Source: Alphaproteobacteria bacterium (GTDB lineage Bacteria; Pseudomonadota; Alphaproteobacteria; UBA2966; CAIVPW01). Taken from it: a stretch of DNA of 64,000 nt. Shown here piece after piece: positions 1 through 64,000 of the stretch (position 1 is its first letter; the number at the start of each line of letters is the position of its first letter). A model generated the notes under the pieces. It was given only the letters and a program-made list of their open reading frames with translations, did not search any database and was not told where the DNA came from. The stretch lies in NCBI GenBank assembly GCA_947481575.1, contig CANKGV010000006.1, positions 1 through 64,000 on the forward strand, read 5' to 3'. A program made the translations under genes and the position numbers.

Positions 1-149
1 ACCTGGGCACTCCGTTGAAGAGCCCGCCGATCGCCTACTCGATCGGCCCGAAGCAGTTCATCGCGTTTACGACCAGCGGGCGTCACGTGCACCCGGTCAA
101 CTACGACAACCTCGAGTCGTCGTCGTACCTGTGGGTGTTCTCGCTCTAG
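1..149 (+). CDS. PQQ-dependent dehydrogenase, C-terminal fragment (5' truncated by window)
   Basis: The reading frame is open from position 3 to a TAG at 147-149 and encodes about 48 residues. It contains KSPPIAYSIGPKQFIAF and ends in SSYLWVFSL. The tail of the complete PQQ dehydrogenase at the other end of this window reads IKSPVFTYAFGGKQYVAV and ends in AMLYVFSL, so this is the last blade of a quinoprotein alcohol/methanol-type beta-propeller. Such enzymes oxidise alcohols or aldehydes in the periplasm and pass electrons to cytochrome c. Substrate and metal preference cannot be read from the tail. A strong terminator follows. Confidence 0.75.
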   Translation, partial: LGTPLKSPPIAYSIGPKQFIAFTTSGRHVHPVNYDNLESSSYLWVFSL

Positions 150-204
150 GACTGGCGCATTGGACGGACGGGGTTCTGGCCTCCCAGGGCAACCCCGTCC
201 GGAC

Positions 205-231
205 TGCGCTCCCGCGCAACAGGAGCGCAGC
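205..231. other. Perfect hairpin downstream of the PQQ dehydrogenase fragment
   Basis: CTGCGCTCC (205-213) and GGAGCGCAG (223-231) form a perfect 9-bp stem with a 9-nt loop. No T-run follows directly. With the hairpin at 242-270 it forms a tandem 3' structure behind the fragment that ends at 149, so it may stabilise the transcript end rather than terminate alone. Confidence 0.5.
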
Positions 232-241
232 CCGGGGATAG

Positions 242-287
242 GGTCCTGCTAACCGGACGTCGGCAGGACCTTATCTTCCTTTTTTCC
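242..287 (+). terminator. Rho-independent terminator
   Basis: GGTCCTGC (242-249) pairs perfectly with GCAGGACC (263-270) across a 13-nt loop, and a T-rich tract (ttatcttccttttttccc) follows at once. This is a good intrinsic terminator for the plus-strand PQQ dehydrogenase ending at 149. Confidence 0.8.
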
Positions 288-324
288 CGAAATCAGCCCG
301 ACTTGGGTTGATAAAGCGGCCAGG

Positions 325-360
325 AGCGGCCGGGCACCCACTGCCCGGCCGCTTCGCCTT
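325..360. terminator. Strong hairpin, likely bidirectional terminator
   Basis: AGCGGCCGGGCA (325-336) and TGCCCGGCCGCT (342-353) form a perfect 12-bp stem with a 5-nt loop. TCGCCTTTTAT follows on the plus strand and a short T-containing stretch on the minus strand. It lies between the plus-strand dehydrogenase and the minus-strand lipoprotein ending at 502, so it can serve both. The rest of 150-501 shows no gene. Confidence 0.65.
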
Positions 361-501
361 TTATCCAAGTATTGCAGTCTGTTAGACCGTAGGTCCAAGC
401 GCCAAGCTGCAGTGCAGCCGCGGGTCATTCAGGGCCGCAAACCGAGGGGTGATCACCCATACGTGATCGCTGACGCCGGTATGAGCGGACGGGTAGCGGG
501 A

Positions 502-1050
502 CTAGCGGTTGCCGGCGAGGTTGTAGTTCAGCTCTTCGTCAGTGAGTTGGAAGCCGACGTAGATCTGAATGAGGCCGCTCCGTTGTCCGGCAGCAAGCGG
601 GATAAGTTCCTGAATTTGTTCCTTGGAGGCGCCGGCGCTGACATTGTCGGCGAACGCGATCCGTGCCGAGAACTGATGCTTGGCCAGGACCGTTCCTTCG
701 GCATCCGTGACCGCAACGAAATACGGGAATTCCAGCGTTGCGCGTGGCCCGGGAATGCGAGTTACTTCGACATCGAAGATGAGGTGCGCGCGCGCCGAGT
801 CGGGTTTCAATTCGCACGACGACCCGAGGCGCATCATGTCGGCCCGCGCAGCGATGTCGGCCGCGGTCTGGCCGGTGCCGGGGCGGAACTTCACGACCCG
901 TTCGGTACCGCCCAAGAACGCGATTTGCGGGCAACTGGCGATGGTACCGGCGACGTAACTGGGGGCGGACTGGCACCCGGCCAACATCAGGCCGGCGCCG
1001 GCAACCGCGGCGCGAGCCCAACATCCAAATTGGTGAGTACGAACCAGCAC
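502..1050 (-). CDS. Hypothetical lipoprotein
   Basis: A 182-residue protein from a GTG start. A hydrophobic signal segment ends in the lipobox LAGC, with the lipidated Cys at about residue 26, so it should be a membrane-anchored lipoprotein. The rest has no motif I recognise; it alternates short strands with a charged helix near the end. It stands alone, divergent from ispH, with a terminator-like hairpin at 325-353 beyond its end. Other frames over the same DNA are open but lack a signal or family resemblance. Function unknown. Confidence 0.7.
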   Translation of the reverse strand: MLVRTHQFGCWARAAVAGAGLMLAGCQSAPSYVAGTIASCPQIAFLGGTERVVKFRPGTGQTAADIAARADMMRLGSSCELKPDSARAHLIFDVEVTRIPGPRATLEFPYFVAVTDAEGTVLAKHQFSARIAFADNVSAGASKEQIQELIPLAAGQRSGLIQIYVGFQLTDEELNYNLAGNR

Positions 1051-1207
1051 TACTGTATCCAGTGCAACCGCAGGGCCGTGGCCGAAACCGCGCGGTTCGA
1101 CTAGATTGTGGCCACCGCCGCCGGAACACTAGCCGACGGCCGCCACTGGAACAAGGCAAGGCGCGGCGGAACCGCTCCGGCCGCATCCCGTGGGTCCCGG
1201 AGTTCGC

Positions 1208-2152
1208 ATGCCTAAGCCACTGACCATTCTGTTAGCCAGCCCGCGCGGCTTTTGCGCCGGCGTCGACCGGGCGATTCAGATCGTCGAGGCGGCGCTGACC
1301 AAGTTCGGCGCGCCGGTGTATGTGCGCCACGAGATCGTCCACAACCGCACGGTGGTGACCGACCTAGAAGCGAAGGGCGCCGTGTTCGTGGACGAACTGG
1401 ACGAAGTTCCCGCGGGCGCACCGGTGATCTTTTCGGCGCACGGAGTGCCAAAGGCGGTGCCCGAGGACGCCGCCCGGCGCAACCTGATTTCCCTTGATGC
1501 AACCTGTCCGCTGGTGAGCAAGGTCCATCACGAAGCTGAGCGCCACTACCGCGAGGGCCGCGAGGTGGTGCTGATCGGCCATGCGGGGCACCCGGAAGTA
1601 ATTGGTACGTTGGGGCAACTGCCCGCGGGCGCGATCCACCTGCTGGAGACGCTGGCGGACGCCGCCGCTTTCACGCCGAAGGATCCCGCCCGCCTTGCCT
1701 ATGCAACGCAAACCACGTTGTCGGTCGACGAGACGGAACAGATGGTTGCGGCACTGCGGCGCCGGTTCCCAGCGATAGCCGGACCCCGCAAGGAAGATAT
1801 TTGCTACGCCACCACGAACCGCCAGAACGCTGTGAAGGCCATGGCCGCAGAGTGCGATGCCTTAGTGGTGATCGGTGCGCCCAATTCGTCGAACTCGGTG
1901 CGGCTGGTCGAGGTTGCGCGAGCCTCGGGCTGCGCGCGCGCCGTGCTGGTGCGGAGCGTGGCTGAACTGGACTGGGCGGCGCTTGCCGATGCCACCATCG
2001 TTGGGCTGACCGCCGGCGCCTCGGCGCCCGAGCGTCTGGTGGCCGAAGTGATTGCCGGGTTCCGCGAGCGCCGTGAGGTGACGGTGCGCGAGGTCACCGT
2101 GACCACCGAGGACGTGCGGTTCCGCTTGCCGCGCGCCCTGGAAGACGCCTGA
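1208..2152 (+). CDS. ispH: 4-hydroxy-3-methylbut-2-enyl diphosphate reductase (IspH/LytB)
   Basis: The last enzyme of the MEP isoprenoid pathway, a cytoplasmic 4Fe-4S protein that reduces HMBPP to IPP and DMAPP. Counting from the ATG at 1208 (GGAG five bases upstream; an in-frame GTG-like start at 1190 is less likely), the cluster cysteines are C16 ([13 protein letters not shown]), C100 ([11 protein letters not shown]) and C199 ([10 protein letters not shown]). The substrate motifs HEIVHN, SAHG and GHAGHPE are present, as is SSNSVRLVE. The length of 314 residues is normal. It is followed 16 bp later by thrB, in the ispH-thrB-rnhA order that often trails the cox operon in alphaproteobacteria. 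Confidence 0.96.
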
Positions 2153-2168
2153 TCCGAGACCAAGAGCC

Positions 2169-3131
2169 GTGGCTGTCTACACCGCAATCGAGAACCGGCA
2201 GTTGGCCGGACTGCTCACCGAGTATGACCTTGGGCAGGCCGTGGCGCTGGAGCCCATCGCGGAAGGCGTCGAGAATTCCAACTACCGCCTGCGCACCACT
2301 ACCGGCACCTACATCCTGACGCTGTACGAGAAGCGCGTGGCGCGCGGCGACCTGCCGTTCTTCCTGGGGCTGATGGACCACTTGGCGAAGGCGGGAGTCC
2401 CCTGCCCCACGCCGGTGCATGGGCGCGACGGCAATGCCCTGCGCGAGGTAGCTGGCAAGGCGGCGGCGATCGTCACGTTCCTCAAGGGCAAATGGCCGAA
2501 GAAGCCAGAGACTTATCACTGTAAGGGACTGGGCGAAGCCATGGCCCACCTGCACCTCGCCGGTGCCGACTATCGCTTGCGGCGGCCGAACACCCTCTCG
2601 GTGACGGGCTGGGGCCCGCTGTTCGAGAAGTGCCGCGCAAGGGCCGACGAAGTGGCGCCGGGGCTAGCGGCGGAGATCGACGCCGAGTTGAAATACATTT
2701 CTGCGGCGTGGCCGACGGGTCTGCCGGACGGCGTGATTCACGCCGACTTGTTTCCCGACAATGTGTTCTTCGATGGCCGCAAGCTAAGCGGGATCATCGA
2801 TTTCTACTTCGCATGCAACGACGCGTTCGCCTACGACTTGGCGATCTGCCTGAATGCGTGGTGCTTTGAGCCGGACCTGTCGTTCAACGTGACCAAGGCC
2901 AAGCAGATGTTGTCGGCCTACCGCAAGGTGCGCCCGTTCTCGGAGCAGGAACTGGCCAGCATGCCGCTGTTGGCCCGCGGGGCGGCGTTGCGGTTCTTGC
3001 TGACGCGGCTGCACGATTGGCTGCACCAAGTGGAGGGCGCGCTGGTGCGTCCGAAGAACCCGCTTGAGTACCTGCACCGCCTGCGGTTCCACCGGCAGGT
3101 AGCGGGCCCCGGGGCATACGGTCTCAGTTGA
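2169..3131 (+). CDS. thrB: Homoserine kinase, ThrB (aminoglycoside phosphotransferase-like type)
   Basis: Phosphorylates L-homoserine in threonine synthesis. It is 320 residues with a GTG start and has the kinase-like fold: the catalytic HADLFPDN is at 191-198 and the metal-binding Asp is in IIDFYF near 211. This is the ThrB_II type, unrelated to the GHMP-type enzyme of E. coli. It lies 16 bp after ispH, and its TGA overlaps the TTG start of rnhA by 4 bp (TTGA), which implies translational coupling. Threonine synthase, the next enzyme, is on the other strand at 8936. Confidence 0.93.
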
Positions 3132-3598
3132 CCAAGACGATCGCCACCACCGAAACGGTCGACGCCTATACCGACGGCGCGTGTCTCGGCAATCCGGGGC
3201 CGGGCGGATGGGGTGTGCTGCTGCGCTGCAACGGGACCGAGAAGCAACTCTCCGGTGGCGAGGCGGCGACCACCAACAACCGCATGGAAATGATGGCGGC
3301 GATCACCGCGCTGGAGTCGCTCACGCGTACGGTGCGGGTGCGGCTGCACACGGACTCCAAGTACGTCATGGACGGCATCACCAAGTGGATGCCGAACTGG
3401 AAACGGAACGGCTGGCGTACCGCGGCCAGGGAACCGGTGAAGAATGTCGACCTGTGGAAGCGCCTCGATGCGGCCGCGGCGGCCCACGACCTGTCGTGGC
3501 ACTGGGTGAAGGGCCACTCGGGCCACGCCGAGAACGAACGGGTCGACGTGCTGGCGCGGACGGCCGCCGAGGCCGCCCGCGACAACTCGAAACGTTAG
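3128..3598 (+). CDS. rnhA: Ribonuclease HI
   Basis: Cleaves the RNA strand of RNA:DNA hybrids. It is 156 residues and all catalytic residues are visible: D16 (YTDGACLGN), E54 (NNRMEMM), D76 (HTDSKYV), H130 (KGHSGH) and D140 (RVDVLA). The start is a TTG inside the thrB stop overlap. The last codons overlap the convergent peroxiredoxin gene by four bases. It is the third gene of the ispH-thrB-rnhA operon. Confidence 0.96.
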
Positions 3599-4089
3599 CC
3601 AGCCATCAACTCGTCGAGCATGTTCACCGCAGCGCACACGGTATGAGTGCCGGTGCCCTTCTCCGCGTAGAGCTTCTTGACCACACCGTTCACCACCAGC
3701 GCCGAGTAGCGCTTTGAGCGGACGCCGAGGCCGTCGGCCGGCAGGTCGATGTCCATGCCGATCGACTTCGAGAAGCTCGCGTCCCAATCGGCGAGCATCT
3801 GGATCTTATCGCCGACCTTGTGGGCTTTGCCCCAGGCATCCATGACGAACGGATCGTTCACCGAGATGCAGGCGATCGCGTCCACACCCTGCTTGCGCAG
3901 CTTGGCGGCGTTCTTCACGTAGCCCGGCAGATGCGCGTTCGAGCACACCGGCGTGTAAGCGCCGGGCAGCCCGAAGATCGCGACGGTCTTGCCCTTGAAC
4001 AGCTTGGCCGTGGATACGGTCACGACCTTACCCGTGGCATTCATCTCTTTCATCGAACCCGCAGGGATTCGGTCACCGACTTTGATCAT
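3595..4089 (-). CDS. Peroxiredoxin, Prx5 (AhpE/TSA-type) family
   Basis: A 164-residue thiol peroxidase that reduces hydroperoxides. The peroxidatic Cys is C49 in [16 protein letters not shown], the Prx5 signature; a second Cys at about residue 74 (IACISVND) could act as a resolving or glutathionylated Cys. The ATG at 4089 (MIKVGDRIP) is chosen because the open frame upstream has no family resemblance. It follows the DsbD-like gene by 11 bp, so the two probably share a transcript and may both belong to thiol/oxidative stress handling. Confidence 0.93.
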
Positions 4090-4100
4090 GGTCCTCAGTT

Positions 4101-4976
4101 CTAGTTGTCGTTGGGGAAGACGGGCATCTCGAGTTCGATGGCGCGCGTGTCGTCCAGGATGGTGACCCAAACCACTGCGCCGAGGGCGGTATCACCGCCT
4201 TCGGACCGCAGCACCGGCACGCGCAACACGACCCGCTGCTTCTCGGTGCCAATGTAGGTCGGGATGGTGCGGCCGTAAACAAACCCGTCAGGACCTTCGA
4301 TGATCGCTTCCGGATTGACGAAGCCGGGGACGGCGCGGGCGACCACTTCGAGGGCCGGAGCGGCACCCGGTTGGCCGACCATCACGCGCTCGATCGCGAA
4401 GTCGTCCATGTTCTTCTGGAGCGGCACCCTCTTCTGGTAGGCCGCGATCAGATCGGCGGTCGCGGCGTCGCGCTCGGCGGCCGGCGGCACGTCCAGTTCC
4501 AGGTGGGCTTCGACCAGCATGCAGACGTCTTTGCACACAGCATAGGAAAGGTTCAGGCGCATCTTGGTGATGATGGTCTGCGCGCTGACGGCGACGTGGA
4601 CCGGCAGCACCACTTCCTTGCGGTACACGTAGCTCATCGAGGTGCCGTGCGGAGAGCGCGTGGGGATGGGCCAGTCGACGTACAGGTCGGTGACGTTGGC
4701 GGTGCCGTTCCACTCGAAAGCCGTGGGCACACCGGCGTCACCGGGGAAGTGCCAGTAGGTCTCCCAACCTTCCTGCAACTGGATCTGGAGGCCGAGATTG
4801 AGCACAACCGGATCGTTGGGATCCCGCTCGCCGAACACCAAGCGCGCCTGGGAGTGGACGGCCTTGGCCCACTCGCCGGTCAGCGCGGAAGCCGGGACGG
4901 CGGCGCCGGCCACCACGATGGTCAGGGCCACGAAAGCCGCGGCGGCCCGTTGGGCCACCGTGAGGTTCAGCCGCAT
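4101..4976 (-). CDS. DsbD alpha-domain-like periplasmic protein
   Basis: About 291 residues from the ATG at 4976, preceded by GGGAG nine bases upstream. It begins with a signal peptide (hydrophobic AAAAFVALTIVVAGAAVP, then ASA). The mature part resembles the N-terminal immunoglobulin-like domain of DsbD/ScsB: WETYWHFPGDAGVPT, then a conserved cysteine pair in AVCKDVCMLVEAHL. In the family that pair carries electrons to periplasmic partners. No transmembrane or thioredoxin domain is attached, so it is a stand-alone alpha-domain protein that would need another electron donor. It is upstream of the peroxiredoxin gene and divergent from yqgE. Confidence 0.82.
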   Translation of the reverse strand: MRLNLTVAQRAAAAFVALTIVVAGAAVPASALTGEWAKAVHSQARLVFGERDPNDPVVLNLGLQIQLQEGWETYWHFPGDAGVPTAFEWNGTANVTDLYVDWPIPTRSPHGTSMSYVYRKEVVLPVHVAVSAQTIITKMRLNLSYAVCKDVCMLVEAHLELDVPPAAERDAATADLIAAYQKRVPLQKNMDDFAIERVMVGQPGAAPALEVVARAVPGFVNPEAIIEGPDGFVYGRTIPTYIGTEKQRVVLRVPVLRSEGGDTALGAVVWVTILDDTRAIELEMPVFPNDN

Positions 4977-5048
4977 GCCCGATTTCTCCCGATTCACAGA
5001 ACTTGTGTCGATCCGCGCCGCAACGAATACTAGAGGCGCCCCGATGGC

Positions 5049-5648
5049 ATGTCTCACTTTGTCGCGAGTCCGATGCCCAAGGCCAAAGTAACCGAGCGTT
5101 TTCTCACCGGCCAATTGCTGATCGCCATGCCCAGCATGTCCGATCCGCGATTTGAGCGCAGCGTGATCTACATGTGCGCCCACACCGAGGCCGGCGCGCT
5201 CGGCCTAGTGGTGAACCGGTTGGCGGAGCGCATGCAGTTCGCCGAACTGATTGAGCAGTTGGGCATCCCAGCCGGACCCGGTGTGAACGACATCATGGTC
5301 CACCTGGGTGGGCCGGTTGAGCAGGGCCGCGGGTTCGTTCTGCATTCCGCCGACTATGTCCGTGACAACACGTTGGCAGTGACCGGCGACGTGGCGTTGA
5401 CCGCTTCGGTCGATGTGTTGGCCGCGATTGCCGATGGGCGCGGACCGCGGCGCAGCTTGCTGGCGCTGGGCTATGCCGGATGGGGCCCAGGCCAACTGGA
5501 ATCGGAGATCACCGACAACGGCTGGCTGCACGCTCCAGCCGACGAAGATCTGTTGTTCAACGCGTCGGTGGACCACAAGTGGCACCAGGCGATCCGCAAG
5601 ATCGGGCTGGATGTGAGCATGCTGTCCAGCACCGCCGGACACGCGTAG
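5049..5648 (+). CDS. YqgE/AlgH family protein (UPF0301)
   Basis: A 199-residue member of the YqgE/AlgH family, recognised from LTGQLLIAMPSMSDPRFERS near the start and GALGLVVNR. The molecular function of the family is not settled. Translation may begin at 5049 or at the in-frame ATG at 5073. The promoter region is shared with the DsbD-like gene on the other strand (4977-5048). It ends just before the convergent acetyltransferase. Confidence 0.92.
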   Translation: MSHFVASPMPKAKVTERFLTGQLLIAMPSMSDPRFERSVIYMCAHTEAGALGLVVNRLAERMQFAELIEQLGIPAGPGVNDIMVHLGGPVEQGRGFVLHSADYVRDNTLAVTGDVALTASVDVLAAIADGRGPRRSLLALGYAGWGPGQLESEITDNGWLHAPADEDLLFNASVDHKWHQAIRKIGLDVSMLSSTAGHA

Positions 5649-5666
5649 GCACCCAAGGGTACCAGC

Positions 5667-6257
5667 CTACGGGTGAAAGTCGCTCGCGAGCATCGCGAAC
5701 AGCAGGTGGTCGTGCCAGCGGCCGTTGATGTTCAAATACTTCCGCGCGAAGCCTTCTTCCTGGAACCCGACTTTGCGCAGCAGGCCCTGGCTCGGCACGT
5801 TGGTGGGCACGCAGCCGGCTTCGACCCGGTGCAGCCGCAACTGATCGAACGCAAAGCCCAGCGCCACGCGCGTCGCATCCGTGGTGAAGCCTTGGTGGGC
5901 GTGACACTCACCGACCCAATAGCCGATCGAGCACGACATGCGGATGCCGCGCGCGACGTTGGACAGGTTGATGCCGCCGACCAGCGCTTCGTCGGTGCGG
6001 CGGAATGCGAGGAACGCGTAGCCTTCGTCTTCGCGGGCATCGCGTGCGTAGCGGGCCAGGCGGCGGCGGAACGAGTCGCGGGTTAGTCCGTCTTTCGGCC
6101 AGACCGGCTCCCACGGCTCCAGAAACGTGCGCGACTCGGCGCGCAGCTCCGCCCATTCGACCCAATCGCGCGCTTCGGGCGGGCGCAGGAACACTCGCTC
6201 GCCATCGTAGCGCCGCCAGATCGGCGGGCGTGCGATACGTTCGAGGATCGGGAACAT
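5667..6257 (-). CDS. GNAT N-acetyltransferase, RimJ/RimL type
   Basis: About 196 residues from the ATG at 6257 (MFPILERIARPP), 10 bp after the M16 peptidase stop. It fits the RimJ/RimL branch of GNAT enzymes: VFLRPPEARDW at the N-terminus, IGYWVGECHAHQGFTTDATRV for the acetyl-CoA pyrophosphate loop, then the usual LRLHRVEAGCVPTN and GLLRKVGFQEEG. RimJ/RimL enzymes acetylate ribosomal-protein N-termini, but related proteins modify other amines. It is the third gene of the thrC-peptidase-acetyltransferase operon. Confidence 0.9.
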   Translation of the reverse strand: MFPILERIARPPIWRRYDGERVFLRPPEARDWVEWAELRAESRTFLEPWEPVWPKDGLTRDSFRRRLARYARDAREDEGYAFLAFRRTDEALVGGINLSNVARGIRMSCSIGYWVGECHAHQGFTTDATRVALGFAFDQLRLHRVEAGCVPTNVPSQGLLRKVGFQEEGFARKYLNINGRWHDHLLFAMLASDFHP

Positions 6258-6267
6258 CCCAACACCC

Positions 6268-7524
6268 TTAGGCAAACCGCGACGCGATGCGGTCGTAGGA
6301 CACGAGGTGCTTGAGCGGGCCCAGGCCCGCCAGAACCATCGGCGAGGCGATGATGCGGCGGCCGACGCGCGCCACCGCAGCGGCATCGACCGCGTCGATA
6401 TGAGCGACGACTTCGGCGGTCGGCACCGGATGGCCGTAGATCAGCATCTGACGGCCGAGGTACTCGCAGCGGGCGCCGGAGCTTTCCAGCGCCATCATGA
6501 TGCCGGCCTTGTGCTGGGCGCGGGCGCGCGCGGCTTCTTCCTCGGTGATGCCGTTGCACACGGAGAGAATCTGCTCGCAGGTCACATCCACCACGTCCTT
6601 CACCTGGGATGCGCCGCTGCCGGCATAGACGCCGAACACGCCGCTGTCGATGAACGCGTGGTCGAAGGAATAGATCGAATAGGTGAGACCGCGCTTTTCC
6701 CGCACTTCCTGGAACAGCCGCGAGGACATGCCGCCACCGAGCACCGTGGAGAACACCTGCGCGGCATAGTAATCCGGGTCGCCGAACGGCGGCGCCTGGA
6801 ATCCCAATAGTAGATGGGTCTGTTCGAGCTTGCGCTTGCCGCGGAATTCGCCGCCCTGGTAGCGGGCCGGTTCGCGGACAACCTCGCCGCCGGCGGGGAG
6901 GTCGGCAAACGCGCGCTCCGCGAGCCTGAGCAACTGGCCGTGGTCGATGGCGCCGGCAGCAGCCAGAACCATGCGAGGTCCGTGGTAGTGCTCGCCCATG
7001 TAGCCCTTGAGCTCATCGCGGGTAAATGTCGCCACGCGCTCGGGGGGGCCGAGAATGGTGCGGCCCAAGGGTTGATCGGGGAACGCTACCTTTTGGAATT
7101 CGTCAAAGATCACGTCGTCGGGGGTATCCTGAACCTGCCCGATTTCTTGCAGCACGACATCGCGCTCGCGTGCCAACTCATCGTCGTTGAACACCGAGCG
7201 CTGCAGGATATCGGAGAGCAGATCGACGGCGAGCGGCACATCGCCCTTGAGCACGCGGGCGAAGTACGCGGTCTGCTCGCGCGAGGTGTAAGCATCCAAG
7301 TGGCCACCGACCGATTCGATCTGCTCGGCGATGGCGCGGGCGGAACGCGTCGTGGTGCCCTTGAACGCCATGTGCTCCAGCATGTGCGACACGCCGTTCA
7401 GATCGACACTTTCGTAGCGCGCGCCGGCATCGACCCAGACGCCGACGGAGGTCGTCTCGAACCCCGGCATGGCGTCGGTGGCGACCGCCAGGCCGTTGGC
7501 GAGCCGTGTGACTTCTACCGCCAT
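6268..7524 (-). CDS. M16 family zinc peptidase (mitochondrial processing peptidase-like)
   Basis: A 418-residue inverzincin. The inverted zinc motif HMLEH is at 47-51 and the third ligand, E127, is in VVLQEIGQ, so the active site is complete. Length and the GVSHMLEHMAFKGT context match the bacterial relatives of the mitochondrial processing peptidase beta subunit. It lies 17 bp downstream of thrC, a linkage common in alphaproteobacteria. It probably degrades peptides in the cytoplasm or at the membrane; there is no signal peptide. Confidence 0.94.
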   Translation of the reverse strand: MAVEVTRLANGLAVATDAMPGFETTSVGVWVDAGARYESVDLNGVSHMLEHMAFKGTTTRSARAIAEQIESVGGHLDAYTSREQTAYFARVLKGDVPLAVDLLSDILQRSVFNDDELARERDVVLQEIGQVQDTPDDVIFDEFQKVAFPDQPLGRTILGPPERVATFTRDELKGYMGEHYHGPRMVLAAAGAIDHGQLLRLAERAFADLPAGGEVVREPARYQGGEFRGKRKLEQTHLLLGFQAPPFGDPDYYAAQVFSTVLGGGMSSRLFQEVREKRGLTYSIYSFDHAFIDSGVFGVYAGSGASQVKDVVDVTCEQILSVCNGITEEEAARARAQHKAGIMMALESSGARCEYLGRQMLIYGHPVPTAEVVAHIDAVDAAAVARVGRRIIASPMVLAGLGPLKHLVSYDRIASRFA

Positions 7525-7541
7525 ATTCGCCCCTGTCCCGC

Positions 7542-8936
7542 CTACCGTGCGGCGCGTTCGGAGATGTAGGCCTGCACCGCGCCGAGGTCCGGCGGCAGCA
7601 CATCATAGCGCTCCGTGCGCTCGTATAGGTCGGCCATCCGTGGCGGCAATTCGGGGGTGACACCGATGGCTTTCTTCACCGCATCCGGGAATTTCGCCGC
7701 GTGGGCGGTGGACAGATAGACCATCGGCACCGACGGATCCTTGCGGCGGGCGCGGCCCGCGACCATGCCGACGGCGGTGTGGGGGTCGATCACCAAGCCG
7801 GAGCGCTTGTAGACATCTTTGATGCAGGCGAGGGTTTGCTTTTCGTTGACCGCGGCGCCATCGAATTGTGCGCGCATCTGCGCCAGCGCGTCGGCGTCGA
7901 GCTTGAATGAACCCTTCCTCTCCAACTCATTCATGCTCTTGGCCACGCGCTCGGCGTGATAGCCGTCCAACTCGTACAGCAGACGTTCGAAGTTGCTCGA
8001 CACCTGGATGTCGATGCTCGGGCTGACGGTGGCGTGGACCGGGCCCTTGCGGTAGGTGCCGGTCTTCAGCAGGCGCACCAGAATGTCGTTGAGGTTGGTG
8101 GCAATCACCATCTGCGGGATGGCAAGACCCATGCGGCGCGCCACGTGACCGGCGAACGCATCGCCAAAGTTGCCGGTGGGTACGGCAAACGCGGGCACCC
8201 GCGCGGGCGCACCCAGAGCGACTGCGGTGGTGAAGTAGTAGACCGTTTGCGCCATGACGCGGGCCCAGTTGATCGAATTGACCGCCGTGAGGCGCATGCG
8301 GTCGCGGAACGCGGCGTCGCCGAACATGCGCTTCACCAGCGCCTGGCAATCGTCGAACGTGCCCTCGATGGCGATGTTGTGGATGTTCTTGGCCGGCACC
8401 GTGGTCATCTGGCGCCGCTGCACCTCGGTGACGCGGCCCTTGGGATGCAGGATGAATGCGGTGATGGACTTGCGGTCGCGCACGGCTTCGATCGCGGCGG
8501 AGCCGGTGTCGCCCGACGTTGCACCGACCACGGTCATGTGAAGGCCGCGGCGGCGCAGCACGAGGTCGAACAGCGGGCCCACGACCTGCAACGCGTAGTC
8601 CTTGAACGACAGCGTGGGGCCGTGGAACAGCTCCAGCAGCCACTCGCCGGCGTCGATCTGGCGCAACGGAGCTACTGCGGGGTGGCCGAAGTTGCGGTAC
8701 GCGGCGGTGACCAGCGGCGCCAAATCGGCGGCGGGCAGCTCGGGGCCGGTGAAGCGCGCCATGATCTCGGTCGCGACTTCGGCGTAGGGACGGCCCGACA
8801 GGCCGGCGATGTCGCTTTTCGACAACCGCGGCCACGCCTTGGGCACATACAGACCGCCATCGTCGGCCAGCCCGGCCAACAGAACACCGGCGAAATTCAA
8901 TGCGGGGGCTTTGCCCCGGGTACTCACATAGCGCAC
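7542..8936 (-). CDS. thrC: Threonine synthase
   Basis: Converts O-phosphohomoserine to threonine with PLP. About 464 residues when begun at the GTG at 8936 (RYVSTRGKAP, the usual family start); the frame runs on to a TTG at 8978 without family similarity. The PLP-binding lysine is K112 in GPTLSFKDYALQ and the phosphate loop is GATSGDTGSAA. The length fits the long alphaproteobacterial type. It heads the operon with the M16 peptidase and the acetyltransferase; thrB is apart at 2169. Confidence 0.95.
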   Translation of the reverse strand: MRYVSTRGKAPALNFAGVLLAGLADDGGLYVPKAWPRLSKSDIAGLSGRPYAEVATEIMARFTGPELPAADLAPLVTAAYRNFGHPAVAPLRQIDAGEWLLELFHGPTLSFKDYALQVVGPLFDLVLRRRGLHMTVVGATSGDTGSAAIEAVRDRKSITAFILHPKGRVTEVQRRQMTTVPAKNIHNIAIEGTFDDCQALVKRMFGDAAFRDRMRLTAVNSINWARVMAQTVYYFTTAVALGAPARVPAFAVPTGNFGDAFAGHVARRMGLAIPQMVIATNLNDILVRLLKTGTYRKGPVHATVSPSIDIQVSSNFERLLYELDGYHAERVAKSMNELERKGSFKLDADALAQMRAQFDGAAVNEKQTLACIKDVYKRSGLVIDPHTAVGMVAGRARRKDPSVPMVYLSTAHAAKFPDAVKKAIGVTPELPPRMADLYERTERYDVLPPDLGAVQAYISERAAR

Positions 8937-9589
8937 GCGTGGGACCTGATCGGATCGAGGGAGGAAGCGGGCGGCCAACCTAGCGAACCGCGCCGGTGGG
9001 GCGCAATGCGCTGGGACGATCGGCCTCGCGGTGCCGTGAAGAACGCCAAAATTCGCCCCGCACCCGTGGCCACTTTTGCGGATCCGTTTCGCGTAAATAT
9101 GCGAGATTTACGCGAGTAACGGGTTCGTGATCGACTGTGAGTGGGACCGGGGCGGACACCGCGAATCGTATCGTCTCGGCGCAACCGAGATCCCTTGGGA
9201 GCACGGAACTTACAGCCATTCTAGGGCCTCCGGATCGGTGCGGCTTGGGGTACCTGCGGACCATACGATACCTTATGTAATTTTTCAAGGTCCTGGCACC
9301 ACAAAGGCCTCCCCCTGTGGACCGTTTTCCGAGCAGAGCTGTGAATATCGGGGACAACCCAGATTCCGATGATCCCGGCCAAGCTTCGACCCCGATGAAC
9401 CGTGGACAACTCGGCGCAGAACCGCAACCAATCTTTCACTTAAGTATTTGAAATCAGATGATAAAAATGGTTCCGGTCACCTCCCCGAGGCGGTCGGCAG
9501 AGTCGGCGAAGCGAATGGTTCCGCACATCTTCGTTGGTGGGTTCTCCTGTGACTGGTGTAGATGACGCCGTGCCGACCGCTGGGGTGCC
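8937..9589. other. Gene-free divergent region with AT-rich patches
   Basis: About 650 bp between thrC (minus) and the dCTP deaminase (plus) with no convincing gene. Short frames here have no family resemblance. Visible features are a perfect inverted repeat at 9089-9115, an AT-rich stretch near 9437-9470 (cttaagtatttgaaatcagatgataaaaat) that stands out from the GC-rich surroundings, and several GTGGAC/TGTGAATA-like words between 9315 and 9415. It should at least hold the two divergent promoters. Confidence 0.6.
9089..9115. repeat. Perfect 10-bp inverted repeat, operator-like
   Basis: TCGCGTAAAT (9089-9098) and ATTTACGCGA (9106-9115) are exact inverse complements separated by 7 nt. The arms are AT-containing, no T-run follows, and the site lies about 155 bp upstream of thrC. 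This looks more like a dimeric regulator site than a terminator. The regulator is unknown. Confidence 0.55.
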
Positions 9590-10669
9590 ATGACGACCAC
9601 GATCCGAACTGCCAAGCGCACGCCCGATGCCGCCGGCATTCTGCCATCGCAAGAGATCGCCAAGCTGATCCGCACCGGCGCGATTGCGTCGCCGGTGCCG
9701 ATTCCTTCGGGGCAGATTCAACCGGCGAGCCTGGACCTGCGGTTAGGGCCGGTGGCGCACCGGGTGCGCGCGAGTTTCCTGCCGGGCAAGTCTTCGGTGA
9801 TGCAGAAGGTCAAAGACCTTGGCATGCACGAGATCAGCCTGGTGGACGGGGCCGTACTGGAACGCGGCTGCGTGTACATCGTCCCGCTGTTGGAGCGGGT
9901 GAAGATGGGCAACCTTTCCGGCGCGGCGAACCCGAAGAGTTCGACCGGGCGGCTCGACGTGTTCACGCGCCTGATCACCGACAACGCCGTGGAGTTCGAC
10001 CGCGTACCGGCCGGGTATGAGGGTCCGCTGTTCGCCGAAATCTCGCCGCGCACGTTCAGCGTGCTGGCGCACCAGGGCGACCGGCTAAGCCAACTGCGGT
10101 TCCGCCGCGGCGCCGGCGAATCCGGCCGCGTGGCGGCGGCCGACGCACCGAAAGACTTGGCAATATCCGTGGACCTCAAGGGCAGCGGCGCCAACGCCTT
10201 GCTGGGGTACCGCGCCAAGCACCATGCGGACCTGATCGACCTGTCACGCATCGCCCACTACGACCCGAAGGAATACTGGGAGCCGATCTACGCGGTGAAC
10301 CGGTCGCGCTCGCTGATTCTGAACCCCGACGATTTCTACATTCTGGCTTCGGGCGAACTGGTTTCGGTGCCGCCAACCCAAGCCGCGGAACTGGTGGCCT
10401 ACGACCCGCTGGTGGGAGAATTCCGGGTGCACTACGCCGGGTTCTTCGATCCGGGATTTGGGTACCGGGAACGCGGCAAGAACGGCACCACGGCGGTGCT
10501 GGAGGTGCGGTCCCACGACGTGCCGTTCGTGCTGGAACACGGGCAGGTGGTCGGACGGCTGGTGTATGAGCCGTTGTCGGCGGTGCCGGACCGGCTGTAC
10601 GGCGAGGCGATCGGCTCCAGTTACGCCCGCCAGGGCCTGGCGCTGAGCAAACACTTCAAGAAGGCCTAG
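9590..10669 (+). CDS. 2'-deoxycytidine 5'-triphosphate deaminase, long alphaproteobacterial form
   Basis: A 359-residue protein of the DCD/dUTPase superfamily, recognised from PSGQIQPASLDLRLG, NPKSSTGRLDVFTRL (the nucleotide-binding loop) and a second dUTPase-like half with GFGYRERGKNGTTAVLEVRS. It is about twice the length of E. coli Dcd and appears to be a tandem two-domain form. It should make dUTP from dCTP for thymidylate supply. It is monocistronic, with the 650-bp non-coding region upstream. Confidence 0.88.
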   Translation: MTTTIRTAKRTPDAAGILPSQEIAKLIRTGAIASPVPIPSGQIQPASLDLRLGPVAHRVRASFLPGKSSVMQKVKDLGMHEISLVDGAVLERGCVYIVPLLERVKMGNLSGAANPKSSTGRLDVFTRLITDNAVEFDRVPAGYEGPLFAEISPRTFSVLAHQGDRLSQLRFRRGAGESGRVAAADAPKDLAISVDLKGSGANALLGYRAKHHADLIDLSRIAHYDPKEYWEPIYAVNRSRSLILNPDDFYILASGELVSVPPTQAAELVAYDPLVGEFRVHYAGFFDPGFGYRERGKNGTTAVLEVRSHDVPFVLEHGQVVGRLVYEPLSAVPDRLYGEAIGSSYARQGLALSKHFKKA

Positions 10670-10728
10670 CTGGCCCGACCACGGTGCGGTGAGTTGCCGG
10701 GTGGGCGCGGGCATGGGATGAATCCCCC

Positions 10729-12549
10729 ATGCGAGGCATGGGCCGCGTGGATCCGGATCTGGATCCCAAACTTCCCCACGATCAAAACGTTCTGCGGCTA
10801 ATTCTGCCGTTCCTGTGGCCCCGCGCCGACGTGGGCATGCGGGTGCGCCTCGTCGTATCGGTGGTGCTGCTGCTGGTTACGGCGGCGCTGACGGCGGTGG
10901 CGCCGCTGCTGTTGTCGCTGGCCGTGGATCACTTGGCGCGGCCCGAGGACTACGCGTTCGCCCTGCCGCTGGGACTGCTGCTGTCGTATGGCGCGGCATC
11001 GACCATGGGTAAGGCGATCGGCGAATGGCGATGGATGCTGTACGGGCCGATCGAGCAGCGGCTGCGCCGCAGCATCGGCCTGACGGTGTTCCGCCATGTC
11101 CACAACCTGTCGCTGCGGTTCCACATCTCGCGCCGCACCGGGCAGCTTTCGCGCATCATCGACAACGGCACGCGCGCGATCGAAACCATCCTGTTCAGCA
11201 TGGTGTTCGCGATCCTGCCGCTGGTGGCGCAGCTCGTATTCGTGGCAGGCATCCTGCTGGGCAAGCTGCCTTCGTACACCGCGATCATCGGCGCGACCGC
11301 GGTGCTGTACACGATCGTGCTGGTGCGCGGATCGAGCTGGATGCGCGAGCACCAGCGCAAAGCGGTGCAGGAAGGCGCCATCGCCCACGGCCAGGCGGTC
11401 GACAGCCTGCTGAACTACGAGACGGTGAAGTATTTCGGCAACGAAGAGTTCGTTGCCACCCGCTACGACCGCGCGCTGCAAGAGATCGAGCGCCTGCAGG
11501 TGAAGGCGCTGTTTGCGCGCAGCGTGACCGGCGGCACCCAGGTGCTAATCCTGGGCGTGGGCCAGGCAATCATGATCGTGCTGGCCGGATACCAGGTGGT
11601 GACCGGCAAGGTCACGGTGGGCGAGTTCGTGCTGGTGAACACGTACCTGCTGCAAATCCTGCAGCCGCTCGACCGCATGGGGCAGCTCTACCGGCAACTG
11701 AAGCAGGCGTTCACCGAGATCGAGCAGATGATGGTGCTGATCACCATCGCGCCGGAGGTGAGCGACCTGCCCGACGCGAAGCCGCTGCCGCCGGGCCCCG
11801 GCACGGTGACGTTCCGCGATGTTTCGTTCCACTACGACCCGCGCCGCCCGGTGCTGGAGCATGTGAGCTTCGAGGTGCCGGCGGGCAAGACGGTCGGGCT
11901 GGTGGGAACTTCCGGTGCCGGTAAGACGACGCTGGGGCGCCTGCTGTTCCGGTTCTATGACCCGACCGCCGGGAGCGTGGAAATCGACGGCACCGACATT
12001 CGCACGGTGACCGCGGATTCGGTGCGCGCGGCGACCGGCGTGGTGCCCCAAGACACGGTGCTATTCAACGACACGCTGCTGTCCAACATTTCGTTCGGGC
12101 GGCCGGGGTGCAGCCGGGAGGACGTGGAGAACGCCGCGCGCATGGCGCAGATCCACGCATTCATCGCCAGCCTGCCGGACGGCTATGAGACCATTGTGGG
12201 CGAGCGCGGGCTGAAGCTTTCGGGCGGCGAGAAGCAGCGGGTAGCGATCGCCCGCGTGATTCTGAAACACCCGCGCATCTTCCTGTTCGACGAAGCAACC
12301 TCGGCGCTCGATTCAAAAACCGAGCATGCGATTCAAGACAGCTTGCGGGAAGTTTCGCGCGGCACCACGACACTGATCATCGCCCACCGCCTATCGAGCG
12401 TGATTCACGCCGACCAGATTCTGGTGATCGAGGACGGCAAGGTGGCGGAACGCGGCACCCACGATGCGCTGTTGCGCGACGGCGGACGCTATGCCGCCCT
12501 GTGGGCACGGCAGCAGCGGCAGCGCGTGGAACTGGACGCGGCGGACTAG
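10729..12549 (+). CDS. ABC transporter, Atm1/HMT1-type exporter (fused membrane and ATPase domains)
   Basis: A 606-residue half-transporter. Six membrane helices span roughly residues 35-320, with NYETVKYFGNE, a hallmark of the Atm1/ABCB7 group. The ATPase domain has Walker A GTSGAGKT near 394, signature LSGGEKQR near 497 and Walker B IFLFDEATSALD near 517, then the H-loop IIAHRLS. Atm1-type exporters move glutathione-linked sulfur or metal conjugates out of the cytoplasm; a glutathione synthesis gene (gshA) is 10 kb away. Starts at 10729 or 10738 are both possible. Its end overlaps the convergent M32 gene by 4 bp. Confidence 0.9.
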   Translation: MRGMGRVDPDLDPKLPHDQNVLRLILPFLWPRADVGMRVRLVVSVVLLLVTAALTAVAPLLLSLAVDHLARPEDYAFALPLGLLLSYGAASTMGKAIGEWRWMLYGPIEQRLRRSIGLTVFRHVHNLSLRFHISRRTGQLSRIIDNGTRAIETILFSMVFAILPLVAQLVFVAGILLGKLPSYTAIIGATAVLYTIVLVRGSSWMREHQRKAVQEGAIAHGQAVDSLLNYETVKYFGNEEFVATRYDRALQEIERLQVKALFARSVTGGTQVLILGVGQAIMIVLAGYQVVTGKVTVGEFVLVNTYLLQILQPLDRMGQLYRQLKQAFTEIEQMMVLITIAPEVSDLPDAKPLPPGPGTVTFRDVSFHYDPRRPVLEHVSFEVPAGKTVGLVGTSGAGKTTLGRLLFRFYDPTAGSVEIDGTDIRTVTADSVRAATGVVPQDTVLFNDTLLSNISFGRPGCSREDVENAARMAQIHAFIASLPDGYETIVGERGLKLSGGEKQRVAIARVILKHPRIFLFDEATSALDSKTEHAIQDSLREVSRGTTTLIIAHRLSSVIHADQILVIEDGKVAERGTHDALLRDGGRYAALWARQQRQRVELDAAD

Positions 12550-14087
12550 TCGCCGCCGGTCACGTACCGAGTGCGCAGGTGCTGCAGCAGCGCCTCGGCA
12601 TCGAAGCCGCGGCCGGTAGCGCGGCGCAGCAGTTCCGGCGCAGCATAGCGCGAGCCGTGGGCGTGGATGTTGTTGCGCAGCCACGCCAGGAGCGGGCCGC
12701 CATCGCCCTGGCGTAGACGCGGCCGAATGCTGCGATCCGCTCGGGCGGCGGCACGGAATAATTGCGCGGCGGCCGCGGCACCGAGGGCGTAGGACGGGAA
12801 GTAGCCGTAGTTGCCGAACGTCCAATGGATGTCTTGCAGGCAGCCTTCGGTGTCGGTGCGCGGGACGACGCCGAGCAGCGACTTCATGCCATCGGCCCAC
12901 GCGCCCGGCAGGTCGGCCATAACGAGGTCGCCGGACACCAAGGCCTTTTCCAGGCGGTAGCGCAGGACAACATGGAGCGGGTAGGTCACTTCATCGGCGT
13001 CGACGCGGATGAAGCCGGGGCGCACACGCTGCGCCAGCCCAACGATGTTGGCGGCGGTGAAGGCAGGGCCGGAGCGGCGGAACGCGCGCCGTATACCCGG
13101 CACCAGCGCACCCAGGAACGCCCTGCCCCGCCCGACCTGCATTTCCCACAGGAGCGCCTGGGCCTCGTGCATCGCGGAGCCGGCCGCTTCGCCGGACGGC
13201 TGCCAGCGCCAGCGGGCGGGCAGGCCTTGCTCGTACAGAGCGTGGCCGGTTTCGTGGATCACCGCCATCAGGCCCGATAGGAAATCATTCGGCAGCGGCC
13301 GCGAGGTGATGCGGACATCGCCGGGGACGCCGCCAGTGAACGGGTGGGCGCTTTCGTCCAAGCGGCCGCCGGTGAAGTCGAACCCCATGCGGGTGGCGAC
13401 TTCGCGGCCGAGCGACTGCTGCAGCGGCGCGGGCACGGCCCCGGCGGGTTTGCGCGGGCGGGGACGACGCGCCTGGGCCTCCATCGCCTCGCGCACCAGG
13501 GGGGGCAGGTCGCGGGCGAGGCGATCCAGCACCGGGTCGATGTGCGCAACGGTGATGCCGTGGTTGAACTGATCAAGCAGCGCGTCGTAGGGGCTGCAGC
13601 CGAAGGCTGCGGCCTTGGCGGCGGCTTTTTCGCGCACCAGCGCCAGCACTTGGGTCAGGTGGGGGCGCAGGCCCTTGAAGTCGTTGGCCGGCTTGGCGGC
13701 GCGCCACGCGACTTCGCAGCGGGCGGACGCGCGGCCCAAGGCTTCCACGAGGGCATCGGGCACCGCGCGGGCGTGGCGCAGGTAGTAGCCCATTCCGGAC
13801 AGGTTGGCGGATTGCGCGGGGGTGAGGCGGCCGCGGGCGGCACGCTTGGCCAACGCGGCGATGGCGGGATCGGTGAGTTCGCGGTGGGTTTGGGCGGCCA
13901 ACAGAGCGAGTTGGTCGGTGCGTACCGCGGCACCGCCGGGCGGCATAAGAGTGGCGGAATCCCAATCCAGCATCGCCTGGACGCCGGACAGCATGCCGAG
14001 GCGGCGGAACCGGACTTCGAGCTCTTGGTAGGCGGCGCGGGCGGGCCCGATGGGCGGCGTGCGGGGACGCGGCCGGCGCGCCGCCAC
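12546..14087 (-). CDS. Carboxypeptidase Taq (M32 family)
   Basis: A 513-residue zinc metallocarboxypeptidase. The HEXXH motif is HETGH near residue 276 (VIHETGHALYEQGLP) and the third-ligand helix is MHEAQALLWEMQVGRG. The family patterns QAMLDWDSATLMPPG near the start and YPLHVVLRYRLEKALVSGD are also clear. It releases C-terminal residues from peptides in the cytoplasm. It lies 2 bp before the SURF1 stop, so it may be at the head of, or read into, the minus-strand gene set, although its function is unrelated to oxidase assembly. Confidence 0.94.
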   Translation of the reverse strand: MAARRPRPRTPPIGPARAAYQELEVRFRRLGMLSGVQAMLDWDSATLMPPGGAAVRTDQLALLAAQTHRELTDPAIAALAKRAARGRLTPAQSANLSGMGYYLRHARAVPDALVEALGRASARCEVAWRAAKPANDFKGLRPHLTQVLALVREKAAAKAAAFGCSPYDALLDQFNHGITVAHIDPVLDRLARDLPPLVREAMEAQARRPRPRKPAGAVPAPLQQSLGREVATRMGFDFTGGRLDESAHPFTGGVPGDVRITSRPLPNDFLSGLMAVIHETGHALYEQGLPARWRWQPSGEAAGSAMHEAQALLWEMQVGRGRAFLGALVPGIRRAFRRSGPAFTAANIVGLAQRVRPGFIRVDADEVTYPLHVVLRYRLEKALVSGDLVMADLPGAWADGMKSLLGVVPRTDTEGCLQDIHWTFGNYGYFPSYALGAAAAAQLFRAAARADRSIRPRLRQGDGGPLLAWLRNNIHAHGSRYAAPELLRRATGRGFDAEALLQHLRTRYVTGGD

Positions 14088-14089
14088 GG

Positions 14090-14812
14090 CTAGGACTTGG
14101 CCCTAGCGGCGAATTGGCGGCGCAGGGCGAGCAGGTACATCACCACCAGGACGCCGGCGAGGCTGAACCAGGTGATCGCGTACTGCAGATGATTGTTGGT
14201 GGCGACCGGGACACCCTTGGCCCCCGCGGGCAGACCGCCGGGAACGGGGGCGGCATCCGCGACCACGACGAACGGGCGCACGTAGTGCTTGGTCGCGTCG
14301 CCCATGGCGGCGTAGTCGACCGTGTACCAGAGGTTCTTGGGCGGCTCGTTGGCGGGGGTGAGTTTGCCGCGCTCGGTCATGTCGGTGCGCACAAAGCCGG
14401 TGACGGTGGCGGCGCCGTCGATCTGACCGGGTTGGCGGGTGGCGGGGTCCTTGCGGTCGAGCGGCACCCAGCCGCGGTCGACGATGATCCACTGGCCTTC
14501 GCCTTCGCCGATGCGCTCGAACGGGGTCAGCACGTCGTACCCGGCAACGCCGTCGCGCTGCGCCCACAGGTACAGTTCGGCGGCATGGTCGAACCGGCCG
14601 GTCACGCGGACGCGGCGAAACGACAGGCCCTGCAGGTTGTTGGCGAGGAGCGGCAGCTCGATCGGCTGGGCGTTGTAGACGAAGTCTTGCTGGCGCTGGA
14701 ATTCGTTCTTGAGCGCCAGGCGCTGCACCTGCCACACGCCAAGGCCAATCAGAACGCCGAGCATGACCAGCGCAACCAGCGAGCCGAGAACGATGCGCGG
14801 AGTCGAGGTCAT
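14090..14812 (-). CDS. SURF1 family cytochrome oxidase assembly protein
   Basis: About 240 residues with the SURF1 layout: an N-terminal membrane helix (LGSLVALVMLGVLIGLGVWQ), a periplasmic domain and a C-terminal helix (YAITWFSLAGVLVVMYLLAL). The GxWQ motif after helix 1 and the ending NNHLQYAITWFSLA are typical. SURF1 helps deliver haem a to subunit I. Its ATG at 14812 overlaps the DUF983 stop in an ATGA. It is the last gene of the oxidase operon. Confidence 0.93.
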   Translation of the reverse strand: MTSTPRIVLGSLVALVMLGVLIGLGVWQVQRLALKNEFQRQQDFVYNAQPIELPLLANNLQGLSFRRVRVTGRFDHAAELYLWAQRDGVAGYDVLTPFERIGEGEGQWIIVDRGWVPLDRKDPATRQPGQIDGAATVTGFVRTDMTERGKLTPANEPPKNLWYTVDYAAMGDATKHYVRPFVVVADAAPVPGGLPAGAKGVPVATNNHLQYAITWFSLAGVLVVMYLLALRRQFAARAKS

Positions 14813-15192
14813 GGTTGGGTATCCCCGGAGGTACCTTCGGCCGCATCGAAGTGATAGCGAGCCGCGAACATCAGCGATTTGAGCAACGGCAAGAGGCCGA
14901 GCGAGCCGCCCAGGATGGCGGGCAGCCACAGCACCGCATGCACCCAGTACGGCGGCGAATAGATGATCTCCGTGAACATCGCGGCGCCAACGACGACAAA
15001 CCCGATGATCAGGATGACGAAAACAGCGGGCCCGTCACCGGGGTCTTGGAGGGCCAGCGCCGAGCCGCATACGGCGCACTGAGGCGTGACCTTGAGGTAG
15101 CCCGAAAAGAGTTTCCCCTTTCCGCAGACGGGACACCTGAAGGTGATCCCGGCACGGAAAGGGGAAACGGACGGTTGCTTCGATTCAGCCAC
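14809..15192 (-). CDS. DUF983 family membrane protein
   Basis: 127 residues. It starts with a zinc-ribbon-like set of cysteines (RCPVCGKGKLF, then QCAVCG about 20 residues on), followed by two membrane helices (VILIIGFVVVGAAMF and AVLWLPAILGGSLGLL). DUF983 proteins regularly sit between coxC and surf1 in alphaproteobacteria and are presumed to help oxidase biogenesis; no biochemical role is known to me. It overlaps SURF1 by 4 bp. Confidence 0.92.
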   Translation of the reverse strand: MAESKQPSVSPFRAGITFRCPVCGKGKLFSGYLKVTPQCAVCGSALALQDPGDGPAVFVILIIGFVVVGAAMFTEIIYSPPYWVHAVLWLPAILGGSLGLLPLLKSLMFAARYHFDAAEGTSGDTQP

Positions 15193-15210
15193 CGAAGTGG
15201 CCGGCCGAGG

Positions 15211-16068
15211 CTATTCGAACATCGATTCGGGCACGCCGACCGAGGTCCACCAGTACACAAAGCTGAACAAGAACAGCCACACCACGTCAACGAAGTGCCA
15301 GTACCAAGCGGCGGCTTCAAAGCCGAGGTGGTGTTCCGGCTTGAAGTGACCGGCGTATGAACGGACCAAGCACACGGCCAGGAAGATCGTGCCGATGATC
15401 ACGTGCGCGCCGTGGAAACCGGTGGCCATGAAGAACGTGGTGCCGAAGATGCCGCCCGTGAAGTGGAAGCCGGCGTTCGCGTATTCCCACGCCTGCAACG
15501 CCGTGAAGGTGGCGCCCAGGAGCACGGTGAGCCAGAGGCCCATGATCAGCGTGCGGCGATCGCCGGCGCGCAGACCGTGGTGGGCCCAGGTGACCGTGAC
15601 GCCCGAGGTCAGCAGAATGATGGTGTTGATGAACGGGACCTGGAACGGGTGGAAGATCTTAAGTTCGCCCTCTTCCCCGTTGACGATCTCACCCATCGGC
15701 GGCCAGTGACCGGCGAACGGGTACGTCTGGGACAGGCCCGGGTACAGGGACGCATCGAAGAACGCCCAGAACCACGCGAAGAAGAACATCACCTCGGAGG
15801 CGATGAACAGAACCACGCCGTAGCGCAGCCCGATCTGAACCACGGTGTTGTGGTAATGGCCGCTTTCAGCCTCGGCCACCACACCGCGCCACCAGATGAA
15901 CATCGTGTAGAGCACCAGCACGAGGCCAACGCCGAGCACGGCATCGGTGATGTGGTGCATGAACATGATGAACCCCGCGGCGAGAACCCCCGCGGAAATA
16001 GAACCCATCACCGGCCATGGGCTCGGTTCCACCATGTGGTAGGGATGAGCTGCCTGATGCGTCGCCAT
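15211..16068 (-). CDS. coxC: Cytochrome c oxidase subunit III
   Basis: 285 residues with seven predicted membrane helices, the normal size for aa3-type subunit III. Clear family stretches are HPYHMVEPSPWPVMGS at the start, EVMFFFAWFWAFFDASLYPG (with the lipid-binding Glu), and FHGAHVIIGTIFLAVCLVR. It supports proton uptake and the stability of subunit I. It follows ctaG by 43 bp and precedes DUF983 by 18 bp. Confidence 0.97.
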   Translation of the reverse strand: MATHQAAHPYHMVEPSPWPVMGSISAGVLAAGFIMFMHHITDAVLGVGLVLVLYTMFIWWRGVVAEAESGHYHNTVVQIGLRYGVVLFIASEVMFFFAWFWAFFDASLYPGLSQTYPFAGHWPPMGEIVNGEEGELKIFHPFQVPFINTIILLTSGVTVTWAHHGLRAGDRRTLIMGLWLTVLLGATFTALQAWEYANAGFHFTGGIFGTTFFMATGFHGAHVIIGTIFLAVCLVRSYAGHFKPEHHLGFEAAAWYWHFVDVVWLFLFSFVYWWTSVGVPESMFE

Positions 16069-16111
16069 CTATCGGTCTCCCAAGAACTCGATCAAAAACA
16101 AAACTGTCCGG

Positions 16112-16738
16112 TCAGCGGACCGGCACCGCGTCAACCGGCGCAGCGCCGGCATTCCCCCCCGCAGGACCCGAAACCTTGGTTGCCGCCGCTGCGGCTTGCT
16201 GCATCGGGACCTCGAAGAACGTGTAGGACAGGGTGATCTCGGTTACGTCGTCCAGATCGCGATCCTTCAGAATCGCGGGGTCGACGAAAAACGTGACACC
16301 CATGGTTTCGGTTTCGCCCGGCTGGAGTACCTGCTGGGTGAAGCAGAAGCATTCGATCTTGGCGAAATACGAGCCGGCCTTGGCGGGCGCAACGTTGAAC
16401 GTGGCCGAACCTTGGACCGCGTGGTCGGTCGGATTCGTCGCCACGTAGAACGCGAGCGTCTCCTCCCCGATGCCCACGCTCACATGGCGCACGGCGGGCT
16501 CAAACGTCCACGGCATACCCTTGCCGGTGTTGGCGTCGAACGTGATGGTGATCTTGCGATCGCTGATCACGCCGGGCGCCGCTTTGGCAACCTGGGTGGT
16601 CCCGCCGTAACCGGTGAGCTGGCAGTACATGCGGTAGAGCGGGACCGCGGCATAGGCGGCGCCAAGCATGGCAACCGCGCCGAGGGCGACGGCAGCGCCG
16701 ACCATACCGTTGCGGCGGCGCAGGCTGAGGCCGCTCAT
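16112..16738 (-). CDS. ctaG: Cytochrome c oxidase assembly protein CtaG/Cox11
   Basis: About 208 residues. An N-terminal membrane anchor (GMVGAAVALGAVAMLGAAYAA) is followed by YRMYCQLTGYGG and the copper-binding CFCF in KIECFCFTQQ. Cox11 delivers copper to the CuB site of subunit I from the periplasmic side. The ATG at 16738 overlaps the stop of the 44-residue membrane protein (ATGA). The tail beyond about residue 185 is Ala/Pro-rich and probably disordered. Confidence 0.96.
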   Translation of the reverse strand: MSGLSLRRRNGMVGAAVALGAVAMLGAAYAAVPLYRMYCQLTGYGGTTQVAKAAPGVISDRKITITFDANTGKGMPWTFEPAVRHVSVGIGEETLAFYVATNPTDHAVQGSATFNVAPAKAGSYFAKIECFCFTQQVLQPGETETMGVTFFVDPAILKDRDLDDVTEITLSYTFFEVPMQQAAAAATKVSGPAGGNAGAAPVDAVPVR

Positions 16739-16869
16739 GACAAGGTAAGGGGCATCGAGCCCCACTTTACGATCGTGACGACCACCAGCAGCAAAACCAG
16801 CGCGCCGAGGGCGAGCCCTACGACGCGGTTCTTGTCGCGGCGGCGCCGCTGAAATTCAAGCGAGTCCAT
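16735..16869 (-). CDS. Small single-helix membrane protein of the cox operon (CoxF-like)
   Basis: A 44-residue ORF between ctaB and ctaG. It reads MDSLEFQRRRRDKNRV, then a hydrophobic helix (GLALGALVLLLVVVTIV), then KWGSMPLTLS. It begins 2 bp after the ctaB stop and its TGA overlaps the ctaG ATG, so it is almost certainly translated. A basic N-terminus before one helix suggests an N-in topology. Small proteins sit at this position in many alphaproteobacterial cox operons (often called CoxF); I infer an assembly or stability role from position alone. Confidence 0.85.
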   Translation of the reverse strand: MDSLEFQRRRRDKNRVVGLALGALVLLLVVVTIVKWGSMPLTLS

Positions 16870-16871
16870 CG

Positions 16872-17801
16872 CTACACCAGTCCCGCCGCGCTGCCTTCAA
16901 CGAGCAGGAGCGCAAACAGGACGAACAGGTGAATGATCGAGTAACCGTACAGGCGGCGGCACCACACCGGGTCCTCACTGCGCCAGACGGCAGTCGTGAG
17001 CGCCACAAAGGCGAGGCCGAGTATGGCGGAAACTAAGCCGTACACCGGGCCGACCATTCCCATCGCCCACGGGGCCACCCCGGCCACTGCCAGCAGCAGG
17101 CTGTAGACCATCATCTCGGCCTTGGTACGGCGCGGACCGGCGACTACGGGCATCATCGGAATGCCGTTCTTTGCGTATTCTTCGCTTTTGAGCAGCGCCA
17201 GCGCCCAGAAGTGGGGCGGCGTCCACAGGAAGATGATCAGGAACAAAACGACCGCACCGAGGTCGATGCTGTGGGTCGCGGCGACCCAGCCGATCATCGG
17301 CGGAAACGCGCCGGCGGCCCCGCCGATGACGATGTTCTGCGGCGTGCGGCGCTTGAGCCACATCGTGTAGACGACGGCATAGAAGAAGACGGTGAACGCG
17401 AGCAGCGCCGCGGCGGTCCAGTCGACCAGCAGGCCCAGAGTGACCACCGAGGCCACCGACAGGCCGAGGCCGAGGCCGAGTGCGTCGTTGCGCGGTACGC
17501 GACCGCCGGGAATCGGGCGGTTCTTGGTGCGCTCCATGCGAGCGTCCAAGTCCGCGTCGTACCACATGTTCAGAGCGCCGGAGGCGCCGGCGCCGACGGC
17601 GATGCACAGCACCGCAACAAAGCCGAGGACCGGATTGACGCTGCCCGGAGCAACCACCATCCCGGCCAGCGCAGTGAACACCACGAGCGACATAACTCGC
17701 GGCTTGAGCAGGGCGAAGTAGTCGGAGACCGCGGCACCGCCGGCCCAACCTGGGACGGCGGCACCACGGCCTGCATCAACTTCCGACTGCGAAATGCCCA
17801 T
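16872..17801 (-). CDS. ctaB: Protoheme IX farnesyltransferase
   Basis: Converts haem b to haem o for the oxidase. About 309 residues from the ATG at 17801 ([11 protein letters not shown]); the open frame before it overlaps the end of coxA. UbiA-superfamily prenyltransferase with the first Asp-rich motif in [19 protein letters not shown] and several membrane helices. [17 protein letters not shown] and [20 protein letters not shown] are characteristic. It lies between coxA and the small ORF. Confidence 0.96.
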
Positions 17802-17830
17802 GCTCAGGATCGATGATTCGCTGGCAGGGC

Positions 17831-19483
<1,653 letters not shown>

Positions 19484-20377
19484 CTAGTTCGCAGCGAACT
19501 GCTGCGGGCCACGCGGCGTGTCGAGCGCCGCCTTCTTCTTCGCAACCCAGTCGTTGAACTGCGCTTGCGTTACAACGTCGACCGAGATCGGCATGAAGCC
19601 GTGGCCCTGGCCGCACAGTTCCGAGCACTGGCCGTAGAACGTGCCGGTCTTGGTGGCGAGGAACCAGGTCTGCTGCAGACGGCCGGGGACCGCGTCGGTC
19701 TTTACGCCGAACGAAGGCACAGCCCACGAGTGGATGACGTCGGTCGAGGTCAGCGCGACCTTGACGATGGTGTTGACCGGAACGACGACGTGCTCGGTGG
19801 TGTCGAGCAGGCGCGGGTGACCCGGAGTGGCGGTCTGCTCAAGGCAGCCACCCTCGGCCGGGCCGACGCCGCAGTACGCGTCGAACTTCACGCCGTTGTC
19901 CGGGTAGTCGTAGGACCAGTTCCACTGGTGACCGGTCGCCTTGATGTTCAGGGTGCCGGCCGCGGTAATTCCGTACAGGTCCTTGACGCGCGCCACATCG
20001 GGCACCACGTCTTCTTTGTAAAGGAGGCGGAAGGACGGGATCGCCATCGTCACGAGGATGATGATCGGGACCACGGTCCAGACCACTTCGATCAGCGTGT
20101 TGTGGGTCGTGCGCGACGGGACCGGGTTCGACTTCGCGTTGAACCGGTACATGATGTACAGGAACAGAACGAGCACGAACAGCGTGATGGCGGTGATCAG
20201 CCACACCAGCACATTGTGGAAGTTCGTAATGTCCTGCATGACCGGCGTGGCGGCATCTTGGAAGCCGAGCTGCCATTCACGGGCCATGCCCACGTTCTGC
20301 GCGAACGCAGATTGTGCGGATGTCATCACGCCAGCGAGAAGTCCTGCCGCCGATGCCGCAGCGCTGCGAAATTTCAT
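19484..20377 (-). CDS. coxB: Cytochrome c oxidase subunit II
   Basis: About 297 residues from the ATG at 20377, with GGGAG nine bases upstream. A signal peptide ending in SAFA is followed by two membrane helices and the CuA domain: HSWAVPSFGVKTDAVPGR and GQCSELCGQGHGFMPI, which supply the CuA ligands. It takes electrons from cytochrome c. It is the first gene of the operon running to SURF1 and is divergent from tldD, a typical alphaproteobacterial arrangement. Confidence 0.97.
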   Translation of the reverse strand: MKFRSAAASAAGLLAGVMTSAQSAFAQNVGMAREWQLGFQDAATPVMQDITNFHNVLVWLITAITLFVLVLFLYIMYRFNAKSNPVPSRTTHNTLIEVVWTVVPIIILVTMAIPSFRLLYKEDVVPDVARVKDLYGITAAGTLNIKATGHQWNWSYDYPDNGVKFDAYCGVGPAEGGCLEQTATPGHPRLLDTTEHVVVPVNTIVKVALTSTDVIHSWAVPSFGVKTDAVPGRLQQTWFLATKTGTFYGQCSELCGQGHGFMPISVDVVTQAQFNDWVAKKKAALDTPRGPQQFAAN

Positions 20378-20582
20378 GTGTCGAACGCTCCCTAAAGCCG
20401 CCAGCGCCCAGAGTGGGCGATTAACGACGCTCGCGACGGTGTGATCCGCCGCTTCCCCGCGAAGTTGGGGCAGAGTAAAGCACGCCCTTGCCAATGCCCA
20501 CAATTTTCGCAGTTTCCGGCGCGAATGCGGGCAGGCCAGGAACCTGAGGGATTCCGCGGGGTTCGGTAACAATTCGTCATTC

Positions 20583-20601
20583 TTGCGACATATTGTCGCA
20601 A
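20583..20601. promoter_or_regulatory. Perfect palindrome TTGCGACA-TAT-TGTCGCAA, candidate RegA/PrrA-type site
   Basis: The arms TTGCGACA (20583-20590) and TGTCGCAA (20594-20601) are exact inverse complements. The core reads GCGAC-N5-GTCGC, which fits the consensus I recall for RegA/PrrA/ActR response regulators that control respiratory oxidases by redox state. It lies in the 330-bp region between coxB and tldD, about 205 bp from the coxB start and 107 bp from tldD. The rest of 20378-20707 holds no gene. Confidence 0.5.
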
Positions 20602-20707
20602 TAAAATGCCTCTAGGCGAGCATTTCCCCTCGGCGTGGCAAATCGCTTCGTGCGCCCCTATCTTCTGGGGAACTACCCCGTCCTGCTCCATCCCAATTTG
20701 AGGAACC

Positions 20708-22204
20708 ATGGCCGACATCGCTAAAGCCGAGGACCTGCTGTTCCGCCGCACCGGGTTGGACCGCACGCGGGTGCAATCGATTGTCGACGACGCCCTGAAC
20801 GGGACCGACGATGGCGAACTGTTCCTGGAATACCGCCAGTCGGAAGCGTTCAGCTGGGACGACGGGCGGCTCAAGGCTGCATCGTTCGACACGTCGCAGG
20901 GATTTGGCCTGCGCGCGGTTTCCGGCGAAGCGACCGGCTATGCCCACGCGTCCGACATGAGCGAGGCGGCCATGAAGCGCGCGGCTTCAGCGGTCAAAGC
21001 GGTGAAGGCAGGCCATTCGGGCACCTATGCCGAGCCGCCGAAGGGCACCAACCGCGCCCAGTACGGCGAGTTCAATCCGCTGGATGAAGTTTCGTTCACC
21101 GATAAGGTGAAGCTGCTGGAACAAATCGACGCCTATGCCCGCGCCAAGGACCCGCGCGTGCGCCAAGTCTCCGCCTCGCTCATGAACAGCTGGCAGGTGG
21201 TGGAAGTGGTGCGGGCCGGCGGCCTGCGCATTCCCGACATCCGCCCGCTGGTGCGGGTTTCGATTTCCGTCGTGGTCGAACAGGGCGACCGGCAGGAAAC
21301 CGGCAGCTACGGCGCCGGCGGCCGCACGTTTTATAGCGACTACGTGCGCCCGGAGGTGTGGCGCGCGGACGTGGACGAGGCGTTGCGCCAGGCGTTCGTG
21401 AATCTAGCTTCCGAACCGGCCCCGGCGGGCGAGATGCAGGTGGTGCTCGGGCCCGGCTGGCCCGGCATCCTGCTGCACGAAGCGATCGGCCATGGCCTGG
21501 AAGGCGACTTCAACCGCAAAGGCACATCGGCGTTTTCCAAGCTGATGGGCCAGCGCGTGGCCGCCAAGGGCGTGACGGTGGTCGACGACGGCACCATTTC
21601 GGGGCGCCGCGGCGCCCTGACGGTCGACGACGAAGGCACCCCCGCACAGCGCACCACGCTGATCGAGGACGGCATCCTGGTGGGCTACATGCAGGACCGC
21701 ATGAACGCGCGCCTGACCGGCAACAAGCCGACCGGCAACGGACGCCGCCAGGACTATTCCCACATGCCGCTGCCCCGCATGACCAATACCATCATGACCA
21801 GCGGCGACCGCGACCCGAAGGAAATCATCGCCTCGGTGAAGGATGGCGTATACGCAGTTTCGTTCGGCGGCGGGCAGGTCGACATTGTTTCGGGCAAGTT
21901 CGTGTTTACCTGCACCGAGGCCTACCGCATCACCAACGGCAAGGTCGGCCCTTCGATCAAAGGCGCGACGCTGATCGGCAACGGCCCCGACGTACTGACG
22001 CGGGTCGCGATGATCGGCAACGACAGTGAACTGGACCCGGGCATCGGCACCTGCGGCAAGCAGGGCCAAGGGGTGCCGGTGGGCGTGGGTCAGCCAACGA
22101 TGCTGATCAACGGCCTGACGGTGGGCGGCACGGCATCGGCAAAAGGGCCGCGCGGGGCGAAGAAGGCCAAGGCCCCGTCCGAGGTCCTGTCGATCGGCCG
22201 CTAG
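20708..22204 (+). CDS. tldD: Metalloprotease TldD
   Basis: A 498-residue subunit of the TldD/TldE zinc protease, which trims peptides and acts on modified peptides such as antibiotic precursors. The zinc motif HEAIGHGLEGD is at about residue 257, and the glycine-rich GKQGQGVPVGVGQP near the end is conserved. A GAGGA ribosome site precedes the ATG. No tldE/pmbA is in the window. The tail after TASAKG is a short basic extension. Confidence 0.96.
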   Translation: MADIAKAEDLLFRRTGLDRTRVQSIVDDALNGTDDGELFLEYRQSEAFSWDDGRLKAASFDTSQGFGLRAVSGEATGYAHASDMSEAAMKRAASAVKAVKAGHSGTYAEPPKGTNRAQYGEFNPLDEVSFTDKVKLLEQIDAYARAKDPRVRQVSASLMNSWQVVEVVRAGGLRIPDIRPLVRVSISVVVEQGDRQETGSYGAGGRTFYSDYVRPEVWRADVDEALRQAFVNLASEPAPAGEMQVVLGPGWPGILLHEAIGHGLEGDFNRKGTSAFSKLMGQRVAAKGVTVVDDGTISGRRGALTVDDEGTPAQRTTLIEDGILVGYMQDRMNARLTGNKPTGNGRRQDYSHMPLPRMTNTIMTSGDRDPKEIIASVKDGVYAVSFGGGQVDIVSGKFVFTCTEAYRITNGKVGPSIKGATLIGNGPDVLTRVAMIGNDSELDPGIGTCGKQGQGVPVGVGQPTMLINGLTVGGTASAKGPRGAKKAKAPSEVLSIGR

Positions 22205-22207
22205 CGG

Positions 22208-22903
22208 CTAACTGAGCCGGTAGACCGTGGTGCGCCGGGCATCGCCCGCTTCCTGATCGCGGGTGGTGGGGACGTTGTACGTGGCGAGGCTGGTGACCCC
22301 ACGCAGGGGCACGTACTTGCGGCCCGGATCGGCGAGCAATACCAGGGCGCCGTCTTCGAACCGGCCGCGCAGCCACGCCAGCACGCCTTCGGCCATCGGG
22401 TATTCGTAACAAACGTCGCCCGCCAGGATCACGTCCCAGCGCTGGTCGGCGCGCTGGGTCAGATCCTCGGCGGTGATCGCGAAGGTTGTGCCGTTGAGCG
22501 CCGCGTTCAGGCGCATGGCGGCGACGGCAATTGGGTCGATGTCGGCCGCCAGCACTTCGGCGGCGCCGGATAGCGCCGCGGCAATCGCGGCGATGCCGCC
22601 ACCGGATGCGAAATCCAGCACGCGCTTACCAGCGACCAGGTTCGGATTGTCGAGCACGTGGCGCGCCAATGCTTGGCCACCGGGCCATGCGCACGCCCAG
22701 TAGGGCGGTGGCACTTCGTTGCCGCCGCTGCGGCGCTCCAGCACCTCCCACACCGGCGTGAGTTGCGCCGCCAAGTGCAGCCGCACTTCGGGGCACAGGG
22801 GCGGCGCGGCAACCGTGGAGTTGGCGCGAACGAACTGGCTGAGTTCGGTGGCAGCGGTCAGTACGCGTATTCCTTGAATACCGGGTCGATCGACCCGCCC
22901 CAC
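22208..22903 (-). CDS. Class I SAM methyltransferase, ETFB-lysine methyltransferase-like
   Basis: About 231 residues. The SAM motif I is VLDFASGGGIAAIAAA, with AADIDPIAV after it; PPPYWACAWPGGQALARH matches the electron-transfer-flavoprotein beta-subunit lysine methyltransferase group (METTL20-like) and relatives of PrmA. The target is not proven. The start is uncertain: a GTG at 22903 would overlap gshA by 46 bp and no better start codon is nearby. It is probably co-transcribed with gshA. Confidence 0.8.
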   Translation of the reverse strand: MGRVDRPGIQGIRVLTAATELSQFVRANSTVAAPPLCPEVRLHLAAQLTPVWEVLERRSGGNEVPPPYWACAWPGGQALARHVLDNPNLVAGKRVLDFASGGGIAAIAAALSGAAEVLAADIDPIAVAAMRLNAALNGTTFAITAEDLTQRADQRWDVILAGDVCYEYPMAEGVLAWLRGRFEDGALVLLADPGRKYVPLRGVTSLATYNVPTTRDQEAGDARRTTVYRLS

Positions 22904-24234
22904 GGACCGTGGAACTTTTCCAGCAGCAGCGTGGCCGGGGTCTTACCGGTGGCGACGATCTCGCGCAGCGGATCGAGGTAGTGGGTTTCGTCGCAGCCGC
23001 GGCTGCCGCGGCGGTTGCGCCGCTCCAACCCGGCGGACGACAGCGTGACCATTTCGCGCGCCAGGCTGAGGACCGTGGGGCCCGGCGAGCCGGCCGGCGC
23101 TGGCGCATCGAGACCTTCTTGGGGAACGGCCAGGTACATCGCCATGCGGTCGGCGGCGGTCCAGTTCTTCACCAGGTCCCACGCCGCATCGAGCGAAGCA
23201 CTGTCGTAGAGGATGCCGACCCACAGCGCCGGCAACGCGCACAGGCGGCTCCACGGTCCGCCATCGGCGCCGCGCAGTTCGAGGTAACGCTTCAAGCGCA
23301 CTTCGGGGAAGCACGTGGTGAGGTGCGTGTCCCAGTCGGCGAGCGTCGGGCGTTGGCCGGGCAGCGCCCGCAGGCGGCCATCCAGAAATTCGCGGAAGGT
23401 TTGCCCGCCGACTTCCAGATACTGGCCTTGGCGCTGGACGAAGTACATCGGCACATCGAGCGCCCAATCGGTGTACCGCTCGAACCCCATGCCGTCTTCG
23501 AACACGAACGGGATGATGCCGGTACGGTCGGGGTCGGTGTCTTGCCACGCCCAGGCCCGGTAGCTTTGGAACCCGTTGGGCCGGCCTTCGGTGAACGGCG
23601 AGTTCGCAAACAACGCGGTCGCGACCGGCTGCAGCGCCAGCGCGACGCGGAATTTCTTCACCATGTCGGCTTCGCTTTGGTAGTCCAGGTTCACCTGCAC
23701 GGTGCAGGTGCGGAACATCATGTCGAGGCCGCGGGTGCCGCGCGTCGGCATGTACTGCCGCATGATGCGGTAGCGTTGTTTCGGCATCGCCGGGATGTCG
23801 CTGACCGCCCACTTCGGATTGAAGCCGAGGCCGAGCAACCCGATATTGAGATCGGCGGCGATCGCCTTCACCTGGGCGAGGTGATTGTTCACCTCGATAC
23901 AGGTTTCGTGGATCGTCTCCAAGGGCGTGCCCGACAGCTCGAACTGTCCGCCCGGCTCCAGGCTGATGTGCTGATTCTGGTATTCCAGCGCGATGACGTT
24001 GCCGCCTTCGCGGTACATCTTCCAACCGAAGCGCTCGGCAAGGCCTTCCAGGATCGCTTGGATGCCGCGCTCGCCTTCATAGGGCAGCGCGCGCAGGTCA
24101 TCGAGGCTGTAGGCAAACTTCTCGTGTTCGGTGCCGATGCGCCAATGGGTGCGCGGCTTGTTGCCGCTCTCCAGGTGCTCGATCAGCCCGCTGCGTCCCT
24201 CAACGGTAGGGGACATGGATTCGATCACTCCCAT
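22858..24234 (-). CDS. gshA: Glutamate-cysteine ligase, plant/alphaproteobacterial type
   Basis: First step of glutathione synthesis. About 458 residues from the ATG at 24234 (a second in-frame ATG at 24216 is also possible). HWRIGTEHEKFAY, YQNQHISLEPGGQFELSG and MMFRTCTVQVNLDY are typical of the GCS2-type enzymes of alphaproteobacteria and plants rather than the E. coli type. Glutathione is relevant here for the Atm1-type exporter at 10729. It is divergent from ubiA. Confidence 0.95.
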   Translation of the reverse strand: MGVIESMSPTVEGRSGLIEHLESGNKPRTHWRIGTEHEKFAYSLDDLRALPYEGERGIQAILEGLAERFGWKMYREGGNVIALEYQNQHISLEPGGQFELSGTPLETIHETCIEVNNHLAQVKAIAADLNIGLLGLGFNPKWAVSDIPAMPKQRYRIMRQYMPTRGTRGLDMMFRTCTVQVNLDYQSEADMVKKFRVALALQPVATALFANSPFTEGRPNGFQSYRAWAWQDTDPDRTGIIPFVFEDGMGFERYTDWALDVPMYFVQRQGQYLEVGGQTFREFLDGRLRALPGQRPTLADWDTHLTTCFPEVRLKRYLELRGADGGPWSRLCALPALWVGILYDSASLDAAWDLVKNWTAADRMAMYLAVPQEGLDAPAPAGSPGPTVLSLAREMVTLSSAGLERRNRRGSRGCDETHYLDPLREIVATGKTPATLLLEKFHGPWGGSIDPVFKEYAY

Positions 24235-24409
24235 GCGACTGACCTTTGGCGAAAATTGTTCGGAACAACCGCACCCGCAGGAGGGGATTGGCGATGTGCG
24301 CGCGCACCTAAACTGGTGTGTCCGCGCAGCACTCTCAAGCCCCTGCCCGTCCGGGCTTGCAGCCGCAGGCCAATTTGAGCCCACCGCCGCCAGCCGCTAC
24401 AGATACGCC

Positions 24410-25396
24410 ATGGCACGCCCTGAAGAAACAGCCGTCGCCGACGCGCGCCCCGGCAACTGGGTCGATACGATCGCTCCGCGGGTGGTACGGCCCTACCTGC
24501 GGCTCGCACGATTCGACCGGCCGGTGGGAGCCTGGCTGCTGCTGTGGCCGTGCTGGTGGTCGATTGCCCTGGCCGCGCACCAGGCGCCCGCGTTCCGCTG
24601 GGCGGCGACCGGGTTCGGCTCGCGCAGCGAAGGTTTCCCCGACCCGATCCTGCTGTTGCTGTTTCTGGTGGGCGCATTCGCGATGCGCGGATTGGGGTGC
24701 GCGTTCAACGATTGGGTCGATCGCGACTTGGACCGCAGCGTGGCCCGCACGGCATCCCGGCCCATCGCATCCGGCCAAATCAAGACAGTGGGGGCGGCGG
24801 TGCTGATGGCCGTGCTGGCGGTGCCGTCGCTGGCGGTGCTGCTGAGCTTCAACCGCTTCGCGATCGGGGTCGGCCTTGCTTCCCTGGTGCTGATTGCTGC
24901 GTATCCGTTTGCCAAACGCGTTACCCGCTTCCCGCAGGTTGTGCTCGGGCTCGCATTCGCCTGGGGCGCGCTGCTGGGATGGGCCGCGTTCACCGGTGAA
25001 CTGAGCTACACGCCGCTGATCCTGTACGCCGGGTCGGTGGCGTGGGTGATCGCTTACGACACGATTTATGCTAGCCAGGACATCGAGGACGACCGCATCG
25101 CCGGCGTGGGTTCCGCGGCGATCGGCTTCGGGCGCTATGTGAAGGTATGGCTGGCGGTCCTGTATGGGATCGCCGCGATTGCCATAGGCACCGCCGCATG
25201 GCTGGCACATGTGCCGGTGCTGCCGTTCGCCGCGGTGTACATTGCGGCGGTCGTCCAATTGCTGTGGCAGATCGTCGACGTGCGCCTGGCGGACCCGGCG
25301 GACTGCCTGGCCAAGTTCCGGTCGAACCATACGTTCGGCCTGCTGGTGTTCGCGGCCATCGTGGTCGCCAATGCCTTCACCAAGGTGGTGCACTAA
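24410..25396 (+). CDS. ubiA: 4-hydroxybenzoate polyprenyltransferase
   Basis: Attaches the polyprenyl tail to 4-hydroxybenzoate in ubiquinone synthesis. About 328 residues from the ATG at 24410. Both Asp-rich motifs are present: NDWVDRDLD near 100 and YASQDIEDD near 220. Eight or nine hydrophobic helices follow the usual layout, and [19 protein letters not shown] at the start is characteristic. UbiD starts one base after its stop, so the two are co-translated. Confidence 0.96.
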
Positions 25397-25397
25397 C

Positions 25398-26909
25398 GTG
25401 GCCTACGCCTCCCTGCGCGAGTTCATCGCCCGGCTCGAACAAGCCGGTCAACTGGTGCGCGTCACCGAGCCGGTTTCGACCGTGCTGGAGATGACGGAGA
25501 TCCAGACGCGACTGCTGGCGGAAGGCGGTCCGGCGGTGTTGTTCGAGAACGCGATCCGCGCGGATGGCACGGTGTCGCCGATGCCGGTGCTGGCGAACCT
25601 GTTCGGCACGGTGCAACGCGTGGCCTGGGGCATGGAGCGCGAACCGCACCAATTGCGCGCACTCGGCGAGACGCTGGCGTTCTTGCGCCAGCCGGAACCG
25701 CCCGGCGGGTGGCGGGAAGCCCTGGAACTGCTGCCGGTAGTGCGCCAGGCGATGACGATGCGGCCCTCCATGCGATCGGGCCGCGCGCCGTGCCAGGAAG
25801 TAGTTCTGACCGGTGACGCCATCGACCTGTCGCTGCTGCCGGTCCAAACCTGCTGGCCGGGCGAGCCGGCGCCGCTGATTACCTGGCCGCTAGTGGTGAC
25901 CCACGGACCGGGTGATACGCCGGAAGACAACTTCAACCTCGGCATCTACCGCATGCAGGTGACCGGGCGGAACACGACGCTGATGCGGTGGCTGAAGCAT
26001 CGCGGCGGCGCCCAGCACCACGGGCGCTGGAAGGAAAGCCGGCGCGATCCCCTGCCCGCTGCCGCGGTGATCGGTTGCGATCCCGGAGTGATTCTGGCTG
26101 CGGTAACGCCGGTGCCGGACACGCTGTCGGAATATCAGTTCGCCGGTCTGCTGCGCGGCGCGCGGGTGGAACTCACTGATTGCAAGACGGTGCCGCTCAA
26201 GGTTCCGGCGGAAGCGGAGATCGTGATCGAGGGCACGGTGTCGCTCGAGGACTACCGGGACGAGGGTCCCTACGGCGACCACACCGGGTTCTACAACTCG
26301 GTGGAGCAGTTCCCGGTGTTCACCGTGTCGGCGATCACCATGCGGCGCAATCCGATCTACCTGTCCACCTTCACCGGGCGGCCGCCCGACGAGCCCAGCA
26401 TTCTGGGCGAGGCGCTGAACGAGGTGTTCATCCCGCTGCTGCAGCAGCAGTTCCCGGAGATCGTCGATTTCTGGCTGCCGCCGGAAGCGTGCAGCTATCG
26501 CATCGCGGTCGTGTCGATCCGCAAGCGCTACCCGGGGCAGGCGCGCCGCATCCTGATGGGGATTTGGTCGTATCTGCGCCAGTTCCTGTACACCAAATGG
26601 GTGATCGTAGTGGACGAGGACGTGAACCCGCGCGACTGGAAAGACGTGATGTGGGCGGTGTCGGTGAACATGGATCCGGCGCGCGACATCCTGACGGTGG
26701 AGAACACCGCAATCGACTACCTGGACTTCGCCTCGCCGGAGTCCGGCTTGGGTTCCAAGATCGGCCTGGATGCCACCACCAAGCTCACGCCGGAGACGCA
26801 CCGGCCGTGGGGACGGCGCATCCGCATGTCGGACGATGTGGTGCGCACCGTCACCGAGAAGTGGCCGACACTGGGCCTGCCGGGTAGCGGCAAGCCAATC
26901 TGGAAGTGA
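25398..26909 (+). CDS. ubiD: UbiD family decarboxylase (3-octaprenyl-4-hydroxybenzoate carboxy-lyase)
   Basis: A 503-residue prenyl-FMN-dependent decarboxylase; the GTG at 25398 ([20 protein letters not shown]) is the natural start. [22 protein letters not shown] and the final [20 protein letters not shown] match UbiD. With ubiA directly upstream, the substrate is most likely polyprenyl-hydroxybenzoate in ubiquinone synthesis. A UbiX partner is needed and is not in the window. Its stop overlaps the next start as GTGA. Confidence 0.95.
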
Positions 26910-27763
26910 CCGCGCCGGAACCAGATCTGATCGGCCGCACGTGCGTCGTGACCGGCGCTTCGGGCGGCATCGGCATGCACGTGGCGATCGGCCTTGCCCG
27001 CATGGGCGCCACCGTCGCGATCGTGTGCCGCAACCGGGCGCGCGGCGAGACGGCGGTCGCGCGCATCTCGGCGGAAGGCCGCAGCGAATCGGTGAGCTTG
27101 TTCTTGGCCGACTTTGCCGAGCTTGGCCAAGTACGACGAGTGGCGGAGCAATTGCGCCAGCGGCTGCCGGCGATCCACGTGCTGGTGAACAACGTCGGCG
27201 GCGCCGGCGCGAAGGCGAGCATCGGTCCGGACGGTGTTGAGACAACGTTCCTGGTGAACCACCTGGCGCCGTTTCTGCTGACCAATTTGCTGCAGGATCG
27301 GTTGACCGCGGACGCCCCGGCGCGCGTGGTAACCGTGGCGTCGCGGGCACACGTGCGGACTACGCTGGATTTCGACGATCTCGATTCGGCGAAGGCCTAC
27401 AGCACGTTTCGCGCCTACGCGCGCTCGAAGCTCGCCAACGTGTTGTTCAACCGCGAACTCGCGCGCCGCCTGACCGGCACGGGCGTCACGGCAACGTGCT
27501 GCCATCCGGGCGTGGTGGCGACCGGCATCTGGGACCTTGGGTTCCCGTTCTCGCTGATCATGCCGCTGGCCAAGCTGTGGATGATCGCGCCGGAGGAAGG
27601 CGCGGACACGCCGCTGTGGCTGGCGAGTGCGCCCGAGGTGGAGGGAGCGAGCGGCGGCTACTACGACCGGCGCAAGCCGGTGCCGGTGGCACCCCAGGGG
27701 GCCGACGACGCGGCAGCCAAGCGCCTGTGGGACGTGAGCGCCCACATGGTGGGGCTGGGTTAG
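26906..27763 (+). CDS. Short-chain dehydrogenase/reductase, retinol-dehydrogenase-like
   Basis: A 285-residue classical-type SDR. The cofactor motif TGASGGIG is near 17, NNVGGAG replaces the common NNAG, the catalytic Ser lies in VTVASRAHV, and YARSKLAN (YxxxK) is near 171. Retention of R42 in the CRNRARG segment suggests NADPH use. It overlaps ubiD by 4 bp (GTGA), so it is in the ubiA-ubiD operon, but its substrate cannot be told from sequence. Confidence 0.9.
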
Positions 27764-28059
27764 GCGAAGCCCGGGAAGAAATCCGTGCGGATGTTGGCGC
27801 GCGGCACGGCGAGCTTGTGCAGCGCTGCGACGCTGGCATCGACCATCGCCGGTGGACCGGAGATGTAGAACACCCGGTCGCGGAAGTCGGGCACGGCCTC
27901 GCGGATCATGCGCTCGTCGATGAACCCGGTCTTGCCGAGCCACGCTTCGGGAACGCGGTCCGGCAGGGTTAGGGTGTAGACGGTCTTTACATCTGCTGGT
28001 TGGAGCGCGCGGGGTGGCGGGCGCCACGCTGCGGCGGGGACCTGGAGGCGGAGGCGCGG
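27760..28059 (-). pseudogene. C-terminal remnant of a ferredoxin/flavodoxin reductase-like FAD oxidoreductase
   Basis: A minus-strand frame open from 28059 to a TAA at 27760-27762 reads VKTVYTLTLPDRVP, GFIDERMIREAVPDF, RVFYISGPPAMVDASV and a terminal TDFFPGF. This is the NAD-binding end of FNR-family oxidoreductases, where xxYxxGPPxMV is the nucleotide motif. The FAD domain and first half of the NAD domain are missing; similarity fades above about 27995 and an in-frame stop lies at 28060-28062. No start or RBS is evident. Its stop shares bases with the SDR stop. Confidence 0.75.
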
Positions 28060-28084
28060 CTAGACGCGCCGCTAAGAAACGGAA

Positions 28085-28114
28085 ACGCCCCGCCGGGTGT
28101 GCCCGGCGGGGCGT
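28085..28114 (-). terminator. Strong hairpin terminator behind the 55-residue membrane protein
   Basis: ACGCCCCGCCGGG (28085-28097) and CCCGGCGGGGCGT (28102-28114) form a perfect 13-bp stem with a TGTG loop. On the minus strand it is followed by TTCCGTTTCTT. It lies 21 bp past the stop of the small gene at 28136. Confidence 0.8.
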
Positions 28115-28135
28115 CGGTGCTTCCGTTAGCCGGAA

Positions 28136-28303
28136 CTAGGCGGCGTGGGCGTACTGCGCAGTGGTCCGGGCAGGGGTCTTGGCTGCGGCGCGCACGATGT
28201 TCGAAGAACCGGCCGTACGGGCGTTAACCCAGGCCAACACCGCGGAGAACGCGGCCAGCGCGCCGATGGCAAGCGACAGATAGGCGATTTCGAACCCGGT
28301 CAT
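28136..28303 (-). CDS. Small single-helix membrane protein, 55 residues
   Basis: A short gene with a textbook GGAGG seven bases before the ATG at 28303 and a strong terminator just past its stop. It reads MTGFEIAYLSLAIGALAAFS and continues hydrophobic through VLAWV, then has a polar tail rich in Arg, Ala and Thr (NIVRAAAKTPARTTAQYAHAA). It should be a single-pass inner-membrane protein. A paired TACGTA site lies 94 bp upstream, so it may be under FixJ control. I recognise no family. Confidence 0.8.
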   Translation of the reverse strand: MTGFEIAYLSLAIGALAAFSAVLAWVNARTAGSSNIVRAAAKTPARTTAQYAHAA

Positions 28304-28396
28304 GGCAGTCCTCCGACTTTTCTCGTTCGGGGCATTAGCGCCCCACGGGTTTAGATGTACCCATTCCCCGCGCCGGCCAAAATCAGGTGCAACGCG

Positions 28397-28412
28397 TACG
28401 TAAGTTTACGTA
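28397..28412. promoter_or_regulatory. Paired TACGTA motif (TACGTAA-GT-TTACGTA), candidate FixJ site
   Basis: Two TACGTA hexamers exactly 10 bp apart form a perfect 7-bp inverted repeat. The pair lies 94 bp upstream of the 55-residue membrane protein (start 28303) and just past the end of the lipoprotein gene at 28432. FixJ sites described in rhizobia have a TACGTA-type core (from memory), and fixLJ are 3 kb away. Confidence 0.5.
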
Positions 28413-28431
28413 TGCGGGCGCGCCGCCGGGC

Positions 28432-29022
28432 TCAGAGAGCCTTCTGGGTGCGGTCGGCCGCGAACCCGCCGAGGTCTTGCAACGGACCGAGCGGGTTCTC
28501 CTTGCGCTCGGTGGTGCGGATGTTCGCCGACCCGTTCCACGTCTTGTAGAGCACAACCCCGTCGCGCAGCAGGATCAGGGACGAAAACGACCACCCGGTT
28601 TGCAACGTCTCCCGGCGAAAATCGAAAACATCGAGGAACACGTTGCCGACACGTTTGTGGCTGACCTCAGTCGGCTCGACTTGGATGCCCTGGCAGGCGT
28701 TGTAGCCATTGAGGCAGCGCCGCACGTCCGGGTCCAGGTCGGTGAACGTGATCGCCGGAGTCGGCATGAACCGCGTCTGGACCTCGAGGTAGGACAGGGT
28801 CCGGGCATTGGGCGCGGTTTCCGGGTCGAAGCCGAGGTCCTTCAGGTCCGCCATCGTCGACCGGCCAGGTTCGATTTGGTCGAACGCGGCTTTGGCGGCA
28901 TCGAAGGTCTTCCAGGGCGACTCGGTGGATTCGAAGCTGCGTGGCAACACCCCGCCACAACCGGCGGCGGCAAGCGCCATAGTGCCCGCGATCAGTGCCC
29001 TCAACCGCCGGTTCCAGCGCAT
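28432..29022 (-). CDS. Hypothetical lipoprotein with a BamE/SmpA-like helical start
   Basis: About 196 residues from the ATG at 29022. The signal peptide ends in LAAAGC, a lipobox, so the mature protein is lipid-anchored. AAFDQIEPGRSTMADLKDLGF resembles the helix-turn element of BamE/SmpA-type proteins, but the following part (LSYLEVQTRF, FTDLDPDVRRCL, NVFLDVFDFRRET, LLRDGVVLYKTW) is its own. Two cysteines (RRCLNGYNACQG) may pair. It stands alone. Function unknown. Confidence 0.75.
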   Translation of the reverse strand: MRWNRRLRALIAGTMALAAAGCGGVLPRSFESTESPWKTFDAAKAAFDQIEPGRSTMADLKDLGFDPETAPNARTLSYLEVQTRFMPTPAITFTDLDPDVRRCLNGYNACQGIQVEPTEVSHKRVGNVFLDVFDFRRETLQTGWSFSSLILLRDGVVLYKTWNGSANIRTTERKENPLGPLQDLGGFAADRTQKAL

Positions 29023-29117
29023 GTCGTGTCCGCCCGTCGTCTTCCGCCGAAGTCGTTCAGCCAAACAGGATGCCACTTTCCCGCAAGGTGCGCCTTGTCC
29101 CAGGTCAACCTAGGCGC

Positions 29118-29399
29118 TCAGGGCCGAGTAGCAAGACCCAGCAGGTAGTCGCCGAGCGCGGCCCGATCGGCTTCTGGGGGTGCGAAGTGACGGCCGAGCA
29201 GCGCGGGGACGAACGCGCGCACGGTATCGGGGGGAACGGTCCGCAGCCGCGTGGCTACGTCCTCCGGCGTATGGCAACGGCCGCAGCGGGCGGCGAACAC
29301 CGGCCCCGCATCTTGCGCCGATGCGGCAAAGAGGACCGCAGAGCCGAGGATCGTGGCGGCAATCGCCCAAGCGACGGCCAGCAGCCTGCGTTGACGCAT
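29118..29399 (-). CDS. Small monohaem cytochrome c
   Basis: A 93-residue exported protein with a signal peptide ending ASAQ and one haem site, CGRCH. After the haem site the chain reads LLGRHFAPPEADRAALGDYLLG. The mature protein has no methionine, so the usual distal Met ligand is absent and the His of RHFAPP is the obvious candidate. A GGAG ribosome site precedes the ATG. It is the last gene of the SHOCT / ferric-reductase-like / cytochrome operon and may exchange electrons with the membrane reductase. Confidence 0.9.
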   Translation of the reverse strand: MRQRRLLAVAWAIAATILGSAVLFAASAQDAGPVFAARCGRCHTPEDVATRLRTVPPDTVRAFVPALLGRHFAPPEADRAALGDYLLGLATRP

Positions 29400-29409
29400 C
29401 CCAATCTCC

Positions 29410-30798
29410 TCAATGATAGCGGAAACGTTCGGTCACAATCTGGCTTGCCGGGACGCCCATGCTTACAAGCGAGCGCTCGACCGCGTCCATCATCGGGCCC
29501 GGACCACATACAAAATAGACCCACCGGTTGCGGTCCGGCGCATCGAACAGTGCCTCCAACTGCTGGCGGTCAAGGACGCCGCGGCCACCGGACCAGCCGG
29601 GCGGCGGCTCGGACAACACCTGGCGCACGCGAAAATCCGCCTCGGCGGCAATTTGGCCGAGTTCGTCCGCGCAGACGATTTGGCCGGGTTCGCGATTGCC
29701 CACCAGCAGGCGTACCGGGCGCGGATCGTGTTCCGCGCGCAGTTGCCGCAACACTCCCAGAATCGGAGCTATGCCGACGCCACCGGCGACCAATCCAATC
29801 CCGGCGCCGGTGCGCCCGGCCAGCGTGAAGATTCCACGCGGCCCGTCGACGTAGGCACGGGCACCGATCGGCAGCGAGCCGATTGAGTTGGTGAAGTCGC
29901 CGGATTCTTTGATCAGGAACTTCAGCCGGGGCAGGTCCGCCGGAGCGGAGGCCGCGGAAAACGGATGTTCGGTGATGCTGAACGGCGAACGGTTCAGCGT
30001 GAGCCAAAAGAACTGGCCAGCGGCGAACTTGGGAACGAACGCCGCCGCGGGCTCGATCACCAATTCCCACAGGCGGGAACCGGCCGCGCTAACCGACACG
30101 ACCCGCCAGGGATGCCGCATCTGGAGCAGCGGCGTGAGCAGGTACACGCGCAGCAGGGAGCCGACCGCCACGGCTAGCAATACAACCCACACGGCAGCGA
30201 GCCACGGATCGGCGCTGAACCGGCCCGCAGTCATCGCGTGGTGAACGCCGAGGGCAGCAGCCAGGGCGGCACCGATGCCATGCGAGAGCCGCCAAGTCTC
30301 GTAGCACCACGGCAAGCGGTCCCGCAGGATCGCCGTTGCGATCAGCGCCAGCAGCAGCGCCCATGCGGCGACACCGGTGGCAAGGCGCGGCGCGGCGAAG
30401 AGGCCGGCGAGCGCCGATCCGGCGCCATCCACTGAGCGCGCGCCAGGCAGCCCGTAGAGCAGCGGATGGAGGAGCAGGACCACCCCGATGAACCGCGCCG
30501 CGAGCTGATGGCCTTGCAGTGTGAGGTCGATGCCGACCCGCCCGGTGGTACGCTCGAACCGGCCCGAAGTAACGAATTGCGCGAGCACCATCGCCAACGC
30601 CGACAGCGCGAGTCCGGACGAGACGTCGGCAGCGAACCCGCGGGCGGGAAGGCCCTGGGCGGCCGCAAGCCCAACGGGCAGCACCGCCACTCCGGCGTAG
30701 GCGAGAACGAGGACGGCCGGCGACAGTCCTGGAGGCCGGGCAGACGGCTGTGGGGCGGGAGCGCCGAATAGGTCCGGCTGGCCGGGGCTACTCGGCAA
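29410..30798 (-). CDS. Ferric-reductase-like membrane flavocytochrome with FAD/NAD(P)-binding domain
   Basis: About 462 residues from a TTG at 30798 that overlaps the SHOCT gene; the frame is open to an ATG at 30879, but that would lie deep inside the SHOCT gene. The first half has about six membrane helices with paired histidines (LQGHQLAARF / LLLHPLLYG and RLSHGIGA / GVHHAMTAG) that can bind two haems, as in ferric reductases and NADPH oxidases. The second half has HPFSAASAP (FAD), GLVAGGVGIAPILG and VYFVCGPGPMMDAVE (NAD(P)H). It would carry electrons from NAD(P)H across the membrane. Confidence 0.87.
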   Translation of the reverse strand: MPSSPGQPDLFGAPAPQPSARPPGLSPAVLVLAYAGVAVLPVGLAAAQGLPARGFAADVSSGLALSALAMVLAQFVTSGRFERTTGRVGIDLTLQGHQLAARFIGVVLLLHPLLYGLPGARSVDGAGSALAGLFAAPRLATGVAAWALLLALIATAILRDRLPWCYETWRLSHGIGAALAAALGVHHAMTAGRFSADPWLAAVWVVLLAVAVGSLLRVYLLTPLLQMRHPWRVVSVSAAGSRLWELVIEPAAAFVPKFAAGQFFWLTLNRSPFSITEHPFSAASAPADLPRLKFLIKESGDFTNSIGSLPIGARAYVDGPRGIFTLAGRTGAGIGLVAGGVGIAPILGVLRQLRAEHDPRPVRLLVGNREPGQIVCADELGQIAAEADFRVRQVLSEPPPGWSGGRGVLDRQQLEALFDAPDRNRWVYFVCGPGPMMDAVERSLVSMGVPASQIVTERFRYH

Positions 30799-31090
30799 GG
30801 AGCTTCTTGCGTTCCTGGTATTCTTCGGCGCCGATTTCGCCACGGGCGAACCGCTCGCGCAGGATATTGAGAGCAGCAACGCGTCCCGCGTCGGGATGGC
30901 TCGCGCGGCCCCGGCGGACGATCATCGCCACAACGGCAATCACCACGCCCCAGAACAGGATCGTGGACAGCCCCCCGAACATCATGCCCCCGGCCCAGCC
31001 CATTGGGCCAGGATACCACTCCGCGGGCTGCGCGGCCGCCGGTAACGCGAACAGCACCGCGGCGGACAAAACCGCCGATACCTGATTCAT
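30788..31090 (-). CDS. SHOCT-domain membrane protein
   Basis: A 100-residue protein with a signal peptide (ending AAAQ), a Gly/Met-rich stretch (PMGWAGGMMFGG), one membrane helix (ILFWGVVIAVVAMIV) and a C-terminal SHOCT motif (ILRERFARGEIGAEEYQERK). SHOCT tails are thought to mediate oligomerisation. A GGAGG site precedes the ATG at 31090. It is the first gene of an operon with the ferric-reductase-like protein and a cytochrome c, and a TACGTA site lies 94 bp upstream of its start. Confidence 0.88.
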   Translation of the reverse strand: MNQVSAVLSAAVLFALPAAAQPAEWYPGPMGWAGGMMFGGLSTILFWGVVIAVVAMIVRRGRASHPDAGRVAALNILRERFARGEIGAEEYQERKKLLAE

Positions 31091-31183
31091 CGGACCCTCC
31101 AGGCTCATCGGCCATGCCGCGTGGGCAGGATGCGGTGCAAATGATATGTACTTGCGGTGCCGTAGGCGAGCCGAGGGAACCCG

Positions 31184-31190
31184 TACGTAG
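31184..31190. promoter_or_regulatory. TACGTAG motif between fixL and the SHOCT operon
   Basis: An exact TACGTAG in the 129-bp divergent region. It is 30 bp from the fixL GTG (31220) and 94 bp from the SHOCT start (31090). The 94-bp spacing is the same as that of the paired site before the 55-residue membrane protein, which points to the SHOCT operon as the regulated side. Confidence 0.45.
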
Positions 31191-31219
31191 ACGCGCCGCC
31201 AAGTGAGGGGACTCGGACT

Positions 31220-32338
31220 GTGAAGTACGCCAGCGAAGCGATCCTGGGCGCGGCCCTTGGAGCCGCGGTTGACGGGATGATCGTCATCGATTCCGCCGGT
31301 GTTGTGCAGTTGGTCAATCCTGCATGCGAGCGCATTTTCGGCTTCGCGGCCAGCGAGATCGTAGGACACAACGTCAACATGTTGATGCCGGAGCCGTATC
31401 ACGCCGAGCACGACCGGTACGTCCAGAACTACCTTGCCACCGGTGCACGCAAGATCATCGGCATCGGCCGCGAAGTGAAGGGGCGCCGCAAGGACGGCAC
31501 CATCTTCCCGATGGATCTTGCGGTCGGCGAGGCGCGCGACGGCGACCAGCGATTCTTTGTGGGCATCATTCGCGACATCACGGCCCGCAAAGAAGCAGAC
31601 CGGCGAATGAGCGAACTGCAGACCGAACTCACCCAGATTTCGCGCCTGAGCGACGTCGCCGAAATTTCCGCGGCGTTGGCGCACGATATCAACCAACCTC
31701 TGTCCGCGGCGATGAGCTACGTGCAGACGGGCGTGCGGCTGATCAAGGGCAACAAGGACCCCCAACAGACCGTCACACTGCTCGAAAAGTCAGTGGCCGA
31801 GATCACCCACGCCTCCCAAGTTGTGCAACGGGTGCGCAGCTTCGTCGGTCATGGGGCGCCGCAGCGTGGCACAGCAAACGTGGGAACGATCGCGCGCGAG
31901 ACGGTTGCGCTGCTGGATTCAATGGCAGAACAGGCGCGCGTACGGTTGGACGCGAGCATCCCGATTGCGTTGCCGGAGATCTACGCGGACGAGGTACAAA
32001 TTCGTCAGGTGTTGTTCAACTTGGCGCGCAACGCCATCGAGGCGACCAAAGACTCCTCCGTTCGTGAAGTGCGCATCGAGGCGGAGCACGGTGCCGACGG
32101 TTTCGTCATTGTGACGGTGAGCGATACCGGCCCCGGGATTGCGGAATCGGTGCGGACCCAACTGTTCAAGCCATTTGTCACGACCAAGCCGGGCGGGATG
32201 GGGATCGGCCTTTCGATTTGCCGGACCATTGTCGCATCGCACGGCGGGACCATCGAAGCGCTGCCCCGGCCCGCGGGCGGAACCGAATTCCGCGTGACCC
32301 TGCCCATCACCGCGACAGAGGCGACCCATGGCAGCTAA
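31220..32338 (+). CDS. fixL: Oxygen-sensing histidine kinase FixL
   Basis: A 372-residue haem-PAS sensor kinase from a GTG start. The PAS domain (about 10-125) closely follows FixL: LMPEPYHAEHDRYVQNY, where H64 matches the proximal haem ligand, then KIIGIGREVKGRRKDGTIFP with the conserved Arg of the oxygen pocket. The kinase part has the phospho-acceptor H155 in ALAHDINQPLSAAMSY, the N-box NLARNAIEA and GMGIGLSICRTI. No membrane helix is present, so it is soluble. Binding of oxygen should inhibit the kinase. The fixJ start overlaps its 3' end by 11 bp. Confidence 0.93.
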   Translation: MKYASEAILGAALGAAVDGMIVIDSAGVVQLVNPACERIFGFAASEIVGHNVNMLMPEPYHAEHDRYVQNYLATGARKIIGIGREVKGRRKDGTIFPMDLAVGEARDGDQRFFVGIIRDITARKEADRRMSELQTELTQISRLSDVAEISAALAHDINQPLSAAMSYVQTGVRLIKGNKDPQQTVTLLEKSVAEITHASQVVQRVRSFVGHGAPQRGTANVGTIARETVALLDSMAEQARVRLDASIPIALPEIYADEVQIRQVLFNLARNAIEATKDSSVREVRIEAEHGADGFVIVTVSDTGPGIAESVRTQLFKPFVTTKPGGMGIGLSICRTIVASHGGTIEALPRPAGGTEFRVTLPITATEATHGS

Positions 32339-32969
32339 GTCCCCGCCGCCGGCAAGGACGCCGCAGGTCTATGTGGTGGACGACACCCCCGCGCTCTGCG
32401 AAGCGCTGTGCTTGCTGCTCGAGACCGAGGGGTTTGCGGCAAAGGGGTTCGATTCTCCGGTCGCGTTCTTGGCGTCGGTCGATGCTTCGAGCACCGGATG
32501 CCTGTTGCTCGACATGCGCATGCCCGAGATGGATGGCCTGGCCGTCATGGCGCAACTGACCCAGCGCGGCACCAACTTGGCCGTGATCGTAATGACCGGA
32601 TTCGGCGACGTGCCCACCGCAGTCGAGGCGATGAAGCACGGCGCCATCGAGTTCCTGGAGAAGCCGATCGGCGACGCGCAGTTGATGAGTGCCGTCCGCC
32701 GCGCGCTCGCCGTAGCGGACGAGGGCAAGGAAGCCCGCGACGAGGTCGCCACTGTGCAGTCCCACATCGGGACGCTTACCAGTCGCGAGCGCGACGTGCT
32801 GGGCCACATCGTCGCCGGTAGCTCGAACAAGGACACCGCCCGCAAGCTGGACATCAGCCCCCGCACGGTCGAAATCCACCGCCGCCGCGTCATGGAAAAG
32901 ATGCAGGCGGACAGCCTTTCCCACCTAGTCCGCATGGCACTCCAAGCGGGCGTAACGCCGGCCGAGTAA
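32328..32969 (+). CDS. fixJ: Response regulator FixJ
   Basis: 213 residues. An N-terminal receiver carries the phosphorylatable D62 (LLLDMRMPEMDG), the conserved VMTGFGDVPTAVEAMK and the KP of LEKPIGD. The C-terminal LuxR-type HTH spans about 140-205 (LTSRERDVLGHIVAGSSNK, then RTVEIHRRRVMEKM). It pairs with fixL by overlap and should switch on microaerobic respiratory genes when phosphorylated at low oxygen. TACGTA-type motifs near neighbouring genes fit its expected target. Confidence 0.93.
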   Translation: MAAKSPPPARTPQVYVVDDTPALCEALCLLLETEGFAAKGFDSPVAFLASVDASSTGCLLLDMRMPEMDGLAVMAQLTQRGTNLAVIVMTGFGDVPTAVEAMKHGAIEFLEKPIGDAQLMSAVRRALAVADEGKEARDEVATVQSHIGTLTSRERDVLGHIVAGSSNKDTARKLDISPRTVEIHRRRVMEKMQADSLSHLVRMALQAGVTPAE

Positions 32970-32987
32970 GCGGATGATAGGCGGCCC

Positions 32988-32993
32988 TACGTA
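32988..32993. promoter_or_regulatory. TACGTA motif upstream of the lone receiver
   Basis: An exact TACGTA (TACGTAG on the minus strand) in the 125-bp gap between fixJ and the receiver gene, 101 bp before the GTG at 33095. With the other three TACGTA promoter regions nearby it suggests FixJ feedback on the island. Confidence 0.4.
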
Positions 32994-33094
32994 TAGTGGC
33001 GGCCAACATGGCGGTGTACCAATGCGCCATGGAACGATCCTTTTATTCCCTGGCACCGCGCCATGACGCGTCGATAGCCCGGGGAGGGCTCCAA

Positions 33095-33460
33095 GTGAAC
33101 CTTCCCAAGATCCATTTGGTCGACGACGATCGTGCGGTCCGCGATGCCCTGAGTACGTTCCTGGGCGCGGTGGGCTACGCGGTCGAACTGCACGCCAGCG
33201 GCGAAGCGTTTCTCGCGGTATGCGAGGACGCGGAAGGCTCTATGTTGATTCTGGACATCAACCTGCCCGGCGCCGACGCTTTTGGCGTACTCAGGGTACT
33301 GCGTGAGCGTCTGCCGCAGCTGCCGCCCACGGTGCTCATCACCGGGCTGGGTTCGCCCCGAATCCGCGAGCGCGCGCTCCACCTGGGCGTTCTTGCGGTG
33401 CTGGACAAGCCGGTCGACGGCGAGCGGCTGGTGGCGATCCTGGAGGACGCCGCGGCCTGA
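33095..33460 (+). CDS. Single-domain response regulator (receiver only)
   Basis: A 121-residue stand-alone receiver. The GTG at 33095 is preceded by GGGAGG; earlier in-frame starts at 32996 and 33008 would add an unconserved leader. IHLVDDDRAVRDAL holds the acidic pair, LILDINLPGADAFG the phospho-Asp, and LDKPVDGERL the Lys. FixJ-type phrasing (GFGDVPTAV) is replaced by ITGLGSPRIRERALHLG. It lies between fixJ and the crp/fnr gene and could compete for FixL phosphate, as small receivers do in some Fix systems. That role is inference. Confidence 0.85.
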   Translation: MNLPKIHLVDDDRAVRDALSTFLGAVGYAVELHASGEAFLAVCEDAEGSMLILDINLPGADAFGVLRVLRERLPQLPPTVLITGLGSPRIRERALHLGVLAVLDKPVDGERLVAILEDAAA

Positions 33461-33487
33461 CTGAATCGCGCGTTCAGGGTTTGCCAG

Positions 33488-33511
33488 CCGGCCCATCGTG
33501 GCCGGTTTTTT
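33488..33511 (+). terminator. Rho-independent terminator behind the receiver gene
   Basis: CCGGCC (33488-33493) pairs with GGCCGG (33500-33505) across a 6-nt loop and is followed by TTTTTT. It separates the fixL-fixJ-receiver genes from the crp/fnr gene. Confidence 0.8.
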
Positions 33512-33550
33512 GTTGGGTACGGCCTACTTACGCGCGTCTATACGCGTTTG

Positions 33551-33556
33551 TACGTA
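33551..33556. promoter_or_regulatory. TACGTA motif upstream of the Crp/Fnr regulator
   Basis: TACGTACG lies about 80 bp before the ATG at 33637. Partly matching words (CTTACGCG, TATACGCG) occur just upstream at 33526-33546, so the promoter may carry more than one weak site. In rhizobia FixJ activates a Crp/Fnr gene, fixK, from such a position. Confidence 0.45.
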
Positions 33557-33636
33557 CGCAGCGGTCCCAATTATGACCGTCCGCCCATCCCGGTACACAG
33601 GAGGGACATAAGCAATCAAAAACAACGAGGCTACCC

Positions 33637-34443
33637 ATGATCAACCTTTCGGTACGCCGCAGTAGTGAACCCAGTCACCCCGGCGCCGCGCACGCGGCGC
33701 TGCAGCAGATGGCAACCGAGGAATCGGGAGCGCTCTGTCTAGAAGCGTTCGGCAGCCCGTTCCACTTCAAAAAGGGCAATGCCGACCTGGATGCAATTCG
33801 CCGCCATGCGCTCGGCCGGCGTTCGTTCCGTCCCCACACGGAGATGTTGAACCAGAACGAAATCGCCAGGGATGTCCTGATGATCGTGGATGGCCTTGCC
33901 TGCACCTACCACCTGCTCGACGACGGGCGCCGTCAGATCCTGAGCTTCTGCCTGCCCGGCGATCTGATCGGCATTGCGGGGTCGCCCCACGCCCCGCTCG
34001 GCTATGCCGCCGCCGCCATCACCAACGTTGCGGTGGCCGTGCTGCCGCAGGATCGCCTGCTTCCCATAGCGCGCACCAATCCGGACTTCGCGATGAGCTT
34101 GACGCGTGCCGTCATCGCCAGCCAAGCGCTGTCCCAGCACCACCTCACCAATGTGGGGCGCCGGACCGCGCGCGAGCGCGTTGCCAGCCTGTTGCTGGAA
34201 CTGTACTGCCGCGTGCAGGGCGTGAGCGGGACGGCCGCAGGCGAGATTCAGTTGCCGCTCACCCAGGAAGAAATCGGCGACGCCCTGGGCCTAACCCACT
34301 TTCACGTGAACCGGGTACTCCGCGCTTTGCGCAACGACCATGTGGTGGAGTTCGTCAACCGTGTGTTGCGCGTTCTTGATGTCGACCGCCTGTCCGAAGA
34401 GGCAGGGGTCGAACCGGGTTTGTTCCTGAGCCAAGCCGCCTAG
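33637..34443 (+). CDS. Crp/Fnr family transcriptional regulator
   Basis: 268 residues: a cyclic-nucleotide-binding-like domain at about 55-150 and a winged HTH near 205-240 (LPLTQEEIGDALGLTHFHVN). Position behind fixLJ and a TACGTA promoter suggests the role of FixK. However, the recognition helix LTHFHVNRVLRAL lacks the E-x2-S-R pattern of FNR/FixK proteins, and the N-terminal cysteine cluster of FNR is absent. It is therefore more like the HVNR subgroup common in alphaproteobacteria, with unknown DNA target. Confidence 0.88.
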   Translation: MINLSVRRSSEPSHPGAAHAALQQMATEESGALCLEAFGSPFHFKKGNADLDAIRRHALGRRSFRPHTEMLNQNEIARDVLMIVDGLACTYHLLDDGRRQILSFCLPGDLIGIAGSPHAPLGYAAAAITNVAVAVLPQDRLLPIARTNPDFAMSLTRAVIASQALSQHHLTNVGRRTARERVASLLLELYCRVQGVSGTAAGEIQLPLTQEEIGDALGLTHFHVNRVLRALRNDHVVEFVNRVLRVLDVDRLSEEAGVEPGLFLSQAA

Positions 34444-34458
34444 CGGCATGCCGACAGA

Positions 34459-34479
34459 CCGGCGCCCTCGTGGCGCCGG
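34459..34479. other. Hairpin between convergent genes
   Basis: CCGGCGCC (34459-34466) and GGCGCCGG (34472-34479) form a perfect 8-bp stem with a 5-nt loop between the crp/fnr gene and the convergent gene at 34492. No T-run, so termination is uncertain. Confidence 0.4.
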
Positions 34480-34491
34480 CAGTCGATTGGC

Positions 34492-34890
34492 CTACGATCC
34501 GCCGCCGGCACGGCTGCCACTGGATGCGGCTTGGGCACGATCAAGGGCCTGATCGGCGGTTGCGAATGCGCCGATCAGCGCGGCGTTGATCCGGGCAGCG
34601 GCGCGTGGGTTCTTGGCCGTAATGCGATGCGCGCCCAGCGTCGCCGAGATCGATACCCAGTACTCGGCCGACCCGTCGGCCGCACTGCGGGCGGTGATCG
34701 CCATGGCGAACTCGGCCAGCTGCGGATGGCGCTGTACCAGCCGTTCCGCTTCGCGCACCAGCAGGCGGCGCAAGCGTGTAGTGGCCGCCGCGCCGGAAAT
34801 GAGCACTTCGACGGCGACGCCGCCGGCTTGCTCGGTAAACGTGGTCTCTTGCCGGCGGCGCGGGCGCCACGCCAACTCATTCTCATCCAT
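34492..34890 (-). CDS. Hypothetical protein, possibly HPF/RaiA-like fold
   Basis: About 132 residues from the ATG at 34890 (MDENELAWRPRRR). The pattern is strand, long helix (LRRLLVREAERLVQRHP), strands (FAMAITARSADGSAEYWVSI order with short gaps) and a second helix (ARINAALIGAFATADQALDR). That order resembles ribosome hibernation factors of the HPF/RaiA type, which are often induced under low oxygen, but sequence similarity is weak. It is followed by a cytochrome c gene upstream on the same strand. Function uncertain. Confidence 0.6.
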   Translation of the reverse strand: MDENELAWRPRRRQETTFTEQAGGVAVEVLISGAAATTRLRRLLVREAERLVQRHPQLAEFAMAITARSAADGSAEYWVSISATLGAHRITAKNPRAAARINAALIGAFATADQALDRAQAASSGSRAGGGS

Positions 34891-34932
34891 GGCCGCCCCC
34901 AACTTGGGTGCGCTGACACAAGTGCCGCAGCC

Positions 34933-35280
34933 TTAGATCTTGAGCGACGCGATATAGGCCATCAGGCCGCGGATTTCCACGACCGACAGGGACAGCGCCG
35001 GCATCGGCGGGTGCGGCGCGAACAGCCACGCGCGCAACGCGGCTTCGGCCTTGGTCGGATCGTTCGCTAAGGCAGCGAACGAGGGGGCGCCATCGGTACG
35101 CTGAGGCGCGCCGGGCTCGACCTGGTGACACGACGAACAGGAACGGCGCGCCAGATCGCGGCCGGCAGCGATGTCGACTTGCTGCGCGACCGTGGCCTGC
35201 TGCGCCATGCTGACGTTGCCGAGGAAGCCAAGCGCGACGATGGCGGCGGCGCCCAAAGCGGTCGTTACGCGTGCTGACAT
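34933..35280 (-). CDS. Monohaem cytochrome c
   Basis: A 115-residue periplasmic c-type cytochrome. A signal peptide ends near SMAQQ, the haem motif is CSSCH, and HPPMPALSLSVVEIRGLMAYI supplies the distal Met and the C-terminal helix. GGAGG precedes the ATG at 35280. A perfect FNR-type box is centred 65 bp upstream of the start, so it should be induced at low oxygen. It may feed an oxidase not in this window. Confidence 0.92.
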   Translation of the reverse strand: MSARVTTALGAAAIVALGFLGNVSMAQQATVAQQVDIAAGRDLARRSCSSCHQVEPGAPQRTDGAPSFAALANDPTKAEAALRAWLFAPHPPMPALSLSVVEIRGLMAYIASLKI

Positions 35281-35338
35281 GGTTCGTGCCTCCGTGTGCG
35301 GGACACCGCGACTAGACGACAGCCGCGAACCCCCCGCG

Positions 35339-35352
35339 TTGATCGCGATCAA
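35339..35352. promoter_or_regulatory. Perfect FNR/FixK-type box (TTGATCGCGATCAA)
   Basis: TTGAT-N4-ATCAA without mismatch, and the N4 is itself symmetric. It is centred 65 bp upstream of the cytochrome c start at 35280, a spacing that allows a class II promoter at -41.5, and 94 bp upstream of the LOG gene at 35440. Confidence 0.8.
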
Positions 35353-35439
35353 CCGGCCTGCGGATCAGAACGGCACCGCACCGGTGCTATTCGGCGCACT
35401 TCGTGGCAGAGATGGAGGAGGTCCAACCGGAGCGCGACG

Positions 35440-36402
35440 ATGACAGCCGATCCATCCGCCCCACCCGCCCGCGGCATCCCGGCGCCGGCGCACCCGCAGC
35501 AGCGCCGCGAACCCCTGCCCTCGCACCGGCCCAAGCCGGTGGAGGAAGACCCGGAGGCGGCGCTGCGCGTGCAAGCGATCGTGGCGAGCCCGAGTTACCG
35601 CCGCTCCGACCAGGACGTGGAGTTCCTGGAGACGGATCAGCTTCGCGGGGTGCGGCTGCAACTGGATTACCTGAAGGCGGAACTGCTGCTGGAGCGGCAC
35701 GGCATCGACCGCACCATCGTGGTGTTCGGCAGCGCGCGGATCGGCGAGCCGGCGGCGGCCCGGCGCTTGGTTGAGGAGCTACGCAGCACGTTGGCCGCGG
35801 CCCCTGGCAACGCCGAGATACAGCAGCGGCTGCGCGTAGCGGAAAGCATCCTGGCCAAAAGCGGCTACTACGACGTTGCGCGCGAATTCGGGCGCTTGGT
35901 GAGCGGCGCCAGGCCGGATGCGGAGGGCCGGCGCGCGGTGATCGTGACCGGGGGCGGCCCCGGTCTGATGGAGGCCGCCAATCGCGGCGCCCAGGACGTT
36001 GGGGCAAAAACGGTGGGGTTCAACATCGCGCTGCCGAACCAGCAATTTCCGAACCCGTACGTGAGCCCCGAACTGTGCTTCAGCTTCCACTACTTCTCGG
36101 CGCGCAAGCTGCACTTCCTGCTGCGCGCCCAGGCGCTGGTGGCATTCCCCGGCGGGTACGGCACGTTCGACGAGTTGTTCGAAGTGCTGACGCTGATTCA
36201 GACCCGCAAGATCAAACCGCTGCCGGTGGTGCTGATCGGCGAGAAGTATTGGCGCCGCGCGTTCGACTTCGACTTCCTGGTGAACGAAGGCGTGATCGAA
36301 CCCGAGGATCGCGAACTATTCTGGTTTGCCGAGACCGCGCAGGAGGCGTGGGACGGCATCCAGCATTGGCACGACCTGTGCGGCCGGATGTTCGGCGCTT
36401 GA
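35440..36402 (+). CDS. LOG family protein (cytokinin riboside 5'-monophosphate phosphoribohydrolase-like)
   Basis: About 320 residues from the ATG at 35440. The Rossmann-like core has VVFGSARIGE, GGGPGLMEAANRGA and the family signature PGGYGTFDELFE. This is the longer LOG type (TIGR00730-like with an extra N-terminal region), which hydrolyses nucleoside monophosphates to base and ribose 5-phosphate. The Pro-rich first 45 residues are probably disordered. It is divergent from the cytochrome c gene. Confidence 0.9.
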   Translation: MTADPSAPPARGIPAPAHPQQRREPLPSHRPKPVEEDPEAALRVQAIVASPSYRRSDQDVEFLETDQLRGVRLQLDYLKAELLLERHGIDRTIVVFGSARIGEPAAARRLVEELRSTLAAAPGNAEIQQRLRVAESILAKSGYYDVAREFGRLVSGARPDAEGRRAVIVTGGGPGLMEAANRGAQDVGAKTVGFNIALPNQQFPNPYVSPELCFSFHYFSARKLHFLLRAQALVAFPGGYGTFDELFEVLTLIQTRKIKPLPVVLIGEKYWRRAFDFDFLVNEGVIEPEDRELFWFAETAQEAWDGIQHWHDLCGRMFGA

Positions 36403-36416
36403 TAGCGCTACGGCGA

Positions 36417-36776
36417 TCAGCAGGGGTAGGCTTCCATGAACGCGTTGGTCACGGCGATCGACCGGCCGTGGGCTAGGTATTCCGGGTGAGCCAGGGTGTA
36501 GCGCATGTACACGGTGCGCAGATCCAGAACCCCATTGGCCGGCGCGCACAGCGGGGCGACCCCGCCCAGCATGTCGAACATCTCGGTCAGGAACGCGCCA
36601 CACCGCTGCGAGTTGGGTGAATTGGCCGGTTCGCGGCACATGGCCAGCAGATCGGTGCCGGTCTGCATCTGCTGCACTTGGGCGTCAACCACCGGGGCCT
36701 GCGCGGCCGTGAACAGCAGGGCAGCGGCGATCAGCAACCGGAGCGCTGGCGCGCGGTGGCGATGGGGCGGTGTCAT
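36417..36776 (-). CDS. Rap1a/Tai-family-like secreted protein
   Basis: A 119-residue protein with a signal peptide ending in VVDAQ. The mature part fits the Rap1a/Tai pattern: TGTDLLAMC near the start, a second Cys in SQRCGAFLTEMFD, then CAPANGVLDLRTVYMRY, HPEYLAHGRS and the terminal AFMEAYPC. In Serratia such proteins neutralise a type VI effector, but the domain is widespread away from T6SS genes and none is present here. Four conserved cysteines probably form two disulfides. Confidence 0.75.
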   Translation of the reverse strand: MTPPHRHRAPALRLLIAAALLFTAAQAPVVDAQVQQMQTGTDLLAMCREPANSPNSQRCGAFLTEMFDMLGGVAPLCAPANGVLDLRTVYMRYTLAHPEYLAHGRSIAVTNAFMEAYPC

Positions 36777-36864
36777 GGCGGTGATCCTACTTGGCCCGCC
36801 CGCGCCGCGCACCTGGCCCCGCAGGCGCAATAGTGTGGCCGTCGACCAAGTAGCGAAAGAAGAA

Positions 36865-36940
<76 letters not shown>

Positions 36941-37032
36941 CCATGGCGTCCGGCGGCAAAGGTCCGCCGCAGGGGCCGGTAGAAGACGGGGCGTTATAGC
37001 GGCGAAGGGCCCCTGCTGCCAAGCCGGGCGCG

Positions 37033-37536
37033 CTACTTCGCCCGGTAGGCGTCGTAAACCATGCCGAGCGGGGTTACCCGGCCTTCGATGGCAACCCGCT
37101 CTCCGGGCTGCATCTGGCCCAAATCCACGTCGCGGTCGGGCAATACCGCGATGGTGCGGCTGCCGATCCGGACCACCACTTGGCGCTGCGCCGTAATGCC
37201 CTGGGTGGCCCAGGTCTTGAGCTGGGAGTAGTACGGCTCGGCCTTCCACGCATCGGGGCGGTCGCGGTCGACAACGGCGGTGATGCCGGTGGGTTCTTCC
37301 ACCAGGACGATGCGGCATTTGGACGGCAGCCAGTCTTCGGACACGAACTCGGACACGAGGTAGCCGCAGTGGAAGGCGCGGCACGATGGGGGCCGCGTGT
37401 CGTAGCGGTTGCAGCCGCGGGCCGGTGCACAGTGCGGACACCACGTGCCTTGGGGCTTATCGAGTTCGGGAATCCGCAGCAGCTTGCAGCACAGCGTGCA
37501 GGTGCCGCAGGTGCGGCCGGGAACCGGCGACTTCAC
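37033..37536 (-). CDS. YkgJ-family cysteine cluster protein
   Basis: 167 residues. The GTG start at 37536 shares GTGA with the yacG stop, so the two are coupled. The cysteine cluster begins at once: C10, C13, C16 and C17 in [11 protein letters not shown], with further Cys in [11 protein letters not shown] and [11 protein letters not shown]. YkgJ domains are annotated as zinc/iron-chelating. The C-terminal half ([19 protein letters not shown]) is strand-rich. It is only distantly related to the three tandem copies at 47.9-50.5 kb. Confidence 0.82.
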
Positions 37537-37796
37537 TGGTCCGAGGAGTCGGCCGGGTCCACCTGCTGCAGCAGCGGGGAATCCGCAGAGGCTTCCGGCG
37601 CGTCCGGTGGCGGGGCTTCTTCGGCGGGAATGGCGTAGCTGCCGTCGAGCCAGCGGCCGAGGTCGAGCTGCTGGCAGCGGCGGCTGCAGAACGGGCGGAA
37701 GCGGTGCAGCGTGGCCTTGCCGCACATCGGGCAGCCCTGGTGTCCGCGCCGCGAAGTGCGGCGCCGGCGCGCCAGCGATTCGGTTGGTTCGGTCAC
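37533..37796 (-). CDS. yacG: DNA gyrase inhibitor YacG
   Basis: About 87 residues from the GTG at 37796. The zinc finger is CPMCGK...[15 protein letters not shown], the YacG signature, followed by DGSYAIP. YacG binds GyrB and blocks gyrase activity in E. coli. The acidic, Pro-rich tail ([15 protein letters not shown]) is longer than in E. coli. An in-frame ATG at 37841 is possible but adds an unconserved leader. It usually follows maf in alphaproteobacteria; here a LysR gene on the other strand lies between. Confidence 0.9.
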
Positions 37797-37876
37797 GTCT
37801 TGCTCAACTCCTGGCGCCCTTCTAACGTGCCTGCGCGGCAACGTATAGTACTCCGGCGCTGGTGGGGACGCGCACC

Positions 37877-38896
37877 ATGATCACGCTTCATCAGTTGCGG
37901 ATTTTCTGGGCGGTCGCCCACGCCGAGTCGCTGACGCGCGCAAGCAAATTGCTTGGGTTGGCGCAGCCTTCGCTCTCGCAGCAGATCTCCAAGCTGGAAG
38001 AGACGATCGGCACGTTGCTGTTTGACCGCAACCGCAACCAGTTGTCGTTGACCGACGCCGGCAAGTTCCTGTTGCGCAAGTCGGAGATGATCTTGGCCAG
38101 CGTCGACGAGGCGGTGGCGGGGCTGCAGGAATACTCGGAAGGCTCGCGCGGCGTGATCTCGGTCGGCGCGCTGAATTCCATCGCGCGCGTGCTGCTGCCC
38201 AAGGCGCTGCGGCGGCTCAGCACAGTGTTCCCCGGTGTGGAGCTGGACGTGCACGAGGTCTCGCCCGGCGAGGCGATCGAGTTGTTGTATGGCCGCCGCC
38301 TGACGGTGGCGATTGTCGCCAGCGATTCGATCGCCAAGAGCAGCGTTTCGTTCAAACGCATTCCGGTGTTCAACGATCCGTACGTGCTGGCGGTGCCGCG
38401 CGGCTTGGACCTGTCGCAGGTGACCGACCCATGGCACGGGCTCCCCGAAGCCGAGCGCAAGATTCTGAATTCCTGCATCGTGTTCAACTTCGGCACCGCC
38501 CACCAGCGCCGCATGGAAGACTGGTACCAGCAGGCACTGCCGAACCATCACGTGGTGAGCCAGAGCCGCACCTATGAGGTTGCGCTCTCGCTGGTGCAGG
38601 AAGGCATCGGCGTTGCGGTGGTACCGGCACTGACCGCGCGCGTCAGCATGGATTCGCAGTTCACGGTGGACCTGTACCGCGTGAACCTGCCGGAGCGGCG
38701 GATCGTCGGCTTGGTGCCGAGCCAATACGCGCGGGTGGAACCCTACGCCACGTTCTTGGCTGCGTTGGAACAAGCCGGCGCGGAAGCCGTGCCGCCCGAG
38801 ATTCTGCCGATGCCGCCGTTCGTCGCCAACATGCGGCCGACAGCAACCACATCGCCCGAACGCGACATGGAAGCGGCGGACGAATCGGGCGCCTGA
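37877..38896 (+). CDS. LysR-type transcriptional regulator
   Basis: About 339 residues from the ATG at 37877 (an in-frame GTG at 37862 precedes it). The winged HTH at 4-65 is typical: [20 protein letters not shown], then [13 protein letters not shown] and [16 protein letters not shown]. The effector-binding domain follows. The Pro-rich tail after about 310 is extra. No target is evident; it sits inside the maf-yacG cluster and is divergent from yacG. Confidence 0.9.
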
Positions 38897-38919
38897 GCGC
38901 GCTCAGGTAGCACAAGGGG

Positions 38920-39507
38920 TCAGAGGCGGAAGCCAGACCCGCGCAGAAGCGCCGCCGTCTCGAACAACGGCAGGCCGACGACGTTGGAATACGAGCCGAC
39001 AATCTGCCGCACGTGGGCGGCGAACCGCCCTTGGATGGCGTAGCCGCCGGCCTTGCCGCGCCACTCGCCGGAGGCGAGATAGGCCGCCATATTAGTTTGG
39101 TCGAGGCGCCGGACAACCACCGCGGTTTGCACCAGCCGCTCACGCACCGTGCCGCCGGGCGCGCACAGCACCACCGCGGTGTAGACCCGGTGGCGCCGGC
39201 CAGAGAGCAAGGTGAGGAAGCCGCGGGCGTCGTCCTCGGTTTCCGCCTTGCCCAACAGGCGGCGGCCGCACGCGACCACGGTATCGGCGCTCAACACAAA
39301 ATCGGCGGGGAAGCGCGGCGCAATCGCCTGCGCCTTGGCATGGGCTAGGCGGACCGCGGTCTTGGCAGGCAATTCGCGGCGCAGCGGCGCCTCATCGACG
39401 TCGGGGTGTTCCACCAGGGCCGGCTCGATGGCGATTTGGCGCAATAAATCCAATCGCCGCGGCGAGGCCGAAGCGAGGATCAGGCGCCCGGAAGGGACCG
39501 GGCCCAT
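38920..39507 (-). CDS. maf: Maf-family nucleoside triphosphate pyrophosphatase
   Basis: 195 residues. LILASASPRRLDLLRQ is the Maf signature loop, VLSADTVVACG the metal-binding segment, and GKAGGYAIQGRFAAHV the substrate-pocket loop. Maf proteins hydrolyse non-canonical or pyrimidine NTPs and can affect septation. The start is the ATG at 39507, 9 bp after the infA stop, in the usual infA-maf pairing. Confidence 0.94.
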   Translation of the reverse strand: MGPVPSGRLILASASPRRLDLLRQIAIEPALVEHPDVDEAPLRRELPAKTAVRLAHAKAQAIAPRFPADFVLSADTVVACGRRLLGKAETEDDARGFLTLLSGRRHRVYTAVVLCAPGGTVRERLVQTAVVVRRLDQTNMAAYLASGEWRGKAGGYAIQGRFAAHVRQIVGSYSNVVGLPLFETAALLRGSGFRL

Positions 39508-39515
39508 CGGCAGCC

Positions 39516-39734
39516 TTATTTGTAGCGGAACGTGATGCGGCCCTTGGTAAGGTCGTACGGAGTCATCTCCACCAGGACCTTGTCGCCGGCCAGCACACGA
39601 ATGCGGTGCTTGCGCATCTTGCCGGCCGTGTGGGCCAGCACTTCGTGGTCGTTCTCGAGTTTCACCCGGAACATCGCGTTAGGCAGCAGCTCAAGTACCG
39701 TGCCCGGAAACTCAAGCAATTCCTCTTTCGGCAT
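39516..39734 (-). CDS. infA: Translation initiation factor IF-1
   Basis: 72 residues, a single S1-like OB fold: [19 protein letters not shown], then [20 protein letters not shown] and the terminal KGRITFRYK. It blocks the ribosomal A site during initiation. It is followed by maf. Confidence 0.98.
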
Positions 39735-39817
39735 TCACTCTCCTCTGCGCACGGCCGCAAAATCCCACGACTTCACCCGCTGCGCCGCGTGTATAGAGGG
39801 CCGGGCCCCCTGCGAAA

Positions 39818-40285
39818 TCAAGGTGATTCCGGAGTCGCGCCGGAACCGGCGGGCGCGGCCAGCGGAAAAGCCTCGTCAATGCGCCGGACCAGCGAATCCC
39901 GGACTTCGCGATAGGCGGCCAGGATCGTGTCGCGGTTGCCGCGCACCGCCGTGGCATCGAGGGTGTGCCAAAACCACAGATCACACGCCATGGTCCGGGT
40001 CATCTCGACCGCCGAGTGCTGGGCGGCGGGCGACAGCGAGATGATCACGTCAAAGGAAGAATCCAACAGCTCGTCGAACCTCTTTGGCTCGTGCCCCGTA
40101 ATGTCCAACCCGATCTCGCCCATCACGGAAACGGCGAAGGGGTCCAGTTCGCCCGCGCGCACGCCGACCGAATCGACGAACAGCCGGGTGCCCATGCGGG
40201 CCCGCAGAATTGCCGCCGCCATCGGCGAGCGCAGGCTGTTGCGGTCGCACGCGAACAAGACGCTGGTGGGCCGGCGGGCGGTCAT
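39818..40285 (-). CDS. Low-molecular-weight phosphotyrosine phosphatase family protein
   Basis: About 155 residues. The P-loop is FACDRNSLRSPMA, where C-x5-R matches the LMW-PTP/ArsC catalytic loop with an unusual Asp after the Cys. DVIISLSPAAQHS follows as in arsenate reductase/LMW-PTP relatives. Its ATG at 40285 overlaps the UPF0262 stop (ATGA). This pair between hisD and infA is a fixed alphaproteobacterial arrangement; the substrate is unknown. Confidence 0.88.
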   Translation of the reverse strand: MTARRPTSVLFACDRNSLRSPMAAAILRARMGTRLFVDSVGVRAGELDPFAVSVMGEIGLDITGHEPKRFDELLDSSFDVIISLSPAAQHSAVEMTRTMACDLWFWHTLDATAVRGNRDTILAAYREVRDSLVRRIDEAFPLAAPAGSGATPESP

Positions 40286-40755
40286 GCGCGGATCTGCAAA
40301 ACGCACAGCAGCGTGAACAGGCGCCGCGCCGTGTCGAAGTCGATATCGACCTGATCGGCCAGCCGCTCGCGCAGTAGCTCGGCCGCTTCGTTGTGCAGGC
40401 CACGGCGGCCCATGTCGATCGCCTCAATGCGCGAAGTGCTGCCGGTGCGGATTGCGTCGAAGTAGCTGTCGCAGATCACAAAGTAGTCCTTCACGATCCG
40501 GCGGAACGCAGCCAGTCCGATGACGATGCGATCCAGCGGCTGGTCCGCTTCGTCGCGGACATCGATCAGCAGGCGGCCGTCATCCAGGCCCAGGTGCAGG
40601 CGGAACGGACCGGGGTGACCGCTGACGGGCGCGAAGTGATTGCTTTGCAGCAGGTCGTAGATCGCGACCTTACGTTCCTGTTCGATATCCGAGGTACGCC
40701 GGACGACGGTGCGCTCGTCCAGCGTGAGGGAAACGACGCGTTGCGTTTCCACCAC
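40282..40755 (-). CDS. UPF0262 family protein
   Basis: 157 residues with a GTG start, 6 bp after the hisD stop. The pattern ERKVAIYDLLQSNHF, FRLHLGLDDGRLLIDVRD and VKDYFVICDSYFDAI is typical of UPF0262, found almost only in alphaproteobacteria between hisD and a phosphatase gene. Function unknown. Confidence 0.92.
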   Translation of the reverse strand: MVETQRVVSLTLDERTVVRRTSDIEQERKVAIYDLLQSNHFAPVSGHPGPFRLHLGLDDGRLLIDVRDEADQPLDRIVIGLAAFRRIVKDYFVICDSYFDAIRTGSTSRIEAIDMGRRGLHNEAAELLRERLADQVDIDFDTARRLFTLLCVLQIRA

Positions 40756-40761
40756 GGCGCA

Positions 40762-42066
40762 TCAGCCGCGCAGCGGCTTCCCGAGTCGCAGACGCACCGA
40801 TAGCGCGTGCGCCCCGAGCCCTTCGGCGTCGGCCAAGGTCGCGGCATCGGCACCGATCGCACGCACGCTGTCCGGGCTGCAGCCGATCAACGACGTGCGC
40901 TTCAGGAAATCCAGCACCGAGAGGCCCGACGAGAACCGCGCACTGCGCGCCGTGGGCAGCACGTGGCTGGGTCCCGCGACATAGTCGCCGATGGCTTCGG
41001 GCGTGTGGCGGCCGAGGAAGATGGCGCCGGCGTTGCGTACGCGTGCGGCCACCACCTCCGGGTCGGCGACCGCGAGTTCGACATGTTCCGCCGCCACGCG
41101 ATCGATCACGGCCAGTGCCTGTTCGCGATCCTTCACGACAATCACTGCGCCGAAATCGCGCCAGCTCGCGCCCGCGATATCCTTGCGCGCAAGGGTAGCG
41201 AGGGTGCGGTCGACGGCGGCCTCGACGCGGGCGGCAAACGCTTCGTCTTCGGTCACCAGGATCGACTGCGCCGTTTCGTCGTGTTCGGCCTGCGACAACA
41301 GGTCGGCGGCGATCCAATCCGGGTCATTGCTGCCATCGGCGTACACCAGGACTTCCGATGGGCCAGCGATCATGTCGATGCCGACCGTGCCGAACACGCG
41401 GCGCTTGGCAGCGGCGACGTAAGCGTTGCCCGGGCCGACGATCTTGTCGACCGCAGCGATCGACTTGGTGCCAAATGCCAGCGCACCGACCGCTTGTGCT
41501 CCGCCCACGCGGTAGACCTCGGTGATCCCTGCCGTACGCGCTGCCGCGAGCACCAGCGGATTGAGTACTCCGCCCGGCGATGGCACCACCATCGCCATTC
41601 GCTCCACCCCGGCAACCCGCGCCGGAATCGCGTTCATCAGCACGGAGGACGGATAGGCCGCCTTGCCGCCCGGCACATACAGGCCCACGGCGGCGATAGC
41701 GGTCCACCGGAAGCCGAGCACCACACCACTGGCGTCGGTATAGCGCTGGTCGGTCGGAATCTGGCGGCGGTGGTAGTCCTCGATGCGACGCGCGGCGGCG
41801 GCCAACGCGTTACGCTCCGCGGCGCTTACTTGGGCGACGGCCGCATCGATCTCGGTGGCGGAGACCCGCACAGTCGCAGCGGTGAGGCTGAGGCCATCGA
41901 ACTTGTGCGTGTACTCGAATACGGCGTCGTCACCGCGGCGGCGCACGTCGTCCAGAATTGCCGCAACAGCCCCGTCAACATCGGCGGCGGCCTCGCGCTT
42001 GCGCTCCAGCAGGCCGAGAAACCGGGCTTCGAAGTCCGGGCGGCGTGCGTCGATCCGCTCAGCCAT
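40762..42066 (-). CDS. hisD: Histidinol dehydrogenase
   Basis: 434 residues from the ATG at 42066, overlapping hisG by 8 bp. Performs the last two oxidation steps of histidine synthesis with zinc and [52 protein letters not shown] (zinc ligands Gln/His) and EHVELAV are clear. Confidence 0.97.
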
Positions 42067-42727
42067 GGATGGCCGCGCGGAAGCTTTCGATGAGCGCGCG
42101 CATCTCATCGGGGCGGGTTTTGAGCGCGGCGCGGTTCACGGCCAGCCGCGAACTCACCTCGGCGATGCGCTCGACCTCGACCAGTCCATTGGCGCGCAGG
42201 GTCGAGCCGGTCGAAACCAGATCGACGATGCGGCGGCACAGTCCCAGGTTGGGGGCGAGTTCCATGGCACCCGACAGGTTAATGCACTCGGCCTGCACTC
42301 CACGCGCGGCGAAATGGCGTTTGGTGATGTTGGGGTACTTGGTGGCGACGCGCACGTGGCTCCAGCGGGTGGGGTCGTCGGTCGCCACCATTTCACCGGG
42401 CTCGGCTACCGCCATATGGCACCGGCCGATGCCCAAATCGAGCGGCGCATAGATTTCAGGGTACTCGAACTCCATCAGCACATCGCTGCCGGCCACGCCG
42501 ATCTGCGCCGCGCCGAACGCGACGTAGGTGGCGACGTCGAACGAGCGCACACGGATGACATTGAGGCCCGGCCGGTTGGTGCCGAAGATCAGCCGGCGCG
42601 AATTGGAGTCGTTGAACTCCGCCTCGGGCTCGATACCGGCCCGCTTCAGGACCGGCAGCACTTCGGTGAGGATGCGCCCACGCGGGAGCGCCAGGACCAC
42701 TGTCCCGTTGCCGTTGGTGCTCGCCAT
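42059..42727 (-). CDS. hisG: ATP phosphoribosyltransferase, short form
   Basis: 222 residues, so the short HisG_S type without the C-terminal regulatory domain; this form works as an octamer with HisZ, which is not in the window. [33 protein letters not shown] and [15 protein letters not shown] are characteristic. First committed step of histidine synthesis. Confidence 0.95.
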
Positions 42728-42742
42728 GGCCGCCGTGCCGTC

Positions 42743-43228
42743 CTAGTTGTCGCTGTCGCCGTGGGTGGGGCGGCGCAACGCCTGCCATGACCGCCCGAGG
42801 TCGCTGAGGTAGCAGTCGATGCACTCGACCTCAAGCCGGATCGCGGCGCCGCCGGCAAATTCCAGAACGATGGTGGCCGCGCCTTCGACCCCCGGTTCGC
42901 TGCGCATCGCCAGCAGCTCGATCGGGGTGTCGGTGTCCTCCGGCAGCCCCTTGGCTTGAACGTTGAGCACACCTTCGAAATGAACGCCGGTGCGGATACG
43001 GGCGCCCTCCGTGCCATGGGGCACAACCCCGGTGCGCTGCGGGGCCGCCCCGGCCGAATCGGGCGACGCGCCTTCCCAGCGATAGCGGTTGAAAACCGCG
43101 GCGAAGCGCCGCTGCGGTCTTTGATAGGAAATCGCCGACCGGCGCGTGATCGCATCCTGCAAGCAGGCGGAGATCACGGTCAGATCCTGCGCGTCCTCCG
43201 CGCTGAGCTTCAGAGGCTTTCCGGTCAT
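42743..43228 (-). CDS. DUF2948 family protein
   Basis: 161 residues from the ATG at 43228. LSAEDAQDLTVISACLQDA near the start and RRFAAVFNRYRWE are recognisable as DUF2948, an alphaproteobacterial family fixed between murA and hisG. A strand-rich C-terminal half ends with IDCYLSDLGRSW. Function unknown. Confidence 0.9.
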   Translation of the reverse strand: MTGKPLKLSAEDAQDLTVISACLQDAITRRSAISYQRPQRRFAAVFNRYRWEGASPDSAGAAPQRTGVVPHGTEGARIRTGVHFEGVLNVQAKGLPEDTDTPIELLAMRSEPGVEGAATIVLEFAGGAAIRLEVECIDCYLSDLGRSWQALRRPTHGDSDN

Positions 43229-43301
43229 CGGCAAATCTGCCCCGGGATGGGTTCGCTGTGAGGCGCGAGGGTAATCCACCAGCGCCCGTTCCCCAAACGC
43301 G

Positions 43302-44585
43302 CTACCCGGCCAGCCGTTCGATGTCGGCGCCGCACGCCGAGAGTTTCTCGACCAGGCGCTCGTAGCCGCGGTCGAGGTGGTAAACGCGGTTCACCACGGT
43401 TTCGCCGTTTGCCACGAGTGCGGCGATCACCAGCGACACCGACGCCCGCAGGTCCGTGGCCATGACCGGCGCGCCCTTCAGGGCCGTAACACCGCGCACG
43501 ACCGCGGTGTTGCCCTTCACGGTGATGTTGGCGCCCATGCGGGCCAATTCGGGCACGTGCATGAAACGGTTCTCGAAGATCGTCTCGGTGATCACCGACG
43601 AGCCGTCGGCCACCGTCATAAGCGCCATCATTTGCGCCTGCATGTCGGTCGGGAACGCCGGGAACGGCGCGGTGGTGATGTCCACGGCCTTGGGCCGGCC
43701 ATTGCCCCAGATCCAGACGTTGCCGGATTCGGCTCGAACCTCTACGCCGGCGCTACGCAGCGAGTCGATCACGGCGCCAAGGAGCTCGATGCTGACGCCT
43801 TCCAGCTCCAACTGGCCTCCGGTGATGGCACCGGCGACCGCGTATGTCCCAGCTTCGATGCGGTCGGCGACGACGCGATGGGTTGCTCCGTGCAGCTCGG
43901 CGGCGCCCTGGATGACGATCCGGCTCGTGCCGGCACCAAAAACGCTCGCCCCCATCGCCTGCAGCAGCTTGGCGAGGTCGATGATTTCCGGCTCGAGCGC
44001 GGCGTTTTCCAGCACCGTTTCGCCCTGGGCAAGCGCGGCGGCCATCATCAGATGTTCGGTGGCGCCGACCGAGACCGAAGGGAAGCGCACTACCGCGCCG
44101 TGCAGCCCGTGCGGCGCGGCAGCTTCCACATAGCCGTCGGCGATCTCCAACTCAGCGCCCATCGCTTGCAGTCCGACGAGGTGCAGGTTGATCGGCCGGG
44201 TACCGATCGCGCAGCCGCCCGGCAGCGACACCCGCGCCTTGCCGAAGCGCGCCAGCAGGGGCCCAAGGACCAGCACCGATGCGCGCATGCGGCGCACCAA
44301 CTCGTAGTCGGCGGTCGTGTTCGTGATGGTGTGTGCGCTGAGCGCCAGGGTGCGGCAGCCGTTGCGGGCCGGAGCGCCGGTGACGTCGGCGAATTCGACA
44401 CCGTGCGCGGACAAGATGTCGCGCATGGTCTTGATATCGACCAGGGTCGCCGGCACGTTGGAAAGGGTGACCGTACCGGCAGTCAGCAGGCTCGCGGCCA
44501 TGAGCGGCAGTGCCGCATTCTTGGCGCCGCCGATCGGAACGCTGCCCTGGAGCGGCTTGCCGCCCCGGATGCGAAGTCTGTCCAT
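43302..44585 (-). CDS. murA: UDP-N-acetylglucosamine 1-carboxyvinyltransferase
   Basis: 427 residues. First step of peptidoglycan precursor synthesis. The catalytic, fosfomycin-reactive Cys is C125 in [15 protein letters not shown], so the enzyme should be fosfomycin-sensitive unless exported. [14 protein letters not shown] at the start and [12 protein letters not shown] are typical. It heads the murA-DUF2948-hisG-hisD set; tRNA-Thr is just upstream. A long antisense frame over it is not a gene. Confidence 0.97.
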
Positions 44586-44630
44586 CGGGGTCCCGAGCGG
44601 TTGTTATTGCGAGGATTTGTGCCGGGAAAC

Positions 44631-44705
44631 TGGTGCCCACAGATGGAATCGAACCATCGACCTCTCGCTTACCAAGCGAGTGCTCTACCTCTGAGCTATG
44701 TGGGC
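44631..44705 (-). tRNA. tRNA-Thr (GGT)
   Basis: The minus strand folds as a 75-nt cloverleaf with acceptor GCCCACA/TGTGGGC, D-arm GCTC...GAGC, anticodon stem CTCGC/GCGAG with TTGGTAA (anticodon GGT), T-arm GATGG-TTCGATT-CCATC and an encoded CCA. Confidence 0.97.
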
Positions 44706-44771
44706 GCGGGGCGGACGTTGCCAAAAAGGGTCTGCCCGCGCAAGTTCGTTGACGGAGATTGCTGCAGAAAC

Positions 44772-44954
44772 ATGGTTGCCGGCCCGCACGACCACCCGCC
44801 CGCGGCGGGGAATTCCCCGACCCAATCCCGTGCCGAGCGGGAACGGCGGCGGGCTGCCGCGCTACGGGACAACTTACGCAAGCGCAAGGACCAGGCGCGC
44901 GGGCGCACGCAAGGCGATGCGACCCCGACCCCGCCGCCCAAGGAGACTCCGTGA
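44772..44954 (+). CDS. Small basic hypothetical protein upstream of murA
   Basis: 60 residues. After a short Pro-rich start it has a highly charged helix, RERRRAAALRDNLRKRKDQA, and a Pro/Thr tail. Small proteins with this RRxAALRxNLxxRKxQAR pattern occur beside murA in many alphaproteobacteria, so I take it as real, although the ribosome site (GGAG) is farther than ideal from the ATG. Function unknown. The 130 bp after it hold nothing I can assign. Confidence 0.65.
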   Translation: MVAGPHDHPPAAGNSPTQSRAERERRRAAALRDNLRKRKDQARGRTQGDATPTPPPKETP

Positions 44955-45083
44955 CCGGCGGTTTGGGTGGCGCAGCACGCGAGCAGTTCATCATGACGAT
45001 GGTCACCCGCAGCACGGGTCCGCTATCCACGGCAGGCGGCCACGACCGGCGGTTTCCGGCCCGGTTTGCGGGGTGGTGGCTTG

Positions 45084-46178
45084 ATGTTGGTTTGGCCATC
45101 GCTCATACTAGAATTTGTGCCTAATACCGCGCCGGCCCAGACCAGTAGTGATTCCGAGGGGATTCGCGAGCTTACGCTGCGCGGCATCACCCGGGCCGCT
45201 CCCGCGATTCTTTTGGTCACCCTGGCCCTGTCTGCGTGTTCGATGACTGAACGTTTCAGCGGGCTGATGGGCCGCCCCACGACCGCAGTCGCCCCGATGC
45301 CCCCGCCGCCTACCGTGGTGGCGCAACCAGGGGCCGCAAATCCGGCCGCAGCCGGAACCGTTCCCGACATGGCCCTTCCGGCGCCGCGGCCTGCCGCCAC
45401 ACCCCCGGCCGCGCAGGTGGCCCAAGCGGCGCCAGCCGCGATCACCCCGCCGGCCCCACAAGCGGCCCCGGCCCGGCCGGCACCCGCCGCCCTGGTTGTG
45501 ACCGGACCAGCGCCGGTGAATGATGTCCTGGTGCGGGAGGCACAACTCGACAATACCGAACTCGGCCGCATCCGCAGGCTGGAGGCCGGATTGGCGCAGA
45601 TGCAGCAGCAATTCGACACGCTGAAGCCGACCATCGAGCGCTTGGTGGCGATCGAGGGCGACCTCAACGAACTGGTGTCGCAGTTGTTCAAACTGGCCGA
45701 TCAGCCTTCTGCCTCGCCCGCGCCACCGGCGGCAGCGGCCCGCGCCGTAACCACAGCCCCCGCCCCGGCCGGTGGTGCCCCGCTCTCGATCTTGCCGCCC
45801 GGCGCCCAGCGGCCGCCGGCACAGGTGGCGGCAGCGACTCAACCTGCTGCAGCGACGCCCCCCGCTCCCGTAGCCGCGGCGGCCGCTGCGCTGGCCACAC
45901 CGGCCGCGGGGAACTCGTTCGCGTTACACTTGGCGTCCTACCGGCAAATCGCGACGGCGCAGGCGGGCTGGCAAGAACTGCTCAAGGCTATGCCGACCGC
46001 CCTTTCCGGTCTGAAACCCAACACGTCGGTGTTCGAGAACGGCGCGGCGGGCAAGTACTACCGCCTGGAAGCTGGGCCGATCGCGAGCCGGACCGACGCC
46101 GACAACCGCTGCAAGACCATCAAGGCGACGGGGCAGTTTTGCACGGTCGTGTCCTTCGCCGGCGCCACCCCGTTCTAG
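45084..46178 (+). CDS. SPOR-domain lipoprotein
   Basis: About 364 residues. A lipobox (TLALSAC) follows a hydrophobic stretch, so it is lipid-anchored. A long Pro/Ala-rich linker spans roughly 70-160 and 220-285, a coiled-coil segment (LGRIRRLEAGLAQMQQQFDTLK) lies between, and the last 75 residues (SFALHLASYRQIATAQAGW, then KYYRLEAGPIASRTDADNRC) are a SPOR domain, which binds denuded peptidoglycan at division sites. The start is uncertain: TTG 45066, ATG 45084 and GTG 45117 are in frame. Confidence 0.82.
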   Translation: MLVWPSLILEFVPNTAPAQTSSDSEGIRELTLRGITRAAPAILLVTLALSACSMTERFSGLMGRPTTAVAPMPPPPTVVAQPGAANPAAAGTVPDMALPAPRPAATPPAAQVAQAAPAAITPPAPQAAPARPAPAALVVTGPAPVNDVLVREAQLDNTELGRIRRLEAGLAQMQQQFDTLKPTIERLVAIEGDLNELVSQLFKLADQPSASPAPPAAAARAVTTAPAPAGGAPLSILPPGAQRPPAQVAAATQPAAATPPAPVAAAAAALATPAAGNSFALHLASYRQIATAQAGWQELLKAMPTALSGLKPNTSVFENGAAGKYYRLEAGPIASRTDADNRCKTIKATGQFCTVVSFAGATPF

Positions 46179-46294
46179 CTGCGCGCGAGCGGGCGCCGTC
46201 CGCTTGCGCCGAGGTTGTGATCCCCGCGATTGCCAACCCACGGTGGGCGCGCAAGGATTCCCCCAATTGAACGCGCGGAACAGGAAGCGCCGCC

Positions 46295-47905
46295 ATGAAT
46301 AGTACAGCGCCACTGCCCGAGGGCTCGTCAGACCTCCGGCGGCTCATCGACGTAGGCATCGCCCTTTCGGCCGAAAAGAATCACAACCGGCTGATGGAGC
46401 GAATCCTGTTGGAGGCCAAGGGCCTGTGCAACGCCGACGGCGGCACGTTCTACCTGAAGGGCGACGACGACCTGGCCTTCGCGATCGTACGCAACGACAG
46501 CATGAACATCGCGCTCGGAGGGACCACCGGCCGGGCGGTGGCGTTCCCCAGCCTGAAGCTGCACGACCCGAAGACCGGTGACCCCAACCACAACAACGTC
46601 GCCACGCACGCCGCGCTGGCGGGCCAAGCGATCAACATTCCGGACGCCTATACGGAGAAGGAATTCGACTTCTCCGGCGCAAAGGAATTCGACCGCCGCA
46701 ACAACTACCACTCGAAGTCGTTCCTAACCGTGCCGCTCAAGAACTACGAGGGCGAGGTCGTGGGTGTGATCCAGTTGATCAACGCCAAGGACCGGACCAG
46801 CGGCGCAGTGATTCCGTTCAGCACCGCCGTGCAGCCGCTCGTCGAAGCACTGGCCGGCCAGGCCGCCGTGGCGCTCGACAACCGGCTGCTGCTGGAGGCC
46901 CAGAAGGACCTGCTGGAGTCGTTCGTGCAGCTGATCGCGTCGGCGATCGACCGCAAGTCACCCTACACGAGCGGGCATTGCCAGCGCGTGCCGGTACTCA
47001 CCGACATGCTGGCGGAAGCCGCGTGCGAGGCCACCGCGGGCACGTTCCGCGACTTCACCATGACCGAGGAAGAGCTCTACGAGCTCCACATGGCGGCGTG
47101 GATGCACGATTGCGGCAAGATCACTACGCCCGAGTGGGTGATGGACAAGTCTACCAAGCTGCAGACCATTAACGACCGCGTCGAGACCGTACGCACCCGC
47201 TTTGCCGTACTGCGGCGCGATGCCGAGATTGCCGCGCTAAGGCGCCGCGTGGCGGGCGGCGACGAGGCGACGATTGCCGCGGATCTGGCGCGCGAATTGG
47301 GGGAACTCGATGCGGAGCGTGCGTTCATCGAGACGTGCAATGTCGGCGGCGAATTCATGGAAGACGAGAAGATCGAGCGCGTGAAGCGCATCGCCATGCG
47401 CCGGTGGCGCGACGCTAAGGACCAGGAGCAGCCGTTGCTGAGCGACAACGAGGTGTACAACCTCTCGATCCGCAAAGGCACGCTCACCGGTGAAGAGCGC
47501 AAGATCATCAATGACCACGTCGTCGCGACGATCGAAATGCTGTCGCAGCTACCGTTCCCGAAGAACCTGCGGCGCGTCCCCGAATACGCCGGCGGCCACC
47601 ACGAGAGGATGGACGGCACCGGCTACCCAAAAGGGCTAGTCGAAGCGCAGATGTCGATCCCGGCGCGGATGATGGCGATTGCCGACATATACGAAGCGCT
47701 CACCGCTGCGGACCGGCCGTACAAGAAGGCCATGACGCTGTCCCAGTCGCTCAAGATCATGAAGAAGATGTCGCAGGAAAAGCATATCGATGCCGATTTG
47801 TTCCGGCTGTTCGTGGAGGCCGGGGTGTACCGCAAATATGCGCAGGCCCACTTGAAGCCCGAGCAGATCGATGCGATCGACGAGGCCCAGCTGCTGAGCG
47901 CCTAG
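46295..47905 (+). CDS. GAF and HD-GYP domain protein (putative c-di-GMP phosphodiesterase)
   Basis: 536 residues. A GAF domain covers about 10-200 (ILLEAKGLCNADGGTFYLKG). The HD motif is MHDCGK near 270 and the GYP motif is GHHERMDGTGYPKG near 435, both complete, so the protein is probably an active c-di-GMP hydrolase. About 110 residues of charged helices lie between the HD motif and the next conserved His (KIINDHVVATIEML), far more than in canonical HD-GYP proteins. No membrane helix. The YkgJ gene starts 2 bp after its stop. Confidence 0.92.
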   Translation: MNSTAPLPEGSSDLRRLIDVGIALSAEKNHNRLMERILLEAKGLCNADGGTFYLKGDDDLAFAIVRNDSMNIALGGTTGRAVAFPSLKLHDPKTGDPNHNNVATHAALAGQAINIPDAYTEKEFDFSGAKEFDRRNNYHSKSFLTVPLKNYEGEVVGVIQLINAKDRTSGAVIPFSTAVQPLVEALAGQAAVALDNRLLLEAQKDLLESFVQLIASAIDRKSPYTSGHCQRVPVLTDMLAEAACEATAGTFRDFTMTEEELYELHMAAWMHDCGKITTPEWVMDKSTKLQTINDRVETVRTRFAVLRRDAEIAALRRRVAGGDEATIAADLARELGELDAERAFIETCNVGGEFMEDEKIERVKRIAMRRWRDAKDQEQPLLSDNEVYNLSIRKGTLTGEERKIINDHVVATIEMLSQLPFPKNLRRVPEYAGGHHERMDGTGYPKGLVEAQMSIPARMMAIADIYEALTAADRPYKKAMTLSQSLKIMKKMSQEKHIDADLFRLFVEAGVYRKYAQAHLKPEQIDAIDEAQLLSA

Positions 47906-47907
47906 CC

Positions 47908-48735
47908 GTGGGCGACGCAAGACGCCGCAGCGAGTCCGGAGAAACCGGACCTTGGCGCCCGCACCTGCCGCCGACCGCCGGTCCGCGCGGGTCCGAGGCG
48001 CGCGAGACTGCACGCCTTGCAATGCTCACCAAGGCGGCGGAGACCCACACCGCCGAAGCGCTGCACGCGGCGCGCGAGCGCGGCGGGAGCGAGGGTCTAG
48101 CGTTTTTGGCCGGCGTGATCGCCAACGCTGGGGCCATGCTCGAAACGGAGGTCGCATCCGCCTACACCGAAACGCTGCGGCGGGTTCAACTGCACAAGTC
48201 CATCGCGTGCCAAAAAGGCTGCACTTCGTGCTGCTACATTCCGGTAGCGGTGACGGTGGTGGAAGCGATCGGCGCCGCCGTTGCGGCGGCGCGCGACCCA
48301 ACGCTGCTCGCCCAAATAGCATTGCTCTCGCCAGCGATTGCCGCGGCGGGCGATTTTGGGCGGTGGCGGCAACGGCTCCCGTGCACCCTGCTGCGCGACG
48401 GGGCGTGCGCGGTTTACACCGACCGCCCGCTGCCGTGCCGTGCCTACGTGTCGCTCGACGCGGGGCGGTGCGAGCGGGCGCTGGCATCTGGCAGCACCGC
48501 AGCGCAATTCTCCATTCCGGTCCTGGACCTGCCGCGCCAACTGGCGGCGGCGCTCCGTTCCGGCATCCGGGCGGCCTGCACTGCCCAAGGGTTGCAGGAC
48601 GCGCACGTTGAGCTCACGGCCGCGGTTGCCCAGCTGGTGGCCGACCCTACCGCGGGGCCGCGCTGGCTGGCCGGCGAAAAGGTGTTTACGCCCAAAGCGC
48701 CGCCCAATCCGGCCGTGCTCGAATCGTTGAATTGA
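47908..48735 (+). CDS. YkgJ-type cysteine cluster protein, tandem copy 1
   Basis: 275 residues from a GTG start just behind the HD-GYP gene. It opens with GDARRRS, then a helical N-domain, then the cluster C101-x3-C105-x2-CC (CQKGCTSCC) and C159, C167, C177 and C188 in LPCTLLRDGACAVYTDRPLP and following. This is the YkgJ zinc/iron-chelating pattern. The tail DPTAGPRWLAGEKVFTP recurs in the other two copies. Soluble; no signal peptide. The three copies diverge strongly outside the cluster, so the duplication is old. Confidence 0.85.
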   Translation: MGDARRRSESGETGPWRPHLPPTAGPRGSEARETARLAMLTKAAETHTAEALHAARERGGSEGLAFLAGVIANAGAMLETEVASAYTETLRRVQLHKSIACQKGCTSCCYIPVAVTVVEAIGAAVAAARDPTLLAQIALLSPAIAAAGDFGRWRQRLPCTLLRDGACAVYTDRPLPCRAYVSLDAGRCERALASGSTAAQFSIPVLDLPRQLAAALRSGIRAACTAQGLQDAHVELTAAVAQLVADPTAGPRWLAGEKVFTPKAPPNPAVLESLN

Positions 48736-48765
48736 GGCGGGCGGCGAAACCGCTACTCTGCCCCC

Positions 48766-49578
48766 ATGGGTGAAGCCAAACGCCGCCAATCCGCGCAGAC
48801 CGTCGGCCGACCATGGCCGCCGAAGCTGCCCCCATTGCCCCCCGGCACCGCCAACGCGACACCGGCGACCCGTGAGCTTCAGCGGCTGGCGATGTTGGGC
48901 CGCATGGCGGAGACCAATACGCGCACCGCCCTACAGGCCGCCCGCGCCGCCACGGACAACGGCGCGCGGGATCAGATTCTCGACTCGATCCTCCAGGGCG
49001 CGTGCGGCCTGCTGGAAGGCGAGGTGCGCACCGCATACGCGGCCAACGCTGAGTCCGCGCGCCTGTGGAGCACCGTGGCCTGCCGCAAGGGTTGTTCGTG
49101 GTGTTGCCACATCCAGGTCGAGACGACGATTGTCGAGGCGATCGTCGTCTCGCGTCAGGTGGCGAAGTCGGAATCGCTGACCGCGTCGGTGCTGGCGGCG
49201 GCACCGGCCGTTGCGGGAACGGACTCGGTGGGCCGGTTGCGCAAGCGCGTCGCGTGCCCCCTGCTGGTCGACGGAGCGTGCTCCGTCTACGACCACCGCC
49301 CCGGCGCGTGCCGCGCTCATGTGTCGCTGGACGACAAGGCGTGCGAGACCGCGCTCAAGACCGCCGGGACCGCGGACGAGGCCCGCAAGATTCCGACCGT
49401 AGTGGTCCCGCGCAAGATCGATACGGCGATCAGCTTCGGTGTCCGCCGTGCCTGCGCCGCCGAAAATCTGCAGAGCTGCGACGTGGAACTGACGGCGGCG
49501 CTTTGCCTGTTGGCGACCGACTCAACCGCGGTGAGCCGGTGGCTGGCCGGTGAAACCGTCTTCACACCCTATCCGTGA
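48766..49578 (+). CDS. YkgJ-type cysteine cluster protein, tandem copy 2
   Basis: 270 residues, 30 bp after copy 1. It starts MGEAKRRQSAQTVGRPWPPK and carries C106-x3-C110-x2-CC (CRKGCSWCC), then ACPLLVDGACSVYDHRPGAC and VSLDDKACE. It ends WLAGETVFTPYP, matching copy 1. All cluster cysteines are kept. Probably an intracellular metal-binding protein, partner unknown. Confidence 0.85.
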   Translation: MGEAKRRQSAQTVGRPWPPKLPPLPPGTANATPATRELQRLAMLGRMAETNTRTALQAARAATDNGARDQILDSILQGACGLLEGEVRTAYAANAESARLWSTVACRKGCSWCCHIQVETTIVEAIVVSRQVAKSESLTASVLAAAPAVAGTDSVGRLRKRVACPLLVDGACSVYDHRPGACRAHVSLDDKACETALKTAGTADEARKIPTVVVPRKIDTAISFGVRRACAAENLQSCDVELTAALCLLATDSTAVSRWLAGETVFTPYP

Positions 49579-49667
49579 TGGGCGAAGCGCGGCGCAGCCA
49601 GTCGGCACAGACCAACGCGCGTCCGTGGCCGCCGCTCGGCAAGACCGCGTTTCGACCGTGTCCTTAG
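49578..49667 (+). pseudogene. N-terminal stub of a further YkgJ-type copy
   Basis: An ATG sharing its first base with the copy 2 stop opens a 29-codon frame: MGEARRSQSAQTNARPWPPL, then GKTAF and a TAG. The first 18 residues are nearly those of copy 2 (MGEAKRRQSAQTVGRPWPP), and nothing of the cysteine domain follows before copy 3. This is the leftover of a deleted copy, or a duplicated gene start. It could still be translated as a short peptide. Confidence 0.75.
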
Positions 49668-49707
49668 CGGAGAAGTAGCCGTATCGCGCTCCGGGGAGGG
49701 GGCACGC

Positions 49708-50508
49708 ATGGGCGACGCAAAACGTAGAAAGCAGGCTTCCACCGAAGGGTTGCAGGAGGCTCGCCGCGAGAACTTTCACAAAGGCTTCAATCCGGCCGAG
49801 CGCGTGCAGCTCGACCGCGTCATCGACCTCGCCTACCGCAACACCCGGTCCGCCATCGCGCATGCCCGCGAGGCCGGCGATGCCGCCCTAGGTGAGGCGG
49901 CGCTCGCAGCTGCGCATGCGAGGAGCGCGCACATCCAGGACGAATTGACCGAACAGTTCCTCGCGAGCGGCGCCGAAGGGGAACGCATCCGGAGCGAGAT
50001 CGCGTGCAAAAAGGGCTGCTTCTTCTGCTGCCACGTGAACGTCGAAGTCTCGATTCTGGAGGCGATCGCAGTCGCGGCGGAAGCACGCAAAGACCCGGCC
50101 AAGGTCGCCAAGGTGTTGGCGACCGCTCCGGCGATCGCGGGACTGGGCGCCAAAGACCGGATTGGCGCGCGGGTACTGTGTCCTGTGTTGAAGGACGGCG
50201 CGTGTTCCGTATACGAGGCGCGGCCGCGCGCGTGCCGTGCATTCACGTCGTTCAGCGCCGGGCGCTGCGAAGAGGAGTTGCTGAACGGCGGCGGCACCGA
50301 GAAATTCCTGAACTTCGGCTGGCCACGAATCCTATCGGCCGCGGCGAGCCACGGGGTCCAACAAGCGTGCGCCCACGATGGCCTGCAGTCGTTCACTGTA
50401 GAACTGACCGCGGGCACCGCCACGGTCTTGGGCGACCCGTCCGCGGTTGGACGCTGGCTGGCGGGAGAACAGGTATTCGCTCCGTACGCGGCGTCCGAGC
50501 CGGACTAG
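49708..50508 (+). CDS. YkgJ-type cysteine cluster protein, tandem copy 3
   Basis: 266 residues. It opens MGDAKRRKQASTEG and has a longer helical domain, then C100-x3-C104-x2-CC (CKKGCFFCC), VLCPVLKDGACSVYEARPRA and FSAGRCEEEL. The end RWLAGEQVFAPYA matches the others. A GGGAGG lies 19 bases upstream of the ATG. Its last codon overlaps the convergent ccdA stop by 4 bp. Confidence 0.85.
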   Translation: MGDAKRRKQASTEGLQEARRENFHKGFNPAERVQLDRVIDLAYRNTRSAIAHAREAGDAALGEAALAAAHARSAHIQDELTEQFLASGAEGERIRSEIACKKGCFFCCHVNVEVSILEAIAVAAEARKDPAKVAKVLATAPAIAGLGAKDRIGARVLCPVLKDGACSVYEARPRACRAFTSFSAGRCEEELLNGGGTEKFLNFGWPRILSAAASHGVQQACAHDGLQSFTVELTAGTATVLGDPSAVGRWLAGEQVFAPYAASEPD

Positions 50509-51257
50509 CCGATGCGGCCCAAAGCCGGGAACACTTTGAGCAGGTAGAACCCGAGCGCAGCAAACTGGTTGAAGAACATCAGTACGCCGGTCGCAACCAG
50601 CACCAACCCGGCGGCGCGCTCCACCCTGCCCAAGTGCTGGCGGAACCAATGCGAGAATGTCAGGAACGACCGCAGCGCAACCGCGGCGGCGATGAACGGC
50701 ACGCCGAGCCCGAGCGCGTAGACCGCCAGCAACGAGGCCCCAAACGACAGCGAGTCCCGGCTGGCCGCGAGCGTCAGGATCGAGGCGAGAATCGGCCCGA
50801 TACACGGTGTCCACCCGAACGCGAAGGCAACCCCCATGAGCAACGCTCCGGCCATCCCGCCCGCGCCGGGGGCGCCATGGAACCGGATGTCGCGGTCGAG
50901 AAACTTGAGCACGCCGACCCGCCGGAAGACGCCCAAGTAGTGGAGGCCGAACACGACGATCACCGCTCCCGCAACTTTGGCGATGACGTCGAGGTGCGCA
51001 AACAGCAGCGCATTCACGGCGGAGGCCGAAGCACCGAGCGCCACGAACACCGCGGTGAATCCCGCAACGAACATCAATGCCGTTGGCAGGATTTGCCCGG
51101 GACCGCGCGTCATCGTCCCGCCGGCAATCATGCGCTCGAACGAAGTACCGGCCACATAGCTTAGGTAGGCTGGAACCAGCGGAAGAACGCACGGCGACAG
51201 GAAGCTAGCAATCCCGGCGGCGAGTGCGGCGAGGTAGCTGAGGGAGATTCCGAGCAT
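50505..51257 (-). CDS. CcdA/DsbD-beta-type thiol electron transporter
   Basis: 250 residues with six membrane helices. The two catalytic cysteines are in FLSPCVLPLVPAYLSY (helix 1) and GWTPCIGPILAS (helix 4), the CcdA signatures. CcdA takes electrons from cytoplasmic thioredoxin to periplasmic thiol proteins, classically for cytochrome c maturation. It lies 73 bp downstream of a six-gene array of small cysteine-bearing membrane proteins on the same strand, so its clients may be those proteins rather than, or besides, apocytochromes. Confidence 0.93.
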   Translation of the reverse strand: MLGISLSYLAALAAGIASFLSPCVLPLVPAYLSYVAGTSFERMIAGGTMTRGPGQILPTALMFVAGFTAVFVALGASASAVNALLFAHLDVIAKVAGAVIVVFGLHYLGVFRRVGVLKFLDRDIRFHGAPGAGGMAGALLMGVAFAFGWTPCIGPILASILTLAASRDSLSFGASLLAVYALGLGVPFIAAAVALRSFLTFSHWFRQHLGRVERAAGLVLVATGVLMFFNQFAALGFYLLKVFPALGRIG

Positions 51258-51299
51258 CGGCGACCCTAGGGCCCGGGAGTGACGGACGCAATCGAACCC

Positions 51300-51317
51300 G
51301 AGGCCGGTGCCGGCCTC
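51300..51317. other. Hairpin between the small membrane protein array and ccdA
   Basis: GAGGCCGG and CCGGCCTC are inverse complements separated by 2 nt (51300-51317). It lies in the 73-bp gap between the last array gene and ccdA. Without a T-run it may attenuate or stabilise rather than stop transcription. Confidence 0.4.
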
Positions 51318-51330
51318 ACGGGTGGGCGAG

Positions 51331-51627
51331 CTACATATCGCCGACGGTATCTGCGGTGGAGAGGTCGGCGCAAAACCGCACCACCGGCCCGCGGCCGTTG
51401 ATGGGATCGCGCCAGATCTGCCGGTCGATCAACATCGAGAACGCAGCGCACGCTTTGCGGTTGCCTTCGCGGTAGTAGCCTTCCACCCCGGCGGCACCGA
51501 GGATCACCAGGATCACCAGCCACGCCAGCGGGGTGCGGAAGAACCGGACCAGGGCCGCACTTTCCGGAACTACCCGGATGGCGGACGGCTCCATCCGCAG
51601 TTCAGTGTCGGTGCGCGGCAGGCTCAT
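51331..51627 (-). CDS. Small membrane protein, array family B copy 3
   Basis: 98 residues. One membrane helix (AWLVILVILGAAGVEG) follows RFFRTPL; then comes YYREGNRKAC with C60, SMLIDRQIWRDPINGRG and RFCADLST with C86. Both cysteines and the RTPxAWV, REGNRK and LIDRQ words are shared with the other B copies. Its ATG overlaps the stop of copy 2 (ATGA). With a basic pre-helix segment the cysteine part should be periplasmic. No known family recognised. Confidence 0.85.
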   Translation of the reverse strand: MSLPRTDTELRMEPSAIRVVPESAALVRFFRTPLAWLVILVILGAAGVEGYYREGNRKACAAFSMLIDRQIWRDPINGRGPVVRFCADLSTADTVGDM

Positions 51628-51956
51628 CGTTGGGCCCGGGTGTAGGTGTCCGGGTTCGTAAGGTCCTGGCACTCGTCCATGATGCGCCGCGTCGCGCCAC
51701 CGGCACCGCCGATTTGCTTTAGGTACGACTGCCGGTCGATCAGCATCGACACGGTCGCGCACTCCTTGCGGTTGCCTTCGCGAATCTGGCCTTCCGCACC
51801 GATGGTGCCGATCAGAATCGCCAACAGCACCCACGCCAGCGGCGTACGAATGAATCGCAGCAATGCGCCGGGACGCGCCGGAGCGCGCAAGTCCTCGCTC
51901 GGCGCACGAATCCGGGCGGCGGTCAGAAGGTCGTTGTCGGCGAAGGGTGCACTCAT
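51624..51956 (-). CDS. Small membrane protein, array family B copy 2
   Basis: 110 residues: a 30-residue polar N-terminus, RFIRTPLAWVLLAILIGTIG across the helix, QIREGNRKEC (C66), SMLIDRQSYLKQIGGAGG and IMDECQDLT (C96). Two conserved cysteines as in the other B copies. It starts 3 bp after the stop of copy 1 and overlaps copy 3 by 4 bp, so the genes are surely co-translated. Function unknown. Confidence 0.85.
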   Translation of the reverse strand: MSAPFADNDLLTAARIRAPSEDLRAPARPGALLRFIRTPLAWVLLAILIGTIGAEGQIREGNRKECATVSMLIDRQSYLKQIGGAGGATRRIMDECQDLTNPDTYTRAQR

Positions 51957-51959
51957 GGC

Positions 51960-52301
51960 CTAGTAGTGGTGGAAGGAGGAAGGAAGGCTGAGGTCTTGGC
52001 AGAACCAGATCACCCGCATCATGCCGCCTTGCGGCTCGTAGTCGGGCATGCCGCGGCCGACGCCGGTAATCGGATTGCGGAACGGCTGATGGTCGACCAG
52101 TTCATTCGCGGTGGCGCACGCGACAAAATTGCCGTGGCGCAAGTACCCTTCCACCCCACCGGCGACGAGGATGCCCGCAATCAACACCCATGCCATCGGC
52201 GTCCGCAGAAAGCGCAGCACCGCGGAGTCGGCTTCCGGGGCAACCGCCGCCGTCACCGCGCGGTGAGCGCGCTCCAGTCCCTCGGCGAATTGCGCCGTCA
52301 T
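51960..52301 (-). CDS. Small membrane protein, array family B copy 1
   Basis: 113 residues from the ATG at 52301, which shares one base with the stop of the gene before it (TGATG). RFLRTPMAWVLIAGILVAGG spans the helix; then GYLRHGNFVAC (C62), ELVDHQPFRNPITGVGRG and WFCQDLSLP (C101). Compared with the other B copies it has a 15-residue insertion before the second Cys (MPDYEPQGGMM). Function unknown. Confidence 0.85.
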   Translation of the reverse strand: MTAQFAEGLERAHRAVTAAVAPEADSAVLRFLRTPMAWVLIAGILVAGGVEGYLRHGNFVACATANELVDHQPFRNPITGVGRGMPDYEPQGGMMRVIWFCQDLSLPSSFHHY

Positions 52302-52657
52302 CAGAACACCTGGCTGTTGCCGCTGCGCGGACGGCAGTTCTGGGCAAAGTTCGCGCGATTGCCGTTGGACCAGTGCGACCAGCCGCCGGGGCGGCAATCG
52401 CTGAGCGGCCACAAGCCGATGAAGCGCGCCGGAATGCGCCCTTTGCACATCTCGTAGCTCTGGTTGTCGAGCGGCTGGACGAAGTACTCGTCGATCGCGG
52501 TCGGGCCAAACGACACCTGCGCCGCGTCGGAGCACGTCTGGTCGAAGTTGCGGTCCGCATGCACCGCCGAAGCGGCCGCGATGCCGATGAACACCAAGGT
52601 GATCCAAGTCACCGGGTTCAGCAGGAAATCGCGGCTTAGTCCGATGGCGGCGAGCAT
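52301..52657 (-). CDS. Small membrane protein, array family A copy 3
   Basis: 118 residues. After FLLNPVTWITLVFIGIAAAS (membrane helix) come AVHADRNFDQTC (C42), YFVQPLDNQSYEMCKGRIPA (C71), GLWPLSDCRPGGWSHWSNGN (C88) and NFAQNCRPRSGNSQVF (C108). The C-terminal 60 residues are almost identical in the three A copies. Four invariant cysteines in a presumed periplasmic domain suggest two disulfides or a metal site. Start and stop each share a base with the neighbouring genes. Confidence 0.87.
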   Translation of the reverse strand: MLAAIGLSRDFLLNPVTWITLVFIGIAAASAVHADRNFDQTCSDAAQVSFGPTAIDEYFVQPLDNQSYEMCKGRIPARFIGLWPLSDCRPGGWSHWSNGNRANFAQNCRPRSGNSQVF

Positions 52658-53016
52658 CAAAACACCTGAACGTTGCCGTCTTTGGACCGGCAATTCTGCG
52701 GGAAGTTGGCGCGGTTGCCGTTCGACCAGTGCGACCAGCCGCCCTTGGTGTTGCAGTCGCTGAGCGGCCAAATCCCTGCGTAGCGGGCCGGGATACGGCC
52801 CTTGCACGCCTCGTAGGTCCGGTTGTCGAGCGGCTGCACGAAGTAGATGTCGAGCGCGGTGATCTCGATCACCACGGGCGCGATCGCGTAGCACGTGCTG
52901 GTGAAGTTCCGGTCGGCGTGCACCGCCGACACGACCGCGATCGCGAACAGCGCCGTGGTAACCCACGTCGCCGGGTTCAACAGAAAGCTGCGGTCGATGC
53001 CAAGGCGCGCCAGCAT
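52657..53016 (-). CDS. Small membrane protein, array family A copy 2
   Basis: 119 residues. FLLNPATWVTTALFAIAVVS forms the helix, followed by AVHADRNFTSTC (C42), YFVQPLDNRTYEACKGRIPA (C71), GIWPLSDCNTKGGWSHWSNG (C88) and NFPQNCRSKDGNVQVF (C109). One residue is inserted relative to copies 1 and 3. It starts 5 bp after the stop of copy 1. The strict Trp/Asn/Gly pattern after the third Cys looks like a folded binding site. No family recognised. Confidence 0.87.
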   Translation of the reverse strand: MLARLGIDRSFLLNPATWVTTALFAIAVVSAVHADRNFTSTCYAIAPVVIEITALDIYFVQPLDNRTYEACKGRIPARYAGIWPLSDCNTKGGWSHWSNGNRANFPQNCRSKDGNVQVF

Positions 53017-53021
53017 GAAGG

Positions 53022-53378
53022 TCAGAACACCTGGCTGTTGCCGCTGCGGGCGCGGCAGTTCTGCGGGAAGTTCGCTTTGTTGCCGTTCGACCAATGCGAC
53101 CACCCGCCGGGACGGCAATCGGTCAGCGGCCACAACCCGACAAAACGCTGCGGAATGCGGCCCTGGCAGTACTGGTAGGTGAGGTTGTCCAACGGCTGAA
53201 CGAAATATTCGTCGGCGCCGGTGGCGCCAACCACGACCGGCGCGATCGCCGCGCACGTGCTGTCGAAGTTGCGGTCCGCTTTCACCGCCGAGCCGATGGC
53301 GACACCCGCCATCACCACGGCGATCCAAGTCACCGGGCTGAGCAGGAACGCCCGGTTGAAACCGAGGGTCGCGAGCAT
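53022..53378 (-). CDS. Small membrane protein, array family A copy 1
   Basis: 118 residues; the start at 53378 (MLATLGFNRAFLL) is chosen because copies 2 and 3 begin MLARLG and MLAAIG; an ATG at 53384 is two codons earlier. FLLSPVTWIAVVMAGVAIGS is the helix, then AVKADRNFDSTC (C42), YFVQPLDNLTYQYCQGRIPQ (C71), GLWPLTDCRPGGWSHWSNGN (C88) and NFPQNCRARSGNSQVF (C108). First gene of the array; its promoter region is shared with the divergent Sel1 gene. Confidence 0.86.
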   Translation of the reverse strand: MLATLGFNRAFLLSPVTWIAVVMAGVAIGSAVKADRNFDSTCAAIAPVVVGATGADEYFVQPLDNLTYQYCQGRIPQRFVGLWPLTDCRPGGWSHWSNGNKANFPQNCRARSGNSQVF

Positions 53379-53515
53379 TGCCATCGCAAGGCCTGTCTGG
53401 TGTTGGTCCCCGGCCCACACCGCCGGACTCCGCGTCTTCCATACCACGGCGGCCGGGTTGGCGTGTAGAGGGCGGGACCTTTGACCGCGGGCGCTCGCGG
53501 TCTAGTGTCCTGGCC

Positions 53516-54550
53516 ATGCGCCGCACCCAAATTGTGTTCGCCGGGCTGGTCTTGGCGTGGCTGTGCACGGCCGGGCCGGCGCGCGCCGAGTTTGCCGCGG
53601 GATTCGAAGCGTTCCGGGGCCGCGACTATCCAACCGCAGCGGCGGAGTTGGCGCCGGCGGCGACGGCCGGGGACGCTGGGGCGGCAATCCTGATGGCGCT
53701 CATCGCCGCCAACGGCTACGGCGCTGCCGCCGACCCGGCGGGCGCCGTTCACTGGCTTGAACTTGCAGCAGCAGCCGGGGACGTTCCCGCACGGGCGATG
53801 GCCGGCTCGTTGCTGGGGATCCGGCGCAACGTGACGATGGAGTTTGCCGCGGCGCTGGCCCTGGTGGCGCCGCGCTCCCAAGCCGGTGACGCCCACGCGC
53901 GGTATTTGCTCGGCTGGATGACCGCCAACGGCCTGGGCGTGCCGCGGGACGAGGCCGCTGCTGCCAGCCTGTACCGTAGTGCCGCCGACCTTGGCGATGC
54001 CGAGGCGCAGAATCGCCTCGCCGCGCAGTACCTGACGGGCGGGGCGATCGCCCAAGACGAAGCCCAGGCCGCCGCATGGTTCACCAAGGCCGCGACCCAA
54101 GGCCACGCCGGTGCCCAGGCGGCCCTCGCATACCTGTACGCGGCCGGGCGCGGTGTAACCCGCGACGACGCCGTGGCGGCCAAATGGGCGCGGGCAGCGG
54201 GCGAGCAAGGGTTGGCCGAGGGGCAGTTCTTCCTGGCGGGGCTATACGCGAGCGGCCGTGGTGTTGCCGAGGACCAAGGAGCGGCGTTCAGCTGGTTCTA
54301 CCGCGCGGCGCAGCAGGGGTACGGCCCGGCCCAGTTCAAGCTGGCCGAGATGTACGCCGATGGCGGTGCAGTGCCGCAGGACTACGAGGAGGCCTGGTTC
54401 TGGCTGTTTCGCGGCGCGATCGCCAGCGCCGGTGTGGTGTTCAACATCGAGGCCCTGCGCGACAGGATCGAAGCGCACTTGGACCCGGCGCGCGAGGCGG
54501 CCGTGGAAACGCGTGCGCTGCAATGGGTGCCGGCCGTGCCGAAGCGGTAG
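53516..54550 (+). CDS. Secreted Sel1-repeat protein
   Basis: 344 residues from the ATG at 53516. A signal peptide (IVFAGLVLAWLCTAGPARA) is followed by five to six Sel1-like repeats of about 36 residues, for example ARYLLGWMTANGLGVPRDEA, AQAALAYLYAAGRGVTRDDA and GQFFLAGLYASGRGVAEDQG. Such solenoids bind partner proteins in the periplasm. It is divergent from the six-gene array with 131 bp between, so the two may be co-regulated. It ends 1 bp before the convergent TetR gene. Confidence 0.9.
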   Translation: MRRTQIVFAGLVLAWLCTAGPARAEFAAGFEAFRGRDYPTAAAELAPAATAGDAGAAILMALIAANGYGAAADPAGAVHWLELAAAAGDVPARAMAGSLLGIRRNVTMEFAAALALVAPRSQAGDAHARYLLGWMTANGLGVPRDEAAAASLYRSAADLGDAEAQNRLAAQYLTGGAIAQDEAQAAAWFTKAATQGHAGAQAALAYLYAAGRGVTRDDAVAAKWARAAGEQGLAEGQFFLAGLYASGRGVAEDQGAAFSWFYRAAQQGYGPAQFKLAEMYADGGAVPQDYEEAWFWLFRGAIASAGVVFNIEALRDRIEAHLDPAREAAVETRALQWVPAVPKR

Positions 54551-54551
54551 A

Positions 54552-55127
54552 TCAGGCCCGTCTCAAATAGGCGTCGACCAATTCGTCCGGCCGCACCCCA
54601 AAGCGGTCCAGGCGGCCCGAAGCGTCAAACAAGGCGAGGCCGAACAGGAAACACGCGTCGGCCAAGGCGCTGTGCCCGGCCTCTTCCGCCGATGCGCCAC
54701 CCTGCATTGGGCCCGCCGCCAACGGCGCCAGCGCGGTCATCAGTTTGCCCTGGGTGCGGCGTACGAATTCCTCGTCCGCAGGCTCTTCCGCGGGAAACAG
54801 CACGCACGTCAGTTCGGCGGCATCACCACCCGCTCCAAACATCTCCAGGACCGCGGCGGCTGCTTCCCGGAGTGCGGCATTGCGGTCTGGGGCGCGGGCC
54901 ACATCGGCGGCGCGGCGCTCGAGCTCACCAGCTGCCGCGAGGGCCAAATCGCGCAGGAGCGCTTCTTTGTCGGCGTAGTAGGTGTAGAGCGAGCCCGCCG
55001 AACAGTTCAGTTCGGCAGCGATCGCCCGCACGGTGGTGCCCGCCAAACCATCCTGCAGGAACACGCTCCACGCGGCATCGCGCATGCGGCGGCGGGTTTC
55101 TTCAGCGCGTTCCAGCGATCGGGCCAT
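54552..55127 (-). CDS. TetR/AcrR family transcriptional regulator
   Basis: 191 residues from the ATG at 55127. The N-terminal HTH is complete: TRRRMRDAAWSVFLQDGLAG, TTVRAIAAELNCSAGSLYTY and YADKEALL. The ligand domain is Ala/Glu-rich and not assignable. Three identical-pattern 13-bp palindromes lie in its upstream region, so it very likely represses itself and the divergent yjbQ gene. Confidence 0.92.
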   Translation of the reverse strand: MARSLERAEETRRRMRDAAWSVFLQDGLAGTTVRAIAAELNCSAGSLYTYYADKEALLRDLALAAAGELERRAADVARAPDRNAALREAAAAVLEMFGAGGDAAELTCVLFPAEEPADEEFVRRTQGKLMTALAPLAAGPMQGGASAEEAGHSALADACFLFGLALFDASGRLDRFGVRPDELVDAYLRRA

Positions 55128-55149
55128 CCGCGGTACAATAGAAGCACAC

Positions 55150-55162
55150 TGAACACTGTTCA
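55150..55162. promoter_or_regulatory. TetR operator 1 (TGAACA-C-TGTTCA)
   Basis: A perfect 13-bp palindrome 23 bp upstream of the tetR start. The same TGAACA-N-TGTTCA pattern recurs twice more before yjbQ, so it is read as the binding site of the divergently encoded TetR protein; autoregulation is inferred. Confidence 0.75.
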
Positions 55163-55201
55163 ATAATTGTTGCGGGACCGCCACCACCCTTTGCTGCAAT
55201 C

Positions 55202-55214
55202 TGAACATTGTTCA
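55202..55214. promoter_or_regulatory. TetR operator 2 (TGAACA-T-TGTTCA)
   Basis: A perfect 13-bp palindrome in the tetR-yjbQ intergenic region, 52 bp from yjbQ. Together with operator 3 it forms a pair 23 bp apart, roughly two helical turns. Confidence 0.75.
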
Positions 55215-55224
55215 TAGTATTCTG

Positions 55225-55237
55225 TGAACAATGTTCA
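55225..55237. promoter_or_regulatory. TetR operator 3 (TGAACA-A-TGTTCA)
   Basis: A perfect 13-bp palindrome 29 bp before the yjbQ ATG, where it would cover the -10/-35 region. The central base differs in each of the three operators, and the arms do not. Confidence 0.75.
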
Positions 55238-55265
55238 TTATCGCGAAATATGCTAGGATTCTCAG

Positions 55266-55685
55266 ATGAGACAGGCCGTTGAACGCTTGACCGTCCCGGG
55301 CGCTGGCCGTGGCCTTGCCGGTGTGACCCAGGCCCTCAACAAATGGGTGGGCGAGACCGGCATCCGCGCCGGTTTGTTGACGGTATTCGTGCCCCACACC
55401 TCCGCGTCGATCCTGATCCAAGAAAACGCCGATCCCAATGTCCTAAGCGACATCGAGGCGTTCTTCAGCCGCCTGGTCCCGGACGGCGACCCCGCCTACA
55501 CGCACCGCCAAGAGGGGCCGGACGATATGCCCGCCCACATCCGCACGGCCCTGACCCAGGTGCAGGTTTCGGTGCCGGTATTGGACGGGGCGCTGGCGCT
55601 CGGCACCTGGCAAAGCGTGTTCCTGTTCGAACACCGCACGCAGCCGCGCACCCGCGAGCTGGTGGTGCATTTGGCCGGGGAGTAG
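55266..55685 (+). CDS. YjbQ family protein (UPF0047; secondary thiamine-phosphate synthase)
   Basis: 139 residues. LTVFVPHTSASILIQENADP is the conserved core with the His near the active site, and LALGTWQSVFLFEHRTQPRT the C-terminal signature. E. coli YjbQ has weak thiamine-phosphate synthase activity, but the true role of the family is unclear. Unusually, here it lies directly behind three TetR operators, so its amount is controlled by an unknown ligand. Confidence 0.92.
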   Translation: MRQAVERLTVPGAGRGLAGVTQALNKWVGETGIRAGLLTVFVPHTSASILIQENADPNVLSDIEAFFSRLVPDGDPAYTHRQEGPDDMPAHIRTALTQVQVSVPVLDGALALGTWQSVFLFEHRTQPRTRELVVHLAGE

Positions 55686-55740
55686 CGGGCAACCACCCTA
55701 CACAGTAGGATTCGGTCCGCCCGCCTCATTCCCCTGAGCA

Positions 55741-57537
55741 ATGCGCCTCACCGGGTTCCAGATCTGCAAGTACCGCAACATCGTCGACTCCGGTTGGATC
55801 GAGGTCGATGGCATCGCGGCATTGGTCGGCCAGAACGAGTGCGGCAAGAGCAACCTGCTGCAAGCGCTCTACAAGCTGCGCCCGTTCGCCCCCGCTGAAT
55901 ACGACATCGACACCGACTGGCCGATCGACGACTGGGCCAATCGCGACCCCGACACCATCGTGTGCCGCGCCCAGTACGACCTGTTGCCGGCCGAGATCGA
56001 AGCCCTCAAGGCCGAGGCCGGCCGTTCGTCAAAAGCGCTCAAAGATGCGCCCCTGTTCAGCGACCGCCCGGGCGCCAAGGCGGCCGCAGCGCCGTCGCAA
56101 GTATGGGTCGCGCGCACCTACCGCAACGAAATGCGCGTGCAGTTTCCGCCGGAACTCGGCGTTGAGCTCGACCCGGAACTCGCGTCGCTGTGGGTGGGCG
56201 AGCGCATGCCGCGCTGTGTGTACATGGACGACTACGCGACGTTCGCGGGCCACGCCGAGTTGGAGAACCTGTCCGACCGCCTGAAGCGCCACGGCCTGGA
56301 AGGGTTGCGCGAAGATGAGCGCACGGTACTGGCGACCCTCGACCTCGCCGACCTCGACCTCCACGACCTCGCCGCCAAGGGCAAGTCCGAGAAAGGCCGC
56401 GCGATTCGCGCTAACGACACGGCGGCCGCATCGCGCATGCTGAACCAGCGCTTCCGCCACAAGTGGGAGCAGCGCGAGGTGCGGTTTACCCTGCGCGTCG
56501 ACGGCGGCACCCTCGATATCCTGGTGGAAGACGAAGGCCTGGAGGCGCCGGTGCCGCTGCGCCAGCGCAGCCGCGGCTTCCAGTGGTTCGCCTCGTTCGT
56601 GTGGCGCTTCGCTAAGGGCTCGGAAGGCGCGTTCGCCGACTGCGTGCTGTTGCTGGACGAGCCCGGCGTGCATTTGCACCACGCCGGCCACCGCGACTTC
56701 CTGGCGTTCCTGAACGAGCTCGCGGCGTCGAACACGATCCTCTACACGACGCACTTGTCGACGATGCTCGACCCCCAGGCGCCGGAACGCATCCGCATCA
56801 TGGAAATCCGCGACCATCACTCGGTGGTGGTCAACGGCCTGTTCAGCACCCAGCGCGAACCGATGATGGTCATCGAAACGCTTCTCGGCCTTGGCCCGGG
56901 GTTCGTCGAGATGCTGGCGTCGCGGGAATGCCTGATCGTGTCCGGCATCGCCGACGCGATGATCTTGGAGCGTCTGTCGCGCATCCTGCTGCGCTCGGGC
57001 GAGATCGCCCTGGCCGACCGCATCACCCTCGTGCCCGCGGCGGGGCCGCAAGTGGTGCCGTTGGTCGCCGCCTACTTGATCGGCAAGGGTTACGCGGCGG
57101 GGATGCTGGTGAACTCGGACGCGGCCGGCCGCGACGCGCGCGCGAAGATCGCTGCGCGGTTCCTGCCAAAGGCCGATGGCGCCCAGCCCCCCCGCAACGG
57201 CTTCCGTATGCTGTCGTACGGCGAAGTGGTAGGCGCGCGCCACGAGGACTTCGGCATCGAAGACCTGTTCCCCGTGAGCTTCTACCTCAAGGCGGTCAAC
57301 GACGCCTACGACGCCAGCGTATCGGAAGACGATCTGGCCGCCGATGGCGCACCCAACCTGCGGCGCGCCGAGGCCGCGTTGATCAAGCGCGGCTATGCCC
57401 AGGCGATCGACCGCGCCCGGGTGCTCGGCGCGCTGCAGCGGCGTCTGGATGGCGTGCGCATCAAGGCAGACTTGCCCGTCGGTACCTACACCAAAGTCCG
57501 CGTACTATTTGATCGAATCAACGCGGCGTTCGAGTAA
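55741..57537 (+). CDS. AAA ATPase of the OLD-like family with a degenerate Toprim-like C-terminus
   Basis: 598 residues. The ABC-type ATPase half has Walker A GQNECGKSN near 30, a signature-like RQRSRGFQWFASFVWRF and Walker B LLLDEPGVHLHHAGHRDF, then the switch His TTHLST. The C-terminal half resembles the Toprim nuclease of OLD proteins, but where OLD has VEG-x-(S/T)D it reads LIVSGIADAMIL, so the catalytic Glu appears lost; VNSDAAGRDA retains an Asp. OLD-family proteins act in phage defence (for example Gabija GajA) and DNA metabolism. No helicase or other defence partner is next to it. Confidence 0.82.
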   Translation: MRLTGFQICKYRNIVDSGWIEVDGIAALVGQNECGKSNLLQALYKLRPFAPAEYDIDTDWPIDDWANRDPDTIVCRAQYDLLPAEIEALKAEAGRSSKALKDAPLFSDRPGAKAAAAPSQVWVARTYRNEMRVQFPPELGVELDPELASLWVGERMPRCVYMDDYATFAGHAELENLSDRLKRHGLEGLREDERTVLATLDLADLDLHDLAAKGKSEKGRAIRANDTAAASRMLNQRFRHKWEQREVRFTLRVDGGTLDILVEDEGLEAPVPLRQRSRGFQWFASFVWRFAKGSEGAFADCVLLLDEPGVHLHHAGHRDFLAFLNELAASNTILYTTHLSTMLDPQAPERIRIMEIRDHHSVVVNGLFSTQREPMMVIETLLGLGPGFVEMLASRECLIVSGIADAMILERLSRILLRSGEIALADRITLVPAAGPQVVPLVAAYLIGKGYAAGMLVNSDAAGRDARAKIAARFLPKADGAQPPRNGFRMLSYGEVVGARHEDFGIEDLFPVSFYLKAVNDAYDASVSEDDLAADGAPNLRRAEAALIKRGYAQAIDRARVLGALQRRLDGVRIKADLPVGTYTKVRVLFDRINAAFE

Positions 57538-57715
57538 GTCCCTGCTCTGCGCCGATTTTCACAGTTCTTTCTTCAGTTGATTGCGCCGCCTCGGCACCGC
57601 ATCCTCCTTCGGCGACTTGGCTGCGACGGAAAATCGGGTGTGAACCGTTTACGCACGCGTTTTGCGCGGCAGCCTGCCAGCAGCAGTGCATTTGGCCACG
57701 CTCCGGGAGGGCATC

Positions 57716-59083
57716 ATGGGCAAACGGGAACGGGAACTGATCGAACTCTATCGTGACGATCCGGAGCGGGCCGACGCACAGGCGTTCGGGCGCCGCACAA
57801 GGATCGGTCGGCGAGGATTCCTGAATGGGGCGGGGCTTGCCACGATAGCGGCAGCCGTCGGTGGCGCGATCCCATTCGCAGCCAACATGCCGGCGGGTTT
57901 GATCCCGGCGGCGTTGGCGCAAGCTGCACCTCCGGCCGCGACACCGGCTGCGCCAGCCGCAGCGGCCGCCCCTCCGGCGCCGCGGCCGACGCTCAAGATG
58001 GATGGCAAGGCCGAAATCGTCGTTCTCCAGGATCGGCCGCTCAACGCCGAGACGCCAGAGTCCATGCTCGATGACGACGTTACGCCGACCGCTAAGTACT
58101 TCGTGCGCAACAACGGGCTGCCGCCGGAGGCGCTTGGCGATGCCGCTACATGGAAAATCACCGTCGACGGCGAGGTCAACACCAAACTCGAACTCACCGT
58201 TGCCGAACTGCAGCAGCGGTTTCAGCCGGTGACACTGCGGCTCCAGATGGAATGCGGCGGCAACGGCCGCTCCTTCTTCACCCCGGAAGCTCGCGGCAAC
58301 CAGTGGGGCAATGGCGCCGCCGGCTGTGCCGAGTGGACCGGAGTTCGCCTGCGCGATGTGCTCCAGGCCGCCGGCCTCAAGTCGACCGCCGTCTACACGG
58401 GTCACTACGGTGCCGACAAGAACCTGAACGGAACGGACGCGCCAACAATTTCACGGGGTGTTCGGATCGCCAAGGCGATGGACGAATCCACGTTGGTCGC
58501 GTTCCGCATGAACGGCCAACCCCTGCCGAACATTCACGGTGGCCCGGTGCGCCTCTTGGTTCCCGGATGGGCAGGCTCTGCATCGCAGAAATGGCTGACG
58601 CGCGTGTGGATCCGGGACAAGGAACACGATGGCGCCGGTATGACGGGATTCTCCTACCGCACCATGAAGACTCCGATCGTGCCAGGTGGTGCGGCGGCGG
58701 AGGCCAACACGCAAATTCTCGAATCGATGCCGGTGCGCTCGATCATCACCAATCCTGCGAATGGCGCCCGCATGGCCGCGGGCACACGGCAGCTGGCCCT
58801 GCGCGGCGCGGCCTGGGCGGGTGATAGGACGGTCAAGGCCGTCGATATCTCCACCGATTTCGGAGCCACATGGAAGGCAGCGCAAGTCGCCGCGCCCGCC
58901 AACAGGCATGCTTGGCAGCGGTGGACGATGAATGTCGCCCTGCCCAGCGACGGCTACTACGAGATTTGGACCCGTGCGATCGATTCGGACGGCAACATGC
59001 AGCCGCACGTGGCCGGCAACTGGAACCCGCAGGGCTATGGCGCCAACCCGATTACCCGTACGGCGGTTCTTGTCGGGGGATGA
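57716..59083 (+). CDS. Sulfite oxidase-like molybdopterin oxidoreductase (SorA/SoxC type), Tat-exported
   Basis: 455 residues from the ATG at 57716, preceded by GGGAGG. The twin-arginine signal is RIGRRGFLNGAGLA, followed by a Pro/Ala-rich spacer. The molybdenum-binding domain has the Cys ligand in LQMECGGNGRSFF near 180, WGNGAAGCAEWTGVRL and HGGPVRLLVPGW, and a C-terminal Ig-like dimerisation domain follows. Together with the overlapping cytochrome gene it looks like a sulfite:cytochrome c oxidoreductase working in the periplasm. The 178 bp upstream hold no gene. Confidence 0.9.
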   Translation: MGKRERELIELYRDDPERADAQAFGRRTRIGRRGFLNGAGLATIAAAVGGAIPFAANMPAGLIPAALAQAAPPAATPAAPAAAAAPPAPRPTLKMDGKAEIVVLQDRPLNAETPESMLDDDVTPTAKYFVRNNGLPPEALGDAATWKITVDGEVNTKLELTVAELQQRFQPVTLRLQMECGGNGRSFFTPEARGNQWGNGAAGCAEWTGVRLRDVLQAAGLKSTAVYTGHYGADKNLNGTDAPTISRGVRIAKAMDESTLVAFRMNGQPLPNIHGGPVRLLVPGWAGSASQKWLTRVWIRDKEHDGAGMTGFSYRTMKTPIVPGGAAAEANTQILESMPVRSIITNPANGARMAAGTRQLALRGAAWAGDRTVKAVDISTDFGATWKAAQVAAPANRHAWQRWTMNVALPSDGYYEIWTRAIDSDGNMQPHVAGNWNPQGYGANPITRTAVLVGG

Positions 59084-59412
59084 AGCTTTCTAGGGTCCTT
59101 GCCGCCGGCGCGATGGGCACGTGGTTCGCCCTCGCGCCGGTAGCGTCCCTGTCACAAGGGCCGGAAGACGTAGATGTATTCCCGGCCGGTGTCGGCCGCG
59201 ACGAGACGTTCTATTCCTGCACCGCCTGCCACGGTAGCTCGATCGTCCGCCAACAGGGCATGTCGCGCGAACAGTGGAGCGCGACCATCGACTACATGGT
59301 CGAGCGGCACAAGATGCCGGAGCCGGATCAAGCGCTCCGCGCATTGATCGTCGATTATCTCGCCGGGGCGTTTCCTCCGCGGCAGCGCGGGCGGCCCAAC
59401 CCCTTCCTGTGA
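59080..59412 (+). CDS. Monohaem cytochrome c subunit of the sulfite oxidase-like pair
   Basis: 110 residues; the ATG overlaps the stop of the molybdoenzyme (ATGA). A signal peptide is followed by the haem motif CTACH and by MVERHKMPEPDQALRALIVDYL, with a Met as likely distal ligand. This is the SorB-like electron acceptor of the preceding enzyme, inferred from overlap and context. Confidence 0.9.
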   Translation: MKLSRVLAAGAMGTWFALAPVASLSQGPEDVDVFPAGVGRDETFYSCTACHGSSIVRQQGMSREQWSATIDYMVERHKMPEPDQALRALIVDYLAGAFPPRQRGRPNPFL

Positions 59413-59502
59413 GAGCGCGGCAGCGAATGGGTTAGCCTGCCGCTCTTCCGCGGCAAGCGCACGCGAGCGCGGAAGGCCAACGGCAACGACACGGCGAAGC
59501 AT

Positions 59503-60195
59503 TCACTGCATCCGGTCAAACACCCGCGCGGCCCCCGGTCCCTGCAGCACAAAGATCGAGTGGCCGCTGTTGCGCACCACTTCGTAGTGGATGGCGTGGC
59601 CGTGCGCGGTGAAGGCGTCGCGGGTCTGCTCCATGGATTCCCGGAACCCGGGATCGAACTCGCCGATGAACATGTTCACGGCGATACCATCCAGGCGCCC
59701 GATATTGGCGAGTTCGGTTGCTGAGGGCGGCGCACCGGCCAACACGGTCAGCGACCGGAAGCGTTCCGGGTGATCGAGCGCCGCGGCAAACGCGCTGACG
59801 CCGCCGTTGCTCACTCCCGCAAGATCGAGCTTGCCGCCGGCCACCGGATACTTCGCCACCAGCATCTGCACCAGTGGATCGATCAGATCGCGGGACCCGC
59901 TGCGAAACGAAACGCCCCGCGGTGCGGCGGGACTGATCACGACGTAGCCGCGGCGCAGGGCCTCGTACTCCCACCACGCCAGCCCGGCATCCACCATTTC
60001 CAGGTCTTGGGCGCCGGGCGGAAATGCCAGCAGCGTCGGGTAGGCACGCCCCGCCTCGTAGCCCGCGGGGGTCAGCACCTCGCAGGTGATGACCGCGCCG
60101 CCGGGCAGCGTGAAGTCCACATACTCGTCGTTGGCGTTGGCGCTCGCGGCGAGCAGGACACTCGCGGCCACCGCATATGCCAGCGCGCGCCGCAC
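59503..60195 (-). CDS. Secreted alpha/beta hydrolase
   Basis: 230 residues with a signal peptide (SVLLAASANAN). The nucleophile elbow is LAGVSNGGVSAFA (G-x-S-x-G), with a late His in RNSGHSIFV and an Asp in IGEFDPGF, giving a complete triad. The closest resemblance is to LpqC/PHB-depolymerase-like and prolyl-oligopeptidase-like esterases. The substrate is unknown. It starts 7 bp after the pentapeptide-repeat gene and is presumably in its operon. Confidence 0.85.
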   Translation of the reverse strand: MRRALAYAVAASVLLAASANANDEYVDFTLPGGAVITCEVLTPAGYEAGRAYPTLLAFPPGAQDLEMVDAGLAWWEYEALRRGYVVISPAAPRGVSFRSGSRDLIDPLVQMLVAKYPVAGGKLDLAGVSNGGVSAFAAALDHPERFRSLTVLAGAPPSATELANIGRLDGIAVNMFIGEFDPGFRESMEQTRDAFTAHGHAIHYEVVRNSGHSIFVLQGPGAARVFDRMQ

Positions 60196-60202
60196 GGCCG
60201 CT

Positions 60203-61699
60203 CTATTTCGGCTCGAACCCCGGCGGCAATTCCGCGTCGGTGAAATTGGCGCCGTCGATCGTGGTGTCGGTCATGTTGGCCAGGGTCAGACGCGTGTAGG
60301 AAAAGTCGGCCTTAGTGAGATCCGAATCGCGCAGATTGACGCGGATCAGGTCGGCCCCCGACAGGTTAGCGCCGGTCAGGTTGGTCTGGATCATCGTTGC
60401 GCCCGCCAGAATCACTTCGATCAGCTTGGCGCCGGTGAAGTTCGACCGCGTCATCTGCGCTTCGTGCATCCACGATTCGGACAGGTTGGCACCGGTGAAG
60501 TCGGCATCATTGAGCCGCGCCGAGCGCAGATCGACGGCCGGCATCTTGGCGTTGATCAGCTTGGCGCCGATCATCTGAACGTGGCTGCCGAGCGCCTGGG
60601 TCAGGTCGGCGCCGGTAAGGTTCGCGGCATCGAACCGCGTCTCGTACATCATGACCCCCTTGAGATTGGCGCCGGCCAGTTGCGCCCGCTTGATGTCGGC
60701 GCGGTTCAGGTTGGCCTTCTCCAGGGTGGCGCCGGTCAAATTGGCTCCGGCCAGCACCGCCTCGTGCAAGTTGGCGCCGTAGAGGTTGGCGCCGGCCAAG
60801 TTCGCGCCCGCCAAATCTGCGCGCTTCAAGTCCATATAGCTCAGGTCGCACCCCGGGCAGTTCTTGGCGCGCTGAACGTTCAGTTCCTTCTCCGTCGGCG
60901 GGGCCGGTCCGCGCGCTTTGAGCGCCGCCAACAACGCCGCCTCGCCCGGCACGCCGGCCTTCAACGAGAACTCAAACCGGGTCGAGCTTTCAAACTGGCC
61001 TTCAGTCGGCTGGTTGGTGTTGGGGTCGATGGTGAGCTGGCCTGCCTTGCGGAAGCTGTGCTGCTCCGACGTCATGTTGAGTACGTCGGTGCTGCCCCGG
61101 CACAGATCCTTCACGTATGCGCCAAGGTATTCCTGTTCGTTGTCCGCCCGCGGCAGTGCTTCGCACTTCCATTCGCCGCCGTAACGGGTCTGCAGGAAAT
61201 TGCCCAGGTAAAGGCCGCGTTCGCGCAAATCGACCGGCACGCGCGGGTCGGTCACCATGCGGATGCCGATCAGGAAGCCGTTGTCGTCGAACAGGCCCGA
61301 AACGATGATCGGAATCTGATAGGCCGACGTGTACTGGTAGATCGCGGTCTGGGTAACCAGATTGCGCGCCTTGGCCCAGAACTCCGGCTCGTTGTCGTAC
61401 TTGAAGTAGACCTCGTGCCACCCGGCGCCGGGTTCCGCGCGGCACTTGCCGTACTCGCTCCAGTCCTTCAGGGGCACCGAAGGCGGCCCGCCGTTGGTGC
61501 CGCATGCGTATTCGATGAATTCGTCCTTGGGCAGGTCGAGCGCGTGGGTGCCCAGCACCAGATCGAACGCCGACGGGGCGTAGAGTCCTGCGGCCTTCAG
61601 TGCGTCGGTTTGCTCGTCGCCGACCGCAGGCACCGCACTCAGCGCCATCAGCGCTGCGGCCACCAGGGCCGCCGTGATCCGTGCTGTCACTTCCGACAT
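60203..61699 (-). CDS. Secreted protein with a C-terminal pentapeptide-repeat domain
   Basis: 498 residues from the ATG at 61699. A signal peptide (ALVAAALMALSAVPAVG) is followed by a 250-residue domain of unknown type with several cysteines, then LNVQRAKNCPGCDLSYMDL and about 30 pentapeptide repeats of the A(D/N)LxX form, for example ADLAGANLAGANLYGANLHE. These fold into a right-handed beta-helix. Secretion is unusual for such proteins, many of which act in the cytoplasm. Function unknown. The repeat makes the opposite strand open, which is not a gene. Confidence 0.85.
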   Translation of the reverse strand: MSEVTARITAALVAAALMALSAVPAVGDEQTDALKAAGLYAPSAFDLVLGTHALDLPKDEFIEYACGTNGGPPSVPLKDWSEYGKCRAEPGAGWHEVYFKYDNEPEFWAKARNLVTQTAIYQYTSAYQIPIIVSGLFDDNGFLIGIRMVTDPRVPVDLRERGLYLGNFLQTRYGGEWKCEALPRADNEQEYLGAYVKDLCRGSTDVLNMTSEQHSFRKAGQLTIDPNTNQPTEGQFESSTRFEFSLKAGVPGEAALLAALKARGPAPPTEKELNVQRAKNCPGCDLSYMDLKRADLAGANLAGANLYGANLHEAVLAGANLTGATLEKANLNRADIKRAQLAGANLKGVMMYETRFDAANLTGADLTQALGSHVQMIGAKLINAKMPAVDLRSARLNDADFTGANLSESWMHEAQMTRSNFTGAKLIEVILAGATMIQTNLTGANLSGADLIRVNLRDSDLTKADFSYTRLTLANMTDTTIDGANFTDAELPPGFEPK

Positions 61700-61796
61700 C
61701 GCACTCTCCAACCGGGCGGAACCAGAATCGCTCAAAGGATAGCCCGCGGCGGGCGGCTCGCCGATTCCCGTTCGCGGACTTGTGTTCGAAACGAAA

Positions 61797-61827
61797 CGGG
61801 GCGGGCCAAATCGTTCGGCCCGCCCCG
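61797..61827 (-). terminator. Strong hairpin terminator behind the PQQ dehydrogenase
   Basis: CGGGGCGGGCC (61797-61807) and GGCCCGCCCCG (61817-61827) form a perfect 11-bp stem with a 9-nt loop. On the minus strand it is followed by TTTCGTTTCG. It lies 16 bp past the stop of the dehydrogenase at 61843. Confidence 0.8.
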
Positions 61828-61842
61828 CATGGTCACAACGAG

Positions 61843-63618
61843 TTAGAGCGAGAACACGTAGAGCATCGCACCCCAACCGCGGTAGCCGATGTCCGGAACG
61901 TTCGGCTGTTGCGCACCGGCGGTAACGGCAACGTATTGCTTGCCGCCAAACGCGTAGGTGAACACCGGCGACTTGATCCCGACGCCGGTTTCAAAGCGCC
62001 ACAGCTCGGCCAAGGTCTCCGGGTTGTGCGCGGTCACGGCGCCATCCAGGGTGGCCGTGAACAGCAGGTTGCCTGCGGTGACCAATGCACCGGACTGATT
62101 CACGTATTGCTGACGCAGGCGAGCGATGGTCTTGCCCGTGGTCAGGTCCTGGGCGGTCAACAAACCGTGCAGGTCGTTCTCGACGCGGGTGCCGGTCTTG
62201 GCGCGGCCCTTCTCGTCGATGCCGCCGTCGGCCAGGGTGATCGACGGAACGATCTGCATTGCCGTGCAGCCGTCTTCACCGCCCGAGTAGGCGATCTTCT
62301 TGACCGGGTCCACCGCTTCCGGCTGCCAACGAACGGCACCGGCTGCGTGCGGGCACGCCTGCTTCGCCAGCGCGTCCGCGCGGGCCCAGCGGGTCGCCGG
62401 AATGTAGGTCTGCAGGGCCTGACCGGCCTTGTATTCGACCGGCTTGCCGGTCTTCGGATCGATACCGGCGGTCCACGTCACCTGATCGACGTACTGGCGG
62501 GCGGCGATGAACTGCCCGTTGGTGCGATCGACTTGGTAGAAGAAGCCGTTACGGCCAAAGTGCACGACCTGCTGGCGCATCGTCCCGTTGAACGGCGCGT
62601 CGACCAGCATGTGCACGCCCTGCTCGTCGTAGTCCCACGACTCGTTCGGCGTGTACTGGAAGTACCACTTGATCTTGCCGGTATCGATGTCGAACGCGAC
62701 CACGCTGTTCGAGAACAGGTTGTCGCCCGGACGGAACTCCGGGTCGAACATCGGCACGGGCTGCGCGGTGCCCCAGATGGTGACGCGCTGCGCCGGATCG
62801 TACGAGCCGGTGGTCCACAGTGCGGCGCCGCCGGTCTTCCACGCGTTGTGGTCGTCCTTCCAGGTCTCGAAGCCCGGCTCGCCGGGGTTCGGCACCGTGT
62901 AGGTGCGCCACAGTTCTTTGCCGTTGGCCGGGTCGAGCGCGGCCAGCCAGCCACGGGTGCCGGCGTCGCCGTTCGATTGACCCACCAGGATCTTGCCGTC
63001 GGCCGGCAGCGGCGAGGCGGTGAAGTTTTCGCGCGTCTTTTCGGCGTCGATGCCGGCGCTCTTCGCGTTCACGGTACGAGCGACCTGCACGTCCCAGGTA
63101 AACTCGCCGGTGTCACGGTTGACCGAAACCACGCGGCCGTTGGTCAGGTTGTGGAACACGTTGTTGCCGAACATGGCGACGCCGCGGCTGCGGCCGTTCT
63201 CGGCCTTGTCGACCTTGGCGTCGGCGGCCCACAGGACCGTCCCCTTGGTGCCGGTGCGCACGTCGACCTTCATGATCACGCCGTCGCCGGCATCGATGTA
63301 CATGAAGCCGTTGTCGACCAGGCCGTGGTTCTCCAGGGTTGCCGTCGCCCGGCCCCTGAGGGCATCGCTGAGCGGAACCGTGAAGGCGACCTTCAGATTC
63401 TGCACGTTGTTCTGGTTGATGCTGTTCAGGCGCGAATAGCGCTGAGATGCATAGTTCTGGAAGCCGAGCAGCCAATTTTGCGGCTCAGTATCGGCATTTT
63501 CCAGGCGGGCCTTGGTTACGTCGGCGGCCGACGCCGGAAGGGCCATGGCGGCGGCCAGCACGGCCCCCAACACGGTCGTGGTCGCGGCAACGCGCCGCAG
63601 GATGCGCGAATCGCTCAT
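61843..63618 (-). CDS. PQQ-dependent alcohol/methanol-type dehydrogenase
   Basis: 591 residues with a signal peptide ending in LPASA. It has the eight-bladed quinoprotein pattern: repeated LDxxTGxxxW words, ESWDYDEQG with the catalytic Asp D329, and a Trp-rich end (GYRGWGAMLYVFSL). A second Asp two residues on (D331) is the feature associated with lanthanide-using enzymes such as XoxF. The vicinal Cys-Cys of classical methanol dehydrogenases is not seen. It should oxidise an alcohol in the periplasm and reduce cytochrome c; a cytochrome c gene is divergent from it. Confidence 0.9.
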   Translation of the reverse strand: MSDSRILRRVAATTTVLGAVLAAAMALPASAADVTKARLENADTEPQNWLLGFQNYASQRYSRLNSINQNNVQNLKVAFTVPLSDALRGRATATLENHGLVDNGFMYIDAGDGVIMKVDVRTGTKGTVLWAADAKVDKAENGRSRGVAMFGNNVFHNLTNGRVVSVNRDTGEFTWDVQVARTVNAKSAGIDAEKTRENFTASPLPADGKILVGQSNGDAGTRGWLAALDPANGKELWRTYTVPNPGEPGFETWKDDHNAWKTGGAALWTTGSYDPAQRVTIWGTAQPVPMFDPEFRPGDNLFSNSVVAFDIDTGKIKWYFQYTPNESWDYDEQGVHMLVDAPFNGTMRQQVVHFGRNGFFYQVDRTNGQFIAARQYVDQVTWTAGIDPKTGKPVEYKAGQALQTYIPATRWARADALAKQACPHAAGAVRWQPEAVDPVKKIAYSGGEDGCTAMQIVPSITLADGGIDEKGRAKTGTRVENDLHGLLTAQDLTTGKTIARLRQQYVNQSGALVTAGNLLFTATLDGAVTAHNPETLAELWRFETGVGIKSPVFTYAFGGKQYVAVTAGAQQPNVPDIGYRGWGAMLYVFSL

Positions 63619-63818
63619 ATCAATTGGGCCTCCCCGCCCTTATGTGGTTTGCGCTGTCGGAGCCCCAACACACATTGCCCCGAAGCAGACTCTAGTAGGC
63701 CCTTTGCGCCGGGACCGAGTCAACGAGGATCGCCTTGTCGCCCTCCGGCACCGGTGCCAAGATCAACCCCGGGGAGGGCCTTTCGCTAGGCCCAGTGGTT
63801 TCAGCGGAGGGTCAGCCA

Positions 63819-64000
63819 ATGGCTGCAGCCGGTCACGTTCGTTCGCTCCTGGCGCTTGGCTTTAGCGTTGCCTTGTCGGTCTTGTTTGGCCCCGTTGTGG
63901 CCTCGGCGCAGGACGCCGATCCGGTGCTCGGACGACAGGTTTGGCAGAGTTTGGCCAACTGCCGCGAGTGCCACGGCTGGGCAGCGAACGGACAACAGGA
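63819..64000 (+). CDS. Cytochrome c, N-terminal part (3' truncated by window)
   Basis: The ATG at 63819 is preceded by GGAGGG. A signal peptide (LALGFSVALSVLFGPVVASA) is followed by QDADPVLGRQVWQSLANCRE and CRECH, a haem-binding motif; the reading continues off the end. It is divergent from the PQQ dehydrogenase with a 200-bp gap that holds both promoters, so it is a likely electron acceptor for that enzyme. Confidence 0.85.
   Translation, partial: MAAAGHVRSLLALGFSVALSVLFGPVVASAQDADPVLGRQVWQSLANCRECHGWAANGQQ

Follow-up and report, generated by a model that had tools for sequence, protein, structure and literature searches.

Among described proteins, the closest likeness to the products of the locus analysed here is found in taxonomically restricted small bitopic envelope proteins. 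The two protein families of the locus, A and B, resemble these in their small size, their single N-terminal helix, a periplasmic disulfide domain that we infer, their restriction to one family of organisms and their occurrence in tandem copies. Unlike such proteins in general, they form long (A) and short (B) versions of one putative superfamily that are coupled and co-amplified, and neither gave a sequence or fold match in the libraries searched. Thioredoxin-like thiol-disulfide oxidoreductases offer a second comparison, from which A and B differ in lacking CxxC and any thioredoxin match in Pfam or PDB. From metal-binding modules they appear to differ in carrying just four and two spaced cysteines and no invariant His/Cys ligand cluster. 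The last comparison is with the CcdA/DsbD transmembrane domain (PF02683), to which the downstream neighbour of the locus belongs and to which the six array proteins show no similarity.

The locus lies in a 64,000-nucleotide stretch of an alphaproteobacterial genome, hereafter the window. Six genes follow one another on the minus strand from 53384 to 51331 in the order A1-A2-A3-B1-B2-B3, flanked by a Sel1-repeat gene and a ccdA gene. The array genes were assigned by open reading frame and motifs, and the neighbours by Pfam:

53516 to 54550, plus strand: divergent Sel1-repeat protein gene, upstream neighbour (Pfam Sel1, 1.3e-33)
53022 to 53384, minus strand: A1, family A (long form), bitopic membrane protein, 120 codons
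52657 to 53016, minus strand: A2, family A, 119 codons
52301 to 52657, minus strand: A3, family A, 118 codons
51960 to 52301, minus strand: B1, family B (short form), bitopic membrane protein, 113 codons
51624 to 51956, minus strand: B2, family B, 110 codons
51331 to 51627, minus strand: B3, family B, 98 codons
50505 to 51257, minus strand: CcdA/DsbD_TM-type neighbour (Pfam PF02683, 5.5e-16)

The open reading frames, junctions and motifs confirm what an earlier note had proposed from the sequence, namely six packed minus-strand genes in two paralogous triplets. The genes span 98-120 codons, three in each family, and the junctions from A1 to B3 measure +5, -1, -1, +3 and -4 bp, with a TGATG stop/start overlap at the A3/B1 boundary. 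An inner ATG at 53378 would give A1 a 118-codon form that fits the family and is its likelier start. The three A copies share 65-70% pairwise identity, and all carry YFVQPLDN, C-x-GRIP, GxWPLxDC, GGWSHWSNGN and four cysteines, as the note had listed. Identity among the B copies is 39-45%, and all three have RTPxAW and two cysteines in common; of the longer motifs claimed for them, RTPxAWV fails in B3, where the next residue is L, and REGN reads RHGN in B1. The note had also rightly called the next gene on the strand, 73 bp downstream of B3, CcdA-type. A search for sigma-70-like promoters found none. The array genes are real, on the basis of homologous cassettes in seven other genomes and of purifying selection.

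We compared the window's genome (G000) with seven relatives from the host's own family (G001-G007) and seven genomes of a sister family. Profile searches recovered two to four copies of family A in all eight genomes of the host's family and in none of the seven sister-family genomes, and family B was present in the same eight of eight and again in none of the seven. Among 385 genomes of the class and 398 of the phylum, no believable member of either family was found outside the host's family. Weak class-level matches to A (L053, L054 and L055) were dismissed as chance, two because they lie antisense to an MFS-type gene, the third as a short frame; two weak matches at phylum level (L084 and L085) contained stop codons, and the weak class-level matches to B (L089-L093) were confined to the helix or fell within unrelated or doubtful frames. 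When about 85,000 species genomes were scanned with one degenerate pattern of conserved A residues, drawn from the alignment, only contigs of the same relatives came back: eight contigs, from six of the seven genomes. Their records are metagenome-assembled genomes labelled uncultured Alphaproteobacteria, Proteobacteria or 'Rhizobium sp. Q54'. A query with a single sequence missed all relatives, and viral contigs yielded no relatives. The superfamily is thus, in the samples searched, restricted to one family of uncultured aquatic Alphaproteobacteria. This sample comprises eight genomes of 1.6-2.5 Mb, those relatives with named records being all metagenome-assembled, and isolate names suggest a habitat of lakes and the Caspian Sea. 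A 16S gene was not found in G000.

Every genome with either family holds both in linked cassettes (8 of 8), which is consistent with the note's suggestion of subunits of one complex. All cassettes begin with A, and their layouts are ABAB in G006 and G007, AABAB in G001, G004 and G005, AAAB in G002, ABB in G003 and AAABBB in the window. A-B junctions measure -4 to +2 bp in G006 and G007, and where A meets B the stop and start codons repeatedly overlap, by 1 or 4 bp. The recurrent unit is therefore the A-B gene pair, tandemly amplified within lineages. In the tree of A copies, the three from G002 and the two from G006 each cluster with a support of 100/100, and the window copies lie near one another with weaker support; such within-genome clustering implies repeated amplification, or conversion among copies. 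G003 holds three further A copies on contigs other than that of its ABB cassette:

L047, 172 to 531: stray family-A copy
L048, 283 to 636: stray family-A copy
L049, 3666 to 4019: stray family-A copy

At least two of them (L048 and L049) have no adjacent B. They could reflect true dispersal or mis-binned contigs. One of the stray copies precedes an outer-membrane efflux gene and another a methyltransferase gene.

Taxonomic restriction, varying copy number and some orphan copies are what one would also expect if A and B were unconstrained or decaying tandem repeats, a lineage-specific gene birth held by drift. We regard this as highly improbable. For five pairs of near-orthologues from G004 and G005, dN/dS was 0.13-0.33, which indicates that the proteins are under purifying selection; the copies are intact and have retained the conserved cysteines in 39 of 39 cases, and both families are present in 8 of 8 family genomes of 1.6-2.5 Mb.

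We next consider the relation of A to B. Comparison of the two untrimmed profiles with hhalign gave a P value of 3.5e-4, significant for a single test. With trimmed profiles the score was 29.3, against 13.4 +/- 3.1 in column-permuted controls, of which 0 of 150 reached 29.3; when the membrane columns were kept in place, controls scored 18.8 +/- 2.1 and 1 of 150 reached the A-B score. The spacing Pro-x2-Trp-x23-Cys is identical in A and B, and the profile alignment puts C42/C60 and C71/C86 in register. Homology of A and B is thus supported statistically, as a profile comparison scoring above permuted controls. AlphaFold2 (AF2) models share a layout of a short helix, a helix of about 38 residues carrying Cys1 and a second helix carrying Cys2. 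In A (pLDDT 83, pTM 0.64) the latter two span residues 15-52 and 62-71, and in B, with a modest pLDDT of 71 and pTM of 0.41, residues 33-69 and 81-90. A stretch predicted in A only, towards the C-terminus, carries Cys3 and Cys4 at a pLDDT of about 86-93 (residues 61 to 110). B is probably a short paralogue of A, resembling A minus its C-terminal Cys3-Cys4 part.

The note had recognised neither family, and this was borne out. Pfam gave scattered sub-threshold matches and nothing significant for A or B, PDB sequences no significant match to either, and PDB folds nothing similar. Likewise, no fold similar to A was found among viral models in BFVD, and no significant match came from NCBIfam (searched with A), PHROGs (searched with B) or PADLOC (one A and one B). 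A literature search found nothing on the array. A resemblance to C-type lectins was not significant and was rejected. A weak PDB sequence match to amphinase, of the RNase A superfamily (profile positions 58-116, E 0.45), was rejected as chance, being not significant and without a fold match. By these comparisons A and B represent a newly described family, undescribed in the libraries searched.

Both families carry one predicted N-terminal membrane helix, with the conserved cysteines past it: all 23 A copies have four and all 16 B copies have two, and one B copy has an extra cysteine inside the helix. The flank before the helix bears a net charge of +1 to +4 in nearly all A copies and the far side is mostly neutral or negative, whereas the charge contrast across the B helix is small. 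By the positive-inside rule the cysteines are predicted to be periplasmic, clearly for A and more weakly for B, in agreement with the topology that the note had inferred.

Most A copies have V-x-A|D/E at the end of the helix, which could be a signal-peptidase I site, and A may be cleaved there. This feature underlies the main rival reading, in which A would be a small secreted protein, its helix removed and a mature form, about 84 residues long and holding two disulfides, released. B would then be its partner in the membrane, acting for instance as receptor, chaperone or immunity protein in the manner of secreted peptide/immunity pairs. The joint amplification of A-B pairs and the divergence of A and B paralogues within one genome would suit such a system. 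On the other hand, conservation ahead of the helix equals that of the periplasmic domain (0.71 for each). Cleaved signal peptides do not usually show this, and we favour a membrane anchor for A. Additionally, the AF2 helix runs past the candidate cleavage site, neither family matched a toxin, immunity or defence family, and the cassette has no dedicated exporter or protease gene alongside. We consider secretion of A unlikely. A separate observation concerns the window's single OLD/GajA-like AAA ATPase gene (55741-57537, plus strand), which PADLOC matched to Old (7.4e-13) and GajA.

A second rival takes its cue from the neighbouring ccdA: CcdA would export reductant to the cysteines of both families, and A and B would serve as periplasmic thiol/disulfide or metal-handling modules; a series of thiol/metal-binding modules was one of the options in the note. 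In its favour, ccdA is next on the strand in the window and in most relatives sits no more than a few kb from the cassette, and all conserved cysteines are predicted to be periplasmic. The neighbourhood survey argues otherwise. Two genes on the opposite strand, one for a DUF2089 protein and another conserved one, separate ccdA from the cassette in G001-G005; G007 has a TauE/SafE gene there in addition to this pair; and in G006 ccdA and the cassette are on different contigs. All seven sister-family genomes have ccdA without A or B. The DUF2089 gene is present in 7 of 7 relatives and absent only from G000 among the eight genomes, so that the adjacency in the window is derived and best explained by loss of two genes. 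We therefore judge that CcdA is not a partner of the A/B system, and its neighbourhood with the array is not a conserved operon. The conserved neighbour is instead the divergent Sel1-repeat gene, which adjoins the cassette in G000, G001, G003, G004, G005 and G007; the closest homologue in G006 lies on a contig other than the cassette's.

The conserved cysteines, spaced 17-29 residues apart, form no CxxC in A or B, the alignments contain no invariant His, and a single-copy DsbB is encoded in all eight family genomes. For these reasons, we rate structural disulfides as more probable than either a thiol relay or metal modules, the note's series of thiol/metal-binding modules is not supported, and a relay fed by CcdA seems very improbable.

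Several further features of the neighbourhood were recorded. G000 has 13 places matching the Sel1-repeat neighbour at E <= 1e-20, a large set for 2.45 Mb. Three tandem paralogous CxxCxxCC (PF03692) genes lie on the plus strand of the window within 47908-50508 (47908-48735, 48766-49578 and 49708-50508), the last two matched to Pfam and the third running tail to tail into ccdA with an overlap of 4 bp; the relatives carry about two such genes. In G007 the TauE/SafE-type permease gene (L042, 2026-2940) follows the ABAB cassette on the same strand.

Our preferred reading, to which we give a probability of roughly one half, is that A and B are lineage-restricted, disulfide-held envelope proteins that form hetero-oligomers with a structural or ligand-sensing, non-redox and non-enzymatic role. 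Each protein would start with a short conserved stretch and pass, through a Pro-x-x-Trp entry, into one long membrane helix; beyond it would lie a small periplasmic domain stabilised by a Cys1-Cys2 disulfide, to which A would add a C-terminal subdomain with a Cys3-Cys4 disulfide. The usual DsbB-driven pathway would form the disulfides, and A and B would assemble as membrane-anchored hetero-oligomers in the envelope. We prefer a structural role, or one in ligand binding or sensing, to an enzymatic or redox role, since most of the invariant residues are Cys, Gly, Pro or aromatic ones. Counted against such a complex are the orphan A copies of G003, the small charge contrast of B, its modest model, the possible cleavage of A and a sample limited to eight genomes. 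A bolder version, which we consider rather improbable, envisages a new two-part envelope complex whose copies were diversified by tandem amplification, for example a lineage-unique recognition or ligand-binding array with each A matched to its own B.

These results correct a tempting but wrong guilt-by-association link of the array to CcdA. The shift from (AB)n to AnBn, together with the separate expansions, provides a natural test for the co-evolution of specific A-B pairs. The A/B superfamily is well bounded, has no detectable relative in the searches made and occurs in every sampled genome of its uncultured family, which makes it a lineage marker and a candidate for a core envelope function.
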